A stretch of DNA of 64,000 bases from Nitrospinota bacterium. Lineage in GTDB: Bacteria > Nitrospinota_A > UBA7883 > JACRLM01. The notes under the pieces were generated by a model that was not told the origin of the DNA, ran no database searches, and was given only the letters and a program-made list of their open reading frames with translations. Of the stretch, positions 1 to 64,000 are shown piece after piece. The translations under genes were made by a program, and so were the position numbers. The DNA lies in the NCBI GenBank assembly GCA_016208975.1, contig JACQXA010000004.1, positions 248,001 through 312,000 on the forward strand, read 5' to 3'. Positions within the stretch are counted from its first letter, which is position 1; every line of letters begins with the position of its first letter.

Positions 1-194
1 TCCCACACGAGGTTGCTGTATATGATGAGGCCCACGGCCGCCAGACCCACGAAGGCCACCGCGGCGATGGCGGGCCTGCCCGCTTTCCATCCGCCGCCCA
101 AAAGCCGCCGGATGGCCCGGAGCGCCCGCCGGACAGGAGCCTTCCGCCGCTCCTGTCCGCCACGGAGCGGCCCGGCGCTCATACTTCGGCTCAT
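1..194 (-). CDS. N-terminal fragment of an unknown membrane protein (cut by window edge)
   Basis: This reading frame runs off the left end of the window, so only the first 64 residues are visible. Residues 1-40 are strongly basic (many Arg and Lys), and residues 41-60 form one hydrophobic span rich in Ala, Val, Gly and Leu. This is the pattern of a single-span protein with a cytoplasmic N-terminus, such as a cell-division or envelope protein, but I do not recognise the family. An AAGGG sits 3 bases before the first ATG; a second ATG four codons later is possible. The start lies 18 bases after the proS stop on the same strand, so it is probably co-transcribed with proS. Confidence 0.55.
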   Translation of the reverse strand, partial: MSRSMSAGPLRGGQERRKAPVRRALRAIRRLLGGGWKAGRPAIAAVAFVGLAAVGLIIYSNLVW

Positions 195-212
195 AATCCC
201 TTAAAGATAAGG

Positions 213-1937
213 TTAAACCCCGGCTGTGGAAAGCGTCGCCAGCAGAGCCTTGGCCTCGGCGGGAATGGCGCCCGGCTCCACCAGCCTCTTTTCGCCGGTC
301 TTGCGCGTCTTAAGCTCCACTTTCCCCTCTGCCAAACCTTTTTTGCCGACCACCACCTGCAACGGGAACCCGATGAGGTCGGCGTCGTTGAATTTCACGC
401 CGGAACGCACGTCCCGGTCGTCCAGTATGGGGTCGAACCCAGCGTCCATCAGGGCCTGGTATATCCCCTCCGCCGTTTTCACCACCTCGGCGTCATCCAT
501 GTTCAGGGGAACCACCGCCACGTCGAAAGGGGCGATGGCCGGGGGCCAGATAATCCCCTTGTCGTCGTGGTTCTGCTCTATGGCGGCGGCGGCGCTCCTG
601 CCCACACCGATGCCGTAACAGCCCATTATCATGGGTTTGTCCTGTCCGGAAGCGTCCAGAAAAGTGGCTTTCATGGATTCGGAATACTTCACGCCCAGCT
701 TGAAGATGTGCCCCACCTCTATGCCTTTGGCCAGCTTCATGGCGCCATCCCGGCACCGGGGGCAAGCGTCGCCCGCTATCACATTCCTGATATCGGCGTA
801 AGTTGTAACGTTAAAATCTCGGTCCGGATTAACATTCACCAGATGGGTGTCCGCCTTGTTGGCTCCGGTGGCGGCGCCGCTCATCACTTTCACGGCGTTG
901 TCGGCCACTATCCTGATTTTCATGCCGACAGGGCCCAGGAACCCGGCTGGGGCTCCGGTGGCGGCGGTAATCTCCTCATCGGCGGCCAGGGCCACTTCCA
1001 CGGCTCCAAGTGCCCGGGCCAGTTTCACGTGGTTCACCTCGTGGTCGCCCCGGCAAAGGGCCGCCACTATCTCGCCGCCGTCTGTGCGGTAGATAAGGGT
1101 TTTAATGAGCATGGCGGGCTCCAACCCCAGGAAGGCGGAAACTTCCTCTATGCTCTTTTTACCCGGCGTGGGCGTATAGGCCATGGGTTTTTGCTCCGGC
1201 GCGCCGGATTGAGCAGGCGCGGATATTTCCACCTTCTCCACGTTGGCCGCATATTCACACTTGTCGCAATAGGCTATGGTGTCCTCGCCGGACTCGGCCA
1301 GCACCATGAACTCGTGGGAGAACGACCCGCCAATCTGCCCCGTATCCGCCTCCACCGCCCGGAACGAAAGGCCGAGCCTGCGGAATATGGCGTTATAAGC
1401 CCCGCGCATGGCCTCGTAATTTTTATTGGCCCCGTCGTCGTCCATGTCGAAACTGTACGCGTCTTTCATGGAAAACTCGCGGCCCCGCATCACGCCGAAC
1501 CGGGGGCGGATTTCGTCCCGGAACTTGGTCTGTATCTGGTACAGGTTCACCGGCAGGTCGCGGTATGAGCGCACGTCACGCCGCACCAGGTCTGTCACCA
1601 CCTCCTCGTGGGTGGGGCCGTAACAGAACTCCCGGTCGTGCCGGTCTTTCAGCCTCAACAATTCCTTGCCGTAAACGTCCCACCGGCCCGATTCCTTCCA
1701 CAGCTCCGCGGGCTGTATGGAAGGCATGAACACCTCCATGGCCCCGGCGCGGTCCATCTCCTCTCGCACGATGTTCTCTATTTTGCGCACGGTCTTAAGC
1801 CCCAGCGGCAGAAGGGAGTAAACCCCGGCGGCCAGTTTTCTTATCATGCCGGCCCGCATCATAAGCCTGTGGCTGGCCACTTCGGCCTCGGAAGGAGCTT
1901 CTTTAAGCGTGGGAGCGTAGTATCTGGTAAATCTCAT
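213..1937 (-). CDS. proS: Prolyl-tRNA synthetase (bacterial type with editing insertion)
   Basis: Charges tRNA-Pro with proline in the cytoplasm. The 574-residue length matches the bacterial ProS type. Visible class II elements are GPTHEE (107-112), the motif 2 region [10 protein letters not shown] (139-148) and the motif 3 region GIGVGR (442-447). Between motifs 2 and 3 lies the YbaK-like INS domain (about 240-390), which in this family edits mischarged Ala-tRNA. Two CxxC pairs (224-227 and 392-395) flank the insertion and look like a metal site. The start at the MRFTRYYAP sequence is the usual ProS N-terminus. The next gene follows by 18 bases. Confidence 0.97.
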
Positions 1938-2028
1938 CCTGTGTGCCGCCTGAAAAATCGTTATTGTCTTATCGGGACATATTAGGTGAAAGGTTCCACC
2001 GGCGCAACATAACCCTCGTGGAAAAACA

Positions 2029-2054
2029 GGGCCGAAGCTTCACAACTGCGGCCA
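2029..2054 (+). promoter_or_regulatory. Hairpin in the nhaB leader
   Basis: In the 180-base gap before nhaB, GGCCG (2030-2034) can pair with CGGCC (2049-2053), and a second short hairpin (GGTG/CACC) lies upstream near 1984-2000. The leader could fold as a regulatory RNA, but I cannot match it to a known riboswitch class. This is a structure seen by eye only. Confidence 0.2.
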
Positions 2055-2117
2055 GGGCGTGTTATGGTTTATCGCGTCCGTCAACACAGGCGGAGGCATT
2101 AGCTTGATAAAGGAAAC

Positions 2118-3623
2118 ATGACGTTAAAAGATTTCACCCGCTCGTTCACCGAAAACTTCATGGGCTCGGCGCCTAAGTGGTACAAGCTCACGGTCATCGC
2201 ATTCCTTGTCGTAAATCCCGCGCTAATGCTTCTGGCGGGAAAAACCGCGGCAGGATGGGTCCTGGTGGCGGAGTTCATATTCACCCTGGCAATGGCCTTA
2301 AAATGCTACCCGCTCCAGCCGGGCGGCCTTTTGGCGCTGGAGGCCATTGTCATGGGCATGTCCACCCCGGACAGGGTTTACGAGGAGGCCCATCATAATT
2401 TCCCGGTCATCATGTTACTCATGTTCATGGTGGCGGCGATTTTTTTCATGAAAGACCTCCTGCTTTACATATTCAGCAACGTGCTGGTGAAGATCCGCTC
2501 GAAAATCCTTATTTCCCTTTTGTTCTGCGCTTTGGGCGCGTTCCTTTCGGCCTTCCTGGACGCTCTCACCGTTGTGGCGGTGATTATGACCGTGGGCACG
2601 GGCTTTTACTCCGAGTACCACCGCCACGCCTCCGGGGCCGATATTGGAAAAGAGCGGGACCATTCCGACGATTCCCAGGTGAAGGAAGGACACAAGGAAG
2701 ACCTGGAGGAGTTCCGCGGGTTCCTGCGTAACATCCTGATGCATGCGGCGGTGGGCACCGCTTTGGGGGGTGTGACAACTCTTGTGGGGGAGCCGCAAAA
2801 CCTTTTAATAGCCCACGTGATGGGTTGGCATTTCGGCGAATTCTTCCATATCATGTCGCCGGTCACCATGCCCGTGCTTTTCATTGGGTTCCTGACCTGT
2901 ATTGCGGTGGAAAAACTGAAAATCGCCGGGTACGGGCGGCAATTGCCGGATTCTGTAAGGGATGTGCTTCGAAACTACGCCGAGCGGGAGGCGCTAAAAC
3001 TGGGCCCCAAAGACCGGGTTAAACTTGCCGTTCAGGCGGCCATGGGCGCAACGCTCATCATGGCGCTGGCGTTCCATGTGGCGGAAGTGGGGGTTATCGG
3101 GCTAAGCATGATAATCCTGCTTACGGCGTTGAACGGCATAACCGACGAGCATCAGTTGGGCCGGGCCTTCCATGAGGCGTTGCCGTTTACGGCCCTTATT
3201 GTGGTGTTTTTCGCCGTGGTGGCGGTTATCCACGACCAGGCTCTTTTCAAACCCATTGTGGACTGGACCATGACCCTTCGGGGACAAGGGCAGTTAATGG
3301 CGTTCTACGCCGCCAGCGGCGCGCTCTCCGCCGTAAGCGACAACGTTTTCGTGGCCACCATTTACATATCTGAAGCAAAAACTTTATTCGATGCGGGGTT
3401 AATAGACCTGGCCCAGTACAACCTTATAGCCGTGGCCATCAACACCGGCACCAACATACCCAGCGTGGCCACACCCAACGGCCAGGCGGCTTTTCTTTTC
3501 CTGCTCACATCCACGGTGGCGGCGCTGGTGCGGCTCTCCTACACCCGGATGCTCATCCTTGCCCTGCCATATACCATAACCATGACCACGGCGGGTTTCA
3601 TAGCCGTGGCGTTCTGGCTGTAA
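2118..3623 (+). CDS. nhaB: Na+/H+ antiporter NhaB
   Basis: Inner-membrane antiporter expected to expel Na+ in exchange for protons. The 501 residues contain about a dozen hydrophobic spans and the NhaB-type N-terminus (ending of the first segment MGSAPKWYKL). The long cytoplasmic loop with charged residues (about 168-195) and the region NTGTNIPSVATPNGQAAF near 440 are typical of the family. An AAAGGA lies 3 bases before the ATG, supporting this start. It stands alone, divergent from proS and convergent with the eIF-2B-like gene, which starts 16 bases past its stop on the other strand. Confidence 0.93.
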   Translation: MTLKDFTRSFTENFMGSAPKWYKLTVIAFLVVNPALMLLAGKTAAGWVLVAEFIFTLAMALKCYPLQPGGLLALEAIVMGMSTPDRVYEEAHHNFPVIMLLMFMVAAIFFMKDLLLYIFSNVLVKIRSKILISLLFCALGAFLSAFLDALTVVAVIMTVGTGFYSEYHRHASGADIGKERDHSDDSQVKEGHKEDLEEFRGFLRNILMHAAVGTALGGVTTLVGEPQNLLIAHVMGWHFGEFFHIMSPVTMPVLFIGFLTCIAVEKLKIAGYGRQLPDSVRDVLRNYAEREALKLGPKDRVKLAVQAAMGATLIMALAFHVAEVGVIGLSMIILLTALNGITDEHQLGRAFHEALPFTALIVVFFAVVAVIHDQALFKPIVDWTMTLRGQGQLMAFYAASGALSAVSDNVFVATIYISEAKTLFDAGLIDLAQYNLIAVAINTGTNIPSVATPNGQAAFLFLLTSTVAALVRLSYTRMLILALPYTITMTTAGFIAVAFWL

Positions 3624-3638
3624 ACGCCGGGCGGGGTT

Positions 3639-4565
3639 TTAACCTTCCGCTTTAAGTGATTCGATATTTTTCTTGAGCGCTCCGGCGCGTTTTTTCATCT
3701 CCAGGGCGCCCAGAACGCCTTCCTCTGTGATGTAGCCTGTTATCAACTCCGGCGGCACGGACTCGAAATATACGTTGGCGCATATCTCCGGGTGAAGCTC
3801 CCATACCTCCTCCGGTTGGTTGCTTTCCATGTCTAACCCCAAACCGTCATCTGTGGCGTTTATTTTATACGTGTCCGCCGCAACCATGAATTTTACGCCC
3901 CGCTCCCGGGCCAACAGCGCCAGCTGGTAACTTCCAACCTTGTTGACGGCGCCCATGTCTGGCAATAAGGTGTCGGCGCCGATGAGGGCCATTCCGGCTT
4001 TCTCTATGAACACCCCCATCTGCGCGTCGGTAATCAGGGTTACCTCGGCCCCGGCGCTCCTGGCTGAAAGCGCCAGCTTGCGCCCCTCAAAAAGGGGCCG
4101 CCCCTCGGCGATAATCACCGGCGCGCCGCCGCCGCTTTCAAGCAGTATGTTCTCCACTGTGGAGGAGTAGCTTATGGTCATAACCGGGGCGCTGGAGGAA
4201 ACCAAGCTCCCGCCCAGCGTGGCGATCTTCGCCATCCGTTCCGCCGCGTCTTCAGCCACCCGGGCGGCGGCCCATTGGGCCATGGTCACTCCGGGCCGCT
4301 CACCGTGCCCCACCACCAGCTCCCGGATTATCCTGTAATATTCCGCCGCCAGGTTGGCTATGGGGGCCATGGCCGGGCGGACGCCCGAAAGGGCCAAGGC
4401 GGTTTCCCGTGTGTTGGCCAGGGCCGTGCCGATATCCCGCCGGATGAAATACTCGAAGGCGTCCCGTAAAAACTCCACTCCCGTCAGGGCCAGCTGGGCC
4501 GCCCCCTTCTCCCGGTCGCCCCGAATGCGGGCCAATCCGTTATCTATAAATTCCATGTTTTCCAT
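3639..4565 (-). CDS. eIF-2B alpha/beta/delta family protein (MtnA or ribose-1,5-bisphosphate isomerase-like)
   Basis: The protein has the two-part fold of the eIF-2B/MtnA family: a helical N-terminal half (1-110) and a Rossmann-like C-terminal half. The latter has the signature runs TISYSSTVENIL (about 150), IIAEGRPLFEGRKLA and GADTLLPDMGAVNKVGSYQLALLAR (about 217-240). Bacterial members isomerise phosphorylated sugars (5-methylthioribose-1-phosphate or ribose-1,5-bisphosphate). The exact substrate cannot be set from sequence alone, and at 308 residues it is shorter than typical MtnA (about 340-350). There are two possible Met starts three codons apart. It is flanked by unrelated genes. Confidence 0.8.
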   Translation of the reverse strand: MENMEFIDNGLARIRGDREKGAAQLALTGVEFLRDAFEYFIRRDIGTALANTRETALALSGVRPAMAPIANLAAEYYRIIRELVVGHGERPGVTMAQWAAARVAEDAAERMAKIATLGGSLVSSSAPVMTISYSSTVENILLESGGGAPVIIAEGRPLFEGRKLALSARSAGAEVTLITDAQMGVFIEKAGMALIGADTLLPDMGAVNKVGSYQLALLARERGVKFMVAADTYKINATDDGLGLDMESNQPEEVWELHPEICANVYFESVPPELITGYITEEGVLGALEMKKRAGALKKNIESLKAEG

Positions 4566-4687
4566 CGGGCGATTCTACACTCCACGGCCATCTTCATTCC
4601 ACAATTAACCTGCGCATCGGGCCATGCTATAATCCGGAAACCACGCCCGCCGGAAGGTCCCATGCGGGCTCTCACGGAAGTAAAACG

Positions 4688-4933
4688 ATGAAAGACACTA
4701 TAAAGTTCGACATCCTTTATGGCCGGTGCCAAAAATGCGACGGCCCAGTTTTTTTCACCCAGACAATAGACTGGGACGGGAACAGGGTAAACTCGCTCCA
4801 GTGCTGGAACGGCCACTATGAAAGTATCCAGGTGGCGGAGTTCGAGTTTGTGGACGAGAAAAACCTGACACGGGAACAGATAGAAAGCATCCTGCCTTTC
4901 GTCGGCTTTGTCCGCCTGGACGGCGAGGCTTAA
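4688..4933 (+). CDS. Small cysteine-containing protein, possible zinc ribbon
   Basis: An 81-residue protein with CQKC near residues 14-17 and a second Cys/His group (CWNGH) near 39-43. This arrangement suggests a half or small zinc ribbon, but I do not recognise a named family. A GGAAG precedes the ATG by about 7 bases. It lies 40 bases before ligA on the same strand and may share its transcript. Confidence 0.65.
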   Translation: MKDTIKFDILYGRCQKCDGPVFFTQTIDWDGNRVNSLQCWNGHYESIQVAEFEFVDEKNLTREQIESILPFVGFVRLDGEA

Positions 4934-4946
4934 AACCCAGGGCTGA

Positions 4947-7362
<2,416 letters not shown>

Positions 7363-7366
<4 letters not shown>

Positions 7367-7758
7367 CCTAATGATTCCAGTTTTTTAACTAGAGTCTCAA
7401 AAAGCCCCGTTGCATGGTCTTTTATGAAACTGTAAACCCGCCTGGCCATTTCCTCGTCATAGGTGTGGCTTGTCAGGTTCCTGGTTTCATGAAGCCCGGA
7501 CCATCCATTGCCATCATCGATCAATCCTTGCTTTAACGCTTCACGAAGAGTGTCTCGCGGGTTTCTTGCGTCTATGTCCAAATTTTCCAGCCAAAGCTTC
7601 ATGGCCTTCCACGCCAATTCATAGGTGGACTCGAAACGCTGAATGGCCGCGTCCCGTATCATGGGCGATTCAGGCTCGCTCAAAGCTTCGCCCAACCTGG
7701 CGGCCGCTTTGATGAAATCGCTCCTTTTCTCAACAAACCGTGGTTTATCAAACGCCAT
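7363..7758 (-). CDS. HEPN domain protein (HI0074-type), putative RNase toxin
   Basis: A 131-residue helical protein of the HI0074/KNTase-substrate-binding type. It carries the intact HEPN RNase motif Rx4HxY as RNLTSHTY (Arg93, His98, Tyr100). The tyrosine is the residue modified by the MNT partner in studied systems. The start was placed at the ATG giving MAFDKPRF. The frame stays open further upstream, but that extension lies inside the phosphofructokinase gene. The start lies 5 bases after the phosphofructokinase stop, so the pair may be read from the same transcript. Confidence 0.85.
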
Positions 7759-7763
7759 TTTCC

Positions 7764-8891
7764 CTACCCCCGGAACTCGCCAGCGACATACTTGCGGAGG
7801 CTTGGTATCGCCATCCGGTCTATCAGGTCCAGCAGGCGCGGATCCACCTGGTTGGCGGTCTCCAGCTCGTCGAAACCGCGGATGCCATGATCGTGCTCCC
7901 CCAGGTAATAGGGCATAACGCGGGTTTGCCCTTTCTCGAAGGCGTCGAACAGGTTGAAAGCCTTCAGAAAAGCGATGGCGCACTCCAGGTAAAGGGGACG
8001 GATGCCGCGCAAATATCGGGAGAAGGGCTCCGTGATAATCCGCCGGGTCGGGGTTTCGGAAAGCCCATGGTTCACAAGCTGTCGCTTGAAATACATCGCC
8101 GCGTCCACCCGTTCGGGCAGGAATTTCGCCCGCTCTTCCCGCTCATACCCTTCCGCAACCACTATAAGGGCATGGTCGTTTTCAGCCAGTTTCCCCGCGA
8201 TGTCGCCAAGGATCGCGTCCGGCAGTTTGAAACCCGGCAGAACGATAAGATGCGCCCGCGCCGACGCGCCGGACATAAGGGCGTGTTTACCACTGTCCCG
8301 CCCCATCATCTCAAGAATGTATATCCGTTTGTGGGTGTAAGCGTCGTCGAAGAGCCCCCGGGCGATCTTGGCGCCTTCCTCGGCCCCGGTAAGGTAGCCC
8401 ACGGCTATATCGCCTTTGATGTCTGAATCCACGGAGACGTTTATAAATCCCGTCTGCGCGTCCGGCAGAAGCTCGTTGAGCGCCTTGATGCCCATAAGGG
8501 TACCGTTGCCACCCACGCCGATGACGTGGGAAAACTCCATCTCCCCGATATATTCGGCGGCTGATTTCTGTTTTTCAGGCTTGATGAATTCAGGGAAACG
8601 TTCAGAGCGGAACTCGCACCCGGGCTGGTCCACCGCCCGGTATAGCGAACGGGTGGGTATCCCCTTGGCGTTGAGTTTCCAGCTTGTGCGTCTGCTCATC
8701 ACCAGCCGGATGAGCCGTTCTTCGGCGTTATGGTCGCCGGTGAGCGAGCGGAACCCCTCGAACGCGGCGTAAACCTTGTACCCGCGTTTGTCCCCCTCTT
8801 CGGTCAGCGATGTGGCCACGGCTGTGTAGCCCGGCGCATTGCCCCCGTCGAATACCAGCAGAACCTTTTTATTTTCGGCCATGGCCAACAT
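7764..8891 (-). CDS. Divergent 6-phosphofructokinase-family protein
   Basis: The 375-residue protein follows the phosphofructokinase fold, but key residues differ. The first nucleotide loop reads GGNAPG (16-21) instead of GGDAPG. The next reads GGNGT (127-131) where ATP enzymes have GGDGS/T and PPi enzymes GGDDT. The catalytic PKTIDND segment is replaced by NVSVDSD (151-157), keeping the two aspartates. MGRDSGKHA and AEGYE are recognisable. It may use another substrate, bind ligand without catalysis, or work as a regulator. A second ATG three codons on is also possible. A conventional PPi-type paralogue lies at 13.7-15.1 kb. The HEPN/MNT pair follows directly. Confidence 0.8.
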   Translation of the reverse strand: MLAMAENKKVLLVFDGGNAPGYTAVATSLTEEGDKRGYKVYAAFEGFRSLTGDHNAEERLIRLVMSRRTSWKLNAKGIPTRSLYRAVDQPGCEFRSERFPEFIKPEKQKSAAEYIGEMEFSHVIGVGGNGTLMGIKALNELLPDAQTGFINVSVDSDIKGDIAVGYLTGAEEGAKIARGLFDDAYTHKRIYILEMMGRDSGKHALMSGASARAHLIVLPGFKLPDAILGDIAGKLAENDHALIVVAEGYEREERAKFLPERVDAAMYFKRQLVNHGLSETPTRRIITEPFSRYLRGIRPLYLECAIAFLKAFNLFDAFEKGQTRVMPYYLGEHDHGIRGFDELETANQVDPRLLDLIDRMAIPSLRKYVAGEFRG

Positions 8892-9005
8892 TATAAACCA
8901 GAGGCCATGGGAATACTTAAGCGGACGGTTATATATTTTTTAATTTTCCGTTACCGTTCCGCCGGATTGCTGGCCGTGGGATCATGAGCCATCCGTGCGC
9001 CGCCG

Positions 9006-9401
9006 TCACTTCCGGATCACATACCCCACTATTACCCCAGCCGCCAGGGACTCCGCCAGCGTGCCCAGGAACCAGCCCAGGGCCAGCATATATGGTATAG
9101 GCATAACAGAATAAGAGCCGTAGCCCATGGAAATACCCCATGCGATCCCGAACAGCCCGCCAAAGGTAAGGCCGTTCCTCATGCTCTTTTCCGCCACCAG
9201 GCTGTAATAGATATGGACGAACACCACAGCCGAAACGAACGTCACAAGATACATCAACCAGATAATCATCTCACCCATTGGCCGCCAAAGCGCCTGGGAC
9301 GCCTCGTAAAGCGGCATAAGCAAGACGCCGTGTATGAGCGCGTCCATCAGCGTCCACACCACAAAAACAGCGGCCACCGCCGCAATATAGCGCTTTTCCA
9401 T
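9006..9401 (-). CDS. Four-span membrane protein of unknown function
   Basis: A 131-residue hydrophobic protein with four predicted spans (about 5-27, 45-67, 78-95 and 104-128) and few charged residues between them. I do not recognise the family; it resembles small conserved DUF membrane proteins. A perfect AAGGAGG six bases before the ATG fixes the start and suggests strong translation. It stands alone between the phosphofructokinase gene and the first MITE copy. Confidence 0.7.
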   Translation of the reverse strand: MEKRYIAAVAAVFVVWTLMDALIHGVLLMPLYEASQALWRPMGEMIIWLMYLVTFVSAVVFVHIYYSLVAEKSMRNGLTFGGLFGIAWGISMGYGSYSVMPIPYMLALGWFLGTLAESLAAGVIVGYVIRK

Positions 9402-9526
9402 GGCAGGCCTCCTTGTGAAACCGCGTTATGGGTACTTCTACCGGTTAATATAAACCTTCATGGAAAAATCGCGCAAACCGCGCAAGACCCGCCGGACCCC
9501 AGGACAGGATAGAACGCCCGCCCAAA

Positions 9527-9677
9527 GGTAGTGTCTCAGTTTGAAAGTACAGGGGAGATTCTTCACTTACGCCCAGAATGACAATATAAAAGCCGTTGAT
9601 AACATTGTCATCCTGGGCGAAGCGCAAGCGAAGTGAAGGATCTGTCTATTATTTGGGATTCAAACTGGGACACCACC
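9527..9677. mobile_element. MITE-like palindromic element, copy 1
   Basis: An element of about 150 bp whose ends are inverted repeats: GGTAGTGTCTCAGTTTGAA at the left, and the complement of GGTGGTGTCCCAGTTTGAA at the right. The arms continue to pair inward around a short centre near 9590, so the whole element can fold into one long hairpin. An 8-base direct repeat, CGCCCAAA, flanks it (9519-9526 and 9678-9685), as expected for a target-site duplication. It codes for nothing. It fills the 375-base gap upstream of infA. Copies 2 and 3 lie at 13.1 and 63.5 kb. Confidence 0.85.
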
Positions 9678-9776
9678 CGCCCAAACAACATGTTGAATTC
9701 CCGGAGCCAATAGGGTAGTTTTAAAGGCTGTATTTGTGAACCACCGGCTAGCGACATCCGCCGGCGAGAGGAGATT

Positions 9777-10085
9777 ATGCCCAAATTAGTTCCAAGCGAA
9801 GACGACCGGGGTAAACGCCCCAAGAGAAGAAGAAGAAGGGCCGACGCCGTAGAAGAGACTCCCAAAGATGTGGGCGACAAAGCCGTTGAGGTTGAAGGCA
9901 CCGTGCTGGAGGCGCTTCCCAACGCCATGTTCAAGGTGGCCCTGGAGAATAACTTCACCGTGCTGGCCCACGTTTCCGGCAAGATGAGGAAGTTTTTCAT
10001 CCGCATCCTTCCCGGGGACAAGGTGAAGCTGGAGCTTTCCCCATACGACCTTACCAGGGGCCGGATTACCTACCGCTACAAATAA
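9777..10085 (+). CDS. infA: Translation initiation factor IF-1 with basic N-terminal extension
   Basis: The C-terminal 69 residues (from [16 protein letters not shown]) are a complete IF-1 OB-fold domain ending in RGRITYRYK, which acts on the 30S subunit A site during initiation. IF-1 is normally about 72 residues; here about 33 extra residues precede the domain. They begin [10 protein letters not shown] and then carry a run of Arg/Lys. The start is supported by GAGGAG 4-5 bases before the ATG, and there is no equally good internal start. A bidirectional hairpin follows the stop. Confidence 0.93.
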
Positions 10086-10121
10086 AAAAACGGCGGCCCG
10101 TTTATGATAAACAGGCCGCCG
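10081..10121 (-). terminator. Terminator of the selenoprotein peroxiredoxin gene
   Basis: A GC-rich stem CGGCGGCC...GGCCGCCG (10091-10121) with extra inner pairing GTTTA/TAAAC is followed, on the minus strand, by a run of seven T residues. It lies 19 bases after the peroxiredoxin stop and just after the infA stop, so it probably ends both converging transcripts, with the T-run favouring the minus-strand one. Confidence 0.8.
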
Positions 10122-10139
10122 CAACCTTCGGCGGTTCCT

Positions 10140-10592
10140 CTACAAGTCCGCTAAAACCTTTGCGGCGTGTCCCGCGGCCTTAATGTTGTAATAGGTCTTG
10201 AATACCCTGCCCTCTTCGTCTATCACCACCGTGGAACGGATCGCGCCTTCGCTAACCTTGCCATAGTTGTTCTTTTCCCCCCATGCGCCGTAGTCCCGCA
10301 AGATTCCGCCTGAAGGGTCGGACAATAGCGTAAATGGCAGGTCGTACTGGCCGGCCCACTTTTTCAGGGCTTGGGGAGTGTCGCGGCTGGCTCCGGCGAT
10401 CACAGCGTTCTTCTTCCTGAAATCCTGTATAGCGTCCCGAAACTCGGTCGCTTCCGTGGTTCACCCGCTGGTGTTGGCTTTGGGGAAGAAGAACAACACC
10501 AGTTTTTTCCCCGCGAAATCTTTCAGGGTTTTAGTGGCGCCGTCCTGATCCAATAGAGAGAACGCCGGAGCTTTAGAACCTTCTTTCAACAT
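10140..10592 (-). CDS. Peroxiredoxin (BCP/PrxQ type) with in-frame UGA at the catalytic position, probable selenoprotein
   Basis: Read through one TGA (10463-10461), the frame gives a 150-residue thioredoxin-fold peroxiredoxin that would reduce peroxides. Residues 1-43 ([11 protein letters not shown] to [10 protein letters not shown]) and residues 45-150 (TTEATEFRD to KVLADL) are both intact. The UGA is codon 44, exactly where BCP proteins have the peroxidatic cysteine (PxxxTxGC). No other in-frame stop and no cysteine is present. GGAGG lies 8 bases before the ATG. A SECIS-like hairpin follows the UGA. A nonsense mutation of a Cys codon is the alternative, but the exact position and the hairpin favour selenocysteine. 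An ordinary gene caller would report only the part after the UGA. Confidence 0.88.
10431..10452 (-). promoter_or_regulatory. SECIS-like hairpin after the peroxiredoxin UGA
   Basis: In the mRNA the segment starting 9 bases after the UGA folds as AGCG, internal A, CCGA, loop GUU, UCGG, internal GA, CGCU. Bacterial SECIS elements lie inside the coding region, with the apical loop about 16-37 bases after the UGA and a G among the first loop bases. Here the loop starts with G 18 bases after the UGA. The fold was done by hand. Confidence 0.65.
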
Positions 10593-10614
10593 GGGCCTAA
10601 CCTCCAAAGATTTT

Positions 10615-11808
10615 TCAGGAAAGCCCGCTTACTGCCTTCCTTATGCGCTCTATCCCCTTCCCGATGTCCTCCATCGAAAGGGCGTATGACAACCTTATGT
10701 TCTGAGGGGCGCCGAACGGGTCCCCCGGCACCACGGCGCAGTTGGCCGATTCCAGCAAAAACTTCGCCGCGTCGTAAGAGTCGCAGATAACCCCGCCCTC
10801 CCATCTCTTCCCGAACCAGCCGGAGATGTTCGGGAACACGTAAAAAGCCCCCATGGGGTTTAAGCAGGACATTCCGGGTATCTGGTTGAACGCCGTCACC
10901 AGAGCGTCCCGCCGCTTTCTAAACTCGGCAACCCATGCGGGCAGATGGGTAACCCCCTCCTTCAAGGCCGCCAGCGCGCCATACTGCGCGAAAGAGACCG
11001 GATTGGAGGTGGACTGCCCCTGTATGATATTCATGCCCTCTATTATACGCTCGTCCCCCAGCGTCCAGCCTATACGCCACCCGGTCATGGAATGGCTTTT
11101 CGACAGCCCGCTGACTATGAGCGTTAGCGGTTTTACCTCCGGGTTGTAATAAGGCAGGGAGCGGAGCCTTCCCTCGCCGTAATAGATGTCTTTGTAAATC
11201 TCGTCCCATATGACCAGTGCGCCATGTTTAATCGCCACGTCGCATATCCCCTTAATGGTGGCTTCGTCATACACGGCCCCGCTGGGGTTGGAGGGGGAGT
11301 TCACTACTATGGCCCGGGTTCTCGGCGTCACCAGTTTTTCCAGTTCCGCCGCGCCGAACAGAAATCCGTTCTTCTCGCTGGTGTTAAGGAACACCGGGGT
11401 TCCACCGGCCAGTTGAACCATGTCCGGGTATGAAACCCAGTAAGGGGTGGGGATGATCACCTCGTCGCCGGGGGAAAGGATCGCCATGAAAATGTTGTAA
11501 AGCGAGTGTTTCCCGCCGGACGAAAAAATGGTCTGGTTCCGTTTGTATTCCAGCCCCTCGGTTTTTTTATAAAACTCCACCAGCGCGTCCCTCAGCTCGG
11601 GTATGCCCGGAGTGTCGGTATATTTGGTCTTGCCAGCGCGCAGGGCCTCTATGGCGGCGTTCTTGATATGGTCCGGCGTGTCGAAATCCGGCTCTCCGGC
11701 GCCAAAGCCTATAACATCCACCCCCGCCGCCTTTAACGCCTTGGCTTTGGCCGTTATGGCCAACGTTGGAGAAGGTTTGACGCTGGAAAGACGCTCCGCT
11801 AGTTTCAT
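10615..11808 (-). CDS. PLP-dependent aminotransferase, aspartate aminotransferase family (AspB-like)
   Basis: A class I/II aminotransferase of 397 residues from the preferred start. Visible features are the N-terminal [13 protein letters not shown], the [11 protein letters not shown] motif, the [11 protein letters not shown] segment, the PLP-binding lysine in [16 protein letters not shown], and a conserved Arg near the C-terminus (IRLSYALS). It probably exchanges amino groups between aspartate or another amino acid and 2-oxoglutarate. The ATG with GGGAGAG six bases upstream was chosen; a TTG ten codons earlier overlaps the neighbouring gene's stop. It follows the methyltransferase gene closely on the same strand and precedes the peroxiredoxin gene. 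Confidence 0.93.
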
Positions 11809-11834
11809 TTTTAACTCTCCCTGGGAATATTCGG

Positions 11835-12545
11835 TCAACAGGAAAGGATAAGACGGGTGGAGCTTCCCTTCTGGAACTCAAACCCGCAGGGCTCCACCAT
11901 GGCGGTTATCCCCTTCCGGCCCAAGTCCGAAAGAAGGTCGCCGAAGAACTCGGGCTGTCTTGCGTCCAGCCCCAGCAGGGGGTAAACCCGCGCCTCGCCC
12001 CGGCTGACCCGGCAAAGCTCCATAAGGGATTTCATGTGGAAATTGTAATCCAGCCTATCGCTGTAAGTGAACAGAAAATGGGCGGACAACACGATGTCAA
12101 AAGAGCCGTCCGGGAAGGGCAGGCCCGGCAGGGCGCCATGTACATAGCGTCCCTGAGCAAGGCCCGTTTCGTAATCGTGCAGGAACCTTCGCAACGCCGT
12201 AAGCCGATAGGCTTTTAACACTTGTGTAGAGGGGTAATAATCCCATTTGAAAAGATGGGGCGCCTCCTCCACTTTTTCCAGAACATGCGCCACGTCCGCC
12301 ACGCCCATGCCGGAAAGCGATTCGGCTGGCAAGCCGAAAAGCGGATCCACCCCCACGGCGTCCACCCCAAGTTTTGTAGCTTCCGCCACGAACGAGGCGG
12401 CTCCCGCCGGGCAGTCCAGCGCCCGTTTACCCGCGAATTTCTCGTGGTCGAACCCGAAAAACAGCTGGTATTCACCCAAGGTGCGGCCATAGAAGGCCAC
12501 CCTGTCCAGTTCAACCTTGTCTTTAACTGTTCCTGTATCGGTCAT
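11835..12545 (-). CDS. Class I SAM-dependent methyltransferase-like protein
   Basis: A 236-residue protein with a Rossmann-type SAM-binding start, ALDCPAGAASFVAEA (about 42-56), an acidic end to strand 2 (GVDP) and a typical motif IV region, FDIVLSAHFLF (about 150-160). The substrate cannot be told. It sits between coaD and the aminotransferase on the same strand with short gaps, consistent with an operon. Low sequence complexity is not seen, so it looks like a functional gene. Confidence 0.75.
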   Translation of the reverse strand: MTDTGTVKDKVELDRVAFYGRTLGEYQLFFGFDHEKFAGKRALDCPAGAASFVAEATKLGVDAVGVDPLFGLPAESLSGMGVADVAHVLEKVEEAPHLFKWDYYPSTQVLKAYRLTALRRFLHDYETGLAQGRYVHGALPGLPFPDGSFDIVLSAHFLFTYSDRLDYNFHMKSLMELCRVSRGEARVYPLLGLDARQPEFFGDLLSDLGRKGITAMVEPCGFEFQKGSSTRLILSC

Positions 12546-12577
12546 TTTTCCGGCAAACCCTTCCGTGTACTTCTAAT

Positions 12578-13063
12578 TCACCGTTTTCCGTACCGTTCCT
12601 TCAACGCCTCCGCCACCGCCGGAGGCACCAACGACTCCACATCCCCATGCAAAGAGGATATTTCTTTGATCATCGAAGACGATATGAACGAAAACTCCTC
12701 GCTGGGCATCATGAACATCGTCTCCACACCGCTTTCCAAACGCCGGTTTATCAGGGACATCTGCAGTTCATAATCAAAATCCGAAACCGCGCGGAGACCC
12801 TTTAAGATCACCTGGGCGCCAGCTTCCCGGGCAAAGTCCACCAGCAAACTTGAGAAAGGCCGCACGCTGATGTTGGGGATATCAGTTGTAGCCTCCACAA
12901 GGAACTTTACCCTTTCGTCCACCGAGAACAGGGGGTGTTTGCGAGGATTGTGGGCCACGGCCACCACAAGTTCGCTGAAAATGGCGGAGCCGCGCCGCAT
13001 AAGGTCTATATGCCCGTTGGTGACGGGGTCAAAAGTTCCTGGATAAACTGCCCGGATTTTCAC
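12578..13063 (-). CDS. coaD: Phosphopantetheine adenylyltransferase
   Basis: Joins ATP and 4'-phosphopantetheine to dephospho-CoA in coenzyme A synthesis. The nucleotidyltransferase motif GTFDPVTNGH is at the N-terminus, and the second signature region SSSMIKEI lies near the C-terminus, where the usual form is ISSTxVRE. From the preferred GTG start the protein is 161 residues, the normal CoaD length. GAGAGG lies 10 bases before it. A TTG six codons earlier is also open. The same-strand methyltransferase and aminotransferase genes follow. Confidence 0.95.
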   Translation of the reverse strand: MKIRAVYPGTFDPVTNGHIDLMRRGSAIFSELVVAVAHNPRKHPLFSVDERVKFLVEATTDIPNISVRPFSSLLVDFAREAGAQVILKGLRAVSDFDYELQMSLINRRLESGVETMFMMPSEEFSFISSSMIKEISSLHGDVESLVPPAVAEALKERYGKR

Positions 13064-13147
13064 GGCGATATGGCCTCTCAACGGTAATTGGGAAACGACA
13101 GATAGGGTACTTTATAGGCCGCCGCGCCGCAAGCGTAAAGGATTAGG

Positions 13148-13297
13148 GGTGGTGTCCCAGTTTGAATCTCAAATAATAGACAGATCCTTCACTTCGCTTG
13201 CGCTTCGCCCAGGATGACAATGTTATCAACGGTTTTATATTGTCATTCTGAGCGTAAGTGAAGAATCTCCCCTGTACTTTCAAACTGAGACACTACC
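13148..13297. mobile_element. MITE-like palindromic element, copy 2
   Basis: Inverted copy of the element at 9.5 kb, beginning GGTGGTGTCCCAGTTTGAA and ending with the complement of GGTAGTGTCTCAGTTTGAA. It is nearly identical along its length. GATTAGG flanks it on both sides (13141-13147 and 13299-13305), consistent with a 7-8 base target duplication. It separates coaD from the small protein gene at 13301-13528 and partly abuts the 3' end of that gene. Confidence 0.85.
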
Positions 13298-13300
13298 AGA

Positions 13301-13528
13301 TTAGGCCATTATGTTCACCTTGCCGCCGGGCGGGGCCGGAGGCAGGGCGGCGCGGGCGCTCTGCTGGAGGGCGGCAATCTGGGCGTTACCGGTTTGCCGC
13401 TTGGAGATTTTTACAGGCGCGCCCTTCCCGGCCATGGGCACGTGGGGGCTTTTACCGGACAAGTCGGTGATGTTTATCCCGACAGGCGTGCCCTGATAGG
13501 TAAGGTTGCTGTTTATGCCCGCGGCCAT
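13301..13528 (-). CDS. Small hypothetical protein
   Basis: A 75-residue frame beginning MAAGINSNLTYQG and ending PPGGKVNIMA, rich in Gly, Pro, Ala and Lys, without a hydrophobic span. AGGA lies 5 bases before the ATG. I do not recognise it. The last codons and the stop touch the target duplication of MITE copy 2, so the element may have trimmed or replaced the original C-terminus. The general character is like the small proteins seen beside flagellar genes, but that is only an impression. Confidence 0.45.
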   Translation of the reverse strand: MAAGINSNLTYQGTPVGINITDLSGKSPHVPMAGKGAPVKISKRQTGNAQIAALQQSARAALPPAPPGGKVNIMA

Positions 13529-13608
13529 GCAAATCCTAATACGGTTCTTCTAGAAACCATATCGGCGCGGGCAAAGCCCGGCTTTAACCATAATTCCGAA
13601 GTTTAAGG

Positions 13609-13685
13609 GAGATTCTTCGCTATCGCTCAGAATGACAGCCACTTGAGTGTCATTCTGAACGGAGCATGGCGAAGTGTGGAATCTC
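13609..13685. repeat. Shorter palindromic repeat related to the MITE core
   Basis: GAGATTCTTCGC...CAGAATGACA pairs with TGTCATTCTG...GTGGAATCTC across a loop of about 10 bases. The sequence resembles the inner arms of the MITE copies (GATTCTTCACT, CAGAATGACA) but lacks their terminal CAGTTTGAA repeats. It lies in the otherwise empty 13529-13745 gap, after the 3' end of the phosphofructokinase gene. Confidence 0.6.
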
Positions 13686-13745
13686 AAAGAAAAGCAAAAT
13701 GATTAGCCGTCACTGCGCTTTCAACTTAGGAATACTGGTTTAACC

Positions 13746-15059
13746 CTAAATGTCCGGCCCGCCGGAAAAACCCGGTTGCTGATAGGGAATGTAGGTGGTT
13801 GGCCCTTCATATTCAACCGCCACTCGTTCGAACCGTTTCCGGAAATCCTCCGGCGAAAGGTTCGTTTGCGCCGCCAGGGATTTTACGTAATCCTCGTGCT
13901 TGAAATCCTCTTTTTTCAGCCGGATCATATACTCCAGGGCCATTTCATAAGTTTCGGTATGGATGTCCACCAATCTAACCCTTGTGCGGCCCGTGTCCGG
14001 ATCCATCACACTGTAAAAAGGCATGGGAACAGATTTGCCTTCCTGTATGGTTATCATATCCCCGGTGCCGCCCAGCAAGGCGTGTTTGGCGGCGGCGAAA
14101 CCCAGTTCCTTGGTGTACTCCATGTCGAAGGGCACAGGCTCCACGCAACGCAGTTCATAGCCTATGTCCTTGTCCACTATGGTCAGCTTCAGGCCCAGCT
14201 TGGCCAGTTCGTCCCGCAAGGCGTTCTTCACCATTTTGCCGAAATCCAGTTCCCCCAGACGCGGGTGCCCATGCTCGTCAAACTCCAGCTGGCCCAGCCG
14301 CTCCAAATCCTTCTGAGGCAGTTTTTCCGCCAGCCCCTCGGCCAGGATGGCCACCCCGTAATGTCTTCCCGCCGCCCGGCGTTTCACCACGGCGCCTATC
14401 AGGGTGTCCACGATCCAGTCGAACTCTATTGTCGGCCCGTGGACTTCTTCCGGAATAACGGTGAGTGTGGCGCCGGAGGATTTTCCGATACCCAGCGCCA
14501 GATGCCCCGCCTTCCGGCCCATGGCCACTATCAGGTACCACCGTTTAGTGGTCTTGGCGTCGTTCATTATGCTCTTGGCTATCTGCACGCCGAAATGCCG
14601 GGCGGAGGCGAACCCGAAGGTGCGGATGCCGTGAGGCAAGTTCAAGTCGTTATCTATGGTCTTGGGCACGTGGATGACGCGGATCTTCCCCAACGCCGTT
14701 TTGGCCACCATGTGGGCCGAAAAACAGGTATCGTCCCCGCCGATGGTTATAAGGCAGTTAACACCAAGCTTGTCCAGGCTTTCCACCACCGCTTTAAGGT
14801 CGGTCTCCTTGGTAGTGGGGTTGGAACGGGAGGTGCGGAGGATGGAGCCCCCCTCGAAATGGATGGTGGATACGTCGTCTATAAAAAGCTCCTTGACGTT
14901 GGCGACATCCCCTTTCATCAGGCAGGAAAACCCGTCGTATATCCCGATCACCTTGATGCCATGGTTGCGGAGTTTAATGGTGGCCGCCCGGATAACGCTG
15001 TTGATGCCTGGCGCCGGCCCGCCGCCCACAAGTATGCCCACCGTCAAAGGTTCTTTCAT
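13746..15059 (-). CDS. pfp: PPi-type 6-phosphofructokinase
   Basis: A 437-residue phosphofructokinase with GGGPAPGIN (12-20), GGDDT (107-111) and PKTIDNDL (132-139). The second Asp of GGDDT is the residue that marks pyrophosphate use; ATP-dependent enzymes have Gly there. MGRKAGHLALG follows. The enzyme interconverts fructose-6-phosphate and fructose-1,6-bisphosphate reversibly in glycolysis or gluconeogenesis. It is a single-transcript gene facing a small inverted repeat upstream. The divergent paralogue at 7.8-8.9 kb is not closely similar. Confidence 0.92.
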   Translation of the reverse strand: MKEPLTVGILVGGGPAPGINSVIRAATIKLRNHGIKVIGIYDGFSCLMKGDVANVKELFIDDVSTIHFEGGSILRTSRSNPTTKETDLKAVVESLDKLGVNCLITIGGDDTCFSAHMVAKTALGKIRVIHVPKTIDNDLNLPHGIRTFGFASARHFGVQIAKSIMNDAKTTKRWYLIVAMGRKAGHLALGIGKSSGATLTVIPEEVHGPTIEFDWIVDTLIGAVVKRRAAGRHYGVAILAEGLAEKLPQKDLERLGQLEFDEHGHPRLGELDFGKMVKNALRDELAKLGLKLTIVDKDIGYELRCVEPVPFDMEYTKELGFAAAKHALLGGTGDMITIQEGKSVPMPFYSVMDPDTGRTRVRLVDIHTETYEMALEYMIRLKKEDFKHEDYVKSLAAQTNLSPEDFRKRFERVAVEYEGPTTYIPYQQPGFSGGPDI

Positions 15060-15081
15060 AAACTGCCTCCGCTCTTTTGTT

Positions 15082-15105
15082 AAGCGTCAAACCGGCTTGA
15101 CGCTT
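15082..15105. repeat. Inverted repeat upstream of the PPi phosphofructokinase gene
   Basis: AAGCGTCAA and TTGACGCTT form a perfect 9-base inverted repeat with a 6-base spacer, 23 bases before the phosphofructokinase start and after the stop of the lipoprotein gene. No T-run follows on either strand, so it may be an operator or an unusual terminator of the upstream gene. Confidence 0.4.
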
Positions 15106-15167
15106 TGTTGATTAAGTATAAATCAGGCCGGGAGACGGTAAAAGAGGTTATATCGGACGCTTATATT

Positions 15168-15908
15168 TCAATACTCTTGCTCCGGCTCATCATCGAAGGT
15201 GAAAAACCCCGGCGGAAAAACGGCGCTCAGGTCCACATCCGTCCACTCCACTGCGATAGAGGACCCTGGGGCGGAAATTTTAAAACCCGAAATGTGTCTG
15301 CCCCGAGGCCCGGGAACGACGGGGCCGAACGCTATACCGGCGCCCTTTTCAGGCTCTTCCATCAGTATTATTTCTTTAAGACTTCCGGCGTAAACCAGTT
15401 CCATGGATGGATGGCCGGTTGTTATCCTGCCACCGCCGCCGAAAGGCCGGGCGGTGATAATTTCCCCGAATACCGGAGGCGCCCCGGTTATAAGCGTCCC
15501 CAGCAGGCTCAATGGTGTGCGGGTCCCGGCTATGGAGACATACCCCTTATCTTCCCCCTGTTCAACCTGGCTTTTAACGCCGGTGGCCGCGTCCACCCGG
15601 TAAACCTTACCGGCCTCGCCTGCAAAAGCCTCCACGGCCCGGTTGGCGGCGTCCACCACCACCAGCCGGAACCGTTCTCCATCCACGGCGAGCAAGACTG
15701 TTCCGGTCAAACTTGCGCTGGGGCTTTCCACGCGGATTGTTCCTTTGCCGGACAGACCGGCGGCGCTGGACTGGCCCCGGAGTATTCCAATGTCGTGAAA
15801 GGCGGTTTTTTTGAATTCGGCGTCACCGCCCATGTGGGCGCATGCGGAAGGCAGGACGGTTATCAGGGAGATTACGACAATTTGACGGATTTTATCCAAA
15901 GCGAGCAT
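15168..15908 (-). CDS. LolB/DUF4292-like outer-membrane lipoprotein
   Basis: The N-terminus is a lipoprotein signal: a short basic start (LDKIRQ), a hydrophobic stretch and the lipobox LPSAC. The mature part shows a LolA/LolB-like beta pattern (GKGTIRVESPSASLTGTVLLAVDGERFRLVVVD), then a second half typical of DUF4292-type lipoproteins. It probably binds lipids or helps lipoprotein insertion at the outer membrane. A TTG five codons upstream is an alternative start. The TPR lipoprotein gene lies 68 bases upstream on the same strand, suggesting one operon. Confidence 0.7.
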   Translation of the reverse strand: MLALDKIRQIVVISLITVLPSACAHMGGDAEFKKTAFHDIGILRGQSSAAGLSGKGTIRVESPSASLTGTVLLAVDGERFRLVVVDAANRAVEAFAGEAGKVYRVDAATGVKSQVEQGEDKGYVSIAGTRTPLSLLGTLITGAPPVFGEIITARPFGGGGRITTGHPSMELVYAGSLKEIILMEEPEKGAGIAFGPVVPGPRGRHISGFKISAPGSSIAVEWTDVDLSAVFPPGFFTFDDEPEQEY

Positions 15909-15976
15909 CCCCCAAAATATCAATAACCATATCCAAATGCGGTTAAAAGAAGCGGGTGGAGGCCTGGCGCTCCCCG

Positions 15977-17803
15977 CTAGTTGCCGGAAGCTTTACCTTT
16001 CGCCTTCTTCTCCGCATCCTCCAGTTTCTTTTTCACCGGCTGGCGGTTTATTTCCCTTTTTTCCTCCGGTTCCGCCTTCAGGGAACGCTCATAAGCGTCA
16101 ATCGCGGAAGCCGGGTTCCCCAAGGCCATGTAAACGTCCCCCAGATGCTCCAGCACCGTGGGATCCGGCGGAATGTTGCGCACGGCGGACTGAAGTTTGT
16201 CCAGCGCCTCGTTAAGCCTTCCCTGCCGGAAATAGATCCAGCCCAGCGAATCTATGAAATACCCGTTGTCCGGCTCAAGCTCCAGCGCTTTGTCCAGAAA
16301 GCCCTCGGCTTCCTTGAGGTTTATGTTTTTCTCGGCGTATATGTAACCTAAATAGTTCAACGCCGCCGCGTGGGAGGGATTAAGCTCGATGGCTTTCTTC
16401 ATGGACTCCACGCACTTGTCGATTTCGCCGAGCTTCTCGTAAACCGAACCCATGTAGAAATAATATTTCTCGTCGCCTGGATTGAGGCTGATGGCCGTCT
16501 TGAACGATTCCACAGACTCGCGGTTCTGGTTAAGCTTGTTCTGGAGAAGGCCCACGAAATAATGGAGGTCTGGGCTGTTGGGATCAAGATCCCGGGCTTT
16601 AATGGCGTATTCCAGGCTTTTTTCCGTTTTCCCCGCCCGCTCGTAAAGCTCGGCCACTTTTAAGGCTATGTCCCGCGACTCTTTGTCGTCCTCCGCATCT
16701 TCAAGCAGTTGTATCCAGGTCTCCACCGCCTCATCGTAAAGCCGCATCCGCTCGAATATGGCGGCGATATAGAAAGACACCCGGCGGTTTTCCGGGTCCT
16801 TGGCGCGCACCAGCTGGAACTCGGACAGGGCCATTTTGTAGCTTTCCAGGTCGCCAGCGCCCTCGGCCTGCTTTAAGTATGAAAAACCCAGCCGGTAATG
16901 GAGGCTCAGGTCGTCCGGCGTAAGCTCTACCATGTTCTGATACTGGTCTATGGCCTTGTCGTAAGACTCCTGCAACAAATAAGTCTCCGCCAGTTTGTTG
17001 CGGATCTCCTCGTCATCCGGGTGTTTCTCCAGGTACCGTTTGTAGGTGTCCGCCGAAAGGTCCAGCCTTTTCCTGGCCCTGTAAGTCAGCGCCAGGCCGT
17101 CGTACCCTTTGGAGAAATCGGGGAACCTGGATATGACATCCTTATAAAGCTTCTCCGCCTCGTCAGGCTTCTCCATTTGAAGGTATGCCCGACCCTTGTA
17201 ATATAGGCCCAAGGCGTCATCGGGGAATTTGGCGGTGAATCCGTCCAGCGCTTTGATGGCCGAACCGAAATCCTTTTGCTGTAACAAAGAGACTGCAAGG
17301 TATATCCAGGCTTCTTTCCGTTCAGGCTCTATTTTCGTTATCCTGTCGAAATACTCCGCCGATTTTGTGAACTGGCCGGTGCTGGAATATATACCCCCAA
17401 GGATGGCCAGACATGGCACATAGTTGGGCTCGAAAACCAGCGCCCGTTCAGCGGTTTTCCTGGCCTCTTCTATCATGCCCATCCGAAGCTGAAGACCAGC
17501 CGCCCTCTCATAGGCCTGGGCCAGCCCCTCGTCTTCCTCCGCCGCGGCCAGGTAACGCTTTACAGCTTCTTTGTAATGTCCCTGGCGCTCCGTAAGCAGA
17601 CCCAGCATGTATTGGTAATAGGCGAAAGACCTGTTCACCTCCGGGCCGGGCTTTTCAACTTCCTGTTTGGCTGGCTTGGAAGCGGGCTGTTCGGCCACCA
17701 CAGGTTTATTATCGGGGATAGTGGTATTTTGCGCTGTGGTTACCGTGGCGCAGGAGACCAGAAGAACCGGCGCCAGGATGGTAGATATTAAACCGGCTCT
17801 CAT
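15977..17803 (-). CDS. TPR-repeat lipoprotein
   Basis: A 608-residue protein with a lipobox (VLLVSC, Cys18) followed by a Pro/Lys-rich linker and then about 14 tetratricopeptide repeats from residue 55 to the end. Clear examples are AYYQYMLGLL..., ALVFEPNYVPCLAILGGIY and AIELNPSHAAALNYLGYIY. The C-terminus is highly charged (Lys/Glu). It is expected to be a membrane-anchored scaffold for an envelope complex, similar in layout to PilF or BamD-type TPR lipoproteins but much longer. It precedes the LolB-like gene in a likely operon. The specific partner is unknown. Confidence 0.85.
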   Translation of the reverse strand: MRAGLISTILAPVLLVSCATVTTAQNTTIPDNKPVVAEQPASKPAKQEVEKPGPEVNRSFAYYQYMLGLLTERQGHYKEAVKRYLAAAEEDEGLAQAYERAAGLQLRMGMIEEARKTAERALVFEPNYVPCLAILGGIYSSTGQFTKSAEYFDRITKIEPERKEAWIYLAVSLLQQKDFGSAIKALDGFTAKFPDDALGLYYKGRAYLQMEKPDEAEKLYKDVISRFPDFSKGYDGLALTYRARKRLDLSADTYKRYLEKHPDDEEIRNKLAETYLLQESYDKAIDQYQNMVELTPDDLSLHYRLGFSYLKQAEGAGDLESYKMALSEFQLVRAKDPENRRVSFYIAAIFERMRLYDEAVETWIQLLEDAEDDKESRDIALKVAELYERAGKTEKSLEYAIKARDLDPNSPDLHYFVGLLQNKLNQNRESVESFKTAISLNPGDEKYYFYMGSVYEKLGEIDKCVESMKKAIELNPSHAAALNYLGYIYAEKNINLKEAEGFLDKALELEPDNGYFIDSLGWIYFRQGRLNEALDKLQSAVRNIPPDPTVLEHLGDVYMALGNPASAIDAYERSLKAEPEEKREINRQPVKKKLEDAEKKAKGKASGN

Positions 17804-17870
17804 TAGAATAAGAAACCAACCCTGAACATGTTATGAATCATCGGCCCGGCGGCGGACCTCGTAATAACCC

Positions 17871-17902
17871 AATAAAAAAGCCTGGCGGCGCGCCGCAGGC
17901 TT
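17871..17902 (-). terminator. Terminator after dciA
   Basis: AAGCCTG...CAGGCTT encloses a GGCGCGCC inner palindrome (17878-17902). On the minus strand it is followed by a T-run. It lies about 50 bases past the dciA stop and before the TPR gene start. Confidence 0.75.
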
Positions 17903-17949
17903 GAAAAACAAGAACCGGATCGCCAGAGTGGCCAGAGGCCAATACCGGG

Positions 17950-18456
17950 TCATTTCTTTTCCCGGCGCCCTCCGGCCAAATCCTTAATTACACTTTTCAG
18001 CATAACTCTTTTAAGGGCGGCGCGCAATTCAGAATCCTCCACGTTTTCAAGCTCCTTGTCGATCCTTTGCGCCTCTTCCGCCGGGATTTCCCTTAAAATT
18101 TCTTTCTCCCGCGCCTTGGGCCCGGTGGCTGTGGGCAACTGCTCAAAATCGCTCCGGTATGTGATCCTCGTCGAGGTCACCGCCTCTTTCTTAAGTATGC
18201 TGTTGGCCTTTTGGGCTATCTGCGGTTTTAGGTATGACATGGAATCGGCCCAGACCGGCTCTTTCACCCATATAACAAGCCGTTTCCGGGAAAGCTCCGC
18301 CGGGCGGGACACGCGGGAGAGCGCATCGCCCACTATTTGGGGCCAGTTAGACTCCAAAATGGCGAAATCCATGAGGGAAGCCTGCCCCACGACAGACAAT
18401 ATCCGCTCCAGCGACTGGCTGGCGGTGGCCCAAACAGGCTTTTTTTTCAACGCCAT
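17950..18456 (-). CDS. DciA-like (DUF721) protein
   Basis: A 168-residue protein starting [20 protein letters not shown]. The central segment [43 protein letters not shown] is the DUF721 signature. DciA proteins are the ancestral bacterial loaders of the replicative helicase DnaB; in this family the KH-like domain carries that role. The C-terminal third is acidic and basic mixed and probably disordered. The frame extends upstream, but only because it is open opposite yjbQ. The chosen ATG is the usual N-terminus of such proteins. Confidence 0.8.
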
Positions 18457-18558
18457 CCCCCCATAACGCGAAAACCCTGCGGGTTTGGGTTGCTTTCGGG
18501 GCTCAATTCTATTATTTTCAAACCTTGTTTTTTTGGGTTTAGGGTACCACGGCGCGCC

Positions 18559-18972
18559 ATGACTTTCCACACGGAGTACCTCTGGTTCAACACCAGTAAA
18601 CGCAGGGAATACGTGAACATCACCGCCACAGTGGCGGAGATAGTTTCGAAGTCGGGAATAGCCGAGGGGATGACGCTGGTTTCGGCCATGCACATCACGG
18701 CGGGTATTTGGGTAAACGACGCCGAGCCGGGCCTGCTGGACGATATAGACGAGTGGCTGGAGAATCTGGCGCCTTTCAAGCCCGGCTATCGCCACCACCG
18801 CACAGGCGAGGACAATGGCGACGCCCATCTTAAAAACCTGCTGGTCCACCACCAGGTGATCCTGCCGGTGACGGCGGGAAGGCTGGACCTTGGGCCGTGG
18901 CAACAGGCGTATTACGCCGAGTTCGACGGACGGCGGCGGAAGAGGGTAATTGTTAAAGTGATGGGCGAATAG
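18559..18972 (+). CDS. yjbQ: YjbQ family protein (UPF0047)
   Basis: A 137-residue protein with the family landmarks [30 protein letters not shown] and [15 protein letters not shown], and a C-terminal histidine-rich metal site. Members are trimeric and have been reported to complement thiamine-phosphate synthase mutants, so a minor thiamine role is possible. It is divergent from dciA with a 100-base gap and ends 32 bases before gcvT, so it may be the first gene of the glycine cleavage transcript. Confidence 0.85.
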
Positions 18973-19004
18973 CCCGTGGAAACAATATATACGGAGATCC
19001 GAAA

Positions 19005-20168
19005 TTGTCATCACAAGGACTGAAAAAAACCCCCCTTTGGCAGGCCCACTGCGCCCTTGGGGCGAAGATGGTGGATTTCGCCGGCTGGTCCATGCCGGTC
19101 CAGTACTCTTCCATTCTCGAAGAGCACAAGGCCGTGCGGGAGAAGGTGGGGATATTCGACATTTCCCATATGGGCGAGATAGAAGTGAAAGGCCCGGGAG
19201 CCATGGAGTTTCTGCAGTGGCTCGTGCCGGGGGACCTTTCCCGGCTGGAGGACGACAACGCCCTATACTCCGCCCTGCTCAACGACAACGGCGGGATAAT
19301 AGATGACATTCTCATATATAAGATAAGCGGCCAGCGCTTCTTCCTGTGCGTGAACGCTTCCAACGCCTCCAAGGACTATAAATGGATAGCCGGGCACGCG
19401 ACATCTTTCCCGGATGTGGAGGTGGCCAACCTGTCCAGGGATTTCGGCATGCTCTCCATTCAGGGGCCAAACGCCGAGCCGTTGCTGAAACAGATAGTCC
19501 CCTACCCGCTGGAAAAACTGGGCTACTACCAGTTCGCCACCACCACCATAGACGAAACCAGCGTAATCATCGCCCGAACGGGATATACCGGCGAGGACGG
19601 GTTTGAACTGTTCATTAACTGGCAGTCCACCGCCGCCATATGGGAACGGATATTTAGCCGCGGGAAACCTTTCGGCTTAAAGCCCATAGGGCTTGGGGCA
19701 AGGGACACCCTTAGGCTGGAGATGCGTTACCCCCTTCACGGGCACGAGATAAACGAAACCACCACCCCTTATGACGCCGGGCTCGGCTGGATAGTGAAGC
19801 TGGACAAAGGCGAGTTTATCGGCAAGGAGGCGCTGGTAAAACAGAAGGCCGAAGGGCTCAAACGCAAGCTGGTGGGCATGGAGCTTCTGGACAGGGGCAT
19901 ACCCCGAGAGGGCTTCAACGTGATCCATAATGGCGAGCAGGTGGGAGTTTTCACCTCCGGCACCTTAAGCCCCACCCTCAACAAAAGCATTGGGCTGGCC
20001 TTTGTGCCGGTGGAGCTTTCAGCGGTGGGTACACAGCTTTTGGTGGACATCCGCGGGAGGCATGCCCAGGCAGTGGTGTGCAAAACTCCCTTCGTACAGC
20101 CCAAAGTTAGGCGAAAACCGGCGGGGGAGGCTGTCACCGAGCCTCAATCGGCCCCGGTGAACCAATAA
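19005..20168 (+). CDS. gcvT: Aminomethyltransferase (glycine cleavage T protein)
   Basis: Transfers the methylene group from the H-protein arm to tetrahydrofolate and releases ammonia. The N-terminal KKTPLWQAHCALGAKMVDFAGWSMPVQY and the RTGYTGEDGFELF signature are clear. The 387 residues fit GcvT, with a Pro/Ala-rich short tail. The start is TTG with GGAG 8 bases upstream. First of four consecutive glycine cleavage genes; gcvH follows after 28 bases. Confidence 0.96.
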   Translation: MSSQGLKKTPLWQAHCALGAKMVDFAGWSMPVQYSSILEEHKAVREKVGIFDISHMGEIEVKGPGAMEFLQWLVPGDLSRLEDDNALYSALLNDNGGIIDDILIYKISGQRFFLCVNASNASKDYKWIAGHATSFPDVEVANLSRDFGMLSIQGPNAEPLLKQIVPYPLEKLGYYQFATTTIDETSVIIARTGYTGEDGFELFINWQSTAAIWERIFSRGKPFGLKPIGLGARDTLRLEMRYPLHGHEINETTTPYDAGLGWIVKLDKGEFIGKEALVKQKAEGLKRKLVGMELLDRGIPREGFNVIHNGEQVGVFTSGTLSPTLNKSIGLAFVPVELSAVGTQLLVDIRGRHAQAVVCKTPFVQPKVRRKPAGEAVTEPQSAPVNQ

Positions 20169-20196
20169 CAACCCTGAACCGGAACTTGGAGGAATA

Positions 20197-20583
20197 ATGA
20201 AATTCCCGGACAACCTTAAATACACGAAAGACCATGAATGGGCCCGCGTAGATGGGGACACGGTGGTGGTAGGCATCACCGATTTCGCCCAGCATGAGCT
20301 TGGAGACATAGTTTTCGTGGAGCTTCCCGCCACGGGGAGGACTCTTTCCGCCGGGGAAACCTTCGGCGTGGCCGAGTCCGTTAAAACCGTTTCAGACCTT
20401 TACTCCCCCATATCTGGCGAGGTTGTGGAGGTCAACGACGGCCTGGAAGGGCGCCCCGAGCTGGTAAACAAAGAGCCTTACGGCGGCGGGTGGATGATAA
20501 AAATCAAACCGTCCAATCCCGCGGAGGTCAATTCCCTGTTAACCTCCGCCGCATACTCGGCCTTGATAAAGGAAGGGCACTAG
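20197..20583 (+). CDS. gcvH: Glycine cleavage H protein
   Basis: Small lipoyl carrier that shuttles the aminomethyl intermediate between P, T and L proteins. The 128 residues include the lipoylation region GVAESVKTVSDLYSPISGEV with the modified lysine in ESVKTVSDL, and the typical start FPDNLKYTKDHEWA. GGAGG lies 4-5 bases before the ATG. The next gene starts 3 bases after its stop. Confidence 0.97.
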   Translation: MKFPDNLKYTKDHEWARVDGDTVVVGITDFAQHELGDIVFVELPATGRTLSAGETFGVAESVKTVSDLYSPISGEVVEVNDGLEGRPELVNKEPYGGGWMIKIKPSNPAEVNSLLTSAAYSALIKEGH

Positions 20584-20586
20584 AAG

Positions 20587-21936
20587 TTGCGATTCATACC
20601 GCTGACCGATAAAGACAAGGCGCGGATGCTGGAAGTTGTCGGCGCCGGTTCCGTGGATGACCTGTTCGCCGATATACCGGCCGAGGCCCGTTTGTCCAGA
20701 CTTCTGGATATCCCCGCTCCCATGGCGGAGCCGGAGTTGCTGGATTACCTGGAAGGTTTATCCGCCAATAACGCGACGGTGAAGCCGTTCAATATGTACC
20801 TTGGCGCCGGGGCTTATGCCCATCACGTGCCGGTGGCGGTGGACCAGCTTCTGCTTCGATCCGAGATTTTCACGGCCTACACCCCCTATCAGCCGGAAAT
20901 AAGCCAGGGGACGCTCATGGCCATCTACGAGTTTCAGACTTACACCGCCGCCCTTTTGGGGATGGACATAGCCAACGCCTCCATGTATGACGGGCCTTCG
21001 GCCCTGGCCGAGGCGGTTATCATGTCCAAAAGGATAACCGGCAAATCCAGGGTGGTGGTTTCAAACCTGGTCCATCCCAACTGGCGGCAGGTGGTAAAAA
21101 CATACACCCGGCATCTTGGGGTGGACATAGCCACGGTGGACTGCGTGGAGGAAGGGCTCTCCACGGCGGAGCGTCTTGGGTCCGTTGTGGACAAGAACAC
21201 GTCGGCGGTAGTGGTTCAATACCCCAATTTCCTGGGTCACGTGGAGGATCTTAAAGAAATACGCTCCGTTTGCGATTCCGCCGGGGCGCTTTTAATCGTG
21301 GCCGTGGCGGAGCCTGTGGCCATGGGCGCGCTGGAAGGGCCGGGCAAGTTCGGCGCGGACATCGCCGTGGGCGAAGGACGCTCTTTCGGCGGCTCGCTTT
21401 CGTTCGGGGGCCCGGCGCTGGGCCTTTTCGCCACTAAAGAGAAGTATGCCCGGCAGATGCCCGGCAGGCTGGTGGGTAAAACCGTGGATTCCGAGGGAAG
21501 GGAAGGGTTCACCCTTACCCTGGCCACCCGGGAACAGCACATCCGGCGGGAGAAGGCCACGTCCAACATCTGCTCCAACCAGGCCCTTTGCGCCACCGCC
21601 TTCGCCATGCATGTAAGTTTCCTTGGCAAGAACGGGCTGAAAACCCTGGCCCTCAAAAACCATTCGGCGGTCCGCTACCTGGCGGACCAGCTTTCAAAGG
21701 TGAAGGGCTTCAAACTGGCCTATGGCCTCCCCTTCTTTAACGAGGTGGCGGTGCGGGTTCCTGTCACTCCATCGGTGGTCAATAAAAAACTGGCCCAGGA
21801 AGGGATTGTGGGCGGGTTCGACCTGTCGCAGGTTTATCCCCGGATGGAGCAAACCATGCTGTTCTGCGCCACCGAGGTTCACACTAAACAGTCCATCGAC
21901 CGGCTGGTATCAGCGCTTTCCGGCTTTTGGCGATAG
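20587..21936 (+). CDS. gcvPA: Glycine dehydrogenase (decarboxylating) subunit 1
   Basis: N-terminal half of the P protein, which in this lineage is split in two. The 449 residues show NMYLGAGAYAHHVPVAVDQL, YTPYQPEISQGTLMAIYEFQT and NICSNQALCA. Together with subunit 2 it decarboxylates glycine on PLP. The start is TTG; GGAAGGG lies about 9 bases before it. Split P proteins are common in Firmicutes, Deltaproteobacteria and thermophiles, so this is a lineage marker but not diagnostic. Its stop lies about 20 bases before the subunit 2 start. Confidence 0.96.
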   Translation: MRFIPLTDKDKARMLEVVGAGSVDDLFADIPAEARLSRLLDIPAPMAEPELLDYLEGLSANNATVKPFNMYLGAGAYAHHVPVAVDQLLLRSEIFTAYTPYQPEISQGTLMAIYEFQTYTAALLGMDIANASMYDGPSALAEAVIMSKRITGKSRVVVSNLVHPNWRQVVKTYTRHLGVDIATVDCVEEGLSTAERLGSVVDKNTSAVVVQYPNFLGHVEDLKEIRSVCDSAGALLIVAVAEPVAMGALEGPGKFGADIAVGEGRSFGGSLSFGGPALGLFATKEKYARQMPGRLVGKTVDSEGREGFTLTLATREQHIRREKATSNICSNQALCATAFAMHVSFLGKNGLKTLALKNHSAVRYLADQLSKVKGFKLAYGLPFFNEVAVRVPVTPSVVNKKLAQEGIVGGFDLSQVYPRMEQTMLFCATEVHTKQSIDRLVSALSGFWR

Positions 21937-21958
21937 GAAACGGGGGTTGAATAAAGAA

Positions 21959-23440
21959 ATGACTTCGCAATACCGGCGCGGGCTGGTTTTCAACGAGAAA
22001 GATATATTCAGCAGAGGCTCCGCTGGCAGGACCGGCGTGGATTTCGCCGACACCGGCATACCCGATGCGGATTTGAACGAGTTCGCCCCGGAGGATTTCC
22101 GTCGAAACGGGCTGGAAGGGTTCCCGGAGCTTTCGGAGCCCGAGGTTATCCGGCATTACACACGCCTGTCTCAATGGAACTATGGGGTGGACGCAAATCT
22201 GTACCCGTTAGGCTCCTGCACCATGAAACACAACCCCCGCGTGAACGAGGCTGTGGCCAGGCTGAAGGGATTCACCGGCCTGCACCCGCTCCAGCCGGAC
22301 ACGGCGGCGCAGGGGACATTGAAAATCATTCACGACCTGGGCCGGTGGCTTTGCGAGGTGGTGGGGCTGGACGAGGCCACACTTCAACCAGCGGCTGGCG
22401 CCCATGGTGAGTTTACGGGGCTCCTTGCCATACGGGGGGCATTGACTAAAAGGGGCAACCCCCGGTCGAAAGTGTTATTGCCGGACTCCGCCCATGGCAC
22501 AAATCCCGCCTCGGCCACCTATTGCGGCTACCAGGCGGTGACAATAAAGAGCGGGGCCGATGGGAAGATAGACCTCCAGGAGCTTGATAAGCTCATGGAC
22601 GAGAACGTGGCGGCGCTGATGGTAACAAACCCCAACACGCTTGGCATCTTCGAGTCCAACATCGTTGAGGCGGCGAAGATCGTCCATAGCCGGGGCGGGT
22701 TCTTGTACGCCGACGGCGCAAATCTAAACGCCCTCATTGGTAAAGCCCGGTTCGGCGACATGGGGGTGGACGTGTGCCACATCAACCTGCACAAGACATT
22801 TTCGACACCCCATGGCGGCGGCGGGCCCGGCGCAGGGCCGGTGTGCGTGGTGAAAGAGCTGGAGCCGTTCCTGCCCGCGCCAATGGTGGTGGAAAGCAAC
22901 GGAGCCTACCGGCTGGATTATGACAGGCCCCATAGCGTGGGCCGGGTACACGGTTTCCACGGAAACGTGGGAGTGCTCCTGCGCGCGGCGGCTTACATTT
23001 TAACGGTGGGCGCTTCGGGGCTGAAAGAGGCGGCGGAAGCGGCGGTGTTAAACGCCAATTACATAAAGGCGCGGCTGAAGGACTATTACAACGTGCCCGT
23101 CCCGGGTTTAAGCCTGCACGAATGCGTTTTCAACGACAAGAAGCAGAACGAATACGGCGTGACCACTCTGGACATCGCCAAGGGGCTGATAGACCGGGGT
23201 TATCACCCGCCGACGATATATTTCCCGCTTATCGTGCGCGGGGCGCTGATGATAGAGCCCACGGAAACCGAGAGCCTGGAGACCCTGGACGAATTCTGCG
23301 AGGCGATGATAGACATCGCCAAGACCGCAGAGACGGACCCGGAGTCGCTCAAGCGCGCGCCGGTGAACGCTTTCGTGAGCAGGCTGGACGAGGCCCAGGC
23401 CGCGCGGAACCCGGACTTGCGTTGCGAGCTCTGCCGGTAA
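21959..23440 (+). CDS. gcvPB: Glycine dehydrogenase (decarboxylating) subunit 2
   Basis: C-terminal half of the P protein, carrying the PLP lysine in INLHKTFSTPHGGGGPG. Other landmarks are YPLGSCTMKHNPR and GRVHGFHGNVGVLLRA. The length from the ATG is 493 residues. The frame is open further upstream through the 3' end of gcvPA, but those codons are out of frame with that gene and unconvincing. A TTG four codons upstream with AGGA at 8 bases is an alternative start. It is last of the gcv cluster; no lipA or lpd gene is nearby. Confidence 0.96.
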   Translation: MTSQYRRGLVFNEKDIFSRGSAGRTGVDFADTGIPDADLNEFAPEDFRRNGLEGFPELSEPEVIRHYTRLSQWNYGVDANLYPLGSCTMKHNPRVNEAVARLKGFTGLHPLQPDTAAQGTLKIIHDLGRWLCEVVGLDEATLQPAAGAHGEFTGLLAIRGALTKRGNPRSKVLLPDSAHGTNPASATYCGYQAVTIKSGADGKIDLQELDKLMDENVAALMVTNPNTLGIFESNIVEAAKIVHSRGGFLYADGANLNALIGKARFGDMGVDVCHINLHKTFSTPHGGGGPGAGPVCVVKELEPFLPAPMVVESNGAYRLDYDRPHSVGRVHGFHGNVGVLLRAAAYILTVGASGLKEAAEAAVLNANYIKARLKDYYNVPVPGLSLHECVFNDKKQNEYGVTTLDIAKGLIDRGYHPPTIYFPLIVRGALMIEPTETESLETLDEFCEAMIDIAKTAETDPESLKRAPVNAFVSRLDEAQAARNPDLRCELCR

Positions 23441-23578
23441 GTCTGCCGGGCAGGCGGGAGTTTTAGATGGGAATGGAACGCCGCGGGGCGCGGGGATAAA
23501 ATAATCCCCCAAATCCCCCGGCGGATATTGTATATTAAGTGTCTGTTTTGCTGGTTTGGAAAATATTCAAACCGCGTT

Positions 23579-23654
23579 GGCCTCATCGTCTAGCGGCCTA
23601 GGACGTCGCCCTCTCACGGCGAAAACAGGGGTTCGATTCCCCTTGGGGCTACCA
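23579..23654 (+). tRNA. tRNA-Glu (anticodon CUC)
   Basis: A 76-base cloverleaf with encoded CCA. The acceptor GGCCTCA pairs with TGGGGCT (two wobbles), the D arm GTCTAGCGGCCTAGGAC is intact, the anticodon stem TCGCC/GGCGA encloses the loop CTCTCAC, and the T arm is AGGGG TTCGATT CCCCT. The anticodon CTC reads GAG. It lies between gcvPB and galU. Confidence 0.95.
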
Positions 23655-23825
23655 AAACCTCCCCCGCCGGAAAAAAAACCTTTTCAGGCCGCCTCCAAGG
23701 TAGTACGCTTTGCTATCGCAGGTTTTCAAACGGGCGCAAACCCCGGAATTTCCGTATAAAACCCGGCGGCGATACTGGTTCAAAGTGGATTGCGCTGGCT
23801 CAAGCGTCATCAAGGGGGTTGTTAC

Positions 23826-24692
23826 ATGATAATACGAAAAGCAGTGTTCCCCGTGGCGGGTATGGGTACCCGCTTTTTGCCCGCCACAAAAGCCTCCCCC
23901 AAGGAAATGCTGGCCCTGGTGGACAAACCTCTCATCCAATATGTGGTGGAAGAGGCTATCGAGGCGGGCATCAAGGAATTCATAATGATCACCGGGCGTA
24001 ACAAGTACGCCATAGAGGACCATTTCGACCGCTCGGTGGAGTTGGAGCTTCTGTTGGAGCAAAAGGGGGACAAGCATCTTCTGGAGATCGCCCGCAACAT
24101 CTCCGACATGTGCGATTTCTTCTATATCCGCCAGAAAGAGCCTAAAGGTTTGGGGCACGCCATTTTAAGGGTGAAAGACCTTGTGGATGGCGAGGCTTTC
24201 GCCGTTCTTCTGGGGGACGACCTGATATATTCCGAGGGCAAACCTGCCATCGCCCAGCTTAAAGATGTGCATATGAAGACCAACGCTCCGGTGGTGGCGG
24301 TGGAGCGGGTGGATCCTGACTCGGTGTCCTCCTATGGCATAGTGGAGCCGGTGGAGGTGGGGCCGGGGCTGTATAGAATAAAAAGCATGGTGGAGAAACC
24401 CGCGCGAGACAAGGCCCCGTCTAACCTGGCCATCATAGGGCGGTATATTCTGACTCCCGACATTTTCCCACACATCGAGGCTTTGGAGGCCGACCACAAA
24501 GGTGAGATACAGCTTACCGCCGCGCTGAACTCGCTGTTGAGTGAACGGGAGATATACGCCTGCGAGTTTTCAGGCAAACGATACGACGCCGGGGACAAGC
24601 TTGGGTTCCTCAAAGCCACGGTGGAATACGCCTTGCGGCGGGAAGACCTGGGCGCGAAGTTCAGGGAATACCTCAAAACCCTTTCGCTGTAG
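23826..24692 (+). CDS. galU: UTP-glucose-1-phosphate uridylyltransferase
   Basis: Makes UDP-glucose for surface polysaccharide and glycolipid synthesis. The nucleotidyltransferase motif VAGMGTRFLPATKASPKEML is at residues 10-29, and ITGRNKYAIEDHFD and LGDDLIY follow. The 288 residues match GalU. AAGGGGG seven bases before the ATG fixes the start. A bidirectional terminator follows the stop. It is a single-gene unit after the tRNA. Confidence 0.95.
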   Translation: MIIRKAVFPVAGMGTRFLPATKASPKEMLALVDKPLIQYVVEEAIEAGIKEFIMITGRNKYAIEDHFDRSVELELLLEQKGDKHLLEIARNISDMCDFFYIRQKEPKGLGHAILRVKDLVDGEAFAVLLGDDLIYSEGKPAIAQLKDVHMKTNAPVVAVERVDPDSVSSYGIVEPVEVGPGLYRIKSMVEKPARDKAPSNLAIIGRYILTPDIFPHIEALEADHKGEIQLTAALNSLLSEREIYACEFSGKRYDAGDKLGFLKATVEYALRREDLGAKFREYLKTLSL

Positions 24693-24702
24693 CTTTCCCA
24701 AT

Positions 24703-24738
24703 AAAAAAACCGGGGTTTATTGCAACCCCGGCCGTTTT
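24703..24738. terminator. Bidirectional terminator between galU and the DUF4412-like gene
   Basis: CCGGGGTT (24710-24717) pairs with AACCCCGG (24724-24731). It is followed by CCGTTTT on the plus strand and by a seven-base T-run on the minus strand, so it can end both converging transcripts. Confidence 0.85.
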
Positions 24739-24780
24739 AAAAAAGCCGCCGCTGTTCCGCGACAGCGCTGGGAATAAACG

Positions 24781-25419
24781 CTACTTGCGCTTGTGCATAC
24801 CGTCTGATCCTGGCATGCCCATTCCCCCCATGCCCCCCATGGCAGGCATAGTCATTTTTTGGAAACCGGCTGGAGGCTCGAAAGTGGAATCGGGGACGGC
24901 CCCAAACTTTATGTTCTTCCAGGTTACTGTGGAGGACTTGTCGTCGGGCTGGTAGCGGATGGGGAAATTATCCAGATCTGTGGCTTCCCAAAGATAGCCG
25001 GAATCCTCCTTCTTTCCGTTCCTGGTCATGGACATGTGGTACTTCTTGCATGGATGCCCATCTATAGTCTCGTTCCCCAATGGTTCCTTGGTCACCTTGG
25101 AGTTGGGGTCGTTCAACTTGGAGTTAATGTCCTGGTGGCTCATGTCCAGCGGCATTTCCATATACATCTTCTCGTTGGCCATGATGGTCCACATCACTTT
25201 TTTATCCATCCGGATAATGGAGATCATTTTTTCCCCCTGCTGGGTCATCTCCATCCTTTGCTTGTTGTCGGCCACAGCCATTTTCATCATGAACGTGCCC
25301 TGTGCAGTGACGGTTTCCATGTCGGCGGTGTAGCTTTTCATTTTGGCGGCCTGGGCCATGCCAGGGGCCATCAGGATCAAGACCAACAAAGCGAAAACTG
25401 CCGTTACTTTCCTTGTCAT
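24781..25419 (-). CDS. Exported DUF4412-like protein with Met-rich tail
   Basis: A secreted or periplasmic protein of 212 residues. It has a signal peptide (MTRKVTAVFALLVLILMAPGMAQA) and a central domain with the pattern of DUF4412 outer-membrane/periplasmic proteins (MYMEMPLDM, GNETIDGHPCKKYHMSM, NFPIRYQ). The C-terminus is unusually rich in Met and Gly (MTMPAMGGMGGMGMPGSDGM). Met-rich segments may bind copper, but that is only a guess. AAGGAAAAGC just before the ATG supports the start, and an upstream in-frame ATG gives eight extra residues. Confidence 0.8.
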   Translation of the reverse strand: MTRKVTAVFALLVLILMAPGMAQAAKMKSYTADMETVTAQGTFMMKMAVADNKQRMEMTQQGEKMISIIRMDKKVMWTIMANEKMYMEMPLDMSHQDINSKLNDPNSKVTKEPLGNETIDGHPCKKYHMSMTRNGKKEDSGYLWEATDLDNFPIRYQPDDKSSTVTWKNIKFGAVPDSTFEPPAGFQKMTMPAMGGMGGMGMPGSDGMHKRK

Positions 25420-25640
25420 GCTTTTCCTTTCCTGCTTTGCCAAATAATTCGTAGTAAGCCGGGGTTACCGGTTTGGAGGCAATAATACCAGATAAACCGG
25501 GTGACATTGATGTTTGTTCCCTCTATAAACAGCCTCGCGCATTTTTGTTGTTGCGCCAAGGCTTGCCGAGGTTATGGGTGTGATATATGATTGACTCACG
25601 GAAAGCAACGCTTTGATACATTCAAGGGGCTTTGGGCTAA

Positions 25641-26090
25641 ATGGGCTCTGAATCGCGTGGTGGCCGCCCGCAAAGACCGCGGGGGATGATGTCCCAGGCC
25701 GGCCTTGTCCGGCAGGACATGGTATCGGTGAAAACCGACATGCTCGGGGAAACCTTTTTCGTGCAGATGGACCTGTACGAGACTGCGGACGAAGTGGTGG
25801 TTGAGATGGACTTGCCAGGGATGAACGTGGCGGACATCAAGGTTACCAACCAGGGGGACAACCTTTTGGTGGAAGGGGTGAAAAAGGAGTTCAACGAAGC
25901 CTGCGACAAGCTCAATTATCTGTGCATGGAGCGTATATTCGGCCCTGTCCGGCGGATATTACAGCTTCCGGCCCCTATTAACCCGGCCTCGATTTCCGCT
26001 ATTTATAGAAACGGCGTCTTAATCATCCGCGCCCCGAAGCTTTCGGAAAGACGAAGCAGGGTGCGCCAGATTTCCATACAGGGAGAATAA
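25641..26090 (+). CDS. Small heat shock protein (Hsp20 family)
   Basis: A 149-residue alpha-crystallin-type chaperone. The core runs from QMDLYETADEVVVEMDLPGMNVADIKV to the C-terminal beta strands (RNGVLIIRAPKL). It contains the G-x-L motif (GVL), and the C-terminal extension RQISIQGE carries the I-x-I motif. It holds partly unfolded proteins in the cytoplasm. Its stop codon directly abuts the lon start, so the two are co-transcribed and probably heat-inducible together. Confidence 0.88.
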   Translation: MGSESRGGRPQRPRGMMSQAGLVRQDMVSVKTDMLGETFFVQMDLYETADEVVVEMDLPGMNVADIKVTNQGDNLLVEGVKKEFNEACDKLNYLCMERIFGPVRRILQLPAPINPASISAIYRNGVLIIRAPKLSERRSRVRQISIQGE

Positions 26091-28625
26091 ATGGCCAAAG
26101 AAGCCGACGACGAGCAGGAGACCATCACCAAGGAACCTCCGGTGGACATCCAGAGCGAGTTCGTAATACCGGACACGCTCCCGCTTCTGCCCGTGCGGGA
26201 CATTGTTGTGTTCCCCTTCATGATACTTCCGCTGTTCGTGGGACGGGAAAACTCCATCAACGCCGTAAACCAGGCGCTGGCCGGGGACCGGATGATGATG
26301 CTGGCCGCCCAGAAAGACGCCGGCGTGGACAACCCCACTCCCGAGGACCTTTACAATATCGGCTCGGTGGTGATGGTCATCCGTATGCTCAAACTTCCCG
26401 ATGGGCGCATCAAGATACTGGTGCAAGGGCTGGCAAAAGCCAAAATAGTGGAGTTTTTGCAGAAAGAGCCGTTCTACAACGTGAAGATAGAACGGATGGA
26501 AGACGAAGAGCTGGAGAAAAAGGAAACAAAGGAAAAGCGGGAGCCGCTGGCTGTGGAAGCGGCCATGCGCAACGTGAGGGCACAGCTGGAACGGGTGATA
26601 AACCTCGGCAAACAGATATCCCCGGACATCCTGGTGATAGCCGAAAACCTGGAGGAGCCAGGAAAGCTGGCCGACCTGGTGGCGGCGAACCTGGGGTTGA
26701 AAGTGGAAGACGCCCAAATAGCGCTGGAGCTTACGAACCCTCTGGAACGGCTGAAAAAAGTATCGGAAATACTCAACCGCGAAACGGAGCTTCTGAGCAT
26801 GCAACAGAAGATTCAATCCGCGGCCCAGGAGGAGATGTCCAAGACCCAGCGGGAATATTACCTGCGGGAGCAGTTGAAAGCCATCCAGCGGGAGCTTGGG
26901 GATATTGACGAGCGCCAGCAGGAAATAACCGAGTTCCGCGAGAAAATCGAAAAGGCCAAAATGCCCGAGGAGGTGGGGAAGGAAGCCCTAAAGCAGCTGG
27001 ACAGGCTTGGCAAAATGCACACCGAATCGGCCGAGGCCACCACCGTGCGGACGTATCTTGAGTGGCTCATAGAGGTTCCATGGTCGGTAATGACCACGGA
27101 CAACCTGGATTTGAAGGCGGCCCAAAAGGTGCTGGACGAGGACCACTACGACCTGGAGAAGGTGAAGGAGAGGATCGTAGAATACCTGGCCGTCTGCAAA
27201 CTTAAGGAGAAAAACAAAGGCCCGCTCCTTTGCCTTGTGGGGCCGCCGGGGGTGGGAAAAACATCCCTGGGCCAGTCGGTGGCCAGGGCGCTGGGCAGGA
27301 AATTCGTGCGGATGTCTTTGGGCGGCGTGCGGGACGAGGCGGAAATACGCGGTCACCGGCGCACATACATAGGCTCCATGCCGGGCCGGATAATACAGGG
27401 GTTAAAACAGGCTGGAACCGCCAATCCGGTGTATATGCTGGACGAGATAGACAAGCTGGGCTCCGATTTCCGGGGCGACCCCAGCTCCGCCCTGCTGGAG
27501 GTTTTGGACCCGGCGCAGAACCACGCCTTTGTGGACCATTACCTGGGCGTGCCTTTCGACCTGACCAACGTGATGTTCATCACCACCGCAAACATGGTGG
27601 ACACCATCCCCCCTCCCCTGCTGGACAGGATGGAGGTGATCCGCATCGCAGGTTACACCGAGGATGAGAAACTAAAGATAACGCGCAAATACATAATCCC
27701 CCGGCAATTGGGCGAGAACGGCATTTCGGCAAAGCATATAAACATTAGCGACGATGCCATCCGGGGGGTTATCCAGCAATACACCCGCGAGGCGGGCCTG
27801 AGGAACCTGGAGCGCAACGTGGCCAACATCTGCCGCAAAGTGGCGAAGGACGTGGCGTCGGGCCAAACCAGGCTTCACAAGGTGTCCCCCAGGGATCTAA
27901 GCAAATATCTGGGCATCAGGCTATTCTCCTCGGAAGTTGAACAGGAGAAGAGCATGGTGGGCGTGGCCACCGGCGTGGCGTGGACCCAAACCGGCGGCGA
28001 GGTGATGCACGTGGAAGCCACACCCATGAAGGGGAATGGAAAACTGATGCTCACCGGCAAACTGGGCGACGTGATGAAAGAATCGGCCCAGGCGGCGCTA
28101 ACCTACATCCGGTCGCGGGCGCGCAGGTACGGCATCCCGGAGGATTTCGCGGCCAATACGGACATGCACATACACGTGCCCGCCGGGGCAATTCCCAAAG
28201 ACGGCCCCTCGGCGGGTATCACCATGGCTTCGGCCATAGTATCGGCGTTGACCGGCATACCGGTCCGAAAGAGCATCACCATGACCGGCGAAATAACCCT
28301 TCGCGGGCGGGTTTTGCCCATAGGGGGGCTTAAAGAAAAAGCTCTGGCGGCCAACCGCGCGGGCATAACCGAAATGATAATCCCAGAAGAAAACGAGAAA
28401 GACCTGGAGGAGGTTCCGCCCCAAGTCAGGAAGAAGATGAAGTTCCATTTCGCCCGCACGGCGGACCAGGTGGTGGAATGGGCGCTGGCGCAAAAACCGG
28501 GGCCCGACAATCCGGCCAACAGGAAGAACGGGAAACCAGTCCCGCAACCCGTGAGGGCTCCATTAAAAACAACAGCGGTCAAAAAATCCGCTTTGAAGAA
28601 CAAGAAAACGGGAAAGCGGAGATAA
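26091..28625 (+). CDS. lon: ATP-dependent protease Lon
   Basis: Cytoplasmic AAA+ serine protease that degrades damaged proteins. The 844 residues contain the LON N-terminal substrate-binding domain ([15 protein letters not shown], about 30), Walker A GPPGVGKT (384-391), Walker B and the catalytic Ser707 in PKDGPSAG. Lys750 in GGLKEK completes the Ser-Lys dyad. A basic, Lys-rich tail of about 40 residues follows. The start is fixed by GGGAGAATAA. The hsp20 gene immediately precedes it. Confidence 0.97.
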
Positions 28626-28660
28626 CAACCGCTTGAGGGATCCCGTTCTTTCGTCTGATT

Positions 28661-28691
28661 AGGGCGCATTTTTACAATTGGGATGCGCCCT
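28661..28691 (+). terminator. Hairpin after lon, weak terminator
   Basis: AGGGCGCAT (28661-28669) pairs perfectly with ATGCGCCCT (28683-28691). There is no T-run after it on the plus strand, so it may act as a weak terminator or as an mRNA-stabilising hairpin. Confidence 0.4.
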
Positions 28692-28751
28692 GCATAACCA
28701 TTCACAGCAGTTCCGTCATGATAAATGCCGGTTTACAGAATAGGAGCGGCA

Positions 28752-30017
28752 ATGAAAAGCGCATGGATATTGGGGGCTTTTATCGCGGGGGCCATACAGG
28801 CTTTCGCGGTCCCGGCTTTTGCGGATGGCGATTCGGCCGGGGGCGTTACAGTGGCGGCCGCGGACGCCGGCGACCCAGGTTTCCTCGGCTCCGCCGGTTC
28901 GGCTGAAAAGGAAGCCAAGGTGCATGGCCACGAGGAAGGGCTGGTGGAGCGTCCCGGCATTACCGGCAACTGGGGAGGCTTGCGCGACACGCTGGAAGAA
29001 AATGGAATCACGATTGAAATGGTATATACCGGCGAACTGGCCAGCAACTTTTCGGGCGGAGCATTGAACCGCACCGGTAGCCTCTACCATGACAATCTCG
29101 ACATTACCCTTACACTGGACACTGGCGCGGCGGGTCTATGGAGCGGGGGCACGCTCTTCGTGTATGGACTGCGCAATCACGGGGGTGACCCAACGGGTGA
29201 AACCATCGGGGACGTACAGGCCGCCAGCAATATTGAAGCCCCAGACCAGTTCATCGTGCACGAGGCCTGGTTTAACCAGGATTTTGCCGACGGGGCGGTA
29301 TCGCTCCTGGCCGGACTCCATGACCTCAACTCTGAATTTATGGTGACCAACTACGGCTCGCTATTCATAAACTCCTCGTTCGGCATACAGCCGGATATAA
29401 GCGGCAACGTGCCGCTTTCCATCTTTCCCCAGGCGGGGCTGGGAGGGCGCCTGCGCATAAAACCGGCCGAAAGCGTGTATCTGCAGGCGGCCGTTTACGA
29501 TGGCGACCCCTCCACGCGCGAAGTGTATCCTTCCGAAGGTAATTTGATCATCACCGAGGCCGGGCTGGAGACAGACGGAAGCAGTTACAAGATAGGGTAC
29601 TGGAGCCATTCCGCCGAAAAGGTTTACGGCGAAGAAACCTTTGATGGCGACTTCGGGTATTACGGCATCATAGACCAGGCGCTTGTTGAATTCGACAACG
29701 AGGCCCATAGCTCCATCGGGGTATTTCTGCAATATGGATGGGTACCGAGCGACCGGAACGACATAACGGGATATATCGGCGGGGGCGTACATTTACACGG
29801 CCTTATCCCCACCCGCGACGTGGACGACCTGGGCTTTGCGGTGGCCCACGCCAATACCCATCTGGACGCCGAAACCGCTTACGAGCTTACCTATCGGCTG
29901 GTGGTAGCGCCGTGGCTTAGCGTGCAACCTTCTTTCCAGTGGATTAAAAACCCCGGTGGCGACGCCACGTTTCCCATGGCGCAGGTGGGCTTCCTGCGGT
30001 TTGAGGCGCAATTATAG
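28752..30017 (+). CDS. OprB-family carbohydrate porin
   Basis: An outer-membrane porin precursor of 421 residues with a signal peptide (MKSAWILGAFIAGAIQAFAVPAFA). The motif ERPGITGNWGGLRDTLEENGI is the OprB signature. Alternating beta-strand segments and the C-terminal strand (PMAQVGFLRFEAQL) support a barrel. It may import sugars or other small solutes. GGAG with a short spacer precedes the ATG; an upstream frame start nine codons earlier has no better site. Confidence 0.9.
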   Translation: MKSAWILGAFIAGAIQAFAVPAFADGDSAGGVTVAAADAGDPGFLGSAGSAEKEAKVHGHEEGLVERPGITGNWGGLRDTLEENGITIEMVYTGELASNFSGGALNRTGSLYHDNLDITLTLDTGAAGLWSGGTLFVYGLRNHGGDPTGETIGDVQAASNIEAPDQFIVHEAWFNQDFADGAVSLLAGLHDLNSEFMVTNYGSLFINSSFGIQPDISGNVPLSIFPQAGLGGRLRIKPAESVYLQAAVYDGDPSTREVYPSEGNLIITEAGLETDGSSYKIGYWSHSAEKVYGEETFDGDFGYYGIIDQALVEFDNEAHSSIGVFLQYGWVPSDRNDITGYIGGGVHLHGLIPTRDVDDLGFAVAHANTHLDAETAYELTYRLVVAPWLSVQPSFQWIKNPGGDATFPMAQVGFLRFEAQL

Positions 30018-30162
30018 AAGGTGTTGCCCGTTTGTGCTGACAGGCAGATTTAATTCAATGGAACGGCAAACCAACATTGAATCCGCTCCAGAAAACGGGG
30101 GGAAGGTCATTAACACTCCAGTTGACGGGGCGCAGTCCACTATGCGCGAGGGGAAGGTCAAA

Positions 30163-31641
30163 ATGAATATGGACAGAAAAAATAAATTTGACAGCCTGCT
30201 TATTGATTTATTCAAGATTAAAAATAAAACTCAGTTAGGTAAAACTTTTGAGAATCTTTGCGAATATTATCTCAAAGGTCGTTTTCAATACTTATGGGGT
30301 AGTTCAAGCAAACCCCCTAATTCAATCCCCATCACAATTCCTGATAATATCGACATTACCCGAGGAGATACGGGTGTAGATTATTACGCTTGTGGTGAAA
30401 ATGGAGAGGTATGGGCCATTCAGGTAAAAGCACGTAAAAACAAACTGGTCAAGGGCGATTTGAATTCATTTATTGCAGACACTACAATACGGAAAATAAA
30501 TAAGTTAATGGTAGTCACGACTTCAAACGGTCTTTCAAGTAATGCTACCAAATATGTTGCCGAACGCCAAATCACGATGGTGTTCGGGAACGACCTCAGG
30601 GATTCAAACACCAACTGGCCAGAGTCGCTACGCATCGACCCCATTATTGCCCCACAACGCAAACCTCAAAAGGGCAGTAAGTGGTTGCCATTCGCGGTGG
30701 CAAGACAATATGCGCAGGCCCTTCGCCTACGAAACCATAGAGCTTGGCTGACATTCGTAAGGTCAGGGCACAAACGAGAGGATGTCCCTGCAAATCCCCA
30801 AGAAACATACGGAAAAAAGAAGGAGTGGACTTCGTGGGGCGATTTCCTGGGGACAGGAAATATACGAAGTGGAAAATGGCTTTGTTATGAGGATGCCAGA
30901 CAGACAGTTCTGAAGCTTGGACTGAAAAATGATCGCGATTGGAGAGAATGGAGCAAGTCAGGAAAAAGACCAAAAAATATACCTGCAAACCCTGATCAGA
31001 TCTATGCTCACAAGGGCTGGTGTAGCTGGCCCCATTGGCTTCGAAATGCGGAAAACAAGAGTTTTGTTGACTTCGAAGCGGCTAGAGAGTTCGCCAGGTC
31101 TTCTGACATTAACAAAGCAGCCGAGTGGAATAAAATAGCCAAATCCGGAAGTCTTCCGGCAAATATACCCCGTAGCCCTCGGACAGTGTACCTACATAAA
31201 GGATGGAAGGGATGGGGGGACTTTCTTGGCTCAGGCGCAACGAGCCCAGCTCAACCGAAAAATTTCGTCTGTTATGAAGAAGCAAGTCAATTTGCACAGT
31301 CTCATAAGGTCAAGTCAGCATCAAAATGGCGGATTTTATGCCAATCGGGTGATAGACCTACAAATATCCCCGCCAATCCATCAAAGGTCTATAAAAATGA
31401 CTGGACTAATTGGGGAAAATTCTTGGGGAAAGATCCCACAAGGCGTGATTTGAAATTGAAGTGGTTGCCATTTAATGAAGCACGGAAAAAAGTATGGGAA
31501 ATGGGCATGATGAGCAGGGAGCAATGGAGGAGAGAACGTCATAATTTACCAGAAGGAATCCCTCGTAGTCCTGAAGATGCGTATAACAACCAAGGATGGA
31601 AGGGATGGGGGGACTGGCTTGGGTTTCGAAGGCCAAAATAA
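30163..31641 (+). CDS. Mrr-like PD-(D/E)XK nuclease fused to integrase-type repeats
   Basis: A 492-residue protein with two parts. Residues 1-165 have the PD-(D/E)XK nuclease pattern: an early Glu (TFENL, Glu30), the DTGVDYYA segment (Asp73) and QVKAR (Gln87, Lys89). Residues 172-490 contain five copies of a 58-60 residue repeat with the pattern W/F-x3-AR...W...SG..P.NIP.NP..Y...W..WGDFLG. Such repeats occur in phage integrase-like and eukaryotic repeat proteins. I do not know this fusion as a named system. The gene is AT-rich and its codon use differs from the neighbours, suggesting horizontal transfer. AAGG five bases before the ATG sets the start. Confidence 0.75.
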   Translation: MNMDRKNKFDSLLIDLFKIKNKTQLGKTFENLCEYYLKGRFQYLWGSSSKPPNSIPITIPDNIDITRGDTGVDYYACGENGEVWAIQVKARKNKLVKGDLNSFIADTTIRKINKLMVVTTSNGLSSNATKYVAERQITMVFGNDLRDSNTNWPESLRIDPIIAPQRKPQKGSKWLPFAVARQYAQALRLRNHRAWLTFVRSGHKREDVPANPQETYGKKKEWTSWGDFLGTGNIRSGKWLCYEDARQTVLKLGLKNDRDWREWSKSGKRPKNIPANPDQIYAHKGWCSWPHWLRNAENKSFVDFEAAREFARSSDINKAAEWNKIAKSGSLPANIPRSPRTVYLHKGWKGWGDFLGSGATSPAQPKNFVCYEEASQFAQSHKVKSASKWRILCQSGDRPTNIPANPSKVYKNDWTNWGKFLGKDPTRRDLKLKWLPFNEARKKVWEMGMMSREQWRRERHNLPEGIPRSPEDAYNNQGWKGWGDWLGFRRPK

Positions 31642-31721
31642 ACTTCGTTGTAATCGAGCCTTTCGGGCCTTTGTAATTATTGAGTCAATCCCTTTTTTAG
31701 TTGAAACTCCCGGCATGGCCG

Positions 31722-31802
31722 TCACGCCGCTCTCGCCGCTTTCTTCCCCGCCAGAACCCGTTTCATGATCTCACGCAGTTCCGGCAGGTGTTTATAACCA
31801 CC
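31722..31802 (-). pseudogene. Possible remnant of a mobile-element gene
   Basis: On the minus strand a short reading frame ending LPELREIMKRVLAGKKAARAA and stop resembles the tail of a transposase, but an in-frame stop lies just before it. It is too short to classify. The 240 bases after the nuclease gene otherwise hold nothing recognisable. Confidence 0.25.
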
Positions 31803-31886
31803 CACTTTCTACATCGATGACCATGGATGAGTTTGAGGCTAAACAACGTTCAAGAGGACCTCATTAAAACATGAAACATTTCAACC

Positions 31887-32315
31887 TCACGCCATATGCG
31901 CCTTCAGTTTCCCGTCCTTGCTGAAAAAGCTTAACGCCGCCCGCTGGTCGCCGGTTATCACCACCTGAAGCAGTTTCGCGCCGTCTTTGTCGTACATTAT
32001 CAGGGCCGGGTCGCCGCTGTCGTCCAGAGACAATTCCACCCGGGTGGAGCCTTTGGCGTCCGTCAGCCGGGCCGAGGGTACGCCATGGTCTTCCAGCGCC
32101 AGCTTGGCCCGTTCCCTGCCCCTCCCATCGTACAGACCCACGCCAGGGGAACCATCTTCCCTCAACGCGAAGATGGCCCTGCGCTTGCCGTCTTTGCCGT
32201 AAAATCCCATGAACGGCGCGCCGCCTTCCCGCAAGCCGAACACTCCGCGCAGTTTACCTTTTTCATCCACCAGCCGAAACTCGTCGGCGGTTACGATATT
32301 CTTGCGATCGCTCAT
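31887..32315 (-). CDS. Beta-repeat protein, unknown function
   Basis: A 142-residue protein made almost wholly of short beta repeats of about 20-22 residues with the pattern L-x-D-x-x-G-x-x-R-A-x-L-x-x-x-x-D-G-x-P-x. The units begin FRLVDEKGKLRGVFG, MGFYGKDGKRRAIFA, VGLYDGRGRERAKLA and so on. This suggests a beta-propeller-like or solenoid fold. No signal peptide or membrane span is visible. AAAGGA lies about 7 bases upstream of the ATG. Its job is unknown. Confidence 0.7.
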   Translation of the reverse strand: MSDRKNIVTADEFRLVDEKGKLRGVFGLREGGAPFMGFYGKDGKRRAIFALREDGSPGVGLYDGRGRERAKLALEDHGVPSARLTDAKGSTRVELSLDDSGDPALIMYDKDGAKLLQVVITGDQRAALSFFSKDGKLKAHMA

Positions 32316-32472
32316 GGGCCATCCTTTCCTTTTCGCGGCGTGAGAGCTTTTACGCCAACCGGGACAATCCGCCCGGCCCCACCATTTTAGTGCAATAAAA
32401 AGCCCTTTTTGCGCCCAATCCCGACAATCGGTTATAATAGTGGAAATCCATCTACTGGAGTAAAAACGTAGA

Positions 32473-32889
32473 ATGAAAAGCAAGGCGTTAATTCTTGCCG
32501 GGATAATAGCCATATCTTCATTTGCGTGCGCCACCGAGAGACAAGAGCGGTCGGCCATCACGGGCGCGGCGCTTGGCGCGGGCGCTGGGGCCATAATCGG
32601 CCACCAGTTCGGCGAAGGCGGCAGAGACACTGGCGCCCTGATAGGCGGCGCATTGGGCGGGGCCACAGGGCTAATGTATGGCCAGGAAGAAGACGCGAGA
32701 CTGCAACAGCAAAGCGGAGCACCGGGGCCAAGAGGCTACCAAGGCAGGCCTGTTCCGCCAGGTCCAGGCCCCAGGGGGCCACAAGGCGGCGGGGATGATT
32801 TCCGGAACCCTTACAGAATGCCCTCTCCCCAGTATTGCCGGGGCCAGTGGGTGTGGGATCCGGGCGCAGGTTACTGGCAGTGCAGGTAA
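32473..32889 (+). CDS. Glycine-zipper lipoprotein
   Basis: A 138-residue lipoprotein with signal MKSKALILAGIIAISSFAC (Cys19). Two glycine-zipper segments (AALGAGAGAIIGHQFG and LIGGALGGATGLMYG) of the SlyB/YMGG kind are likely inserted in the outer membrane. A Pro/Gly-rich spacer and a Trp/Cys end (CRGQWVWDPGAGYWQCR) follow. Such proteins help keep envelope integrity. It is upstream of thiL but probably unrelated in function. Confidence 0.8.
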   Translation: MKSKALILAGIIAISSFACATERQERSAITGAALGAGAGAIIGHQFGEGGRDTGALIGGALGGATGLMYGQEEDARLQQQSGAPGPRGYQGRPVPPGPGPRGPQGGGDDFRNPYRMPSPQYCRGQWVWDPGAGYWQCR

Positions 32890-32922
32890 GTTTCATCTAT
32901 TGACCGCGTCTTACAAAGCAAA

Positions 32923-32953
32923 GCAGGGGCTTGGGTTTACGCCTTGCCCCTGC
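32923..32953 (+). terminator. Hairpin between the lipoprotein gene and thiL
   Basis: GCAGGGGC and GCCCCTGC form a stem with an internal mismatch, followed by GGCTCCTTT. It may be a weak terminator for the lipoprotein transcript. Confidence 0.4.
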
Positions 32954-32999
32954 GGCTCCTTTAAATGCCTTCCCACGGCGCCATGAAGGGGCTTTCGTT

Positions 33000-34007
33000 G
33001 TGAAAAAAAACCGAGAACTGGCCATAATCCAAAAGGTTGAACGGCTTTTTGGCCCCCAAACGGTCAAACTCAAAAACCTGTCCATCGGCATAGGTGACGA
33101 TTGCGCCGCGTTCCGCCCACCGCCGGGAAAAGAAGTTCTCGTCACCACCGATTCGCTGGTGGAAAACGTCCATTTCCGCCAAGCGGGCCTGGATAGCCGG
33201 TTGTTGGGTATAAAAACCGCCATGGTCAATCTTTCAGACATTGCATCCATGGGCGGAACGCCAAAATACGCACTGCTGTCCATCATTCTGCCCGGTCATT
33301 TGGAAGAGCGATGTATAAACCAATTTCTGGCCGGGTTCCGATTTGCGCTGGATAAGTATAACTGCGGGGTTATCGGGGGGAATGTCTCATCTGGTAAAGA
33401 GGCTTCTTTCACGGTAACGGCCATTGGCGAGGTGGATAAGCGGCTGACGCTGAAACGAAACGGAGCAAGGGCGGGAGAACACATTTTTATCACCGGAACC
33501 CCCGGCGATTCGGCTCTGGGGTTTGAGGTATTAAATCGTAGAGGTAAAACACTGACTAAAGACGAAAAATACCTCGCCCGCCGCCATATGGCCCCCACCG
33601 CCCGGGTGGAATGGGGCCAAATAATAGCCAAAGAGCGGCTAGCCTCGGCCATGATAGATGTTTCCGATGGCGTGGGGCTGGACCTTGAACGGATGATGAA
33701 AGCTTCCAGCGCAAGGGCCGAGGTTTTTCTGGACAGGTTCCCCATGTCAGCTCCGGCGCGGAGGCTTCTTGAAAAACAAGGCCCTGGGTTGTGGCAAAAA
33801 ATCCTTTCCGGCGGGGAGGACTATGAGCTTATCTTCACCGTGCCGCAGGGCAGATTGAAAAAAACAGCCCGGCTAATCCGGGAAAAAAGGCTGACAGCCA
33901 CCTGCATAGGTCAGGTTTTGAATGGAAAACCAGGAGTGGCGTTCTTCGATGGAATGGGGAGAAAAGTGGAGTTAAAAAATAAAGGTTACCTCCATGGATC
34001 CATTTGA
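33000..34007 (+). CDS. thiL: Thiamine-monophosphate kinase
   Basis: Phosphorylates thiamine monophosphate to thiamine diphosphate, the last step of cofactor synthesis. The AIR-synthase-like protein has GIGDDCAAF, VTTDSLVENVHF, DIASMGGTPKYALLS and IDVSDGVGLDLERM, which are the metal- and substrate-binding landmarks. The 335 residues match ThiL. GTG with AAGGGG eight bases upstream was chosen; a TTG 23 codons earlier lies in the terminator hairpin. The yjbQ product, elsewhere in the window, is sometimes also linked to thiamine. Confidence 0.94.
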   Translation: MKKNRELAIIQKVERLFGPQTVKLKNLSIGIGDDCAAFRPPPGKEVLVTTDSLVENVHFRQAGLDSRLLGIKTAMVNLSDIASMGGTPKYALLSIILPGHLEERCINQFLAGFRFALDKYNCGVIGGNVSSGKEASFTVTAIGEVDKRLTLKRNGARAGEHIFITGTPGDSALGFEVLNRRGKTLTKDEKYLARRHMAPTARVEWGQIIAKERLASAMIDVSDGVGLDLERMMKASSARAEVFLDRFPMSAPARRLLEKQGPGLWQKILSGGEDYELIFTVPQGRLKKTARLIREKRLTATCIGQVLNGKPGVAFFDGMGRKVELKNKGYLHGSI

Positions 34008-34084
34008 AATATCCTGAAATAGGCAATCTCAATGGCTAATCAAAATATTTCAACTATATAGGCAATACACATCATATTGTGGTC

Positions 34085-34279
34085 AAGGTAGCGGTTTGTT
34101 CTATATGCAGTCTTTAATCTTTACAGTACCCGGTGGAAGTGGTACCCTTTCCCAAGTTCAAAGGGTCAGGTTTTGCCCAAGCGGAAACGCTGGGCGAACC
34201 GGTGGTGAGGGGGGTGAAGGGGTGTTTTCCTCCCCAGGCGCTTCTACGGAACAGCGGATAAATAGGAGGCGGTTGCCCG
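34085..34279 (+). promoter_or_regulatory. Structured leader upstream of smc
   Basis: The 270-base gap before smc contains two hairpins: ACCCTTT/AAAGGGT around 34142-34166, and a GGTT...GCCC...GCG stem capped by a GAAA tetraloop around 34171-34203. AGGAGG lies 10 bases before the smc ATG. A 42-codon frame (GTG start, ending RNSG) crosses the same region without a good ribosome site. I could not match it to a known RNA family; the 5' half of the gap is AT-rich. Confidence 0.3.
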
Positions 34280-37200
34280 ATGTATTTTAAAAGCATCGAG
34301 ATGCGCGGGTTCAAATCTTTCGTGGATGAAACCCGGCTGGTGTTCGAGCCCGGAATTACGGTCATCGTGGGCCCCAACGGGTGTGGCAAAAGCAACATAG
34401 CCGACGGCATCCGGTGGGTTCTGGGCGAACAGTCCGCCAAGATGATGCGCGGCGTGAAGATGGAGGATTTCATCTTCAACGGCTCTTCCAGCAGGAAAGC
34501 CACGGGTTTTGCCGAGGTGAGCCTCACCATATCCAACGCCGACGGGATAATCTCCACCCATCCTTATTCCGAATATAGCGAAGTGACCGTCACCCGCAAG
34601 CTTTACCGCACGGGCGAATCGGAGTATTTCATAAACAAGGTTCCTTGCCGTCTGAAAGACATAGTGGACGTTTTCCTGGACACCGGCGTCTCCACCCGGG
34701 CGTTTTCGATAATCGAGCAGGGGCAGGTGACCAAACTGATCAACTCCAAGCCGGAGGAGCGGCGGTTCATAATTGAAGAAGCCGCCGGGGTGATGAAATA
34801 CAAACACCGGCGTAACGCCGCCCTGAACAAACTGGAGGCCAGCCAGCAAAACCTCCTGCGCATCCAGGACATTTTGGGGGAACTGGAGCGCCAGCGGAAC
34901 TCCCTGCATCGCCAGGCCAAGAAGGCGGAGCGATACAAGGAGTTCAAGACAGAGATAAAAGCCAGCGCCCTGGTGTGTTTCGCTTCGGAATTCCAGGGAT
35001 ATGTGTCGGAGTTGTCGGAAGTGTCTTCCCAGCTTACCGCCGAGCGGGAGAAGGAAGCCATCATTTCTGCGGAGCTTTCCACCCGCCGCAACGATTCGGA
35101 GACTTTGGCCGCGCAGATAACCCGGGAAGAAAAATCCCTGTCGGAACTCAGGGAGGAGCGGCAAACCATAACCTCCTCCATCGAGCGCAACGACCATCAC
35201 CGGGGCTTGCTCTCCCGCCAGTCGGAAGACCTGGCCGCCGCCAATGACAACGCGTTAAGGGAAATCACCCAGCTTGAGGGGGAGGTTGTCACCGTAGATG
35301 AAACGTTGACCTTGCGCCACGGCGAGAGGGAAACCATCTCCGGCGAGATCGGCTCCATAGAGGGGCTTTTCTCCGGTTTGAAGGAGACCGCCAACGGAGT
35401 GCGTTCCACCCTGGCCTCAAAACAGGAGGAGTTCGGGCGGGCCACTCGCGATTCTTTGAGGATATTAGAAGAGATCGGCAAGAGCCGGGACAGGCTGTCG
35501 TCCATCCGGGCGCGGATGGAAATGGCGTCTGGCCAGGTGGAGAGCCTGGCCGCCCGGGAGGGGGAAGCTTCCTCCACCATCGCCGCCATCTCGGCCAAAA
35601 TAGAGTCTTTAACTGAAGAACTCGGAAAGCTCACCGGGCAGATCACCTCCGGGAAAGAGAACAACGCCGCCATCCGTGAAAAGCTGAAGGCCGCCGAAAC
35701 AGAATTGAAAGCCGCCGAAGAGCTTGTGCGCTCCGTGGAGAGCGAGTTTACCCGTCAAACCTCCCGGCTCGACTCGTTGAAGGAACTGGACAGGAACCTG
35801 GAAGGGTTCGGCGAGGGTGTCCGAAAGCTTATGAAGAAGAAAATGGAGGGTAGCGGCGCCCTCTCCGGGGTGCGTGGATTGCTGGCCGATGGTGTGCGTG
35901 TGGCGCCGGAGTTCGAGGCGGCCCTGGGCGCCATTCTTGGCGACAAGCTGGAGGCGGTTATCACGGAGAACTCGTCGTCGGCCCTGTCCGCCATTGGCGA
36001 AATGAAAAACACCAATATGGGCCGGGCCAGCTTCCTGGCGCCGGACATATCCCCAGCCTTGGGGGTGGAACCGCATTCTGTCCGGCATCCTTCGTTTGTG
36101 GGATGGGCGAAAGACATCGTAACCCTGTCCGCCGGTGTGCCAGCTCAGGTGAATCACATTTTGTCCGGCGTGGCCATCGCCCGGGACCTTGTGGGGGCCA
36201 TGGAGATTCGCCAGTCCGCTACCGCGCCTATCACCGTTGTAACCCTTGAAGGAGACGTGGTGGAGGCTTCCGGCGTGGTCAGCGGCGGATCGCCCAAGGC
36301 CACGGCGGGGGCGGGAATCGTGGCCCGCAAGAGGATGATTGAAGAGCTGGAGGCTTCCATAAGGGAAGTGGAGTCGAAAAAATCCGCCGCTATCGAAAAA
36401 CGCGCCATGGCGTCGCAGGCCGTGGGCGCGGCGAAAGAAGAGCTTGCCGCTTCCGAAGAGGCTTTGCGGAAACTGGAGATGGGCAATTACGAAGTCTCAA
36501 GGGAGCTCCAGCGGGAAGAGGCCGAGAAACGCCGGGCGGAAAGCCAGCTGGCTTCATTGAAAGCTCAAAGGGAGCCGGTATTGGCGGAGCGCGAAAAGCT
36601 GTCCGCCAGTGAAGTGGAGATTACCGCCTCCATGGACCAGGTGTCGGCGAAGAAAGACGAGCTGGAAGCGCAGGCCACGGCCTTGCAGGCGGAAATTGAA
36701 CAGCTCCGCAAGAACCTGGAGGAAACCAGCGCGTCCCTCACCCGTGAAGAGGTGCGGCTTACCGAAGCCCGAGGCAGGCTTAATAACGTACAGGCCGATT
36801 TGAAACGGCTTGAAGGCGCCAGGGCCGATCTTGGGAACCGTCTTGCCAGGCTGAAAGACTCCATCGGCGGGTTTGGCGCCAAACAGGAAGAGATAAAACG
36901 CTCCATGGACACTCTGTTGAGCGAAAACGCCGACAGTTTGCGGAAGAAAGACAGCCTGACCCAGGAGATAAACCAGATGGCCGAGGCCATCGAGGAGAAA
37001 GTGGCCGCCAAAACCGGGCTGGAGCAAACCGCCCGGGAGATGGAACGGGCGCTGGAAGAATGCAGGGGGCTGGTGAACTCGCTGTCCATTCGCAACAGCG
37101 AACTGGAGCTGAGGCTGGAGAACGTTATAGAGAAAGCCGACGTGGAGTTTAACATCCCCATAGATGACATGAGGAACACATCGTTGGAGGGGGTGGACCT

Positions 37201-37882
37201 TGAAGAGGGTACCCGGCGGCTTGCGTTCCTGCGGAGCGAGCTTTCCCGTATTGGGGATGTGAACATGAGCGCACTGGAGGAGTACGAGGAGGTGAACGGC
37301 CGGTTCGAGCATATGAAGAACCAGCATGCCGACCTGGTGGCCTCCATCGCCAACCTGCGAAAGACCATAGAGAGCATCAACGAGACCACCGCCGAAATGT
37401 TCAACGAGACCTTTAAGGTGGTTTCGGCCAATTTCGAGAACGTGTTCAAACGGCTGTTCGGCGGAGGCCGGGCCGAGATGCGGCTTGTGCAGGAGGAAGG
37501 CCAGGCCGAGCCGGGGCTGGAGATATTCGTACAGCCGCCGGGCAAGAAGGTCCAGAACCTCAACCTGCTTTCCGCCGGGGAGAAGGCCATGACGGCCATA
37601 TCGTTGCTGTTCGCGGTGTTCATGACCAAACCCAGCCCCTTCTGCCTGCTGGACGAAGTGGACGCCCCGCTGGACGAGGCCAACATATTCCGCTTCCGCG
37701 ACATGCTGATGGAGATGAAGAAGAACACCCAGTTCATCATCATCACCCACAACCAGAAAACCATGAGCTTCGCCGAGCGCATGTACGGCATCACCCAGGA
37801 GGAAGAAGGGGTATCTAAAATACTCTCCGTCAACCTGGTGGACCACAGGCCGGAGGAAGAGCTGGAGCTTACCGCGGCGTAG
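34280..37882 (+). CDS. smc: Chromosome segregation protein SMC
   Basis: Long ATPase of the bacterial condensin, organising and segregating the chromosome. The 1200 residues show an N-terminal Walker A GPNGCGKSN (31-39), long coiled coils on both sides of a hinge (about 505-640) and a C-terminal ABC signature LSAGEKAM. The Walker B segment FCLLDEVDAPLD (about 1122-1133) completes the head. The protein is typical of the SMC family in size. A strong terminator follows. No scpA or scpB is present in this window. Confidence 0.97.
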   Translation: MYFKSIEMRGFKSFVDETRLVFEPGITVIVGPNGCGKSNIADGIRWVLGEQSAKMMRGVKMEDFIFNGSSSRKATGFAEVSLTISNADGIISTHPYSEYSEVTVTRKLYRTGESEYFINKVPCRLKDIVDVFLDTGVSTRAFSIIEQGQVTKLINSKPEERRFIIEEAAGVMKYKHRRNAALNKLEASQQNLLRIQDILGELERQRNSLHRQAKKAERYKEFKTEIKASALVCFASEFQGYVSELSEVSSQLTAEREKEAIISAELSTRRNDSETLAAQITREEKSLSELREERQTITSSIERNDHHRGLLSRQSEDLAAANDNALREITQLEGEVVTVDETLTLRHGERETISGEIGSIEGLFSGLKETANGVRSTLASKQEEFGRATRDSLRILEEIGKSRDRLSSIRARMEMASGQVESLAAREGEASSTIAAISAKIESLTEELGKLTGQITSGKENNAAIREKLKAAETELKAAEELVRSVESEFTRQTSRLDSLKELDRNLEGFGEGVRKLMKKKMEGSGALSGVRGLLADGVRVAPEFEAALGAILGDKLEAVITENSSSALSAIGEMKNTNMGRASFLAPDISPALGVEPHSVRHPSFVGWAKDIVTLSAGVPAQVNHILSGVAIARDLVGAMEIRQSATAPITVVTLEGDVVEASGVVSGGSPKATAGAGIVARKRMIEELEASIREVESKKSAAIEKRAMASQAVGAAKEELAASEEALRKLEMGNYEVSRELQREEAEKRRAESQLASLKAQREPVLAEREKLSASEVEITASMDQVSAKKDELEAQATALQAEIEQLRKNLEETSASLTREEVRLTEARGRLNNVQADLKRLEGARADLGNRLARLKDSIGGFGAKQEEIKRSMDTLLSENADSLRKKDSLTQEINQMAEAIEEKVAAKTGLEQTAREMERALEECRGLVNSLSIRNSELELRLENVIEKADVEFNIPIDDMRNTSLEGVDLEEGTRRLAFLRSELSRIGDVNMSALEEYEEVNGRFEHMKNQHADLVASIANLRKTIESINETTAEMFNETFKVVSANFENVFKRLFGGGRAEMRLVQEEGQAEPGLEIFVQPPGKKVQNLNLLSAGEKAMTAISLLFAVFMTKPSPFCLLDEVDAPLDEANIFRFRDMLMEMKKNTQFIIITHNQKTMSFAERMYGITQEEEGVSKILSVNLVDHRPEEELELTAA

Positions 37883-37902
37883 TGTTTCAGACCGGATTTT
37901 AC

Positions 37903-37932
37903 AGGGGCGGGCCAATGGTTCGCCCCTTTTTT
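37903..37932 (+). terminator. Terminator after smc
   Basis: AGGGGCG (37903-37909) pairs with CGCCCCT (37921-37927), followed by a T-run. It ends 50 bases past the smc stop. Confidence 0.9.
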
Positions 37933-38068
37933 ATGGATATTTAGAATCAGGGGGGGGACTTATACATTGCCGGAGGCCTGGTTTTCTTCCTTCACAGAAA
38001 TATAAGTTGAGATTGATGTGATATTCAGGCTACAATTTGCCCCTTTTCAATTAGCTGGATTATCTCTC

Positions 38069-38410
38069 ATGGACACGTTACCCAACTGCCCCAAATGCAA
38101 CTCCGAACTCACCTACGAAGACCGCGGTATGTATATCTGCCCGGAATGCGCTCATGAGTGGCCGAAGGATGACGTCCATGCAGAGCGTTCTGAATCGGCA
38201 GAAGTTCGTGATGCGGTGGGAAATGTCCTTAAGGATGGCGATACAGTCACGGTGATCAAGAATCTAAAGGTCAAAGGATCGTCCCTGGTAGTGAAAGTGG
38301 GCACAAAGGTCAAAAATATCCGCCTGGTCGAAGGTGATCACGATATCGATTGCAAGATAGATGGCATTGGTTCCATGGGTCTGAAATCGGAGTTTGTGAA
38401 AAAGGCGTAA
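38069..38410 (+). CDS. PhnA/YjdM family zinc-ribbon protein
   Basis: A 113-residue protein with an N-terminal zinc ribbon (CPKC at about 8-11 and CPEC at about 25-28) and the PhnA core ([25 protein letters not shown] and [24 protein letters not shown]). The family name comes from a phosphonate operon, but this member has no such neighbours and its real role is unclear. The gene is slightly AT-richer than its surroundings. Its start has no strong ribosome site, so a small uncertainty remains. Confidence 0.85.
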
Positions 38411-38585
38411 GTGTCTATGGCTCACAGAAATGGGCCAGCATCGCGCCGAACGAATTAGGGTGGCATTCATGAGGTAACCCCATCCCCCCATCATCTGGCG
38501 CCATGGTCATTTCATAGCAAAAAACCTGGGTCGCTACCACGGTAAAACGTGGGTTCATCATGCTATGACGCACCCTTGCCCTCCC

Positions 38586-38816
38586 TTACTTATACCTCCC
38601 ATCCTCTATCGCTGATTTCGCCCTCTCCACCGCGGCGGATACTGCTTCTTCTTCCGTGGCGTAATCGCCACCGTAAGAGGCGGACATTACTTTGCGTTTG
38701 CGCCCTTCACCCGTGGGCCAGGATAGCACCGCCTCGGCCTCAAACCGGCCGGTGTCTTTTTTCCTGGCGCCGGGGAATATCTGGTAGTTTTTATGAATCA
38801 CAGGTTGCTGGGCCAT
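38586..38816 (-). CDS. Small hypothetical protein
   Basis: A 76-residue soluble protein starting MAQQPVIHKNYQIFPGARKK and ending ERAKSAIEDGRYK. It is compact, with mixed alpha/beta pattern and acidic end, and no membrane span. I do not recognise the family. It faces the ankyrin gene with a 170-base gap that holds only a repeat-like stretch. Confidence 0.6.
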   Translation of the reverse strand: MAQQPVIHKNYQIFPGARKKDTGRFEAEAVLSWPTGEGRKRKVMSASYGGDYATEEEAVSAAVERAKSAIEDGRYK

Positions 38817-38912
38817 TTACTTCTCCACTATTCTTCAATTGGACAGTAACTAAGTTTTTGCCAGGATGGCCCAAGGCCAAATGTAACGTATGGCAAAACC
38901 GAGGTGTTGCAA

Positions 38913-38950
38913 CAGTTGTTATCCCTCGACAAGCTCGTGATGACAATTAT
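38913..38950. repeat. Intergenic repeat-like stretch
   Basis: The minus strand reads TCACGAGCTTGTCGAGGGAT, much like the GTCATCCTGAGC...AAGGAT type repeats common in bacterial intergenic DNA. It is related in style to the MITE cores here but too short to assign to that family. Confidence 0.35.
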
Positions 38951-38990
38951 GTAAAGCGCCCGAACAAGCCGGGGATGGCAAATTTGAGCC

Positions 38991-39737
38991 TCACCCCCCA
39001 GCCCGTTTTAACGCGGCTATCGCCGCTTCGTTTTCCTCCTCACCGGCGATGTTCGCGGGGGTTTTCCCTTCGTTGTTTTTCACTTTGGGGTCTGCCCCGG
39101 CTTCCAGCAGGGCTATTACGGCTTCCGCGCCATCGGCCTGGGTGGCGTAATGCAGGGCGGTGAAGCCGAACTTGTCCTTGGCGTCCACTTGCGCTCCGCG
39201 CTGGATCAACAGGCGGATTATCTGGGCGCCGCCGTTTTGCGCCGCGCCCATAAGCGGGGTGAAATTTTCCACATCGCCGGTGTTCGCCCCGGCGCCCTTG
39301 TCCAGCAGGGTTTTTACGAAATCCTCGTCCCCAAACTCCGCCGCGGTCATCAGGGCCGTCAGGCCATCATCATCCCGGGCGGTCACATCGGCCCCGGCCC
39401 GCAGAAGCTCCCAGAAAATGTCCTCATCCCCTACCCGGATGGATTTTATAAGCGCGGTTTCCCCGTAAGCCCCGGGTATGTTCGGGTTGGCGCCCCGGTT
39501 TAACAGGGCCCTGGCCATCTCCGCCTGCCCCTTTTCCACCGCTGTTGTAAGCGGGGTGCTACCGTTACCCAGCTTCACATTTATATCCACACCCTTTTCC
39601 AGCAACCCTAGCGTAGCATCCATATCACCATCGCCAGCGGCTTTTACAAGCCTCATGTCTTTATTGGAGTAAGACATGACGGCCTTGGCGGCCAGCGCCA
39701 GGATAACTATCGCCAGAACTACCGTTTCAATTGACAT
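38991..39737 (-). CDS. Ankyrin-repeat membrane-anchored protein
   Basis: A 248-residue protein with one N-terminal hydrophobic span (SIETVVLAIVILALAAKAVM) followed by about six ankyrin repeats. Examples are NGSTPLTTAVEKGQAEMARALLNRGANPN, DGLTALMTAAEFGDEDFVKTLLDKGA and FGFTALHYATQADGAEAVIALLEAGADP. Ankyrin domains bind partner proteins; the partner is unknown. Its gene follows the MBL hydrolase gene by 13 bases and may be the last in the acc operon. Confidence 0.9.
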   Translation of the reverse strand: MSIETVVLAIVILALAAKAVMSYSNKDMRLVKAAGDGDMDATLGLLEKGVDINVKLGNGSTPLTTAVEKGQAEMARALLNRGANPNIPGAYGETALIKSIRVGDEDIFWELLRAGADVTARDDDGLTALMTAAEFGDEDFVKTLLDKGAGANTGDVENFTPLMGAAQNGGAQIIRLLIQRGAQVDAKDKFGFTALHYATQADGAEAVIALLEAGADPKVKNNEGKTPANIAGEEENEAAIAALKRAGG

Positions 39738-39750
39738 ATTCCACCATCAG

Positions 39751-40506
39751 CTAAAACTTTATCCGCATACCGTCATGACCCGCGAAAACCTCGCCCCGGT
39801 ACCCGCCCTTTCGCACGGCCTCCACAGCCTTGGCCGGGTTAACCTTCGGCGTCATGTGGGTCAGCGCCAGCCGTTTGCATCCCGATGCCACGGCAACCTG
39901 GGCCAGTTCACCGGCTGAAAGATGCCCTTCCATGGCGTCATCTTCCGGGAATGAACATTCCGCCAGCAACAGGTCCACCCCGGCGGCAAGCTCTAAAAGC
40001 TCCTGGCAATAGCCGGAGTCCCCAGAATACGCGAACGAGGGCCCGCCGGGTTTCTCCACCCGGAACCCCACGGCGTTAGCCGAATGAAGCATGGGGAGCG
40101 ACCGGATGGCGTAACCGGGGGCCTCCCAGGTATCCGAACTCATTTCCACTATCTCTATCCGGTAATCGTCGCTGATCACCCATTGGCCGAACACATCCAT
40201 CAGTTTAGCGAAAGCGGTGCGGAACTCCAGCGGGGCCAGGATATGGACATCCCGTTTGGGTCCTTCAACGCAGTTTTTATAGGTAAAAAGATATGGCAGA
40301 AGGTCGGCGCAATGGTCCAGATGCAGATGGGTGATGAGGATGGCTTCCACATCGAAAGGATCCACCCCCGCCTCCACCATGCGGCTTACGGCGCCCGGCC
40401 CCGGGTCTATTATGAACCGTTCGGGGCCAGCGTTAAGGTAGTAGCAGGGAGGGGTTCTTCCCGGCGCCGGGTGGCATGTTCCTGTGCCGAGAAGGTAAAG
40501 CTCCAC
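39751..40506 (-). CDS. MBL-fold metallo-hydrolase (RNase Z-like)
   Basis: A 251-residue metallo-beta-lactamase-fold protein with the metal motif HLHLDH (60-65) and further His/Asp ligands in YSGDSGYC and AGHDG. The early GTGTCHPAPGRTPP loop is like tRNase Z/ElaC and AtsA-type hydrolases, but it lacks a clear exosite, so the substrate is uncertain. It lies 4 bases after the accC stop, so it is translationally linked to the acetyl-CoA carboxylase genes. Confidence 0.82.
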   Translation of the reverse strand: MELYLLGTGTCHPAPGRTPPCYYLNAGPERFIIDPGPGAVSRMVEAGVDPFDVEAILITHLHLDHCADLLPYLFTYKNCVEGPKRDVHILAPLEFRTAFAKLMDVFGQWVISDDYRIEIVEMSSDTWEAPGYAIRSLPMLHSANAVGFRVEKPGGPSFAYSGDSGYCQELLELAAGVDLLLAECSFPEDDAMEGHLSAGELAQVAVASGCKRLALTHMTPKVNPAKAVEAVRKGGYRGEVFAGHDGMRIKF

Positions 40507-40510
40507 GGCG

Positions 40511-41854
40511 TCACCTGGCGGCCAGTATCCGCTCCAGGCTTCCCGTATGATACCCCCCGCTTAAAAACTCCTCGGTGGATAACACGTGCTGGAGCAGGGG
40601 GATTGTGGTCTTGATTCCCGCCACGTGGAATTCGGACAAAGCCCGGTTCATCTTGGCCAGCGCCTCGGCGCGGTCTATCCCGTGGACTATCAGCTTGGCC
40701 ACCAGCGAGTCGTAATATGGGGGTATCACCGCATCGCTGAACAGCGCCGTATCCACCCGTACGCCCGGGCCGCCGGGGATGTTCAGCCCCGTCAGCTTTC
40801 CGGCGCATGGCACGAAGGTAAAAGGGTCTTCCGCGTTTATGCGGCATTCAATGCTATGGCCGTATTCGCGGACCTCGTTCTGGCCGTATCTAAATTTCTC
40901 GCCGGCGGCGATGCGGATTTGCTCTTTCACAAGGTCCAGCCCGGTAACGCTCTCGGTAACGGTATGCTCCACCTGTATCCTGGTGTTCATCTCGATGAAG
41001 TAGAAGTCGTCTTTCCCGTCGTACAGGAACTCCACAGTGCCAAGGCTCTGGTAGCCAATTTTTTTAGCGATGGCCAGGGCGTGCTTTATCATGGCCTCGC
41101 GCACCTTCTGGGGCATGGTGACCGAAGGGGTTTCCTCTATCAGCTTCTGGTGACGGCGCTGTACCGAACAATCCCGCTCCCCAAGGTGGATAACGTTGCC
41201 GAAAGCGTCGGCCATTATCTGTATTTCTATGTGCTTGGGGTTTACGATAAGCTTTTCTATGTAAACGTTGGGGTCGCCGAAAGCCGTGGCCGCCTCGGAA
41301 CGCACAACCTCGAAAATGGCCTCCAGCTCCTTCTCGCCGGTGATCATGCGCATCCCGCGCCCTCCGCCGCCCGCCGCCGCTTTCAGCATTACGGGATAAC
41401 CGATTTCCCCGGCGATGCTTTTAGCGTCTTCCAGGCTCTCCAGTGTCTGTTTGGATCCGGGTATCACGGGCACGCCCGCCTCCATGGCCGTTTGCCGCGC
41501 GGCGGACTTGTGCCCCATCAGGCTTATGTGCGAAGGTTTGGGGCCGATGAAGGTTATGTGGCAAGATTCGCACACCTCGGCGAAATGGGCGTTTTCCGCC
41601 AGATAGCCGTAACCGGGATGGATAGCGTCGGCCCCCGTGATCTCGGCGGTGCTGATGATAGCTGGGATTTTAAGATAACTCTCCGAAGATGGCGCGGGGC
41701 CGATGCATACCGCTTCGTCGGCGAACCGCACATGCAACGCATGTTCGTCCGCCGTGGAATGCACCGCTACGGTGCTTATCCCCAGCTCTTTGCAGGCGCG
41801 GATGATGCGTATGGCTATTTCGCCACGGTTGGCGATAAGTATCTTTTTGAACAT
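40511..41854 (-). CDS. accC: Biotin carboxylase subunit of acetyl-CoA carboxylase
   Basis: Carboxylates biotin on the carrier protein with ATP and bicarbonate, starting fatty acid synthesis. The 447 residues begin [25 protein letters not shown]. The protein has the ATP-grasp GGGGRGM loop and the active-site [14 protein letters not shown]. accB lies directly upstream (13 bases), as usual. The later fabI, fabZ and fabG genes at 62-64 kb use the products of this step. Confidence 0.97.
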
Positions 41855-41866
41855 TGAACTCGCCTC

Positions 41867-42328
41867 TTAAAGCGGCGCTATCTCGAACAGGGGCTGGTTG
41901 AACTCCACAGGCTTGCCGTTTTCCGCGCAAATCTTCACTATGCGCCCGGCGGCGTCGCTCTCGATCTCGTTCATAAGCTTCATGGCCTCTATTATGCAAA
42001 GCCGGTCGCCTTTTTGAACGATGTCACCCTCTTCCACATATGGCGGGTTGGTGGGCGACGGGGCCCGGTAGAAAGTGCCCACGATAGGAGAGCGGACGAT
42101 ATGGTTTTTGGATTCACTCTCTTGCGTAGCCGCTTCCGGCTGGCCGCCAGCGGCTGGCGCGGCCGGGGCGTGGGCTGGCGCCACGTGATGGACAATGGCC
42201 GGGGCATGGGCCACAACAGCCCCGCCCTTGCTCATCCTGACACGGGAGCCTTCCCGTTCCAGCTCCAACTCCGAGATCTTGCTCTCTTCGAACATTCGGA
42301 TAAGTTTCTTAAGCTCGGAAAGATCCAT
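41867..42328 (-). CDS. accB: Biotin carboxyl carrier protein
   Basis: Carries biotin for acetyl-CoA carboxylase. The 153 residues consist of an N-terminal basic-acidic region, an Ala/Pro-rich linker (about 40-65) and a C-terminal biotinyl domain with the modified Lys117 in EAMKLMNEI. The start and length fit the family. accC follows at 13 bases. The HD-like gene lies 150 bases upstream on the same strand. Confidence 0.96.
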   Translation of the reverse strand: MDLSELKKLIRMFEESKISELELEREGSRVRMSKGGAVVAHAPAIVHHVAPAHAPAAPAAGGQPEAATQESESKNHIVRSPIVGTFYRAPSPTNPPYVEEGDIVQKGDRLCIIEAMKLMNEIESDAAGRIVKICAENGKPVEFNQPLFEIAPL

Positions 42329-42482
42329 GACGAATCCTTTTTTATTGAACCATTTGGTTTTACGCCGGTTATATCAATATCCGGCTTATGAAGTTTTGTA
42401 TTCTACCCTATATTCCATAAAAAAAGGAAGGAATCACATTAACCTGAAAATGCCCATAAAACGGCCTGCAGGAACATGCGCC

Positions 42483-43067
42483 TTAGGCTGGCGCGTCCAT
42501 ATACCCCGCCCGCTCCGCCCTGTCCTTCAATTCGTCCAGGGTGGCGCGGTATTCATCCTTTAGCCGGTGGGCGATATTGTCCCTCTCAAGAAACAGGATA
42601 AGCCTTTCCCAGCTCTCATACTTCTGGGCGGGGCCTTTTTTCAACTTCCGGCACGGATTGTAGCCAGCTTTTATGGAGGCGATGTCATGCCGCATCCGCT
42701 GGATGTTCATAGCCAGGGCCACGGCGCGGCTTTCATCATCTCCGCTTGCGAATTTGGCGTAATAATTCTCCTGCCTCGTTTTTTGGGAGGCAACCTTGTC
42801 CGGCTCGGAAACGCTAAGGGTCAATTTATAAACCTCGTCACCAAATTCCATAAGCTGGCCCGGGGTGGTCTCGCTTTTCTCCAGTACACAACCCAATATA
42901 CCGGCGGCCACCACCTCGTCGCGATAACCGGCCCGTTGCAAAATGAAGCCAACCGCTGACGGATATGAAATGAACGGTATCACCTTCTCCGGGCTTTCCC
43001 GGTACTGGCCGTGATGGGCCAGCGATGCGAAGGTTATTGCCCTGTCTATAAGCTCCGAATAGCTCAT
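42483..43067 (-). CDS. HD-domain-like protein with degenerate catalytic residues (SpoT/MESH1-like)
   Basis: A 194-residue protein resembling the (p)ppGpp hydrolase domain: AHHGQYR, the FISYPSAVGFILQRAGYRDEVVAAGILGCVLEKSETT stretch and a C-terminal helix bundle. In active enzymes the second histidine motif is HP and the later one LHDVVEDT. Here they read YP and LGCVLEKSE, so the HD dyad is lost. It probably binds nucleotides or proteins without hydrolysing ppGpp, or has another role. The ATG with GGGTGG before it was chosen; the upstream frame is unlikely. It follows pcm by 16 bases. Confidence 0.75.
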   Translation of the reverse strand: MSYSELIDRAITFASLAHHGQYRESPEKVIPFISYPSAVGFILQRAGYRDEVVAAGILGCVLEKSETTPGQLMEFGDEVYKLTLSVSEPDKVASQKTRQENYYAKFASGDDESRAVALAMNIQRMRHDIASIKAGYNPCRKLKKGPAQKYESWERLILFLERDNIAHRLKDEYRATLDELKDRAERAGYMDAPA

Positions 43068-43083
43068 AACCCACCCTGACCCT

Positions 43084-43851
43084 CTATTTTCTGGTTCGCG
43101 GCGCAGGGGCGGCATTCGCTGAGTGAGGCTTCACGAGTCCCACGTTTTTGCCAAACCCCCGCTCACCCACCAGGGGGACGAACCGGCAATCCTCCAGCTC
43201 TTTTACATCCACCCCCCATTTGCGTTTGCGCGCCAGAACCAGCTTTTGTTCCGGACCAGTACCCACAGGGGCCACCAGCCGCCCCCCGGTCTTCAACTGT
43301 TTTATAAGCGGCTCCGGCAGGCTTGGGGCCACTGCGGTCACCAGTATGGCGTCGTAGGGGCCGTGTTTCTCCGCGCCCAGGCTACCGTCCCCCACAAGGC
43401 ACATTATGTTGGACAACCCAAGGTGGTTGAAAACCTTCCGGGCCTTGTTGGACAGGCTGTTTATCCTTTCCACGGTTATCACGCGTGAGCACATCAGGCT
43501 CAACACCGCCGTTTGATAGCCGGAGCCGGTGCCTATCTCCAGCACGGTTTCGTCTCCGGCAAGCTCCGCCACCTGGGTCATAAAGGCCACGGTGTATGGC
43601 CTGCTGATGGTCTGGTTCTTCCCGATGGGCAGGGCGTTGTTGTCGTAGGCCATGGAGGTAAGCGCGGTATCGAAAAAAAGGTGGCGCGGAAGGGCGCGGA
43701 CGCATTCCAAAACGCGAGGGTCGGTTATCCCCCCGGCCTTCAGCTCTTCGACAAGCTTGCGCCTGCGCGGCTCGGCGGCGTCACCCTCAAAAGACCTGAT
43801 AGCCGCCGTAAGTTTTACGGCATTCGACCCGGTGGGCTTTTGATTTCGCAT
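43084..43851 (-). CDS. pcm: Protein-L-isoaspartate O-methyltransferase
   Basis: Repairs isoaspartyl damage in proteins by SAM-dependent methylation. The 255 residues contain the PCMT landmarks ALPRHLFF, AYDNNALPIGKNQTISRPYTVAFM, VLEIGTGSGYQTAVLS (SAM loop) and GGRLVAPVG. N- and C-terminal extensions of about 25 residues make it slightly longer than E. coli Pcm. It is the first gene of a minus-strand cluster that continues with the HD-like gene, accB, accC, the MBL hydrolase and the ankyrin gene. Confidence 0.93.
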   Translation of the reverse strand: MRNQKPTGSNAVKLTAAIRSFEGDAAEPRRRKLVEELKAGGITDPRVLECVRALPRHLFFDTALTSMAYDNNALPIGKNQTISRPYTVAFMTQVAELAGDETVLEIGTGSGYQTAVLSLMCSRVITVERINSLSNKARKVFNHLGLSNIMCLVGDGSLGAEKHGPYDAILVTAVAPSLPEPLIKQLKTGGRLVAPVGTGPEQKLVLARKRKWGVDVKELEDCRFVPLVGERGFGKNVGLVKPHSANAAPAPRTRK

Positions 43852-43975
43852 TAAGCCATTTCCAATCCGCAGTTTACAGGCCTTTTATTTTGGAGGCTCA
43901 AGGACCGGTTGACAACATCAATTTCAATGATTCACACTAGTTAATTTGGGCTGTTACGATGGCTCAAACTGGAAC

Positions 43976-44578
43976 ATGCAGGAAATCAACAGAATCGTTC
44001 CAGCGGGTTTGATGGAAAAACTCGCGGGAGAACCCGGCCAGCCGGAGGAGGAAACCGCCAGGACCCGCTGGAAGTCCATGGTGTGCATGACCTGCGGAGC
44101 ATGCTGTTTTTCCCCGGTCATACCCATTTCCGAAACGGATTTTGACGGGTTTTACGGGCGGCTTGCCCTGCCGGTCGCCAAAAAGGATTTTGCGGAGAAG
44201 TTCCTGCAAGACCCTGGCTCCATAGGCCCCACCCATTATATAGAGACGGAAAAAACCGGCGGCAGATGCATGTTCCTCTCCAGGAAAGGTTATTTCGATT
44301 GCGTGGCGTGGAACCTGCGCCCCGGCGTGTGCGCAGAGTATTTCTGCTGGGAGATGGTCAATTTTGAAAAATGGATGAACGGCGAGCCGCAGGATATTTT
44401 TTCGGCCGACGCCTCGTTCGAAGACAATATGGCCCTCCTGTTGAAGCTGGTGTCGCAGGATTCGCCATTATCGGTTTTCCCGCAGGAAATGGCCAGGTAC
44501 ATCGCAATATCGTCTAAGGAAAAGGCCCCGTCTTACTTCGAGTCCCACCCCAAAGAGTTCGGCGGACCGGCAAGGTGA
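43976..44578 (+). CDS. YkgJ-type cysteine-cluster protein
   Basis: A 200-residue protein of the YkgJ/zinc-iron-chelating family. The core is MVCMTCGACCF, with further cysteines at CMFLS, FDCVAW, GVCAEYFC. These eight-odd cysteines probably bind a metal cluster. The function of the family is not known. The gene abuts mtaB, which starts a few bases from its stop, so both are in one operon. The ATG has no strong ribosome site. Confidence 0.82.
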   Translation: MQEINRIVPAGLMEKLAGEPGQPEEETARTRWKSMVCMTCGACCFSPVIPISETDFDGFYGRLALPVAKKDFAEKFLQDPGSIGPTHYIETEKTGGRCMFLSRKGYFDCVAWNLRPGVCAEYFCWEMVNFEKWMNGEPQDIFSADASFEDNMALLLKLVSQDSPLSVFPQEMARYIAISSKEKAPSYFESHPKEFGGPAR

Positions 44579-44583
44579 ATGGC

Positions 44584-45888
44584 ATGAAGTCTATGCGCAA
44601 GGTATCGTTTGAAACGCTTGGGTGCCGGTTCAACCAGTTCGAGACGGCGGAAATGGCCTACGAACTGTCACAGGCCGGTTTCACCGCCGCCGATGAGGGT
44701 GAGCGGGCGGATGTGGTGGTGATAAACACCTGCACCGTCACCGGCAAAAGTGACGCCCGGTGCCGCGCCGCCATAAGGAAAGCCAGGGCCGACAATCCCG
44801 GCGCCAAGGTGGTGGTGGCCGGATGCCTGTCTGAAATGTATCCGGAGAAAGTGGCCGCGGAAGAAGGGGTTAACCTTGTGTTGGGGAACGTCTCCAAGTT
44901 CGAGCTTTCCTCGGCGTTGAAAAAACTGGAGGGGTGGAAGAACGGTCCGCTGGTCATCACCGGGGGAGAACAATCCGGAGTCCTGCCTGTGAGGCCTGTG
45001 ACAAACCTTGCGGGGCGCACTAACGCCTATATAAAAATCCAAACTGGATGCGGCGAGGTTTGCTCTTTCTGCGTGGTGCGAATCAGCCGTGGCGCCAGCG
45101 TGTGCGCCGAGCCTGGGGCCATCGTAAACCAGGTGAGGGCCATGGCCGGGGCTGGCGTGAGGGAGGTGGTGCTGACCGGCATAAACCTGGGCCAATACCT
45201 TTTCGATGGGCTGAGCCTGCCGGGGCTTATCAGGAAAATCCTGAATAAAACGGATGTGGAAAGGATACGGCTCTCCAGTGTTAACCCGCAACACGTCAGC
45301 GATGAGCTTGTCGGGCTCATCGCCGGGTCAGCCAGGATTTGCAGGCATCTGCACATTCCGGCGCAGAGCGGTTCAGCCAAAGTACTTACGCTGATGCGCA
45401 GGCCCTACTCCCCCGAATTTTATGAGGGTCTTGTAAACAACCTGGCCCGGAACATACCGGGAATAGGCATAGGGGCAGACGTGATGGTAGGTTTCCCCGG
45501 CGAAACGGAAACGGAGTTCACGGAAACCTTCGATTTACTCAACCGTTCGCCGCTGATGATGTTGCATGTTTTCACATACTCGCCCAGAAAAGGAACCGAC
45601 GCTTTCGAAATGAGCGGCAGGCCCGTGAAGGATGAATTGAAACGCCGCGCCGGGCTTCTAAAAGCGTTGTCGGCGGAGAAACGGGCCCAGGCCGGGGAGA
45701 AAATGGCGGGGCAAACCCTGTACGTCCTGGTGGAGAACACGCGGACGGCCCGGGGCCAGCTTAAAGGGTTCACCGACAACTATTTCCCCACGGTTTTCGA
45801 TGGGCCGGACAGCCTGATGAACACCATAGCCCCGGTGAAAATCCTATCCGCCTCAGCCACCGGGCTTTCCGGTGAGTTCATAGGTTAG
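44584..45888 (+). CDS. mtaB: tRNA t6A37 methylthiotransferase MtaB
   Basis: Radical SAM enzyme that adds a methylthio group to t6A at tRNA position 37. The N-terminal UPF0004 domain carries three cysteines (LGCRFNQFET, NTCTVTG, AGCLSEM). The radical SAM motif GCGEVCSFC follows, and a TRAM-like C-terminus ends the protein. About 434 residues fits the family. The ATG with AAGG eight bases upstream was chosen; a GTG three codons earlier overlaps the preceding stop. The SAM hydrolase gene follows immediately. Confidence 0.93.
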   Translation: MKSMRKVSFETLGCRFNQFETAEMAYELSQAGFTAADEGERADVVVINTCTVTGKSDARCRAAIRKARADNPGAKVVVAGCLSEMYPEKVAAEEGVNLVLGNVSKFELSSALKKLEGWKNGPLVITGGEQSGVLPVRPVTNLAGRTNAYIKIQTGCGEVCSFCVVRISRGASVCAEPGAIVNQVRAMAGAGVREVVLTGINLGQYLFDGLSLPGLIRKILNKTDVERIRLSSVNPQHVSDELVGLIAGSARICRHLHIPAQSGSAKVLTLMRRPYSPEFYEGLVNNLARNIPGIGIGADVMVGFPGETETEFTETFDLLNRSPLMMLHVFTYSPRKGTDAFEMSGRPVKDELKRRAGLLKALSAEKRAQAGEKMAGQTLYVLVENTRTARGQLKGFTDNYFPTVFDGPDSLMNTIAPVKILSASATGLSGEFIG

Positions 45889-45889
45889 C

Positions 45890-46690
45890 GTGGCTATAAT
45901 AACCCTGACAACGGATTTCGGGATTACCGACCCGTTCGTGGGGGTTATGAAGGGTGTAATGCTCTCCATCAACCCTTCCGCCCGGTTTGTGGACATCACC
46001 CACGAGATAGAGCCCCAGAACATAAAACAGGCGGTGTACGTTATAAGCTCATCGTTCGAATATTTCCCGGCGGGCTCCATACACCTTTGCGTGGTGGATC
46101 CTGGCGTAGGCTCGGAACGAAAACCTTTGGCGTTCGAGGCGGAGGGGCATTTTTTCGTGGGGCCGGACAACGGTATTTTCACCGAGGTGGCCCGCAAACG
46201 CAAACCGGCCCAGATACGGGAAATAACAAACCCCGCCTACATGTTGGAAAAAATATCCGCCACATTCCACGGGCGGGACATTTTCGCCCCTTCAGCGGCC
46301 CATCTTTCCATGGGGGCTCCGCTTGAGTCTTTCGGCCCCAGGCTTGCCAACTTGAAAAGCATGGATCTCCCGTGGGAAATGCGCCCCTCACCCAACCTTT
46401 TAGTGGGAGAGATAATTTATATAGACCAGTTCGGCAACGCCATAACAAACCTGACCCGCGCGCTGATAGAAAAAACGGCGCGGGAGCTTAACTCCTCAGT
46501 CATTAAAGTGGAACTGGAGGAGGCCAGCGTGGACGGCATTCTTCCCCACTATTCAGCCGCCGGGGATGAAGACACCTTATCGGCCACCTTTGGAAGCTGG
46601 GACACGCTGGAGCTTTTCGTGAAAAACGGCGATGCGGCCCTGCTCTACGGGCTGGAGACAGAGACTGATGTCCGCATCCGGTTCCTTTAA
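45890..46690 (+). CDS. SAM hydroxide adenosyltransferase family protein (DUF62)
   Basis: A 266-residue protein with the DUF62 landmarks ITLTTDFGITDPFVGVMKGVM, VVDPGVGSERKPLAF, FVGPDNGIFTE and IDQFGNAITNL. Members hydrolyse S-adenosylmethionine to adenosine and methionine. The physiological reason is unclear; it may limit or recycle SAM for the SAM-using enzyme next door (MtaB). The start is GTG, 1 base after the mtaB stop, with AGG upstream. Confidence 0.88.
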   Translation: MAIITLTTDFGITDPFVGVMKGVMLSINPSARFVDITHEIEPQNIKQAVYVISSSFEYFPAGSIHLCVVDPGVGSERKPLAFEAEGHFFVGPDNGIFTEVARKRKPAQIREITNPAYMLEKISATFHGRDIFAPSAAHLSMGAPLESFGPRLANLKSMDLPWEMRPSPNLLVGEIIYIDQFGNAITNLTRALIEKTARELNSSVIKVELEEASVDGILPHYSAAGDEDTLSATFGSWDTLELFVKNGDAALLYGLETETDVRIRFL

Positions 46691-47876
46691 GCGCCTTTTA
46701 GCGGTTATCGCACTGGCGTTAATGCCTTCCTGCGCGCCTTTCATCCGGCCCGAAGCCAAACCCGCTCCATTAACGTTCGTTAAAACCGGGGCCATACCCG
46801 ATTTGACAATGGATTTGACGGACGGCCCGATTGTGTCCGCGCTGGAACGGTCGATAGAAGCCCTTGCCGCCAAAGATCCCGCCGCACTTATAACCGTGGG
46901 AGGCATGAGCGTTACCAATGGAGATATCGACAGGTCCGCCCGGCGGTTGCTTGAGATTATACATATTGAGAAAGACCCGGCAAAACGAATCGCGATAATC
47001 CAGCGTGAGTTCGGCATTTACCGCTATGCGCAAGAGCCCAGCGGGGTGGAGACCCTGTTCACCGGATACTACTTGCCTTTCATCAGGGCTTCCCGTGAAA
47101 AAACGGATTCTTATAAATGGCCCATCTACGCTTTGCCGGAAGATTTGGTAACGGCGGACCTGGGCCTGTTCCACAACGAGCTTAAGGGGCGCAAAATAAC
47201 CGGCAGGGTGGAGAACGGAAAACTTGCGCCATATCATGACCGGCAGGCCATAGACCTGGACGGGGCGCTGGCGGCCCGGGGGCTTGAGATTGCCTGGGCA
47301 AACGACCCATTCGATCTATTCGTTATGAGCGTCCAAGGCTCCGGCAGGGCGGTCTTTGAGGATGGCTCCTCTGTTTTCCTGAATTACGCTGGAAGTAACG
47401 GCCGGGCCTACCGCTCCATCGGCAAAACGCTGATAGAGCGGGGTGCGGTGAAAAAAGAGGATATGTCGTTAAATGCCATCCGCAGGTGGACGGACGAAAA
47501 CCCGGAGAAGATGTTCGAGCTTTTATTTACAAATCCCAGTTATGTGTTCTACCGGGCCATGGAGGATGGGCCTTTCGGATCTACTGGAGTGAAACTCACG
47601 GCGGGCCGGTCGGTGGCGGTGGATCCGGCCTATTACCCGGAACACGCCATATTGCTGGTTTCGCTGGACCTGCCGGAAGTAAAAGATGGGGTGGTTATGG
47701 GCTGGAAGCAAACAGCCCGTCTGGCGATAGCGCAGGACAGGGGCGGAGCGATAAAAGGCCCGGGACGGATGGATATTTATTTCGGCGAAGGGCCGGAAGC
47801 TGGCGCCACCGCCGGCCTGTTAAAACAGACCGGCCCGGCGTATTTCCTGATATTAAAGAGCACCACCCGGCAATAA
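46668..47876 (+). CDS. mltA: Membrane-bound lytic murein transglycosylase A-like lipoprotein
   Basis: Cleaves peptidoglycan glycan strands with 1,6-anhydro ends at the outer membrane. The lipoprotein signal ends LALMPSCAPF (Cys22). The MltA landmarks are FTGYYLPFIRAS, the FVMSVQGSGRAVFEDG segment and the C-terminal 3D domain (DIYFGEGPEAG). The start overlaps the SAM hydrolase stop by 23 bases. About 402 residues is normal. It is the last gene of the plus-strand run and converges on the next gene. Confidence 0.9.
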   Translation: MSASGSFKRLLAVIALALMPSCAPFIRPEAKPAPLTFVKTGAIPDLTMDLTDGPIVSALERSIEALAAKDPAALITVGGMSVTNGDIDRSARRLLEIIHIEKDPAKRIAIIQREFGIYRYAQEPSGVETLFTGYYLPFIRASREKTDSYKWPIYALPEDLVTADLGLFHNELKGRKITGRVENGKLAPYHDRQAIDLDGALAARGLEIAWANDPFDLFVMSVQGSGRAVFEDGSSVFLNYAGSNGRAYRSIGKTLIERGAVKKEDMSLNAIRRWTDENPEKMFELLFTNPSYVFYRAMEDGPFGSTGVKLTAGRSVAVDPAYYPEHAILLVSLDLPEVKDGVVMGWKQTARLAIAQDRGGAIKGPGRMDIYFGEGPEAGATAGLLKQTGPAYFLILKSTTRQ

Positions 47877-47884
47877 AACCACCG

Positions 47885-48526
47885 TCACCCCAAGGTAATG
47901 GTGGCCCTGCAGGAGCCAGCCCCTTCAGCCAAGGTTTCCTTAACCTCATAGACTGCGGCTGGGTTCAATTCGCTGACAAAACCCGCGAGCCATGCGTTGG
48001 TGAGACCGCACATGGCCTTCACATCCGCTCCAGTATAGCTCCAGTTCTGAATGTGGTTACAGCTGGAATGGCAATAACCCATAACGGTTTTGGATTCCTG
48101 CGTTGTTTCAGCTCCAGGGTCGCACGGCATCCCTTCCATGTGGTGGTCATTAACCTGCCGGTATATGTCTTCCAGTGTTTGCGGATTGCTCCCCGCTTTT
48201 GCAACGGCCCCGCGGGCGGTCTGCCTGCCATGCTCTTCGGCGACCTTTACCAATTGAGCGCCACCGTCCCCCGCCAGTTCCATAAGGCGCGCTTCCATTA
48301 TCTGGGCGCGGCCTATGAGCCCGTACAGGAACTGGTGGATGGAGTTGTCCCCCAAAATGTCAGCAAGGTTCCGGCCTTCCAGCCTTTGGCCATATTCTTC
48401 CACCACGGCGCCCACGCCGCCGTTCCCGCTTTTTTCCAAAGCCTCGGCCAGGGCGAACGCCCGCGATTCGAGGATCAATATCTTGTTAAACATCCATATG
48501 TGGATGGGGCCTAAAAATAAACTCAT
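47885..48526 (-). CDS. Hydrolase-like protein, possible L-2-amino-thiazoline-4-carboxylate hydrolase family
   Basis: A 213-residue soluble protein. The C-terminal half has conserved cysteines (CHSSCNHIQNW, MCGLTNAWLAGF) and the end TLAEGAGSCRATI, which resembles the ATC-hydrolase family. The N-terminal half is helical (RAFALAEALEKSGNGGVG). I am not sure of the family, and no thiazoline pathway genes are near. AGGAG five bases before the ATG fixes this start; a longer upstream frame is less likely. Confidence 0.5.
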   Translation of the reverse strand: MSLFLGPIHIWMFNKILILESRAFALAEALEKSGNGGVGAVVEEYGQRLEGRNLADILGDNSIHQFLYGLIGRAQIMEARLMELAGDGGAQLVKVAEEHGRQTARGAVAKAGSNPQTLEDIYRQVNDHHMEGMPCDPGAETTQESKTVMGYCHSSCNHIQNWSYTGADVKAMCGLTNAWLAGFVSELNPAAVYEVKETLAEGAGSCRATITLG

Positions 48527-48590
48527 ATCTACTCCTGAAATCTCCTCATTTTTTATAATACGCGGCGGGCCGGTGGCGATATAACTTTGG

Positions 48591-49172
48591 TCATACATAC
48601 TCCCCGCCATCTGTTTGGGCGGAGTTTAGCATTATCTGGATTATGCGGAGCGTCAAGCCCCATACTTCATGGCCATGGTAATGATATGCCGGGCGGGGAG
48701 CGCTTTCACCTCTCAGAATTTCCGTCCTCCGTTCCAGATTGGCAGGTTCCAGAAAATGGGAGACCGGCGCCCAGAAAAACTCCTCCACCTCCACCGGCGA
48801 CACTTTTATCTCTGGCGCCCCGTTTATAACGCCCACCACAGGCCACACCGCAAAACCGGTGCTGACTGTCTGCAACACCGGCAAGTGACCAGCGACGGTG
48901 ACCATGTTTCCGCCTATCCCGGTTTCCTCCTCGGTTTCCCGCAGGGCGGCGGTCAACACTGTTTCCCCCTTTTCAATCCTGCCGCCGGGAAACGAAATTT
49001 GCCCGGCGTGCAGAGGCAGTTTGGCCGAACGCCGTATGAAGCCGAGAACCGCCTGTCCTTTGTGGCTTGCGATGGGTATCAGCACCGCCGCCTTCACACG
49101 GGTAGTGCTCTTGCGTTGTGGCTCACCGAGAAGAGCCGGTTTTATAAGCTCTAAAACATCTTCAACCACCAT
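48591..49172 (-). CDS. NUDIX hydrolase, CoA pyrophosphatase-like
   Basis: A 193-residue NUDIX enzyme with the full box GRIEKGETVLTAALRETEEETGI and the preceding HAGQISFPGG, a mark of the CoA pyrophosphatase (NudL) subgroup. It would split CoA or similar nucleotides. The Met with AAAGG upstream was chosen as start; an ATG 12 codons earlier is also open. It precedes the ATC-like gene on the same strand. Confidence 0.85.
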   Translation of the reverse strand: MVVEDVLELIKPALLGEPQRKSTTRVKAAVLIPIASHKGQAVLGFIRRSAKLPLHAGQISFPGGRIEKGETVLTAALRETEEETGIGGNMVTVAGHLPVLQTVSTGFAVWPVVGVINGAPEIKVSPVEVEEFFWAPVSHFLEPANLERRTEILRGESAPRPAYHYHGHEVWGLTLRIIQIMLNSAQTDGGEYV

Positions 49173-49288
49173 GGCGCCGCGCCTTTCTCCAATATCATTG
49201 AAAAACATACCCCGGGGGCCAATAATTACAGTTTACAGCAGTAGCGCCAGTTAATAGCTTATATCCGGACAGAAAGGTTTCGCCTGGA

Positions 49289-50719
49289 ATGGACATTAAA
49301 ATAATCAACGGCGAGGTGGTGGACCCTGCGCAGGGTGAAAACCTTGTCTGGCGAGACATTTATATCCGCGATGGCATAATAGACAAATCCACCGGGCCGG
49401 ACTTCGTCACCATAAACGCCGAAGACTGTCTAATAATCCCCGCCGGGATAGACCCTCACACCCACCTTCTGGGGCCGCTGGCGGATTCGGCTTCGGAGCT
49501 TACATCTGAAAATCCCGAGGATATGCGTAAAGACGCTGGGCTGAATTATGCCCGCATGGGTTACGCTGGCGTTATAGACCCGGGCGTGCCCCCCGCTTCA
49601 GCCGTGGATGCCTGGCGTGAGGCGAAGGAAATACCGCTGGTGGACGTGGGGATGATAGCCATGGTCGTATCGTCCCCACCACTTATAAAAATGGCCGAGG
49701 GAAAAAACACGGCGGGTCTGCGCCGGTTCGTTGAGCAAACCATAAACGACACCGGAGCGCTGGGGATAAAACTGGTTAACCCCGGCGGGAAGTTTTTGGA
49801 CAGGCCTCTGGAGGCCGGGGCCGTTGAACGAAAACTGGATGGGTTCAACATCACCCCTTTGGAGCTTATCCGGCGCATGGCGGAAGCCGTGGCCGAATCT
49901 GGCGCGAAGGCTCCGTTACATCTGCATCTGAATGATCTGGGCGCGCCATGGAGCCATGAGGCCACCATAAAAACCATAGAAGTTTTAAAAGGCGTAAGGG
50001 CCCATATCGCTCACGCGCAGTTCCACAGTTATGGAGGAAGGAGCGGTTTTTCATCGGAAGCCCCGCTGGTGGCCCGGGCGGTTAATGAGAATCCAAACAT
50101 TACCATAGACGTGGGGCAGATTGTGTTCGGCAACACGGTGACGGCCACGGCGGATGAAACTTTTGGGCCGGATTTTGGGCGGCGTGGGGCCACCGGCTCC
50201 GTCATCACGGAACTGGCGGATGGCGCATGCCACTGCGCCCGCTATGAATATCGCCGCCAGTCCGCTGTGAACAGCGTCCAATGGGCCTGCGGGCTGGAGC
50301 TTTTCCTGCTGGTGGAAGACCCCATGCGGGTATTTCTTACTACCGACCATCCCAACGGCGGGCCTTTTACCGCGTACCCAAACATCATCGCCATGCTGAT
50401 GGGCGGGGATTTGAGGCGCAATGAGTTTTCCAGGTTACATGAAGACACCCAAAACCGCTCCACGCTCCATACAATAAACCGGGAATACACAGCGTATGAG
50501 GTAGCCTCCATCACCTCCGCAGGACCGGCGAAAACGCTGGGGCTTTTGGACAGGGGGAGCCTGACGCCGGGAGCTATCGCCGATATGGCGGTTTACAGGA
50601 AATCCGGCAAATCCAGCCACATGTTTTCATCACCTGGGGTAGTTATAAAGTCCGGCCGGGTGATTGCAAGGGATGGGGAGATTGTTAAAACTGGCGTTGG
50701 GGTGAGGGTAACAGGTTAA
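49289..50719 (+). CDS. Formylmethanofuran dehydrogenase subunit A-like amidohydrolase
   Basis: A 476-residue amidohydrolase closely patterned on FwdA/FhcA. Landmarks are HTH (His57, His59), GIKLVNPGG with the probable carboxylated Lys161, HLHLNDLGAPWSH, HIAHAQFHSYG, SVQWACGLELFLL and LTTDHPNGGPFTAYP. In the C1 pathway FwdA handles formyl-methanofuran; bacterial FhcA works in the H4MPT route. No other H4MPT genes lie in the window and the protein is shorter than most FwdA, so a different formyl-group substrate is possible. It is a single gene, convergent with the sensor kinase. Confidence 0.8.
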   Translation: MDIKIINGEVVDPAQGENLVWRDIYIRDGIIDKSTGPDFVTINAEDCLIIPAGIDPHTHLLGPLADSASELTSENPEDMRKDAGLNYARMGYAGVIDPGVPPASAVDAWREAKEIPLVDVGMIAMVVSSPPLIKMAEGKNTAGLRRFVEQTINDTGALGIKLVNPGGKFLDRPLEAGAVERKLDGFNITPLELIRRMAEAVAESGAKAPLHLHLNDLGAPWSHEATIKTIEVLKGVRAHIAHAQFHSYGGRSGFSSEAPLVARAVNENPNITIDVGQIVFGNTVTATADETFGPDFGRRGATGSVITELADGACHCARYEYRRQSAVNSVQWACGLELFLLVEDPMRVFLTTDHPNGGPFTAYPNIIAMLMGGDLRRNEFSRLHEDTQNRSTLHTINREYTAYEVASITSAGPAKTLGLLDRGSLTPGAIADMAVYRKSGKSSHMFSSPGVVIKSGRVIARDGEIVKTGVGVRVTG

Positions 50720-52245
50720 AACCCTAAAAACCGGCTTACCCTTGGCACAAGCTCGTTGGGGGCCACAGGTTTGGTTATAAAATCATTGGCTCCCAGGTTT
50801 AAGGCCTTGTGGCTGTCCTCCATGCCAACGCTGGACGTGGCCACTATCACGGGTATGTTTGCGGTCTTCTCAGAGTTTTTCAGGCTCTGTAAAAACTCGA
50901 AACCGTCCATCTCAGGCATGCGGCAGTCGGTAATTATAAGGTTCGGGGTGGTTTCCATTATCATCCGCAACGCCTCGTAACCGTTGCTGGCCTCCATGAA
51001 CTCCACCTTAAGGCTCTTTAATATATCCTTGTAGGATTCGCGGGCAATTTCCTGATCGTCCACCAGCATCACCAGCGCGCGGGTTTCGGGAAACTCCACA
51101 ATAACCGTGGAGCCCTCGTTTTGGGCGGACTCTATCTTAAGCGCTCCGCCGTGGGCCTCCACAATGTCCTTGCAGAACGACAGCCCCAGCCCCGTGCCTT
51201 TCTCCCCGGCGGTGCCGTTGGAAGAGGCAGTCTCCCCCTCGCCCATTATCAGGCTGATAGTGGCCTCGGTCATGCCGATGCCCTTGTCTTTCACGGCGAT
51301 TATGCGGCTCCCCCCGTCCGGAGAATATATTTTTATAAAGCAACCTTTGCCGCAAAACTTGATGGAGTTGCCCACAAGGTTGCGTATCACCTCGGCGAAC
51401 AGGTCGCCATCAATAAAAAGCTTCATGTTCTCCGGCAGGTCGTTTACCACCGCTATGCCCTTGGCGTCGGCCTCCATCAACACGCTTTTCACCACCCTCT
51501 CGCCAAGGGCGCGCATGTTGTGGTATTTGCGGTTGAGTTTTACGGCGCCGGACTTGAGCTTGCTGACGTTTAGAAGCTGGTTGATCATGGACAGCATGCT
51601 TTCGCAGATGAAGATGCCTCTTTGCATAATGTCCGCGCTGTCGCTGGCGGAAGCCTGGCCGCCGTCTATAATCCTCAAGCCTAACAACAGGTTGGAGATA
51701 GGCGAGCGCAGGTCATGCGACAGCAAGGTTATGAAGCGGTCTTTGAGCTTCGTGGCGGACTCCGCCGCTTCCTTGGCCTTCCGGAGTTCCTCCTCTTTCC
51801 TGATCATCTCGCTTATCTCCCGGCCAGTGCCCATAAAGCCGGTTATCTGGCCGTTATCGTCCTTGATGACCGAGCCGATGCAGTGGAAAGGAACCAGCGA
51901 GCCGTCGCCCTTTATGAAGCGGTAAACGTTGGAGTGGAAACCGTTCTCGAAGACTTTTTGCACGTCTTCCATCACTACCGGCCTGTCGTTCTCGCAAACG
52001 AAGTCAATACACGGACGCTCTTTCATAACGTCCGGGGATAGCCCGCAAAGCTCCTGCAGACGGCTGTTCCATCGCTGGAGTTTGCCCGTGAAATCTATGG
52101 TGTAAAAGATGTCAGGCGTGGTGTTTATAAAGCTTTCGTCTTCATTTATGATGCGCGAAAGCTTTGTATTGAGCGCCTCCAGCTCGCCTATGCGTTTCTT
52201 AAGCAAGGCGGAGTCTTCCCAATTTATATTGCTTTGAGCGGTCAT
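50716..52245 (-). CDS. PAS-histidine kinase-receiver hybrid protein
   Basis: A 509-residue cytoplasmic signalling protein with a short coiled coil (10-35), a PAS domain (about 40-150), HisKA (His177 in LLSHDLRSP), an ATPase domain (about 270-385: N293 region, G-rich loop GTGLGLSF) and a C-terminal receiver (DD396-397, phosphoacceptor Asp440). The hybrid form suggests a phosphorelay. No membrane span is present, so it probably senses an internal signal. The partner output regulator is not adjacent. It is divergent from ccmA. Confidence 0.93.
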   Translation of the reverse strand: MTAQSNINWEDSALLKKRIGELEALNTKLSRIINEDESFINTTPDIFYTIDFTGKLQRWNSRLQELCGLSPDVMKERPCIDFVCENDRPVVMEDVQKVFENGFHSNVYRFIKGDGSLVPFHCIGSVIKDDNGQITGFMGTGREISEMIRKEEELRKAKEAAESATKLKDRFITLLSHDLRSPISNLLLGLRIIDGGQASASDSADIMQRGIFICESMLSMINQLLNVSKLKSGAVKLNRKYHNMRALGERVVKSVLMEADAKGIAVVNDLPENMKLFIDGDLFAEVIRNLVGNSIKFCGKGCFIKIYSPDGGSRIIAVKDKGIGMTEATISLIMGEGETASSNGTAGEKGTGLGLSFCKDIVEAHGGALKIESAQNEGSTVIVEFPETRALVMLVDDQEIARESYKDILKSLKVEFMEASNGYEALRMIMETTPNLIITDCRMPEMDGFEFLQSLKNSEKTANIPVIVATSSVGMEDSHKALNLGANDFITKPVAPNELVPRVSRFLGF

Positions 52246-52374
52246 CCCTCTTTGACCCCAAAACTGTTAAACATGCAGTGAATCCGCATTATATCAAAGC
52301 GGTGTCAAGTTTTCCTGAAAATCGCGCCGCAACTCGCTGTTGACTAACCATTACCCGTTTACGACAATACACCG

Positions 52375-53109
52375 ATGCGAAACGACACCCCAAATCCTCT
52401 TATCACCCTGGAAGCTGTCACCAAACGGTTCGGCCGGGTTGCGGCCGTGGATGGTATGGGCCTTTCCATCGGCCAGGGGGAGTCGTTAACCATTTTCGGC
52501 CCCAACGGCGCGGGGAAAACCACATTGTTGCGAATCATTGGCGGCCTGGTAAAACCGACGGCTGGCGCCATATTCATCGGCGGGGATGACGTGACTGGCG
52601 GGCATCACGACGAGGTGCGAAAGCGCATAGGCTACATTTCGCATCAAAGCCTGGTTTACCCCGAGCTTACCGCCCGGGAGAACCTGACGTTCTACGCCAG
52701 CCTGTACGCCGTGGAGAATGGCGCGGAGCGCGTGGAAAGCCTGCTTTCAGAAGTGGGCCTGACAAGCCGGGCGGACGACACCGCCGGAGCGTTCAGCCGG
52801 GGGATGAAGCAGAGGCTTTCCATCGCCCGGGCGCTGGTGAACAACCCTGACATAATATTGCTGGACGAGCCTTTCACGGGGCTGGACCAGCACGCCGCCG
52901 AAATGCTCAAAAACCTGCTAAACCGGCTCCGGGGCGAGAAGCGCACCATAATAATGATCACCCACAACCTCAAGATGGGGCTGGAGATGGGCTCCCGCGT
53001 GGCCATACAGGCCGGGGGGAAGATAAGGTTCGACTCGCCGGTGGGCGGCATTGACCAGTCGAATTTCCACGACCTTTATGTGGAAACCGTGGGTAGCGCC
53101 CACTATTGA
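52375..53109 (+). CDS. ccmA: Heme exporter ATP-binding protein CcmA
   Basis: ABC ATPase of the system I cytochrome c maturation complex. The 244 residues carry Walker A GPNGAGKT, signature FSRGMKQRLSIARAL and Walker B IILLDEPFTGLD. With CcmB, CcmC and CcmD it releases heme-loaded CcmE at the inner membrane. It is first of a ccmA-ccmB-ccmD-ccmC run. ccmE-ccmI are not in the window. A di-heme peroxidase gene at 58.6 kb would need this system. Confidence 0.92.
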   Translation: MRNDTPNPLITLEAVTKRFGRVAAVDGMGLSIGQGESLTIFGPNGAGKTTLLRIIGGLVKPTAGAIFIGGDDVTGGHHDEVRKRIGYISHQSLVYPELTARENLTFYASLYAVENGAERVESLLSEVGLTSRADDTAGAFSRGMKQRLSIARALVNNPDIILLDEPFTGLDQHAAEMLKNLLNRLRGEKRTIIMITHNLKMGLEMGSRVAIQAGGKIRFDSPVGGIDQSNFHDLYVETVGSAHY

Positions 53110-53127
53110 GCGAAGAGAGGGCGTAAA

Positions 53128-53805
53128 ATGAGTTTCACCCACGGCGTATGGGCCATAATGGCCAAAGACCTGCGGATGGAGTTTCGCGGGAAAGAGATAC
53201 TTACCACCACCCTGACCTTCTCCCTGCTCACCATCCTCATGTTCAACTTCGCCATGGATTTGACCTCGCTGAACACCAAAGATCTTTCAGCGGGGGTGTT
53301 GTGGGTGGCGTTCCTGTTCTCCGCCTCCCTTTCCATGAACCGCTCGTTCCTATATGAAAAGGAGGAGGGTTGCCTTTCGGCGCTTATGCTGGCGCCCCTT
53401 TCCCGCTCGGCCATATATTTCGGCAAACTGCTGTCGAACCTCATAATCACGCTCCTTTCCATCGGGGTGATAATCCCTGTGTTCACGGTGTTGTACAACG
53501 TGAACGTGATGGAGAGGTTTTTCATGCAGTCCCTCACCTTCTTCATGGGCGCGCTGGGTTTTAACGCCGTGGGCACGCTTATCGCCGCCATGGCCGTGAA
53601 CCTGCGGGCGCGGGAGATGATGGGGCCGCTTTTGCTACTGCCGGTGGCGGCCCCCGCGCTCATCGCGGCGGTGAAGATATCCGGCGGGCTCATAACAGGC
53701 GCCCCGGCGGAGGATCTGGACGCCTGGTACAAGATACTGGCGGCTTTCGACGTGATATACTTGGTGGTGTCCTGGCTTACGTTCGAGCATATAATCGAAG
53801 AGTGA
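53128..53805 (+). CDS. ccmB: Heme exporter protein CcmB
   Basis: Inner-membrane protein of 225 residues with six hydrophobic spans and the early KDLRMEFRGKEIL and FTVLYNVNVME motifs. It is the membrane partner of CcmA. The ATG follows the ccmA stop by 18 bases. A strong hairpin-plus-T structure follows the stop. Confidence 0.92.
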   Translation: MSFTHGVWAIMAKDLRMEFRGKEILTTTLTFSLLTILMFNFAMDLTSLNTKDLSAGVLWVAFLFSASLSMNRSFLYEKEEGCLSALMLAPLSRSAIYFGKLLSNLIITLLSIGVIIPVFTVLYNVNVMERFFMQSLTFFMGALGFNAVGTLIAAMAVNLRAREMMGPLLLLPVAAPALIAAVKISGGLITGAPAEDLDAWYKILAAFDVIYLVVSWLTFEHIIEE

Positions 53806-53830
53806 CGCGGCCCCTACCAGGCCGCGTTTT
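53805..53830 (+). terminator. Intrinsic terminator or attenuator between ccmB and ccmD
   Basis: ACGCGGCC (53805-53812) pairs with GGCCGCGT (53820-53827) and a run of four T residues follows, with a further TTT after GG. It may reduce expression of the downstream genes. Confidence 0.6.
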
Positions 53831-53856
53831 GGTTTGACGGAGGTTTAAGAATAAAC

Positions 53857-53973
53857 GTGGACTACGTGATTTACGCTTACGCGCTCATCTGGCTGGTTTT
53901 CTTCGGCTATGTTTTCATGCTGGGCCGGAAGGTTTCCAAACTCGAAAAAGACCTGTCCGGCCTTAAAAAATGA
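53857..53973 (+). CDS. ccmD: CcmD-like small membrane protein
   Basis: A 38-residue protein encoded from GTG with one membrane span (YALIWLVFFGYVFMLG) and a basic, Lys-rich tail (RKVSKLEKDLSGLKK). Position, size and topology are those of CcmD, which stabilises the CcmA-CcmB-CcmC complex. The stop overlaps the ccmC start (ATGA). GGAGG lies about 13 bases before the GTG, longer than usual. It is too short for automatic gene calling. Confidence 0.7.
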   Translation: MDYVIYAYALIWLVFFGYVFMLGRKVSKLEKDLSGLKK

Positions 53974-54659
53974 ACGTTTTCCGCAAAAACCTGCCGCTTA
54001 TCGCCGACGTTCTGACCATCATCACCGGGGTTTTGATGGCGCTGTCGGTGTATCTTGTGTTTTTTCACGCCCCGCTGGAAGAAGTGATGGGCTGGCCGCA
54101 GAAAATTTTCTATTTCCACGTTCCCATAGCCATCTCCTGCTATTTCGGCTTCTTCTTCACGTTCATAGGCTCCATAGGCTACCTGTGGACGAAAGATTTC
54201 AAGTGGGACCGGCTGGCGGTTGCCGGAGCCGAGACGGGCATAGTGTTCACCATACTCATGCTGGGTACTGGCATGTTGTGGGCAAGGCCCATATGGGGCT
54301 CCTACTGGACGTGGGATCCGCGCCTGACCACTTCGCTTATCCTGCTGATTATCTTCGTGGGCTACCTGATATTGCGCTCCCGCGTGGAAGACGAAACCCT
54401 GCGCGCCAAATACGCCGCGGTTATGGGCATCGTGGGCTACGCGGACGTGCCGCTGGTGCATTACAGCGTGAAACTGTGGAGCCGTGGGATTCACCCGGTT
54501 ATCGAGCGTTCGGCCAACGACCCCGGCATGCACCCGGACATGTTCACCGCCTTCAAGGTGTGCATCGTGACTTTTATCCTTCTATTCGCGCTACTGCTCA
54601 TCCAGCGGGTCCGCCTGGGATATGTGAACAGCGAAATTGAGCGGCTCAAACACTCGTGA
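53970..54659 (+). CDS. ccmC: Heme exporter protein CcmC
   Basis: Inner-membrane protein of 229 residues with six spans and the tryptophan-rich WWD-type motif (WGSYWTWDPRLTTSLIL) near its middle, which binds heme and passes it to CcmE. The overlap with ccmD (ATGA) couples translation. era follows by 45 bases. Confidence 0.94.
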   Translation: MNVFRKNLPLIADVLTIITGVLMALSVYLVFFHAPLEEVMGWPQKIFYFHVPIAISCYFGFFFTFIGSIGYLWTKDFKWDRLAVAGAETGIVFTILMLGTGMLWARPIWGSYWTWDPRLTTSLILLIIFVGYLILRSRVEDETLRAKYAAVMGIVGYADVPLVHYSVKLWSRGIHPVIERSANDPGMHPDMFTAFKVCIVTFILLFALLLIQRVRLGYVNSEIERLKHS

Positions 54660-54704
54660 CCCGGAACAACCCTTGGACAAGGGGACAACGGCAGGAATTA
54701 TCAA

Positions 54705-55631
54705 ATGTCATCGGGTGATATAAAAGACGCGCTACCCGCAAATATCAAATCCGGCTTTGTGGCGCTGGCTGGCAGGCCCAACGTGGGTAAATCCACACTG
54801 TTAAACCTTCTTGTGGGGGAGAAGGTCTCCATCACCTCGCCCAGACCCCAAACCACCCGCAACCGGGTGATGGGCATTATGACCCGGTCTGGCATACAGG
54901 TGGTGTTCATGGACACGCCGGGGATAATGCGGGAACGCTCCCGCCTTAACAAGTTCATGATAAACCAGTCGCTAAAGGCGGGGATGGAATGTGACCTCCT
55001 GATTTTCATGACCGACGCGGAAAGACCAAATTATGATAGCGACCGGTACGCGCTGGAAAGATTGGGCGGGAAGAAGGTACCCCGCCTTTTGCTCATAAAC
55101 AAGATAGACGCTGTGAAAAAGCCGGAACTTCTGGCCCAGATAGCGGAGCTTATAAAAATAGCCCAGTTCGACGAGGTGTTCCCCATATCCGCCCGCACCG
55201 GCGAGGGGGTGGAGGCGATGGTCTCCAAGATGGTTGAATATCTCCCCGAGGGACCCCAGTTCTATCCGGCGGAAATGAAGACCGACCAGCCAGAGAGGTT
55301 CTACATAGGCGAGATTATCCGCGAAAAGGCTTTCAGGGCGTTGCAACAGGAGTTGCCCTATTCCACCGCCGTGGCCATTGAATTGGTGGAGGACCGGGAG
55401 AACGGCGCCACATACATCATGGGTAGCATTTTCGTGGAGCGGGATTCGCAAAAAGGCATCGTTATCGGCAAGGGAGGCTCCATGCTCAAAAAAATCGGGA
55501 CAATGGCGCGGGAAGAGCTGGAGTTCCGGTTTGGGGCGAAGGTCTTCCTGGAACTGCGGGTGAAGGTGAAAGAAAAGTGGACAGTTAATCCCGCTTCCTT
55601 AGGCGACCTTGGTTACGTGGATAAAGAATAA
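54705..55631 (+). CDS. era: GTPase Era
   Basis: Essential GTPase in 16S rRNA maturation and 30S assembly. The 308 residues show G1 GRPNVGKST (23-31), the switch region ITSPRPQTTRNRV, DTPG (G3), NKID (G4) and a C-terminal KH domain (GIVIGKGGSMLKKIG). AGGA precedes the ATG. recO follows by 21 bases, a common pairing. Confidence 0.97.
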   Translation: MSSGDIKDALPANIKSGFVALAGRPNVGKSTLLNLLVGEKVSITSPRPQTTRNRVMGIMTRSGIQVVFMDTPGIMRERSRLNKFMINQSLKAGMECDLLIFMTDAERPNYDSDRYALERLGGKKVPRLLLINKIDAVKKPELLAQIAELIKIAQFDEVFPISARTGEGVEAMVSKMVEYLPEGPQFYPAEMKTDQPERFYIGEIIREKAFRALQQELPYSTAVAIELVEDRENGATYIMGSIFVERDSQKGIVIGKGGSMLKKIGTMAREELEFRFGAKVFLELRVKVKEKWTVNPASLGDLGYVDKE

Positions 55632-55652
55632 CAACCCCCACAAGCCCGGATA

Positions 55653-56408
55653 ATGCCCCTTTACGAGTCCCCAGCCATAATCATAAGAGGCATCAGGCTC
55701 AACGAGTCCGACCGGATAATAACCCTCTTCACCAGAGACTACGGCAAAATAAAGGCCGTGGCCAAAGGGTGCCTTAAACCTAAAAGCAGGCTCATGGGAA
55801 GGCTGGAGCCGTTCCTGCACACCAGGGCCATCTTTTTCGGGAAGGAGAAGGCGGAACTTTTCTACCTTAACACCAGCGACATTATAGAGACTTTCACCGG
55901 CATGAGGGACGATTATGAAAAGCTCATGCGGGCGTTTGCGGCGGCGGAGCTTGTGGATGTTTGCCAAAAAGAAAAGGACGCCAACCGAGACGGGTTCAAC
56001 ATGCTCCTTGTCCTCCTTCGCAAGCTTTCCGCCAGCGCCATGCCTGCGGACAAGCTGGACATGCTGTTGCGTCTTTTCGAGTTTAAATATCTCTCGAGCA
56101 TCGGGTTCATGCCATCCATGGGAGCCTGCGCCGTTTGCGGTGGGGCTATCGCCGGGCCCCGATGCGGTTTCAACCCGTCCAGGGGAGCGGTGTGCGGTAG
56201 TTGTCTTCATAAGTCGGGGGCTCAAACTATCAACGCAAGCCCCGGCGCCATAAAATTGCTGGAGCGAAGCCTCTCCACCCCCATGGAACGGCTGGAACGG
56301 ATATCCTCCGGCACGTCTTTATTAAATGACGTGGAGCGGATGGTGCGCGCCATGATAGACACACACACCCGCAAAAGGATGAAATCGGAAAGGTTTCTTA
56401 AACTTTAA
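55653..56408 (+). CDS. recO: DNA repair protein RecO
   Basis: Acts with RecF and RecR to load RecA at gaps. The 251 residues begin with an OB fold (ESPAIIIRGIRLNESDRIITLFTRDYGKIKAVAKG) and include a zinc finger with CAVCGG and, further on, CGSC (about 153-190). The start is ATG. It lies directly after era. Confidence 0.93.
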   Translation: MPLYESPAIIIRGIRLNESDRIITLFTRDYGKIKAVAKGCLKPKSRLMGRLEPFLHTRAIFFGKEKAELFYLNTSDIIETFTGMRDDYEKLMRAFAAAELVDVCQKEKDANRDGFNMLLVLLRKLSASAMPADKLDMLLRLFEFKYLSSIGFMPSMGACAVCGGAIAGPRCGFNPSRGAVCGSCLHKSGAQTINASPGAIKLLERSLSTPMERLERISSGTSLLNDVERMVRAMIDTHTRKRMKSERFLKL

Positions 56409-56414
56409 AGAGGC

Positions 56415-57341
56415 CTATTTGTTGAAAGCGAACTGCCCGGCGGCTGAAAACACCTGGTCGGAATTGTTTACGCCAGTCACTTTATACCTGTAGGCCGACC
56501 CATTCAAAAGCGACAACGCGCTTACGGATATTTCCGGATTCCCGGTTTTCTGGCCGAAAACATCTTTGAGCCCGCGTGGGGTTATCTCCAGGAGCGTGAA
56601 GCCATACTCTTTAGCCCCATCCACGGCGTTCCACGAGAAATGGACATCTCCGCCAGATATTTTCATCCTAAGCCCCGCCGGGGTCTCGGCCACTTTGCCT
56701 CCCGCGTCCGGGAAACCGAATGAAGCGCCCGCCTGGTCCGGTTTCACATATATGGTGAAATTGGAGTCTGATTTTAGCGGGATAAGCTCCCCGCCGGTAA
56801 ACCACCCGTCCCCCAAGAACATGAAAAGCGCCAGAACCGCCGCGAAAGCATAAGCGGGAACAGGGGACTTCAAGGCATTGCCGAGAGCGACCATCAATTT
56901 CCGGCCAATCCCCATGCGCGTGGGCGCCGGGGCCGCGGCGTTTAAATATTTCTCCGGAGTGGCGGGCGTAACCAGCACGCCAGCGGCCATTTTGATCGCT
57001 GAACTGGTGAAATATGTGGCCCGTTCAAAACAGGCGTCGCACCAAGCCATGTGGGTAGCGTATTTTGCCCGTTCATCAGCTGGCAGACGGCCTCCAAGGT
57101 AATCCCCCATGGTCTCCATGGGCGGGCAATCCGCTGTGACGGGAAGCGGTTTCGGCGATTTCAAATCCGCATCCATGAGCCTTGCGCCCGCCGACCTCAA
57201 GGAATGGATAGACACAAGCCTGTCCCGGCATTCCGCGCACCCGGCAAGATGACCCGCCAGAGAAGCCTTGCCATCTTCGGGCAATGAAGGGTCAACGCAG
57301 GCTATAAGCTCTTCGAGCGTAAGATGTTTCAAATCCGCCAA
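56415..57341 (-). CDS. Membrane anti-sigma-like protein with two zinc-finger motifs
   Basis: A 308-residue protein with two zf-HC2-like HxxxCxxC motifs (HLAGCAECRDRL and HMAWCDACFERA), a single membrane span (about 165-182, VPAYAFAAVLALFMFLG), and a long periplasmic part with a fibronectin-like beta pattern. This layout is that of membrane anti-sigma factors. It lies directly after the split sigma-like genes on the same strand, with 36 bases between. It likely holds those factors until an envelope signal. Confidence 0.7.
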   Translation of the reverse strand: MADLKHLTLEELIACVDPSLPEDGKASLAGHLAGCAECRDRLVSIHSLRSAGARLMDADLKSPKPLPVTADCPPMETMGDYLGGRLPADERAKYATHMAWCDACFERATYFTSSAIKMAAGVLVTPATPEKYLNAAAPAPTRMGIGRKLMVALGNALKSPVPAYAFAAVLALFMFLGDGWFTGGELIPLKSDSNFTIYVKPDQAGASFGFPDAGGKVAETPAGLRMKISGGDVHFSWNAVDGAKEYGFTLLEITPRGLKDVFGQKTGNPEISVSALSLLNGSAYRYKVTGVNNSDQVFSAAGQFAFNK

Positions 57342-57377
57342 GCTCCATAATTAAATCCGCCAGCCCTCCGGCGGCTC

Positions 57378-58049
57378 TCAATCCTCAGAAACTCCCACTT
57401 CGTCCAACGCGGCTTTCAACACCGCCGGGGTAATATCAAACTCCCCCTGTTTCATATTTGAACGGACAATCTTCAATAGATTCAGCGAGTTTTTTTCAAT
57501 GGCGTAAAAAACGTCGCCCACGCCCGTATTTTCAATGGGTTTGCCGGAAATAAGATTTACACCGAGGTTTCTGTAAAATTTCAGGATGTCCGCCGCTTTC
57601 ATCTCCCGTGTGAACCAGAGCGACAGAAGCCTGCGCCCCTCTCTGGGCATCATGGAAATGGACTGGCGCAGTATCTCATGAAACCGGGTGATTTCCAGGC
57701 TATCGGTCATGTCCATCCCTCCGGTCTTTAGATTTATGGGCGGGTATTCCTTTTCATTATCCGTGGCGGGGATGTCCAGAGGGTAGAACACCGGGTCTTC
57801 CACCATATCCAGCGACCCATTTTTTATCAGCGCATCCCGAACCCGGGCAATGGCTTCCAACGCTTCTTTCCGGCCTAGCTTCAACTGGCGCGCTATCTGG
57901 AACTCGTCCCGCCGCATTCGCAAAAAGATGAACACCACCTGATCCAACTCCGGCAAGGCCCGGATGGAGGCTGGAAGCCTTTTTCTGGTGGATTGGTTTA
58001 GAAAACCGGAGGATGGCATTGTTCCCTGATTATCAGAAAGCCCGGCCAT
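57378..58049 (-). CDS. Sigma-70 region 4-like protein (C-terminal half of a split sigma factor)
   Basis: A 223-residue protein with two helix-turn-helix-like segments. The first (LPASIRALPELDQVVFIFL...FQIARQLKLGRKEALEAI) resembles region 4 of extracytoplasmic sigma factors. The second (MMPREGRRLLSLWFTREMKAADILKFYRNLG) is another candidate. It lacks a region 2. The gene overlaps the 3' end of the upstream gene, which carries the missing region-2-like half. I infer one split factor; the match is weak and not a textbook sigma factor. Confidence 0.5.
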   Translation of the reverse strand: MAGLSDNQGTMPSSGFLNQSTRKRLPASIRALPELDQVVFIFLRMRRDEFQIARQLKLGRKEALEAIARVRDALIKNGSLDMVEDPVFYPLDIPATDNEKEYPPINLKTGGMDMTDSLEITRFHEILRQSISMMPREGRRLLSLWFTREMKAADILKFYRNLGVNLISGKPIENTGVGDVFYAIEKNSLNLLKIVRSNMKQGEFDITPAVLKAALDEVGVSED

Positions 58050-58449
58050 ATTTCCAGCGGAGCCAGTCTATATAAAACTCGCGGGAATTGAGGATGGTCC
58101 AAACATAGGTGGAAAGGAGGCAACCGTTCCTGCCGGTGTAGGTTTTAAGCTTCCTTTTCAACTGGTCGAAGATCCACAGGTATGTGTCCATCCCTTCATC
58201 GCACTCTTCCAGCCGGTTTTGAGGGATTTTCCCGTTCAACCTTAATGAAAGCCCCGTAAGCCCGCAAAACACCCCCCCCGCGCGGTGGGGGCAATGCTCC
58301 ACGCACCATTCCCTGGTTTTATAGAGCGCCCAGCGGGTATGGGTTTCCACGAAACTTCTTAAAGCCTCACCATCGCCTTCGGATACGCGGCGGACCAGTA
58401 TCAAATCCTGCTCGATTCTTGAGGTGGGAACTTCGGATGCGCTTGCCAT
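58033..58449 (-). CDS. Sigma-70 region 2-like protein (N-terminal half of a split sigma factor)
   Basis: A 138-residue helical protein whose second half (CDEGMDTYLWIFDQLKRKLKTYTG...LLSTYVWTILNSREFYIDWLRWKYG) resembles region 2 of ECF sigma factors. It has no region 4. Its stop overlaps the next gene start by 17 bases, and that gene carries a region-4-like half. Several cysteines (CVEHCPHRAGGVFC) are unusual for sigma factors. Function is inferred from the pairing and the anti-sigma-like neighbour. Confidence 0.5.
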   Translation of the reverse strand: MASASEVPTSRIEQDLILVRRVSEGDGEALRSFVETHTRWALYKTREWCVEHCPHRAGGVFCGLTGLSLRLNGKIPQNRLEECDEGMDTYLWIFDQLKRKLKTYTGRNGCLLSTYVWTILNSREFYIDWLRWKYGRAF

Positions 58450-58626
58450 TGGGGGATTATAATCACAGGCTCAAAGAGGGTCAACTAAAGCGGCTCTCTC
58501 CATGGCCTGTCTTTTCTTTAGAATATGTGGAAGGAATACTGTTTATTCACCATTAAGACCCAGTTTAAAATACATCCTTCTTTTGGACAAGCTTGTTTGG
58601 ATGTTCGATAACACTCGGAGAATTGT

Positions 58627-59670
58627 ATGAACGCGACCAGGTTCTTTGTGGCGATGTTGGTGGTTCTTATGTTGGCGCCGGTTTTCGCTGAAAGCACGGA
58701 CAAGGGCAATACCTCGTTGATGAAAGCCGCGCAGGAAAATTTCGCCCCCCTGCCTGACAAGCCGGTATTCAAAAGCGACAATCCCAGCCTTCCCGCGAAA
58801 CTTACGCTGGGCAAGATGCTTTTTTTCGACACCCGTCTGTCCAAGTCCAACGTGTTTTCATGCAATTCATGCCATAACCTCTCCACCGGCGGGGTGGACA
58901 ACAATTCGTTCTCCACGGGCCACAACTGGCAGGCAGGCGGCAGGAACTCTCCAACCGTTTTAAATGCGGCCCTCCAGGTGGCGCAATTCTGGGACGGCCG
59001 CGCGGCGGACGTGGAAGCCCAGGCGCAGGGGCCAATATTAAATCCCATCGAAATGGCCGCCACGCAGGAACTGGTGATAGCCAGGCTGAAAACAATCCCC
59101 GAATACGTGGCCCTGTTCAAGCAGGCGTACCCTAACCAGAAGGAATCCCTCACTTATAAAAACCTGGCTGACGCCATCGGCGCTTTCGAGCGGACGCTAC
59201 TGACACCCTCGCGGTTCGACGAGTTCCTAAAGGGCAATGAGCGCGCCTTGAACGCCAACGAAAAGGCTGGCCTGAAACTGTTCATGGACAAAGGTTGCGT
59301 AAACTGCCACAACGGCGTTACGGTCGGGGGAAACTCTTTCCAGAAGTTCGGCGTGATGAACACCCCCGGGTTCCTCAAGGACAAAGGCCGGTTCGACCTG
59401 ACCAAGAAGGAAGACGACTTGAACGTCTTCAAAGTGCCAACCTTGAGAAACGTGGCGCTTACCTACCCTTATTTCAATGACGGTAGCGTGTGGGACCTGA
59501 AAGAGGCGGTGAAGGTTATGGCATGGACTCAGCTTGGTGACAAACTCTCCGACGAGGAAATCGGCAAGATATTGTCGTTCCTTAACGCCCTTACCGGCAA
59601 ACAGCCGGAGGTGGTGATGCCTATCCTGCCTCCATCAACGCCCGCTACGCCCAAACCCAGCAGGGGTTAA
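58627..59670 (+). CDS. Di-heme cytochrome c peroxidase
   Basis: A periplasmic peroxidase of 347 residues with a signal peptide (MNATRFFVAMLVVLMLAPVFA). It has two heme-binding sites, CNSCH (79-83) and CVNCH (224-228), the FFDTRLS and FWDGRAADVEAQ landmarks, and a Pro-rich tail. It removes hydrogen peroxide using electrons from cytochrome c. The CcmABCD system at 52-54 kb would mature it. The selenoprotein peroxiredoxin gene at 10 kb is a second peroxide defence. Confidence 0.93.
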   Translation: MNATRFFVAMLVVLMLAPVFAESTDKGNTSLMKAAQENFAPLPDKPVFKSDNPSLPAKLTLGKMLFFDTRLSKSNVFSCNSCHNLSTGGVDNNSFSTGHNWQAGGRNSPTVLNAALQVAQFWDGRAADVEAQAQGPILNPIEMAATQELVIARLKTIPEYVALFKQAYPNQKESLTYKNLADAIGAFERTLLTPSRFDEFLKGNERALNANEKAGLKLFMDKGCVNCHNGVTVGGNSFQKFGVMNTPGFLKDKGRFDLTKKEDDLNVFKVPTLRNVALTYPYFNDGSVWDLKEAVKVMAWTQLGDKLSDEEIGKILSFLNALTGKQPEVVMPILPPSTPATPKPSRG

Positions 59671-59712
59671 TTATGGCTGGCCGTTAAATGCGGCTTATGT
59701 GATTTAACATGA

Positions 59713-59746
59713 AAAACCCGGTGGCTAAAATCCTCCGGGTTTTTTT
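59713..59746. terminator. Bidirectional terminator after cytochrome c peroxidase gene
   Basis: AAAACCCGG (59713-59721) pairs with CCGGGTTTT (59735-59743) and is followed by more T residues; on the minus strand A-to-T runs also match. It serves both converging genes. Confidence 0.85.
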
Positions 59747-59760
59747 AATTTCCGGCCGCG

Positions 59761-60186
59761 TTACCGGGGTGAAGCGCCCGGCCCTCCACCGGACGAAGCG
59801 CCACTATCAGTCCCTTCGGAGGATGCCGATGAGCTCACGGCGCTAATATCGTCTTCGTCGGAATCCGGCTCACCAAACTCCACCGCCTGGGCCTCTTCGC
59901 CGCCATGCCGCACGGCGGCCCTGCGCGGATCTTCGTAAGTTATGGGGCGCTGTACGGGCATCTGGCCGGAAAGGAATACAGACGCTGGCGATATGGCCGC
60001 CTGCACCGAAGCGCCCGGGCTGGCCAGGTTCCGCGCGGTTTGGGCTTCGGGCGAAAAAGTCACCCTGTCCTGCGCCCCAACCTGGGTGGTCTTGGGGATT
60101 TTCAGTTCTACCGCCCTTTCGGCGTAGAACTGTTGCCGCCCGTAAACGCCGGATACCCTTATGGGCCCGCCAATACCGTCTATCAT
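59761..60186 (-). CDS. Hypothetical protein of the flagellar cluster
   Basis: A 141-residue acidic, low-complexity protein. It starts MIDGIGGPIRVSGVYG, has the DRVTFSPEAQTARNL segment and a Ser/Gly/Asp-rich tail. Such a segment occurs in small flagellar proteins, and it lies 16 bases after the FlgN-like gene. A FlgM-type anti-sigma role is possible but not supported by a clear match. Confidence 0.5.
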   Translation of the reverse strand: MIDGIGGPIRVSGVYGRQQFYAERAVELKIPKTTQVGAQDRVTFSPEAQTARNLASPGASVQAAISPASVFLSGQMPVQRPITYEDPRRAAVRHGGEEAQAVEFGEPDSDEDDISAVSSSASSEGTDSGASSGGGPGASPR

Positions 60187-60202
60187 GATGTTCCGCCGAA
60201 CC

Positions 60203-60643
60203 TCACATCTTCCTGTCTATAAACTTCGCGTAAACAGGTTTGGATGTTTTCCCGTATGTGGCCATGGTGCGCCTGCCGGAGGCCATGGCGCTAAAATCGT
60301 CTTTTATGGATACCGCCACCGCCTCCATGGCTTTCATACCGGAAGAGTCCATCTCCATTATCCGCTTCAGCGTATTTTCAATGTCTCTCTTCAGCCCAGC
60401 TACTTCCTTCTTATCCAGCCAATCTTTCCGGCCGGGTTTGCCCAGGATACCGGCCAGCTTGCCATCCCCTTCCGTAAGCTGGAGGATCAAGCCGTCCCGC
60501 CCATCCACGGCTCCCATGATATCCTCCAATGGAGCGCCCTCCTGGGTAAGCGTAAGTATCCGGCCTGTTCTTTCCTCCAAATCCTTAAGTTGAGCTTTTT
60601 TCTCTTCTAAAAGCTTTATCGCCAGGCCAAAGTCCTTATCCAT
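60203..60643 (-). CDS. FlgN-like flagellar chaperone
   Basis: A 146-residue helical, coiled-coil protein starting MDKDFGLAIKLLEEKKAQLKDLEERTG. It has the LEDIMGAVDGRDGLI segment and a C-terminal YAKFIDRKM. It fits the FlgN type, which holds hook-associated proteins before export, but the match is moderate. The small gene that follows may be its partner. A sigma-28-like promoter lies upstream. Confidence 0.6.
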   Translation of the reverse strand: MDKDFGLAIKLLEEKKAQLKDLEERTGRILTLTQEGAPLEDIMGAVDGRDGLILQLTEGDGKLAGILGKPGRKDWLDKKEVAGLKRDIENTLKRIMEMDSSGMKAMEAVAVSIKDDFSAMASGRRTMATYGKTSKPVYAKFIDRKM

Positions 60644-60732
60644 TTTTAACTGTCACCCTGCCTGATTTAATTGTACGCTTCCTGCCTCATTAAACGGCGC
60701 CCAGCCAAAGTTTATATTACCTCTATCTGCCT

Positions 60733-60758
60733 TATCGGAGAATTTGTTTAATTCTTAA
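60733..60758 (-). promoter_or_regulatory. Sigma-28 (FliA)-like promoter upstream of the FlgN-like gene
   Basis: On the minus strand TAAG and TCCGATAA are separated by 14 bases, close to the FliA consensus TAAA-N15-GCCGATAA. The -10 lies 90 bases before the FlgN-like start. Late flagellar genes are often controlled this way. Confidence 0.4.
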
Positions 60759-60855
60759 GTCCCGGGGGCAAAAAAATGGATATTTTTGAGACAGGGGGGA
60801 GCAAACCTGGAGGGCTAAACAGACAACCTATTGATTTACAAGACAAAGAATGGAT

Positions 60856-61248
60856 TTACTGGGAAAGCTCCACGTTTTGGGAGATTATTTTTTTTACTAT
60901 GGTCAGGAACTCTTCCATCTCCACGGGCTTAATGATGTATTCGAGAGCCCCAAGATCGTAAACGGATTCCATGAAACTTTCAACGTCGCCATGGCCGGTC
61001 ATGATAATGGCTTTCTGCCCTTTTCTTATCCCGGCTACTTTCCGGACAAAGTCGGTACCGGACATTTCAGGCATCACCAGGTCTGAAATTATCAAATCGT
61101 AAGGCTTGTTCTGGAGCATCTTGAGGGCGGCCTCGGCCGAGAAGGTGGTTTCTATCTCGTACCCGCTTTCCTTGAGAACTTCGGAGGACCATAAAAGATG
61201 GGCTTCGTCGTCATCTACCAGAAGAATGGATTTCTTTTTTCCGCTCAT
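60856..61248 (-). CDS. Single-domain response regulator
   Basis: A 130-residue CheY-like receiver with DDD (12-14), phosphoacceptor Asp56 in LIISDLVMP, Thr84 and Lys107 in IIKPVEM. There is no output domain, so it probably works by protein interaction, for example in chemotaxis or in a phosphorelay with the hybrid kinase at 50.7-52.2 kb. The partner is unknown. It sits between the flagellar pair and the repressor gene. Confidence 0.88.
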   Translation of the reverse strand: MSGKKKSILLVDDDEAHLLWSSEVLKESGYEIETTFSAEAALKMLQNKPYDLIISDLVMPEMSGTDFVRKVAGIRKGQKAIIMTGHGDVESFMESVYDLGALEYIIKPVEMEEFLTIVKKIISQNVELSQ

Positions 61249-61439
61249 TACTACCTGTCCACCTAATTAACGCCCCTTACCGCCGGTTCATTATAAATTC
61301 ATGGCTCTGAAAAACCAAGCTATAAATGGCTTTGGATAAAAAGGGGCAGGTGTTGGAGGCATTGATGACGCTCGATGTGTCGAGCTTAAGTCAAACCGCG
61401 TCGCGCTATGAAGGGGTGGGAAGAACCATTCCCGCCTAT

Positions 61440-61472
61440 CCCCAGCCCGCTTTTAAATACAATGGGCTGGGG
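61440..61472. repeat. Perfect 9-base inverted repeat
   Basis: CCCCAGCCC and GGGCTGGGG are separated by 15 AT-rich bases, 15 bases after the 3' end of the repressor gene. There is no T-run outside the stem, so it may be a terminator variant or an operator-like site. The 61249-61439 gap holds no convincing gene. Confidence 0.5.
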
Positions 61473-61487
61473 TGGCGAGATGGCGGA

Positions 61488-61904
61488 TTATCGTCCTTTT
61501 CCGGCTTTCCGGGACAGGCCCCGTTTGGAGGTTGAAGGCGCAATCTTGTCCAGAATGCCCTCCAACAACTCTATATCCTTCTCGTTCCTCGAAGAATAAA
61601 GCTGTTTTACCCGCTCCAGCGAGTCAGCCCGGCGCAGATTCAACTGGCCATATACAGGATTGGGTTCTTTTACCAGCATCAGGCCGTCAATCTGGTCCAG
61701 ATCCACAGCTTTACCGGTCAACAGCCAATCCAACGAACAGCCAGTGAATTCCTGGATCTTGAGCAGATTGTCGTAAGTGGGTATCCTCCCCTTCTGCCAG
61801 TAATACTGGAACAGACCTTTTTCGATACCCACTTTCCTGGCCCACGAGTAAGGTTTGTCGCCCTTCATAAGCAACCTCAACCTCTCGCGGAATTCATGAT
61901 TCAT
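61488..61904 (-). CDS. XRE-family repressor (phage CI-like N-terminal domain)
   Basis: A 138-residue protein with an N-terminal helix-turn-helix (RERLRLLMKGDKPYSWARKVGIEKGLFQYYWQKGRIPTYDNLLKI) of the CI-like phage-repressor kind, followed by a Lys/Arg-rich linker. No integrase or phage genes lie near, so it may be a remnant or an adopted regulator. AGGAGGAAAT lies just before the ATG. CCCATTTGGG near 61923-61932 lies in the promoter region and could be its own operator. Confidence 0.7.
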   Translation of the reverse strand: MNHEFRERLRLLMKGDKPYSWARKVGIEKGLFQYYWQKGRIPTYDNLLKIQEFTGCSLDWLLTGKAVDLDQIDGLMLVKEPNPVYGQLNLRRADSLERVKQLYSSRNEKDIELLEGILDKIAPSTSKRGLSRKAGKGR

Positions 61905-62190
61905 GATTTCCTCCTGAAAGTACCCATTTGGGAATAACTATTTTTGGTTACGCCAAGGGGTGGCGGCCAAAACGCAAATTGCTCCAAAGAAAATCCGGAT
62001 GAAGGTTTTCGTTTGAAACTGTTAATACGAAGAAAACATAAATTGTACACAACTGGAAAAAGGGCGCAACACAATTAACCCATACTTTTTATATACCACT
62101 TTATGGTCAGACTCGCCGGACCGAAACCACAAGAAGCATGTTTGTATTGTGATGATTCGATTCAAAAAAGGATTCTACCGACAGTAGCGG

Positions 62191-62988
62191 TTAGCGCACA
62201 ACCTTTTGAATAACTTGGGAATCAAAATAATTAACGCCCATGCCCGCGTCCACCACAACTTTCTGGGCGTTCACTCCGCTGGAAGCGTCGCTGAGTAGAA
62301 ACGCGGCCACCCTGCCAGCCTCGGCGGTGTCCAGCGCGCGCTTGCGGGGAATAACTTTTTCCGCGTAAAGGTAGGAGTCCACATATCCGGGGATCCCTGC
62401 CGATGCGGAGGTCTTCAACAATCCCGGCGCCACGGCGTTAAACCTAACCTCGGAGAAGGCCGAGAAGCTCTTGGCCAGAAACGCCAGGGAAGAATCCAGC
62501 GCGGCTTTTATGGGCGCCATGTACCCGTAGTTTTCCGAAGCCATGGTGGTGGTGGATATGGATATGGTAACCACAGAGGCTTTCTTATCCATCATATCCT
62601 TGAAGGCGTTGGACACGGTGATAAGCGAGAAACAGGAGATGTCCAGCGCCTCCATGAAATCGCCTTTCCGTATCTGGTGGAACGGTTTTGCGCCATCGGA
62701 ATACCGGGCGAAAGCCACCGAATGGACTATTCCGTGAATGACTGGGTGTTTTTCCCGCGCCTCCTCAGCCATGGCCTTTACGCTATCTTCGCTGGACACG
62801 TCACATATATAAGCGTCGGCCCCGGGGAAAAGTTTTTCAACTGTCTCTTTCCGGGCCTGGTCCTGAACCGAGAAGACAACCTGCCCGCCCTCTTTGCTTA
62901 TGATGTCGGCCACGGAATAGGCCACGCTTTTTTTATTGGCCACGCCTATGACCAGGTATGTTTTCCCCTCAAAACCCAGAAAGCTCAT
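62191..62988 (-). CDS. fabI: Enoyl-ACP reductase FabI
   Basis: Reduces trans-2-enoyl-ACP in fatty acid elongation. The 265 residues carry the NAD loop GVANKKSVAYSVADIISKEGG (not the usual GxxxGxG), the SVAFA stretch and the YGYMAPIKAALDSS segment with the Tyr-x6-Lys pair. The C-terminal region LSDASSGVNAQKVVVDAGMG is typical. fabZ lies 5 bases upstream on the same strand and is likely co-transcribed. FabI is the target of triclosan-type inhibitors in many bacteria. Confidence 0.95.
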   Translation of the reverse strand: MSFLGFEGKTYLVIGVANKKSVAYSVADIISKEGGQVVFSVQDQARKETVEKLFPGADAYICDVSSEDSVKAMAEEAREKHPVIHGIVHSVAFARYSDGAKPFHQIRKGDFMEALDISCFSLITVSNAFKDMMDKKASVVTISISTTTMASENYGYMAPIKAALDSSLAFLAKSFSAFSEVRFNAVAPGLLKTSASAGIPGYVDSYLYAEKVIPRKRALDTAEAGRVAAFLLSDASSGVNAQKVVVDAGMGVNYFDSQVIQKVVR

Positions 62989-62993
62989 TTTAA

Positions 62994-63446
62994 TCAGGCT
63001 CCCATCGGCTCTGGCGTTTTGGCCAGGGCGCAGGTGAACGATACGCTCACGGCCAGTTCGCCGTTCACGGTGGCTTTCCCTTTCATGAAGAACGCCATGC
63101 CCACCTTGTCCTCCAGTTCCACGGTCAACGCCACCATATCCCCCGGGCGCACAAGCCTTTTAAACCGCGCGTCGCGTATGCGGGCCAGCACCGGCACGGA
63201 TCCGCTTTCCATCATACCCCCTTGCTGGGATAGCAGTATGGCCCCCGCCTGGAAAATGCTTTCGCAGGTTAATACACCGGGCATCACCGGGAAATGGGGG
63301 TAGTGCCCCTTGAAAAAATCCAGATCCGGCGAAAGGAACTTTTCCGCCACGATATGTTTATCATCCACCTCCAATACCCTGTCCACAAAAAGAAATGGGG
63401 GACGGTGGGGTATCGCCCGGTGGATTTCTTCCGTTCCGTAAATCAT
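62994..63446 (-). CDS. fabZ: 3-hydroxyacyl-ACP dehydratase FabZ
   Basis: Dehydrates 3-hydroxyacyl-ACP in fatty acid synthesis. The 150 residues include PHRPPFLFVDRV, the catalytic His48 in GHYPHFPVMPG and Glu62 in CESIFQAG. The ATG chosen has GGCGGA just before it; a GTG ten codons earlier is open but less likely. It sits between the MITE copy and fabI. Confidence 0.93.
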   Translation of the reverse strand: MIYGTEEIHRAIPHRPPFLFVDRVLEVDDKHIVAEKFLSPDLDFFKGHYPHFPVMPGVLTCESIFQAGAILLSQQGGMMESGSVPVLARIRDARFKRLVRPGDMVALTVELEDKVGMAFFMKGKATVNGELAVSVSFTCALAKTPEPMGA

Positions 63447-63509
63447 GTTCCGCCAAAAAATGGGGTATTGTACCACGGACGGGGGGTAATTGGCCGGTCA
63501 GGGAAACAG

Positions 63510-63660
63510 GGTAGTGTCTCAGTTTGGATCTCGAATAATAGACAGATCCTTCACTTCGCAGGCGCTTCGCTCAGGATGACAATGTTATCAACGGCTTTTA
63601 TATTGTCATTCTGAGCGTAAGTGAAGAATCTCCCCTGTACTTTCAAACTGAGACGTTACC
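63510..63660. mobile_element. MITE-like palindromic element, copy 3
   Basis: Same orientation as copy 2: it begins GGTAGTGTCTCAGTTTGGA and ends with the complement of GGTAACGTCTCAGTTTGAA. GAAACAG flanks it on both sides (63503-63509 and 63661-63667; the match extends to 8 bases with the adjoining G), again a target duplication. It lies between fabG and fabZ. Confidence 0.85.
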
Positions 63661-63689
63661 GAAACAGGGATTTATTGAGAAACGACGGG

Positions 63690-64000
63690 CTACAGCCCGC
63701 CCGTTATTTCCATAACAGAGCCGGTTATATACGAAGACTCCCTGCTCGCCAGGAACAGCACCAGCCGGGCCACTTCTTCCGCCGTGCCGAACCTTTTCAA
63801 CGGGACCTGGTTTGTATATGCCTTTTTCATATCTTCCGGCAGGTCGCCGATAAAATCGGTGTCTATAAAGCCCGGGGATACGCAGTTGACGGTTATTTTC
63901 CTGCCAGCCACTTCTTTGGAGAGCGACCGGGTAAGCCCCACCTGGCCCGCCTTGGACGCGGCGTAGTTTGCCTGCCCCGCGAAACCGTATTCGCCGCAGG
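63690..64000 (-). CDS. fabG: C-terminal part of 3-oxoacyl-ACP reductase FabG (cut by window edge)
   Basis: The frame is open to the right edge, and the visible 103 codons carry the catalytic YAASK (Tyr-x3-Lys), the KITVNCVSPGFIDTDF loop and the end EITGGL, all typical of short-chain reductases of the FabG type. It would reduce 3-oxoacyl-ACP with NADPH. It lies in a fab cluster with fabZ and fabI, now separated by a MITE copy, which may affect co-expression. Confidence 0.85.
   Translation of the reverse strand, partial: CGEYGFAGQANYAASKAGQVGLTRSLSKEVAGRKITVNCVSPGFIDTDFIGDLPEDMKKAYTNQVPLKRFGTAEEVARLVLFLASRESSYITGSVMEITGGL

Follow-up and report, generated by a model that had tools for sequence, protein, structure and literature searches.

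The window analysed here is a stretch of 64,000 nucleotides from a Nitrospinota bacterium (contig JACQXA010000004.1). It carries a peroxiredoxin gene (prx) with an in-frame TGA, predicted to encode selenocysteine (Sec), in the following setting (all coordinates refer to the window).

10592..10140, minus strand: predicted Sec-containing peroxiredoxin gene of the BCP/PrxQ type, ATG to TAG, 150 residues, Sec44
10461..10463, minus strand: in-frame TGA, predicted Sec codon 44 at the peroxidatic position (P37xxxT41xxU44)
10432..10451, minus strand: SECIS-like hairpin GCG-ACCGA-GUU-UCGG-GA-CGC, apical loop GUU at 10443-10441
10601..10605, minus strand: ribosome-binding site GGAGG, read directly, 8 nt upstream of the ATG
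10090..10122, minus strand: strong intrinsic terminator, 15-bp stem and T tract, directly 3' of the prx stop codon
10615..11838, minus strand: aspartate-aminotransferase-like gene aspC, upstream of prx
9777..10085, plus strand: IF-1-like gene, convergent neighbour kept across the order

The families of aspC and the IF-1-like gene were named by eye from the sequence. Translation confirms the 150-residue peroxiredoxin of the original prediction, with strand and coordinates right: the frame is interrupted once, by the TGA at 10463-10461 (codon 44), and closes with TAG at 10142-10140. ORF calling with table 11 recovers just an 87-aa piece after the UGA (10403..10140, GTG start), as had been expected of automatic annotation. 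The stop of aspC and the ATG of prx are separated by 22 nt on the same strand, and both genes are very likely cotranscribed, which adds to the original prediction. Among the relatives, aspC lies upstream of prx in L024, L025, L027, L029, L030 and the Cys form L031; no aspC showed up in the 1.5-kb flank of L026 or L028. The IF-1-like gene is found 3' of prx in every Sec relative of the order. A codon-usage scan of the window for further read-through TGA genes gave none convincing by eye; the higher-scoring candidates resembled either adjacent genes that share a frame or antisense readings of genes.

The protein matches PF00578 (AhpC-TSA) over residues 5-130 with 127.8 bits (E=3e-37), hence the domain extends across the TGA. 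In alignments, codon 44 falls on the peroxidatic Cys (Cp) of solved BCP/PrxQ proteins (Burkholderia 5enu, Xanthomonas PrxQ) and of Cys homologues, in agreement with the predicted active-site position. The homologue set consists of 114 distinct Cys forms versus 24 Sec forms, with Cys aligned at the UGA, so that the proposed check against Cys homologues is answered by a TGA paired with Cys at codon 44. The PxxxTxxU motif is present (P37, T41, U44), and Pro37, Thr41 and Arg119 do not vary across the alignment. With the TGA read as U the protein contains no Cys at all, as had been noticed before. The AlphaFold model has a pLDDT of 96 and superimposes on BCP/PrxQ structures with a TM of about 0.9; the best PDB matches are BCP/PrxQ by sequence as well as by fold. 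NCBIfam PRK09437 scores 130 bits, slightly below its cut-off of 140, and the PrxU equivalog NF040737 reaches 35.1 bits versus a curated cut-off of 270.

One could argue that the UGA is a real stop and that the downstream part is a separate short protein started at the internal GTG, given that the 87-aa table-11 ORF exists. However, the AhpC-TSA domain runs across the UGA, the first 43 codons are conserved as much as the remainder, and in the AlphaFold model each half alone would lack part of the fold. We thus consider a separate short protein highly improbable and treat the 150-residue frame as one peroxiredoxin.

Within the order nine genomes have a prx match, the window's own included, and in eight of them, from different genera, codon 44 is TGA. 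The seven other TGA forms are 55-66% identical to the window protein, and this recurrence shows that the TGA is due neither to chance nor to sequencing error. Three further genomes of the order, all draft (G001, G007 and G010), gave no prx match at the threshold used. We looked for decay and frameshifts in the close relatives and found conservation instead: the TGA is kept and dN is far below dS. Nei-Gojobori estimates for four pairs gave a dN of 0.15-0.30 for the part before the UGA and 0.28-0.33 for the part after it, with dS at or above 1.1 in all comparisons but one, that one being saturated. Judged from these codon comparisons, purifying selection acts on either side of the UGA wherever dS was estimable.

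The ninth genome (G004) carries a Cys ortholog, L031 (G004:C217:13300-13746), with TGC at codon 44 and a Cys at position +5, beside aspC. Neither SelA, SelB nor tRNA-Sec was matched in this 73% complete genome. Searches of class-mates outside the order with these three models found SelA, SelB and tRNA-Sec all absent, and codon 44 encodes Cys in all three of them where it was read. With Sec and Cys forms at one aspC-linked locus, this order provides a natural comparison for the question of why Sec is retained.

Outside the class, a first scan revealed 14 Acidobacteriota MAGs with TGA at the same codon (13 in one tight group, one gp18), and tRNA-Sec was found in 12 of these 14 genomes. Two further Acidobacteriota TGA forms (L134, L136) were found after the first scan. 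In the protein tree the Sec forms of the order cluster with support in a single group, to which L031 is sister. Sec must have been gained or lost two or more times among the rows of the tree, which is compatible with either direction.

A SECIS-like hairpin starts 9 nt past the UGA, with a G-first apical loop (GUU) 17 nt past it, and is present in 24 of 24 distinct Sec forms. When its six pairs were scored on 17 sequences, 98% of the cells were paired and five cells had changed on both sides. Sliding the hairpin partners against each other gave no slide near the observed pairing. Twenty Sec forms have A-U as the upper pair, with GAG-TTT, and the other four have G-C, with GGG-TTC (Fisher p=9e-5, kinship not corrected), whereby the change of the Phe codon (TTT/TTC) is synonymous. 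In L025 a lower pair moves from G-C to A-U through two synonymous changes.

Compared with synonymous resampling, folding is better in the Sec forms (mean z of -1.51, 23 of 24 below -1) and not in the Cys forms (mean z of -0.22, 11 of 72 below -1). On average 5.9 out of 6 pairs form in Sec forms versus 2.6 in Cys forms, where the lower stem is hardly ever paired. Ala54, whose codon supplies the 3' arm, is found throughout the Sec forms and only rarely in Cys forms. Taken alone, the 56-nt stretch of the window folds no better than shuffles (z=0.01), hence the SECIS claim rests on the comparison. Rfam searched over the locus at loose thresholds returned sub-threshold matches only, so no curated family covers the SECIS of the window. 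Based on the compensatory changes, several of them synonymous, and the absence from Cys forms, the hairpin after the UGA is a predicted bacterial SECIS element.

The original prediction had placed SelA, SelB, SelC and SelD elsewhere in the genome, and selA, selB, selD and tRNA-Sec are indeed all found. The genome of the window (G000; four contigs, rated 100% complete) encodes one SelA (509 bits), one SelB (345 bits, above the curated cut-off), one SelD (354 bits) and one tRNA-Sec (77 bits, anticodon TCA, above the Rfam gathering score). The selD gene has a TGA at its own active-site codon (KAGG-U-GAKL), which makes SelD a second selenoprotein of this genome:

G000:C4:1005397-1006353 (locus L018:1318-2505), minus strand: selD with in-frame TGA and a G-first hairpin 3' of it

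A selD-like frame of the AIR-synthase family in the window itself (33075-33776) scores far under the SelD cut-off and is perhaps HypE or a relative. Formate dehydrogenase is the usual main selenoprotein; the formate dehydrogenase-like matches of G000 have no in-frame TGA. Judging by these matches, that main selenoprotein may be missing although the Sec machinery is retained. Among the eight TGA-Prx genomes of the order, tRNA-Sec is found in eight, SelB in seven and SelA in six. SelA was not found in G002 and G009 (87-90% complete) and SelB not in G011 (81% complete). All three have tRNA-Sec, which suggests that the missed SelA and SelB are assembly gaps.

These data also bear on the reading as a pseudogene or an assembly error, in which the TGA would have arisen by nonsense mutation or by miscalling of TGC/TGT. 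The codon is indeed one base away from TGC and TGT, and a stop inside a known gene is the usual mark of decay. Yet the same TGA stands in eight genomes of different genera, the frame is intact downstream with purifying selection on both sides, and the full Sec machinery is accompanied by a covarying hairpin. Decay or miscalling, to which we assign a negligible probability, is refuted by the TGA being conserved in the order as well as in Acidobacteriota. A genome-wide reassignment of UGA, e.g. to Trp as in code 4, would likewise open the frame but is the least probable reading of all and is refuted by the adjoining aspC, which ends in TGA as an ordinary stop (10617-10615); in addition, the tRNA with UCA anticodon scores above the Rfam cut-off as tRNA-Sec, SelA/B/D are present, and Trp at the peroxidatic position is expected to kill the enzyme.

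Taken together, the window gene almost certainly encodes a selenocysteine-containing BCP/PrxQ-type peroxiredoxin, selenium in the product being predicted from the sequence. The machinery, the conserved TGA and the SECIS-like hairpin support the selenoprotein originally proposed. SelB with Sec-tRNA would bind the hairpin, leading to insertion of Sec at the UGA. The selenolate of Sec44, held by Thr41 and Arg119, would then be oxidised to a selenenic acid while reducing its substrate, H2O2 or an organic hydroperoxide, to water or an alcohol. The positions where a resolving Cys would be expected in an atypical 2-Cys enzyme (Cp+5 or helix alpha3) are occupied by Thr49 (+5) and Ala80 (Cys84 in XcPrxQ). 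As the window protein has no resolving Cys, an external thiol (thioredoxin, glutaredoxin or a low-molecular thiol) would have to reduce the selenenic acid, as in a 1-Sec peroxidase. It is not the only peroxiredoxin of the organism, since a typical Cys AhpC (L163) is also encoded in the genome.

The lack of Cys is shared by 23 of the 24 Sec forms, whereas 91 of the 114 Cys forms, a set heavy in Curtobacterium, have a Cys at +5 (resolving-Cys contrast, Fisher p=2e-12, uncorrected for kinship). Codon 49, where a resolving Cys usually sits, falls within the SECIS stem and reads NCC in 23 of 24 Sec forms. The stem over codon 49 may partly explain why that Cys was lost. We rejected a strict incompatibility between the SECIS and Cys at +5: the Sec-Prx of Acidobacteria gp18 (L118:3001-3453) retains Cys49 at +5, and its hairpin may still pair G16 with C26. 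For the window protein, our best inference is a 1-Sec cycle that relies on an external thiol. More tentatively, and with considerable doubt, there might be a lineage-wide 1-Sec PrxQ subfamily with a SECIS stem running over the resolving-Cys codon, such that gain of Sec goes along with loss of Cys and with a shift from an internal-disulfide to an external-thiol cycle. The overlap provides a testable link from an RNA signal to enzyme mechanism; searches by term, with partial coverage of the literature, did not bring up a report of it.

Sec-containing peroxiredoxins with a TxxU motif (PF00578/COG1225) are described from the Sargasso Sea, GOS and a 2006 set of genome surveys (PMC1088965, PMC2398784, PMC1794560; dated 2005, 2008 and 2006, respectively). 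A review of 2026 (PMC13188914) also lists them and cites PrxU of Eubacterium acidaminophilum (Sohling 2001) as the experimental case. That the family was known is a second addition to the original prediction. The window protein shares with the TxxU family the domain, U at the peroxidatic position and a SECIS right after the UGA; it differs by its new lineage and perhaps by its complete lack of Cys. PrxU has the same motif type, but belongs to another subfamily by NCBIfam (the NF040737 model spans 233 positions, the window protein 150).

Xanthomonas PrxQ/BCP (5iiz, 3gkm) and Burkholderia 5enu resemble the window protein with a TM of about 0.9, 36% identity and Cp aligned with Sec44; however, they use Cys, and XcPrxQ resolves with Cys84 in place of Ala80. 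L031 shares the aspC locus and 55% identity, in contrast to which it has Cys codons at 44 and +5 and no sel genes found in its incomplete genome. Mycobacterium AhpE (1xxu), a 1-Cys peroxiredoxin, has a similar fold and a cycle without internal resolving Cys, but uses Cys and is more distant in sequence. The window gene hence adds a well-supported predicted selenoprotein, one that a table-11 ORF caller truncates, to a little-studied lineage, and is a member in a new lineage of a selenoprotein family already known since the 2000s.

What the first reader, a model, noticed from the sequence alone, without database searches (positions are those of the whole stretch)
30163..31641. Nuclease fused to five integrase-type repeats in an AT-rich island
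The N-terminus has Glu30, Asp73 and QVK (87-89) of an Mrr-like PD-(D/E)XK nuclease. The rest is five repeats of about 60 residues ending in WGDFLG. No helicase or methyltransferase is nearby, unlike usual type I or ISP systems. The AT-rich composition points to transfer. It may be a compact defence effector whose repeats bind DNA.
Basis: partly seen in the sequence, partly recalled or inferred. Interest (0 to 1): 0.7.

Follow-up and report, generated by a model that had tools for sequence, protein, structure and literature searches.

The report
Nuclease fused to DNA-reading repeats
A bacterium of the phylum Nitrospinota carries a single, probably imported gene that joins a DNA-cutting domain to five repeats whose variable positions look like a DNA-reading surface; it may be a natural site-directed nuclease, but neither its target nor its role has been tested.

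Summary
Window 30163-31641 (+) encodes 492 aa: an Mrr-type PD-(D/E)XK nuclease (Pfam Mrr_cat_2; closest solved relative is the type ISP enzyme LlaBIII, with E30, D73, Q87 and K89 all matched) followed by exactly five INT_rpt (PF14882) repeats. The gene is AT-rich (44% GC against about 58%) and sits alone among housekeeping genes. One full-architecture relative was found, in another Nitrospinota genome at an unrelated site, also AT-rich, with six repeats. Neither has a helicase, DNA methyltransferase or defence island beside it.

New here: in viral contigs the same repeats are fused to other nucleases (GIY-YIG; Mrr plus SF2 helicase) and to helicase-methyltransferases, which suggests a general DNA-targeting module. 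Within near-identical arrays, amino-acid changes concentrate at the same columns (20, 21, 24, 39, 41, 42), at the starts of helices 2 and 3, and this holds in held-out arrays. That resembles the specificity positions of modular DNA readers. The repeat fold was predicted with good confidence and has no PDB match.

Best reading: a stand-alone sequence-directed endonuclease. Restriction of foreign DNA is somewhat favoured over a selfish, homing-type role; neither is shown.

The parts
30163..31641 (+). Mrr-type nuclease-INT_rpt protein, 492 aa
   Evidence: ORF; full-length homologue 42% identical in a Nitrospinales MAG
30178..30678 (+). PD-(D/E)XK (Mrr/type ISP-like) nuclease domain, aa ~6-172; E30, D73, Q87, K89 conserved
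   Evidence: Pfam, LlaBIII 4xqk alignment, invariant in the homologue and in all six Mrr-helicase-INT_rpt proteins
30679..30852 (+). INT_rpt repeat 1 (aa 173-230)
   Evidence: repeat HMM i-E 3e-22
30874..31044 (+). INT_rpt repeat 2 (aa 238-294)
   Evidence: repeat HMM i-E 4e-26
31060..31230 (+). INT_rpt repeat 3 (aa 300-356)
   Evidence: repeat HMM i-E 9e-24
31261..31428 (+). INT_rpt repeat 4 (aa 367-422)
   Evidence: repeat HMM i-E 6e-24
31459..31623 (+). INT_rpt repeat 5 (aa 433-487)
   Evidence: repeat HMM i-E 9e-21

Best explanation
The gene makes a stand-alone, ATP-independent, site-directed DNA endonuclease. The C-terminal array of five four-helix INT_rpt repeats docks on DNA and reads sequence, mainly through residues at the starts of helices 2 and 3 of each repeat (columns 20, 21, 24 and 39, 41, 42). 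The N-terminal Mrr-type PD-(D/E)XK domain then nicks or cuts near the bound site, probably as two molecules for a double-strand break. It arrived by horizontal transfer as a single gene. Its most likely role is restriction of incoming mobile DNA carrying the target, with the host chromosome spared because the site is absent or differently modified. Shown by computation: domain identity, intact catalytic residues, five repeats, foreign composition, solitary setting, repeated fusion of the repeats to nucleases and helicases, position-specific hypervariability. Inferred: DNA binding, sequence reading, cleavage, the anti-mobile-DNA role.
For: Nuclease. Repeat array. DNA-targeting role of the repeats: the same arrays are fused to GIY-YIG (11 proteins), Mrr plus SF2 helicase (5 viral, 1 genomic), SNF2/SF2 helicase with methyltransferase, and one HNH hit, and the repeats occur in gamma-mobile-trio proteins beside a recombinase. 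Hypervariable columns: within-array difference 0.77 at the six columns against 0.37 at other variable columns; held-out test 0.73 against 0.43, p<0.05 in 97% of 200 splits; pN/pS 1.04 against 0.38 with similar pS. The columns map to the starts of helices 2 and 3 of the model (pLDDT 82.7). The repeat region is basic: 60 K+R against 32 D+E. Acquisition. A helicase-bearing relative matches R-M models; another has an integrase beside it.
Against: No direct evidence of DNA binding or cleavage. No defence gene neighbourhood for either stand-alone homologue. Only two stand-alone members found. pN/pS near 1 also fits relaxed constraint. In LlaBIII the nuclease acts with a translocating motor, which is missing here, so the domain may need activation this protein cannot supply. 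How the host chromosome avoids cutting is unexplained.
Confidence: 0.5

Rival explanations
1. A free-standing selfish (homing-type) endonuclease: the repeats recognise one long site in DNA lacking the gene, the nuclease cuts there, and repair copies the gene in. The repeats serve mobility, not defence.
For: INT_rpt arrays in viral contigs are often joined to GIY-YIG domains typical of mobile endonucleases, and one to HNH. The gene is a solitary insertion with foreign composition in both hosts. Arrays would read long, variable sites if the hypervariable columns are specificity positions.
Against: The two homologues lie at unrelated places (oprB/thiL side against HIT-nucleotidyltransferase/mutS), whereas homing keeps one site. 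No intron or intein was recognised around the gene. The nuclease type is shared with R-M enzymes.
Confidence: 0.25
2. A degraded remnant or partner of a larger Mrr-helicase-INT_rpt restriction enzyme that has lost its motor and is inactive or works only with a host helicase in trans.
For: Six proteins with the order Mrr - SF2 helicase - INT_rpt exist, so deletion of the helicase would give exactly this layout.
Against: The frame is intact, all catalytic residues are kept, five complete repeats remain, and an independent 42% identical homologue has the same layout with six intact repeats. The nuclease is no closer to the helicase-bearing group than to other Mrr/ISP nucleases.
Confidence: 0.15
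3. The repeats are a protein-protein or oligomerisation module, and the hypervariable columns only reflect relaxed surface positions.
For: pN/pS at the six columns is about 1, not clearly above it. No solved relative of the repeat exists.
Against: Other columns that vary as much between proteins (10, 14, 27, 34, 46) vary much less within arrays. The identified fusion partners act on DNA, and the array is basic.
Confidence: 0.1

Closest known systems
Type ISP restriction-modification enzymes (LlaBIII, LlaGI; PDB 4xqk)
   Same: N-terminal Mrr-family nuclease with the same catalytic residues; E 6e-12 to LlaBIII residues 12-175
   Different: No SF2 helicase, coupler, methyltransferase or TRD; repeats follow directly
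Mrr - SF2 helicase - INT_rpt proteins of viral contigs (L019, L096, L123, L126, L132) and genome G441
   Same: Same class of nuclease at the N-terminus and the same repeat family at the C-terminus
   Different: They carry a ResIII/Helicase_C motor between the two; the window protein has none
GIY-YIG - INT_rpt proteins (e.g. L021) and other INT_rpt nucleases of viral contigs
   Same: Nuclease domain joined directly to INT_rpt repeats, no motor
   Different: Unrelated nuclease fold
Mrr-type (type IV) restriction enzymes
   Same: Mrr_cat domain (PF04471 E 2.5e-8), no methyltransferase
   Different: Repeat array instead of an N-terminal winged helix (the latter from general knowledge)
TALE and other modular DNA-binding repeats (by analogy only)
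   Same: Tandem repeats with a constant scaffold and a few hypervariable columns
   Different: About 57-residue core plus linker (62-67 per unit), four helices, no sequence or fold match found; no code known

Membership tests
PF13156 Mrr_cat_2 / PD-(D/E)XK nuclease | Profile match above the curated cut-off | tested here: met
   48.9 bits against cut-off 22
PF13156 Mrr_cat_2 / PD-(D/E)XK nuclease | Catalytic residues E, D and QxK present | tested here: met
   E30, D73, Q87, K89 aligned to LlaBIII and invariant in relatives
PF14882 INT_rpt | Profile match above the curated cut-off | tested here: met
   27.9 bits against 26.5; five units by a dedicated HMM
Type ISP R-M enzyme | Helicase-like ATPase, methyltransferase and TRD in the same chain | tested here: not met
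   Only nuclease and INT_rpt in 492 aa
Type IV (Mrr-like) restriction enzyme | Cuts modified DNA | not testable with these tools
   Needs biochemistry
Type IV (Mrr-like) restriction enzyme | No cognate methyltransferase beside it | tested here: met
   Window genes scanned; none recognised
Homing endonuclease | Occupies a fixed target site, absent in empty alleles | tested here: inconclusive
   Two homologues at different sites; relatives of the order lack the gene but are too distant to show an exact empty site
Known defence system (PADLOC) | Full-length match or defence-island setting | tested here: not met
   Only the nuclease part matches R-M models; neighbours are housekeeping genes
Modular sequence-reading DNA-binding repeat (TALE-like logic) | Hypervariable columns within otherwise constant repeats | tested here: met
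Modular sequence-reading DNA-binding repeat (TALE-like logic) | Residue-to-base correspondence | not testable with these tools
   No binding data exist

The most novel reading that the evidence does not exclude
INT_rpt arrays are an unrecognised class of modular, sequence-reading DNA-binding repeats, with specificity set by residues at the starts of helices 2 and 3 (columns 20/21/24 and 39/41/42), used by viruses and bacteria to aim nucleases, helicases and recombinases. The window protein is a natural two-part analogue of a TALE nuclease.
Probability: 0.3. Interest if true: 0.9.

Novelty: new variant of a known kind. Interest (0 to 1): 0.62.

Why it matters
INT_rpt is a catalogued Pfam repeat with no solved structure found here and no functional study in the papers searched. 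The fusion survey and the conserved hypervariable columns give a concrete, testable hypothesis: a new modular DNA-recognition repeat. If it holds, it would explain many unannotated viral and plasmid proteins and offer a natural nuclease built on the same principle as engineered site-directed nucleases.

Tried and rejected
AlphaFold on the full protein without an alignment: useless (pLDDT 35). First genome-contig scan found nothing, the second only the Nitrospinales homologue. P0001 as a single query in viral contigs: nothing. Searches of two small phyla gave nuclease-only matches, mostly in large ORFs. PADLOC hits in the window look like generic ATPases and similar, judged from the family names only, because the call lists no members. 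Flank search for target duplications or inverted repeats: none convincing. No paper on INT_rpt function among those held; one modelling paper lists the family without function. 'Type ISP enzyme' rejected as a label because motor, methyltransferase and TRD are absent. 'Integrase' rejected: no recombinase domain. The HNH domain of the LR745208 protein was read by eye; Pfam did not report it. The own-genome search with the Pfam INT_rpt model rang nowhere, not even at this gene, so it cannot exclude further INT_rpt genes in the host.

Full report
1. Observation. The ORF at 30163-31641 (+) encodes 492 aa. Its N-terminus matches Mrr_cat_2 (E 7e-13) and Mrr_cat (2.5e-8), and its C-terminus INT_rpt, PF14882 (2.8e-6, just above cut-off). 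Against sequences of solved structures, aa 1-173 match the nuclease of the type ISP enzyme LlaBIII (4xqk, E 6e-12); E30, D73, Q87 and K89 fall on LlaBIII E38, D78, Q92 and K94. The paper on the close homologue LlaGI uses a D78A mutant alongside a nuclease-deleted one (PMC4872093), in line with D78 being catalytic. A repeat HMM built iteratively finds five repeats at aa 173-230, 238-294, 300-356, 367-422 and 433-487, with independent E from 1e-20 to 1e-26.

2. Setting. The gene lies after lon and oprB and before a small gene, thiL and smc. It is 44.4% GC (GC3 42%) against 57.6-58.6% for lon, oprB and smc. The AT-rich stretch is therefore essentially one gene, not an island. The window's other genes look like housekeeping genes, and PADLOC matches among them are generic ATPases and the like, as far as the family names tell. 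The thiL-smc order is kept in the four relatives of the order whose fetched contigs reach both genes, and the relatives lack this gene; they are too distant (42-49% identity in ThiL) to reveal an exact insertion point. The genome has no second Mrr_cat_2 gene.

3. The one full relative. G013, the Nitrospinales MAG behind JAHFEJ010000043, has a 547 aa protein, 42% identical, with six repeats. It lies between a nucleotidyltransferase gene that follows ybeZ/ybeY/HIT-type genes, and mutS (gene names read from the translations, the nucleotidyltransferase confirmed), and is also AT-rich (41% against 55%). The gene thus sits in two unrelated loci. Two of 24 genomes of the window's phylum carry it, and none of about 360 other sampled genomes does; in that sample one genome, G441, has the longer nuclease-helicase-repeat form.

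4. What the repeats do elsewhere. A repeat-pair query recovered 75 viral-contig loci, and with earlier loci gave 73 distinct repeat-bearing ORFs. Of 48 proteins with additional sequence, 13 match Helicase_C, 12 ResIII, 11 GIY-YIG, 5 Mrr_cat_2, 5 Methyltransf_8, 4 SNF2 and 1 HNH; related copies are included, so these are counts of proteins and not of independent fusions. Five viral proteins and G441 have the order Mrr nuclease - SF2 helicase - INT_rpt. L019 matches PADLOC R-M models over nuclease and helicase, and L096 has an integrase gene just downstream. On plasmids, repeat proteins lie beside a Tus-like gene or form part of gamma-mobile-trio elements. The identified partners act on DNA, which makes a DNA-targeting role for the repeats the simplest explanation.

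5. Structure. With 50 aligned rows, AlphaFold gives the window array a mean pLDDT of 82.7 and low pTM (0.33), i.e. well-formed repeats in uncertain mutual arrangement. Each repeat has four helices. Foldseek finds no PDB match (best E 1.5). In the viral library it finds one unnamed protein (1.2e-6) and giant-virus SF2 helicases (1.8e-4, 1.8e-3). A profile search of PDB sequences found nothing (best E 0.45).

6. Hypervariable columns. Over 323 repeats (57 columns), near-identical repeats of one array differ chiefly at columns 20, 21, 24, 39, 41 and 42, then 50, 43, 52 and 19. Mean within-array difference is 0.77 at the six and 0.37 at the other columns that vary as much between proteins. Because the six were picked from the data, I split the arrays by locus 200 times: columns chosen in one half vary at 0.73 in the other half against 0.43 for the rest, p<0.05 in 97% of splits, and the same six columns are chosen most often. 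The p values are permutation values over columns within a split, and the splits overlap, so they are not independent tests. At codon level pN/pS is 1.04 at the six and 0.38 elsewhere with similar pS; this is compatible with diversifying selection or with relaxed constraint, and pS is partly saturated. In the model, columns 20/21/24 open helix 2 and 39/41/42 open helix 3. Between the window protein and its homologue, corresponding repeats R1, R2, R3 and the last share 47-59% of scaffold residues but 17, 50, 0 and 17% of the six columns, suggesting different targets; the numbers are small.

7. Interpretation. A constant scaffold with a few hypervariable positions, basic charge and fusion to nucleases is what a modular DNA reader looks like. 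Together with an intact PD-(D/E)XK site it makes a stand-alone site-directed endonuclease the best reading (0.5). Role: restriction of invading DNA is slightly favoured over homing, from the R-M kinship of the nuclease and the R-M-like helicase-bearing relatives; defence-island evidence is absent. The missing motor is the main mechanistic worry, since type ISP nucleases act after translocation (PMC4666363).

8. Novelty. Both domains are known families. The motor-less combination and the hypervariability of INT_rpt were not found described in the papers searched, a library that lacks most subscription journals. I rate it a new variant of a known kind, with a stronger unproven case that INT_rpt is a new class of DNA-reading repeat.

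Noticed in passing
L011:3997-5603, L012:3991-5906: On Photobacterium and Shewanella plasmids with MOBH relaxases an INT_rpt-only protein is encoded directly after a Tus-like DNA replication terminus-binding protein.
   Followed up: partly
L069:806-7740: A 308 kb viral contig carries six consecutive INT_rpt genes (3-8 repeats each), suggesting local gene and repeat amplification.
   Followed up: no
L009:3254-5032: Megaphage record LR745208 has a 592 aa protein with an HNH-like motif (by eye) followed by five INT_rpt repeats.
   Followed up: partly
L018:5809-9702, L072:2780-7006: Large viral contigs encode INT_rpt arrays followed by about 850-880 residues (in L018 an SNF2/SF2 helicase and a methyltransferase) in one chain.
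   Followed up: partly
L045:916-4005: Repeats 2 and 3 of the G441 protein are identical over almost their whole length, a recent repeat duplication.
   Followed up: no
window repeat array, model: The predicted INT_rpt fold matches giant-virus SF2 helicases in the viral structure library; which part of those proteins matches was not seen. Kinship with helicase-associated repeats is possible.
   Followed up: no
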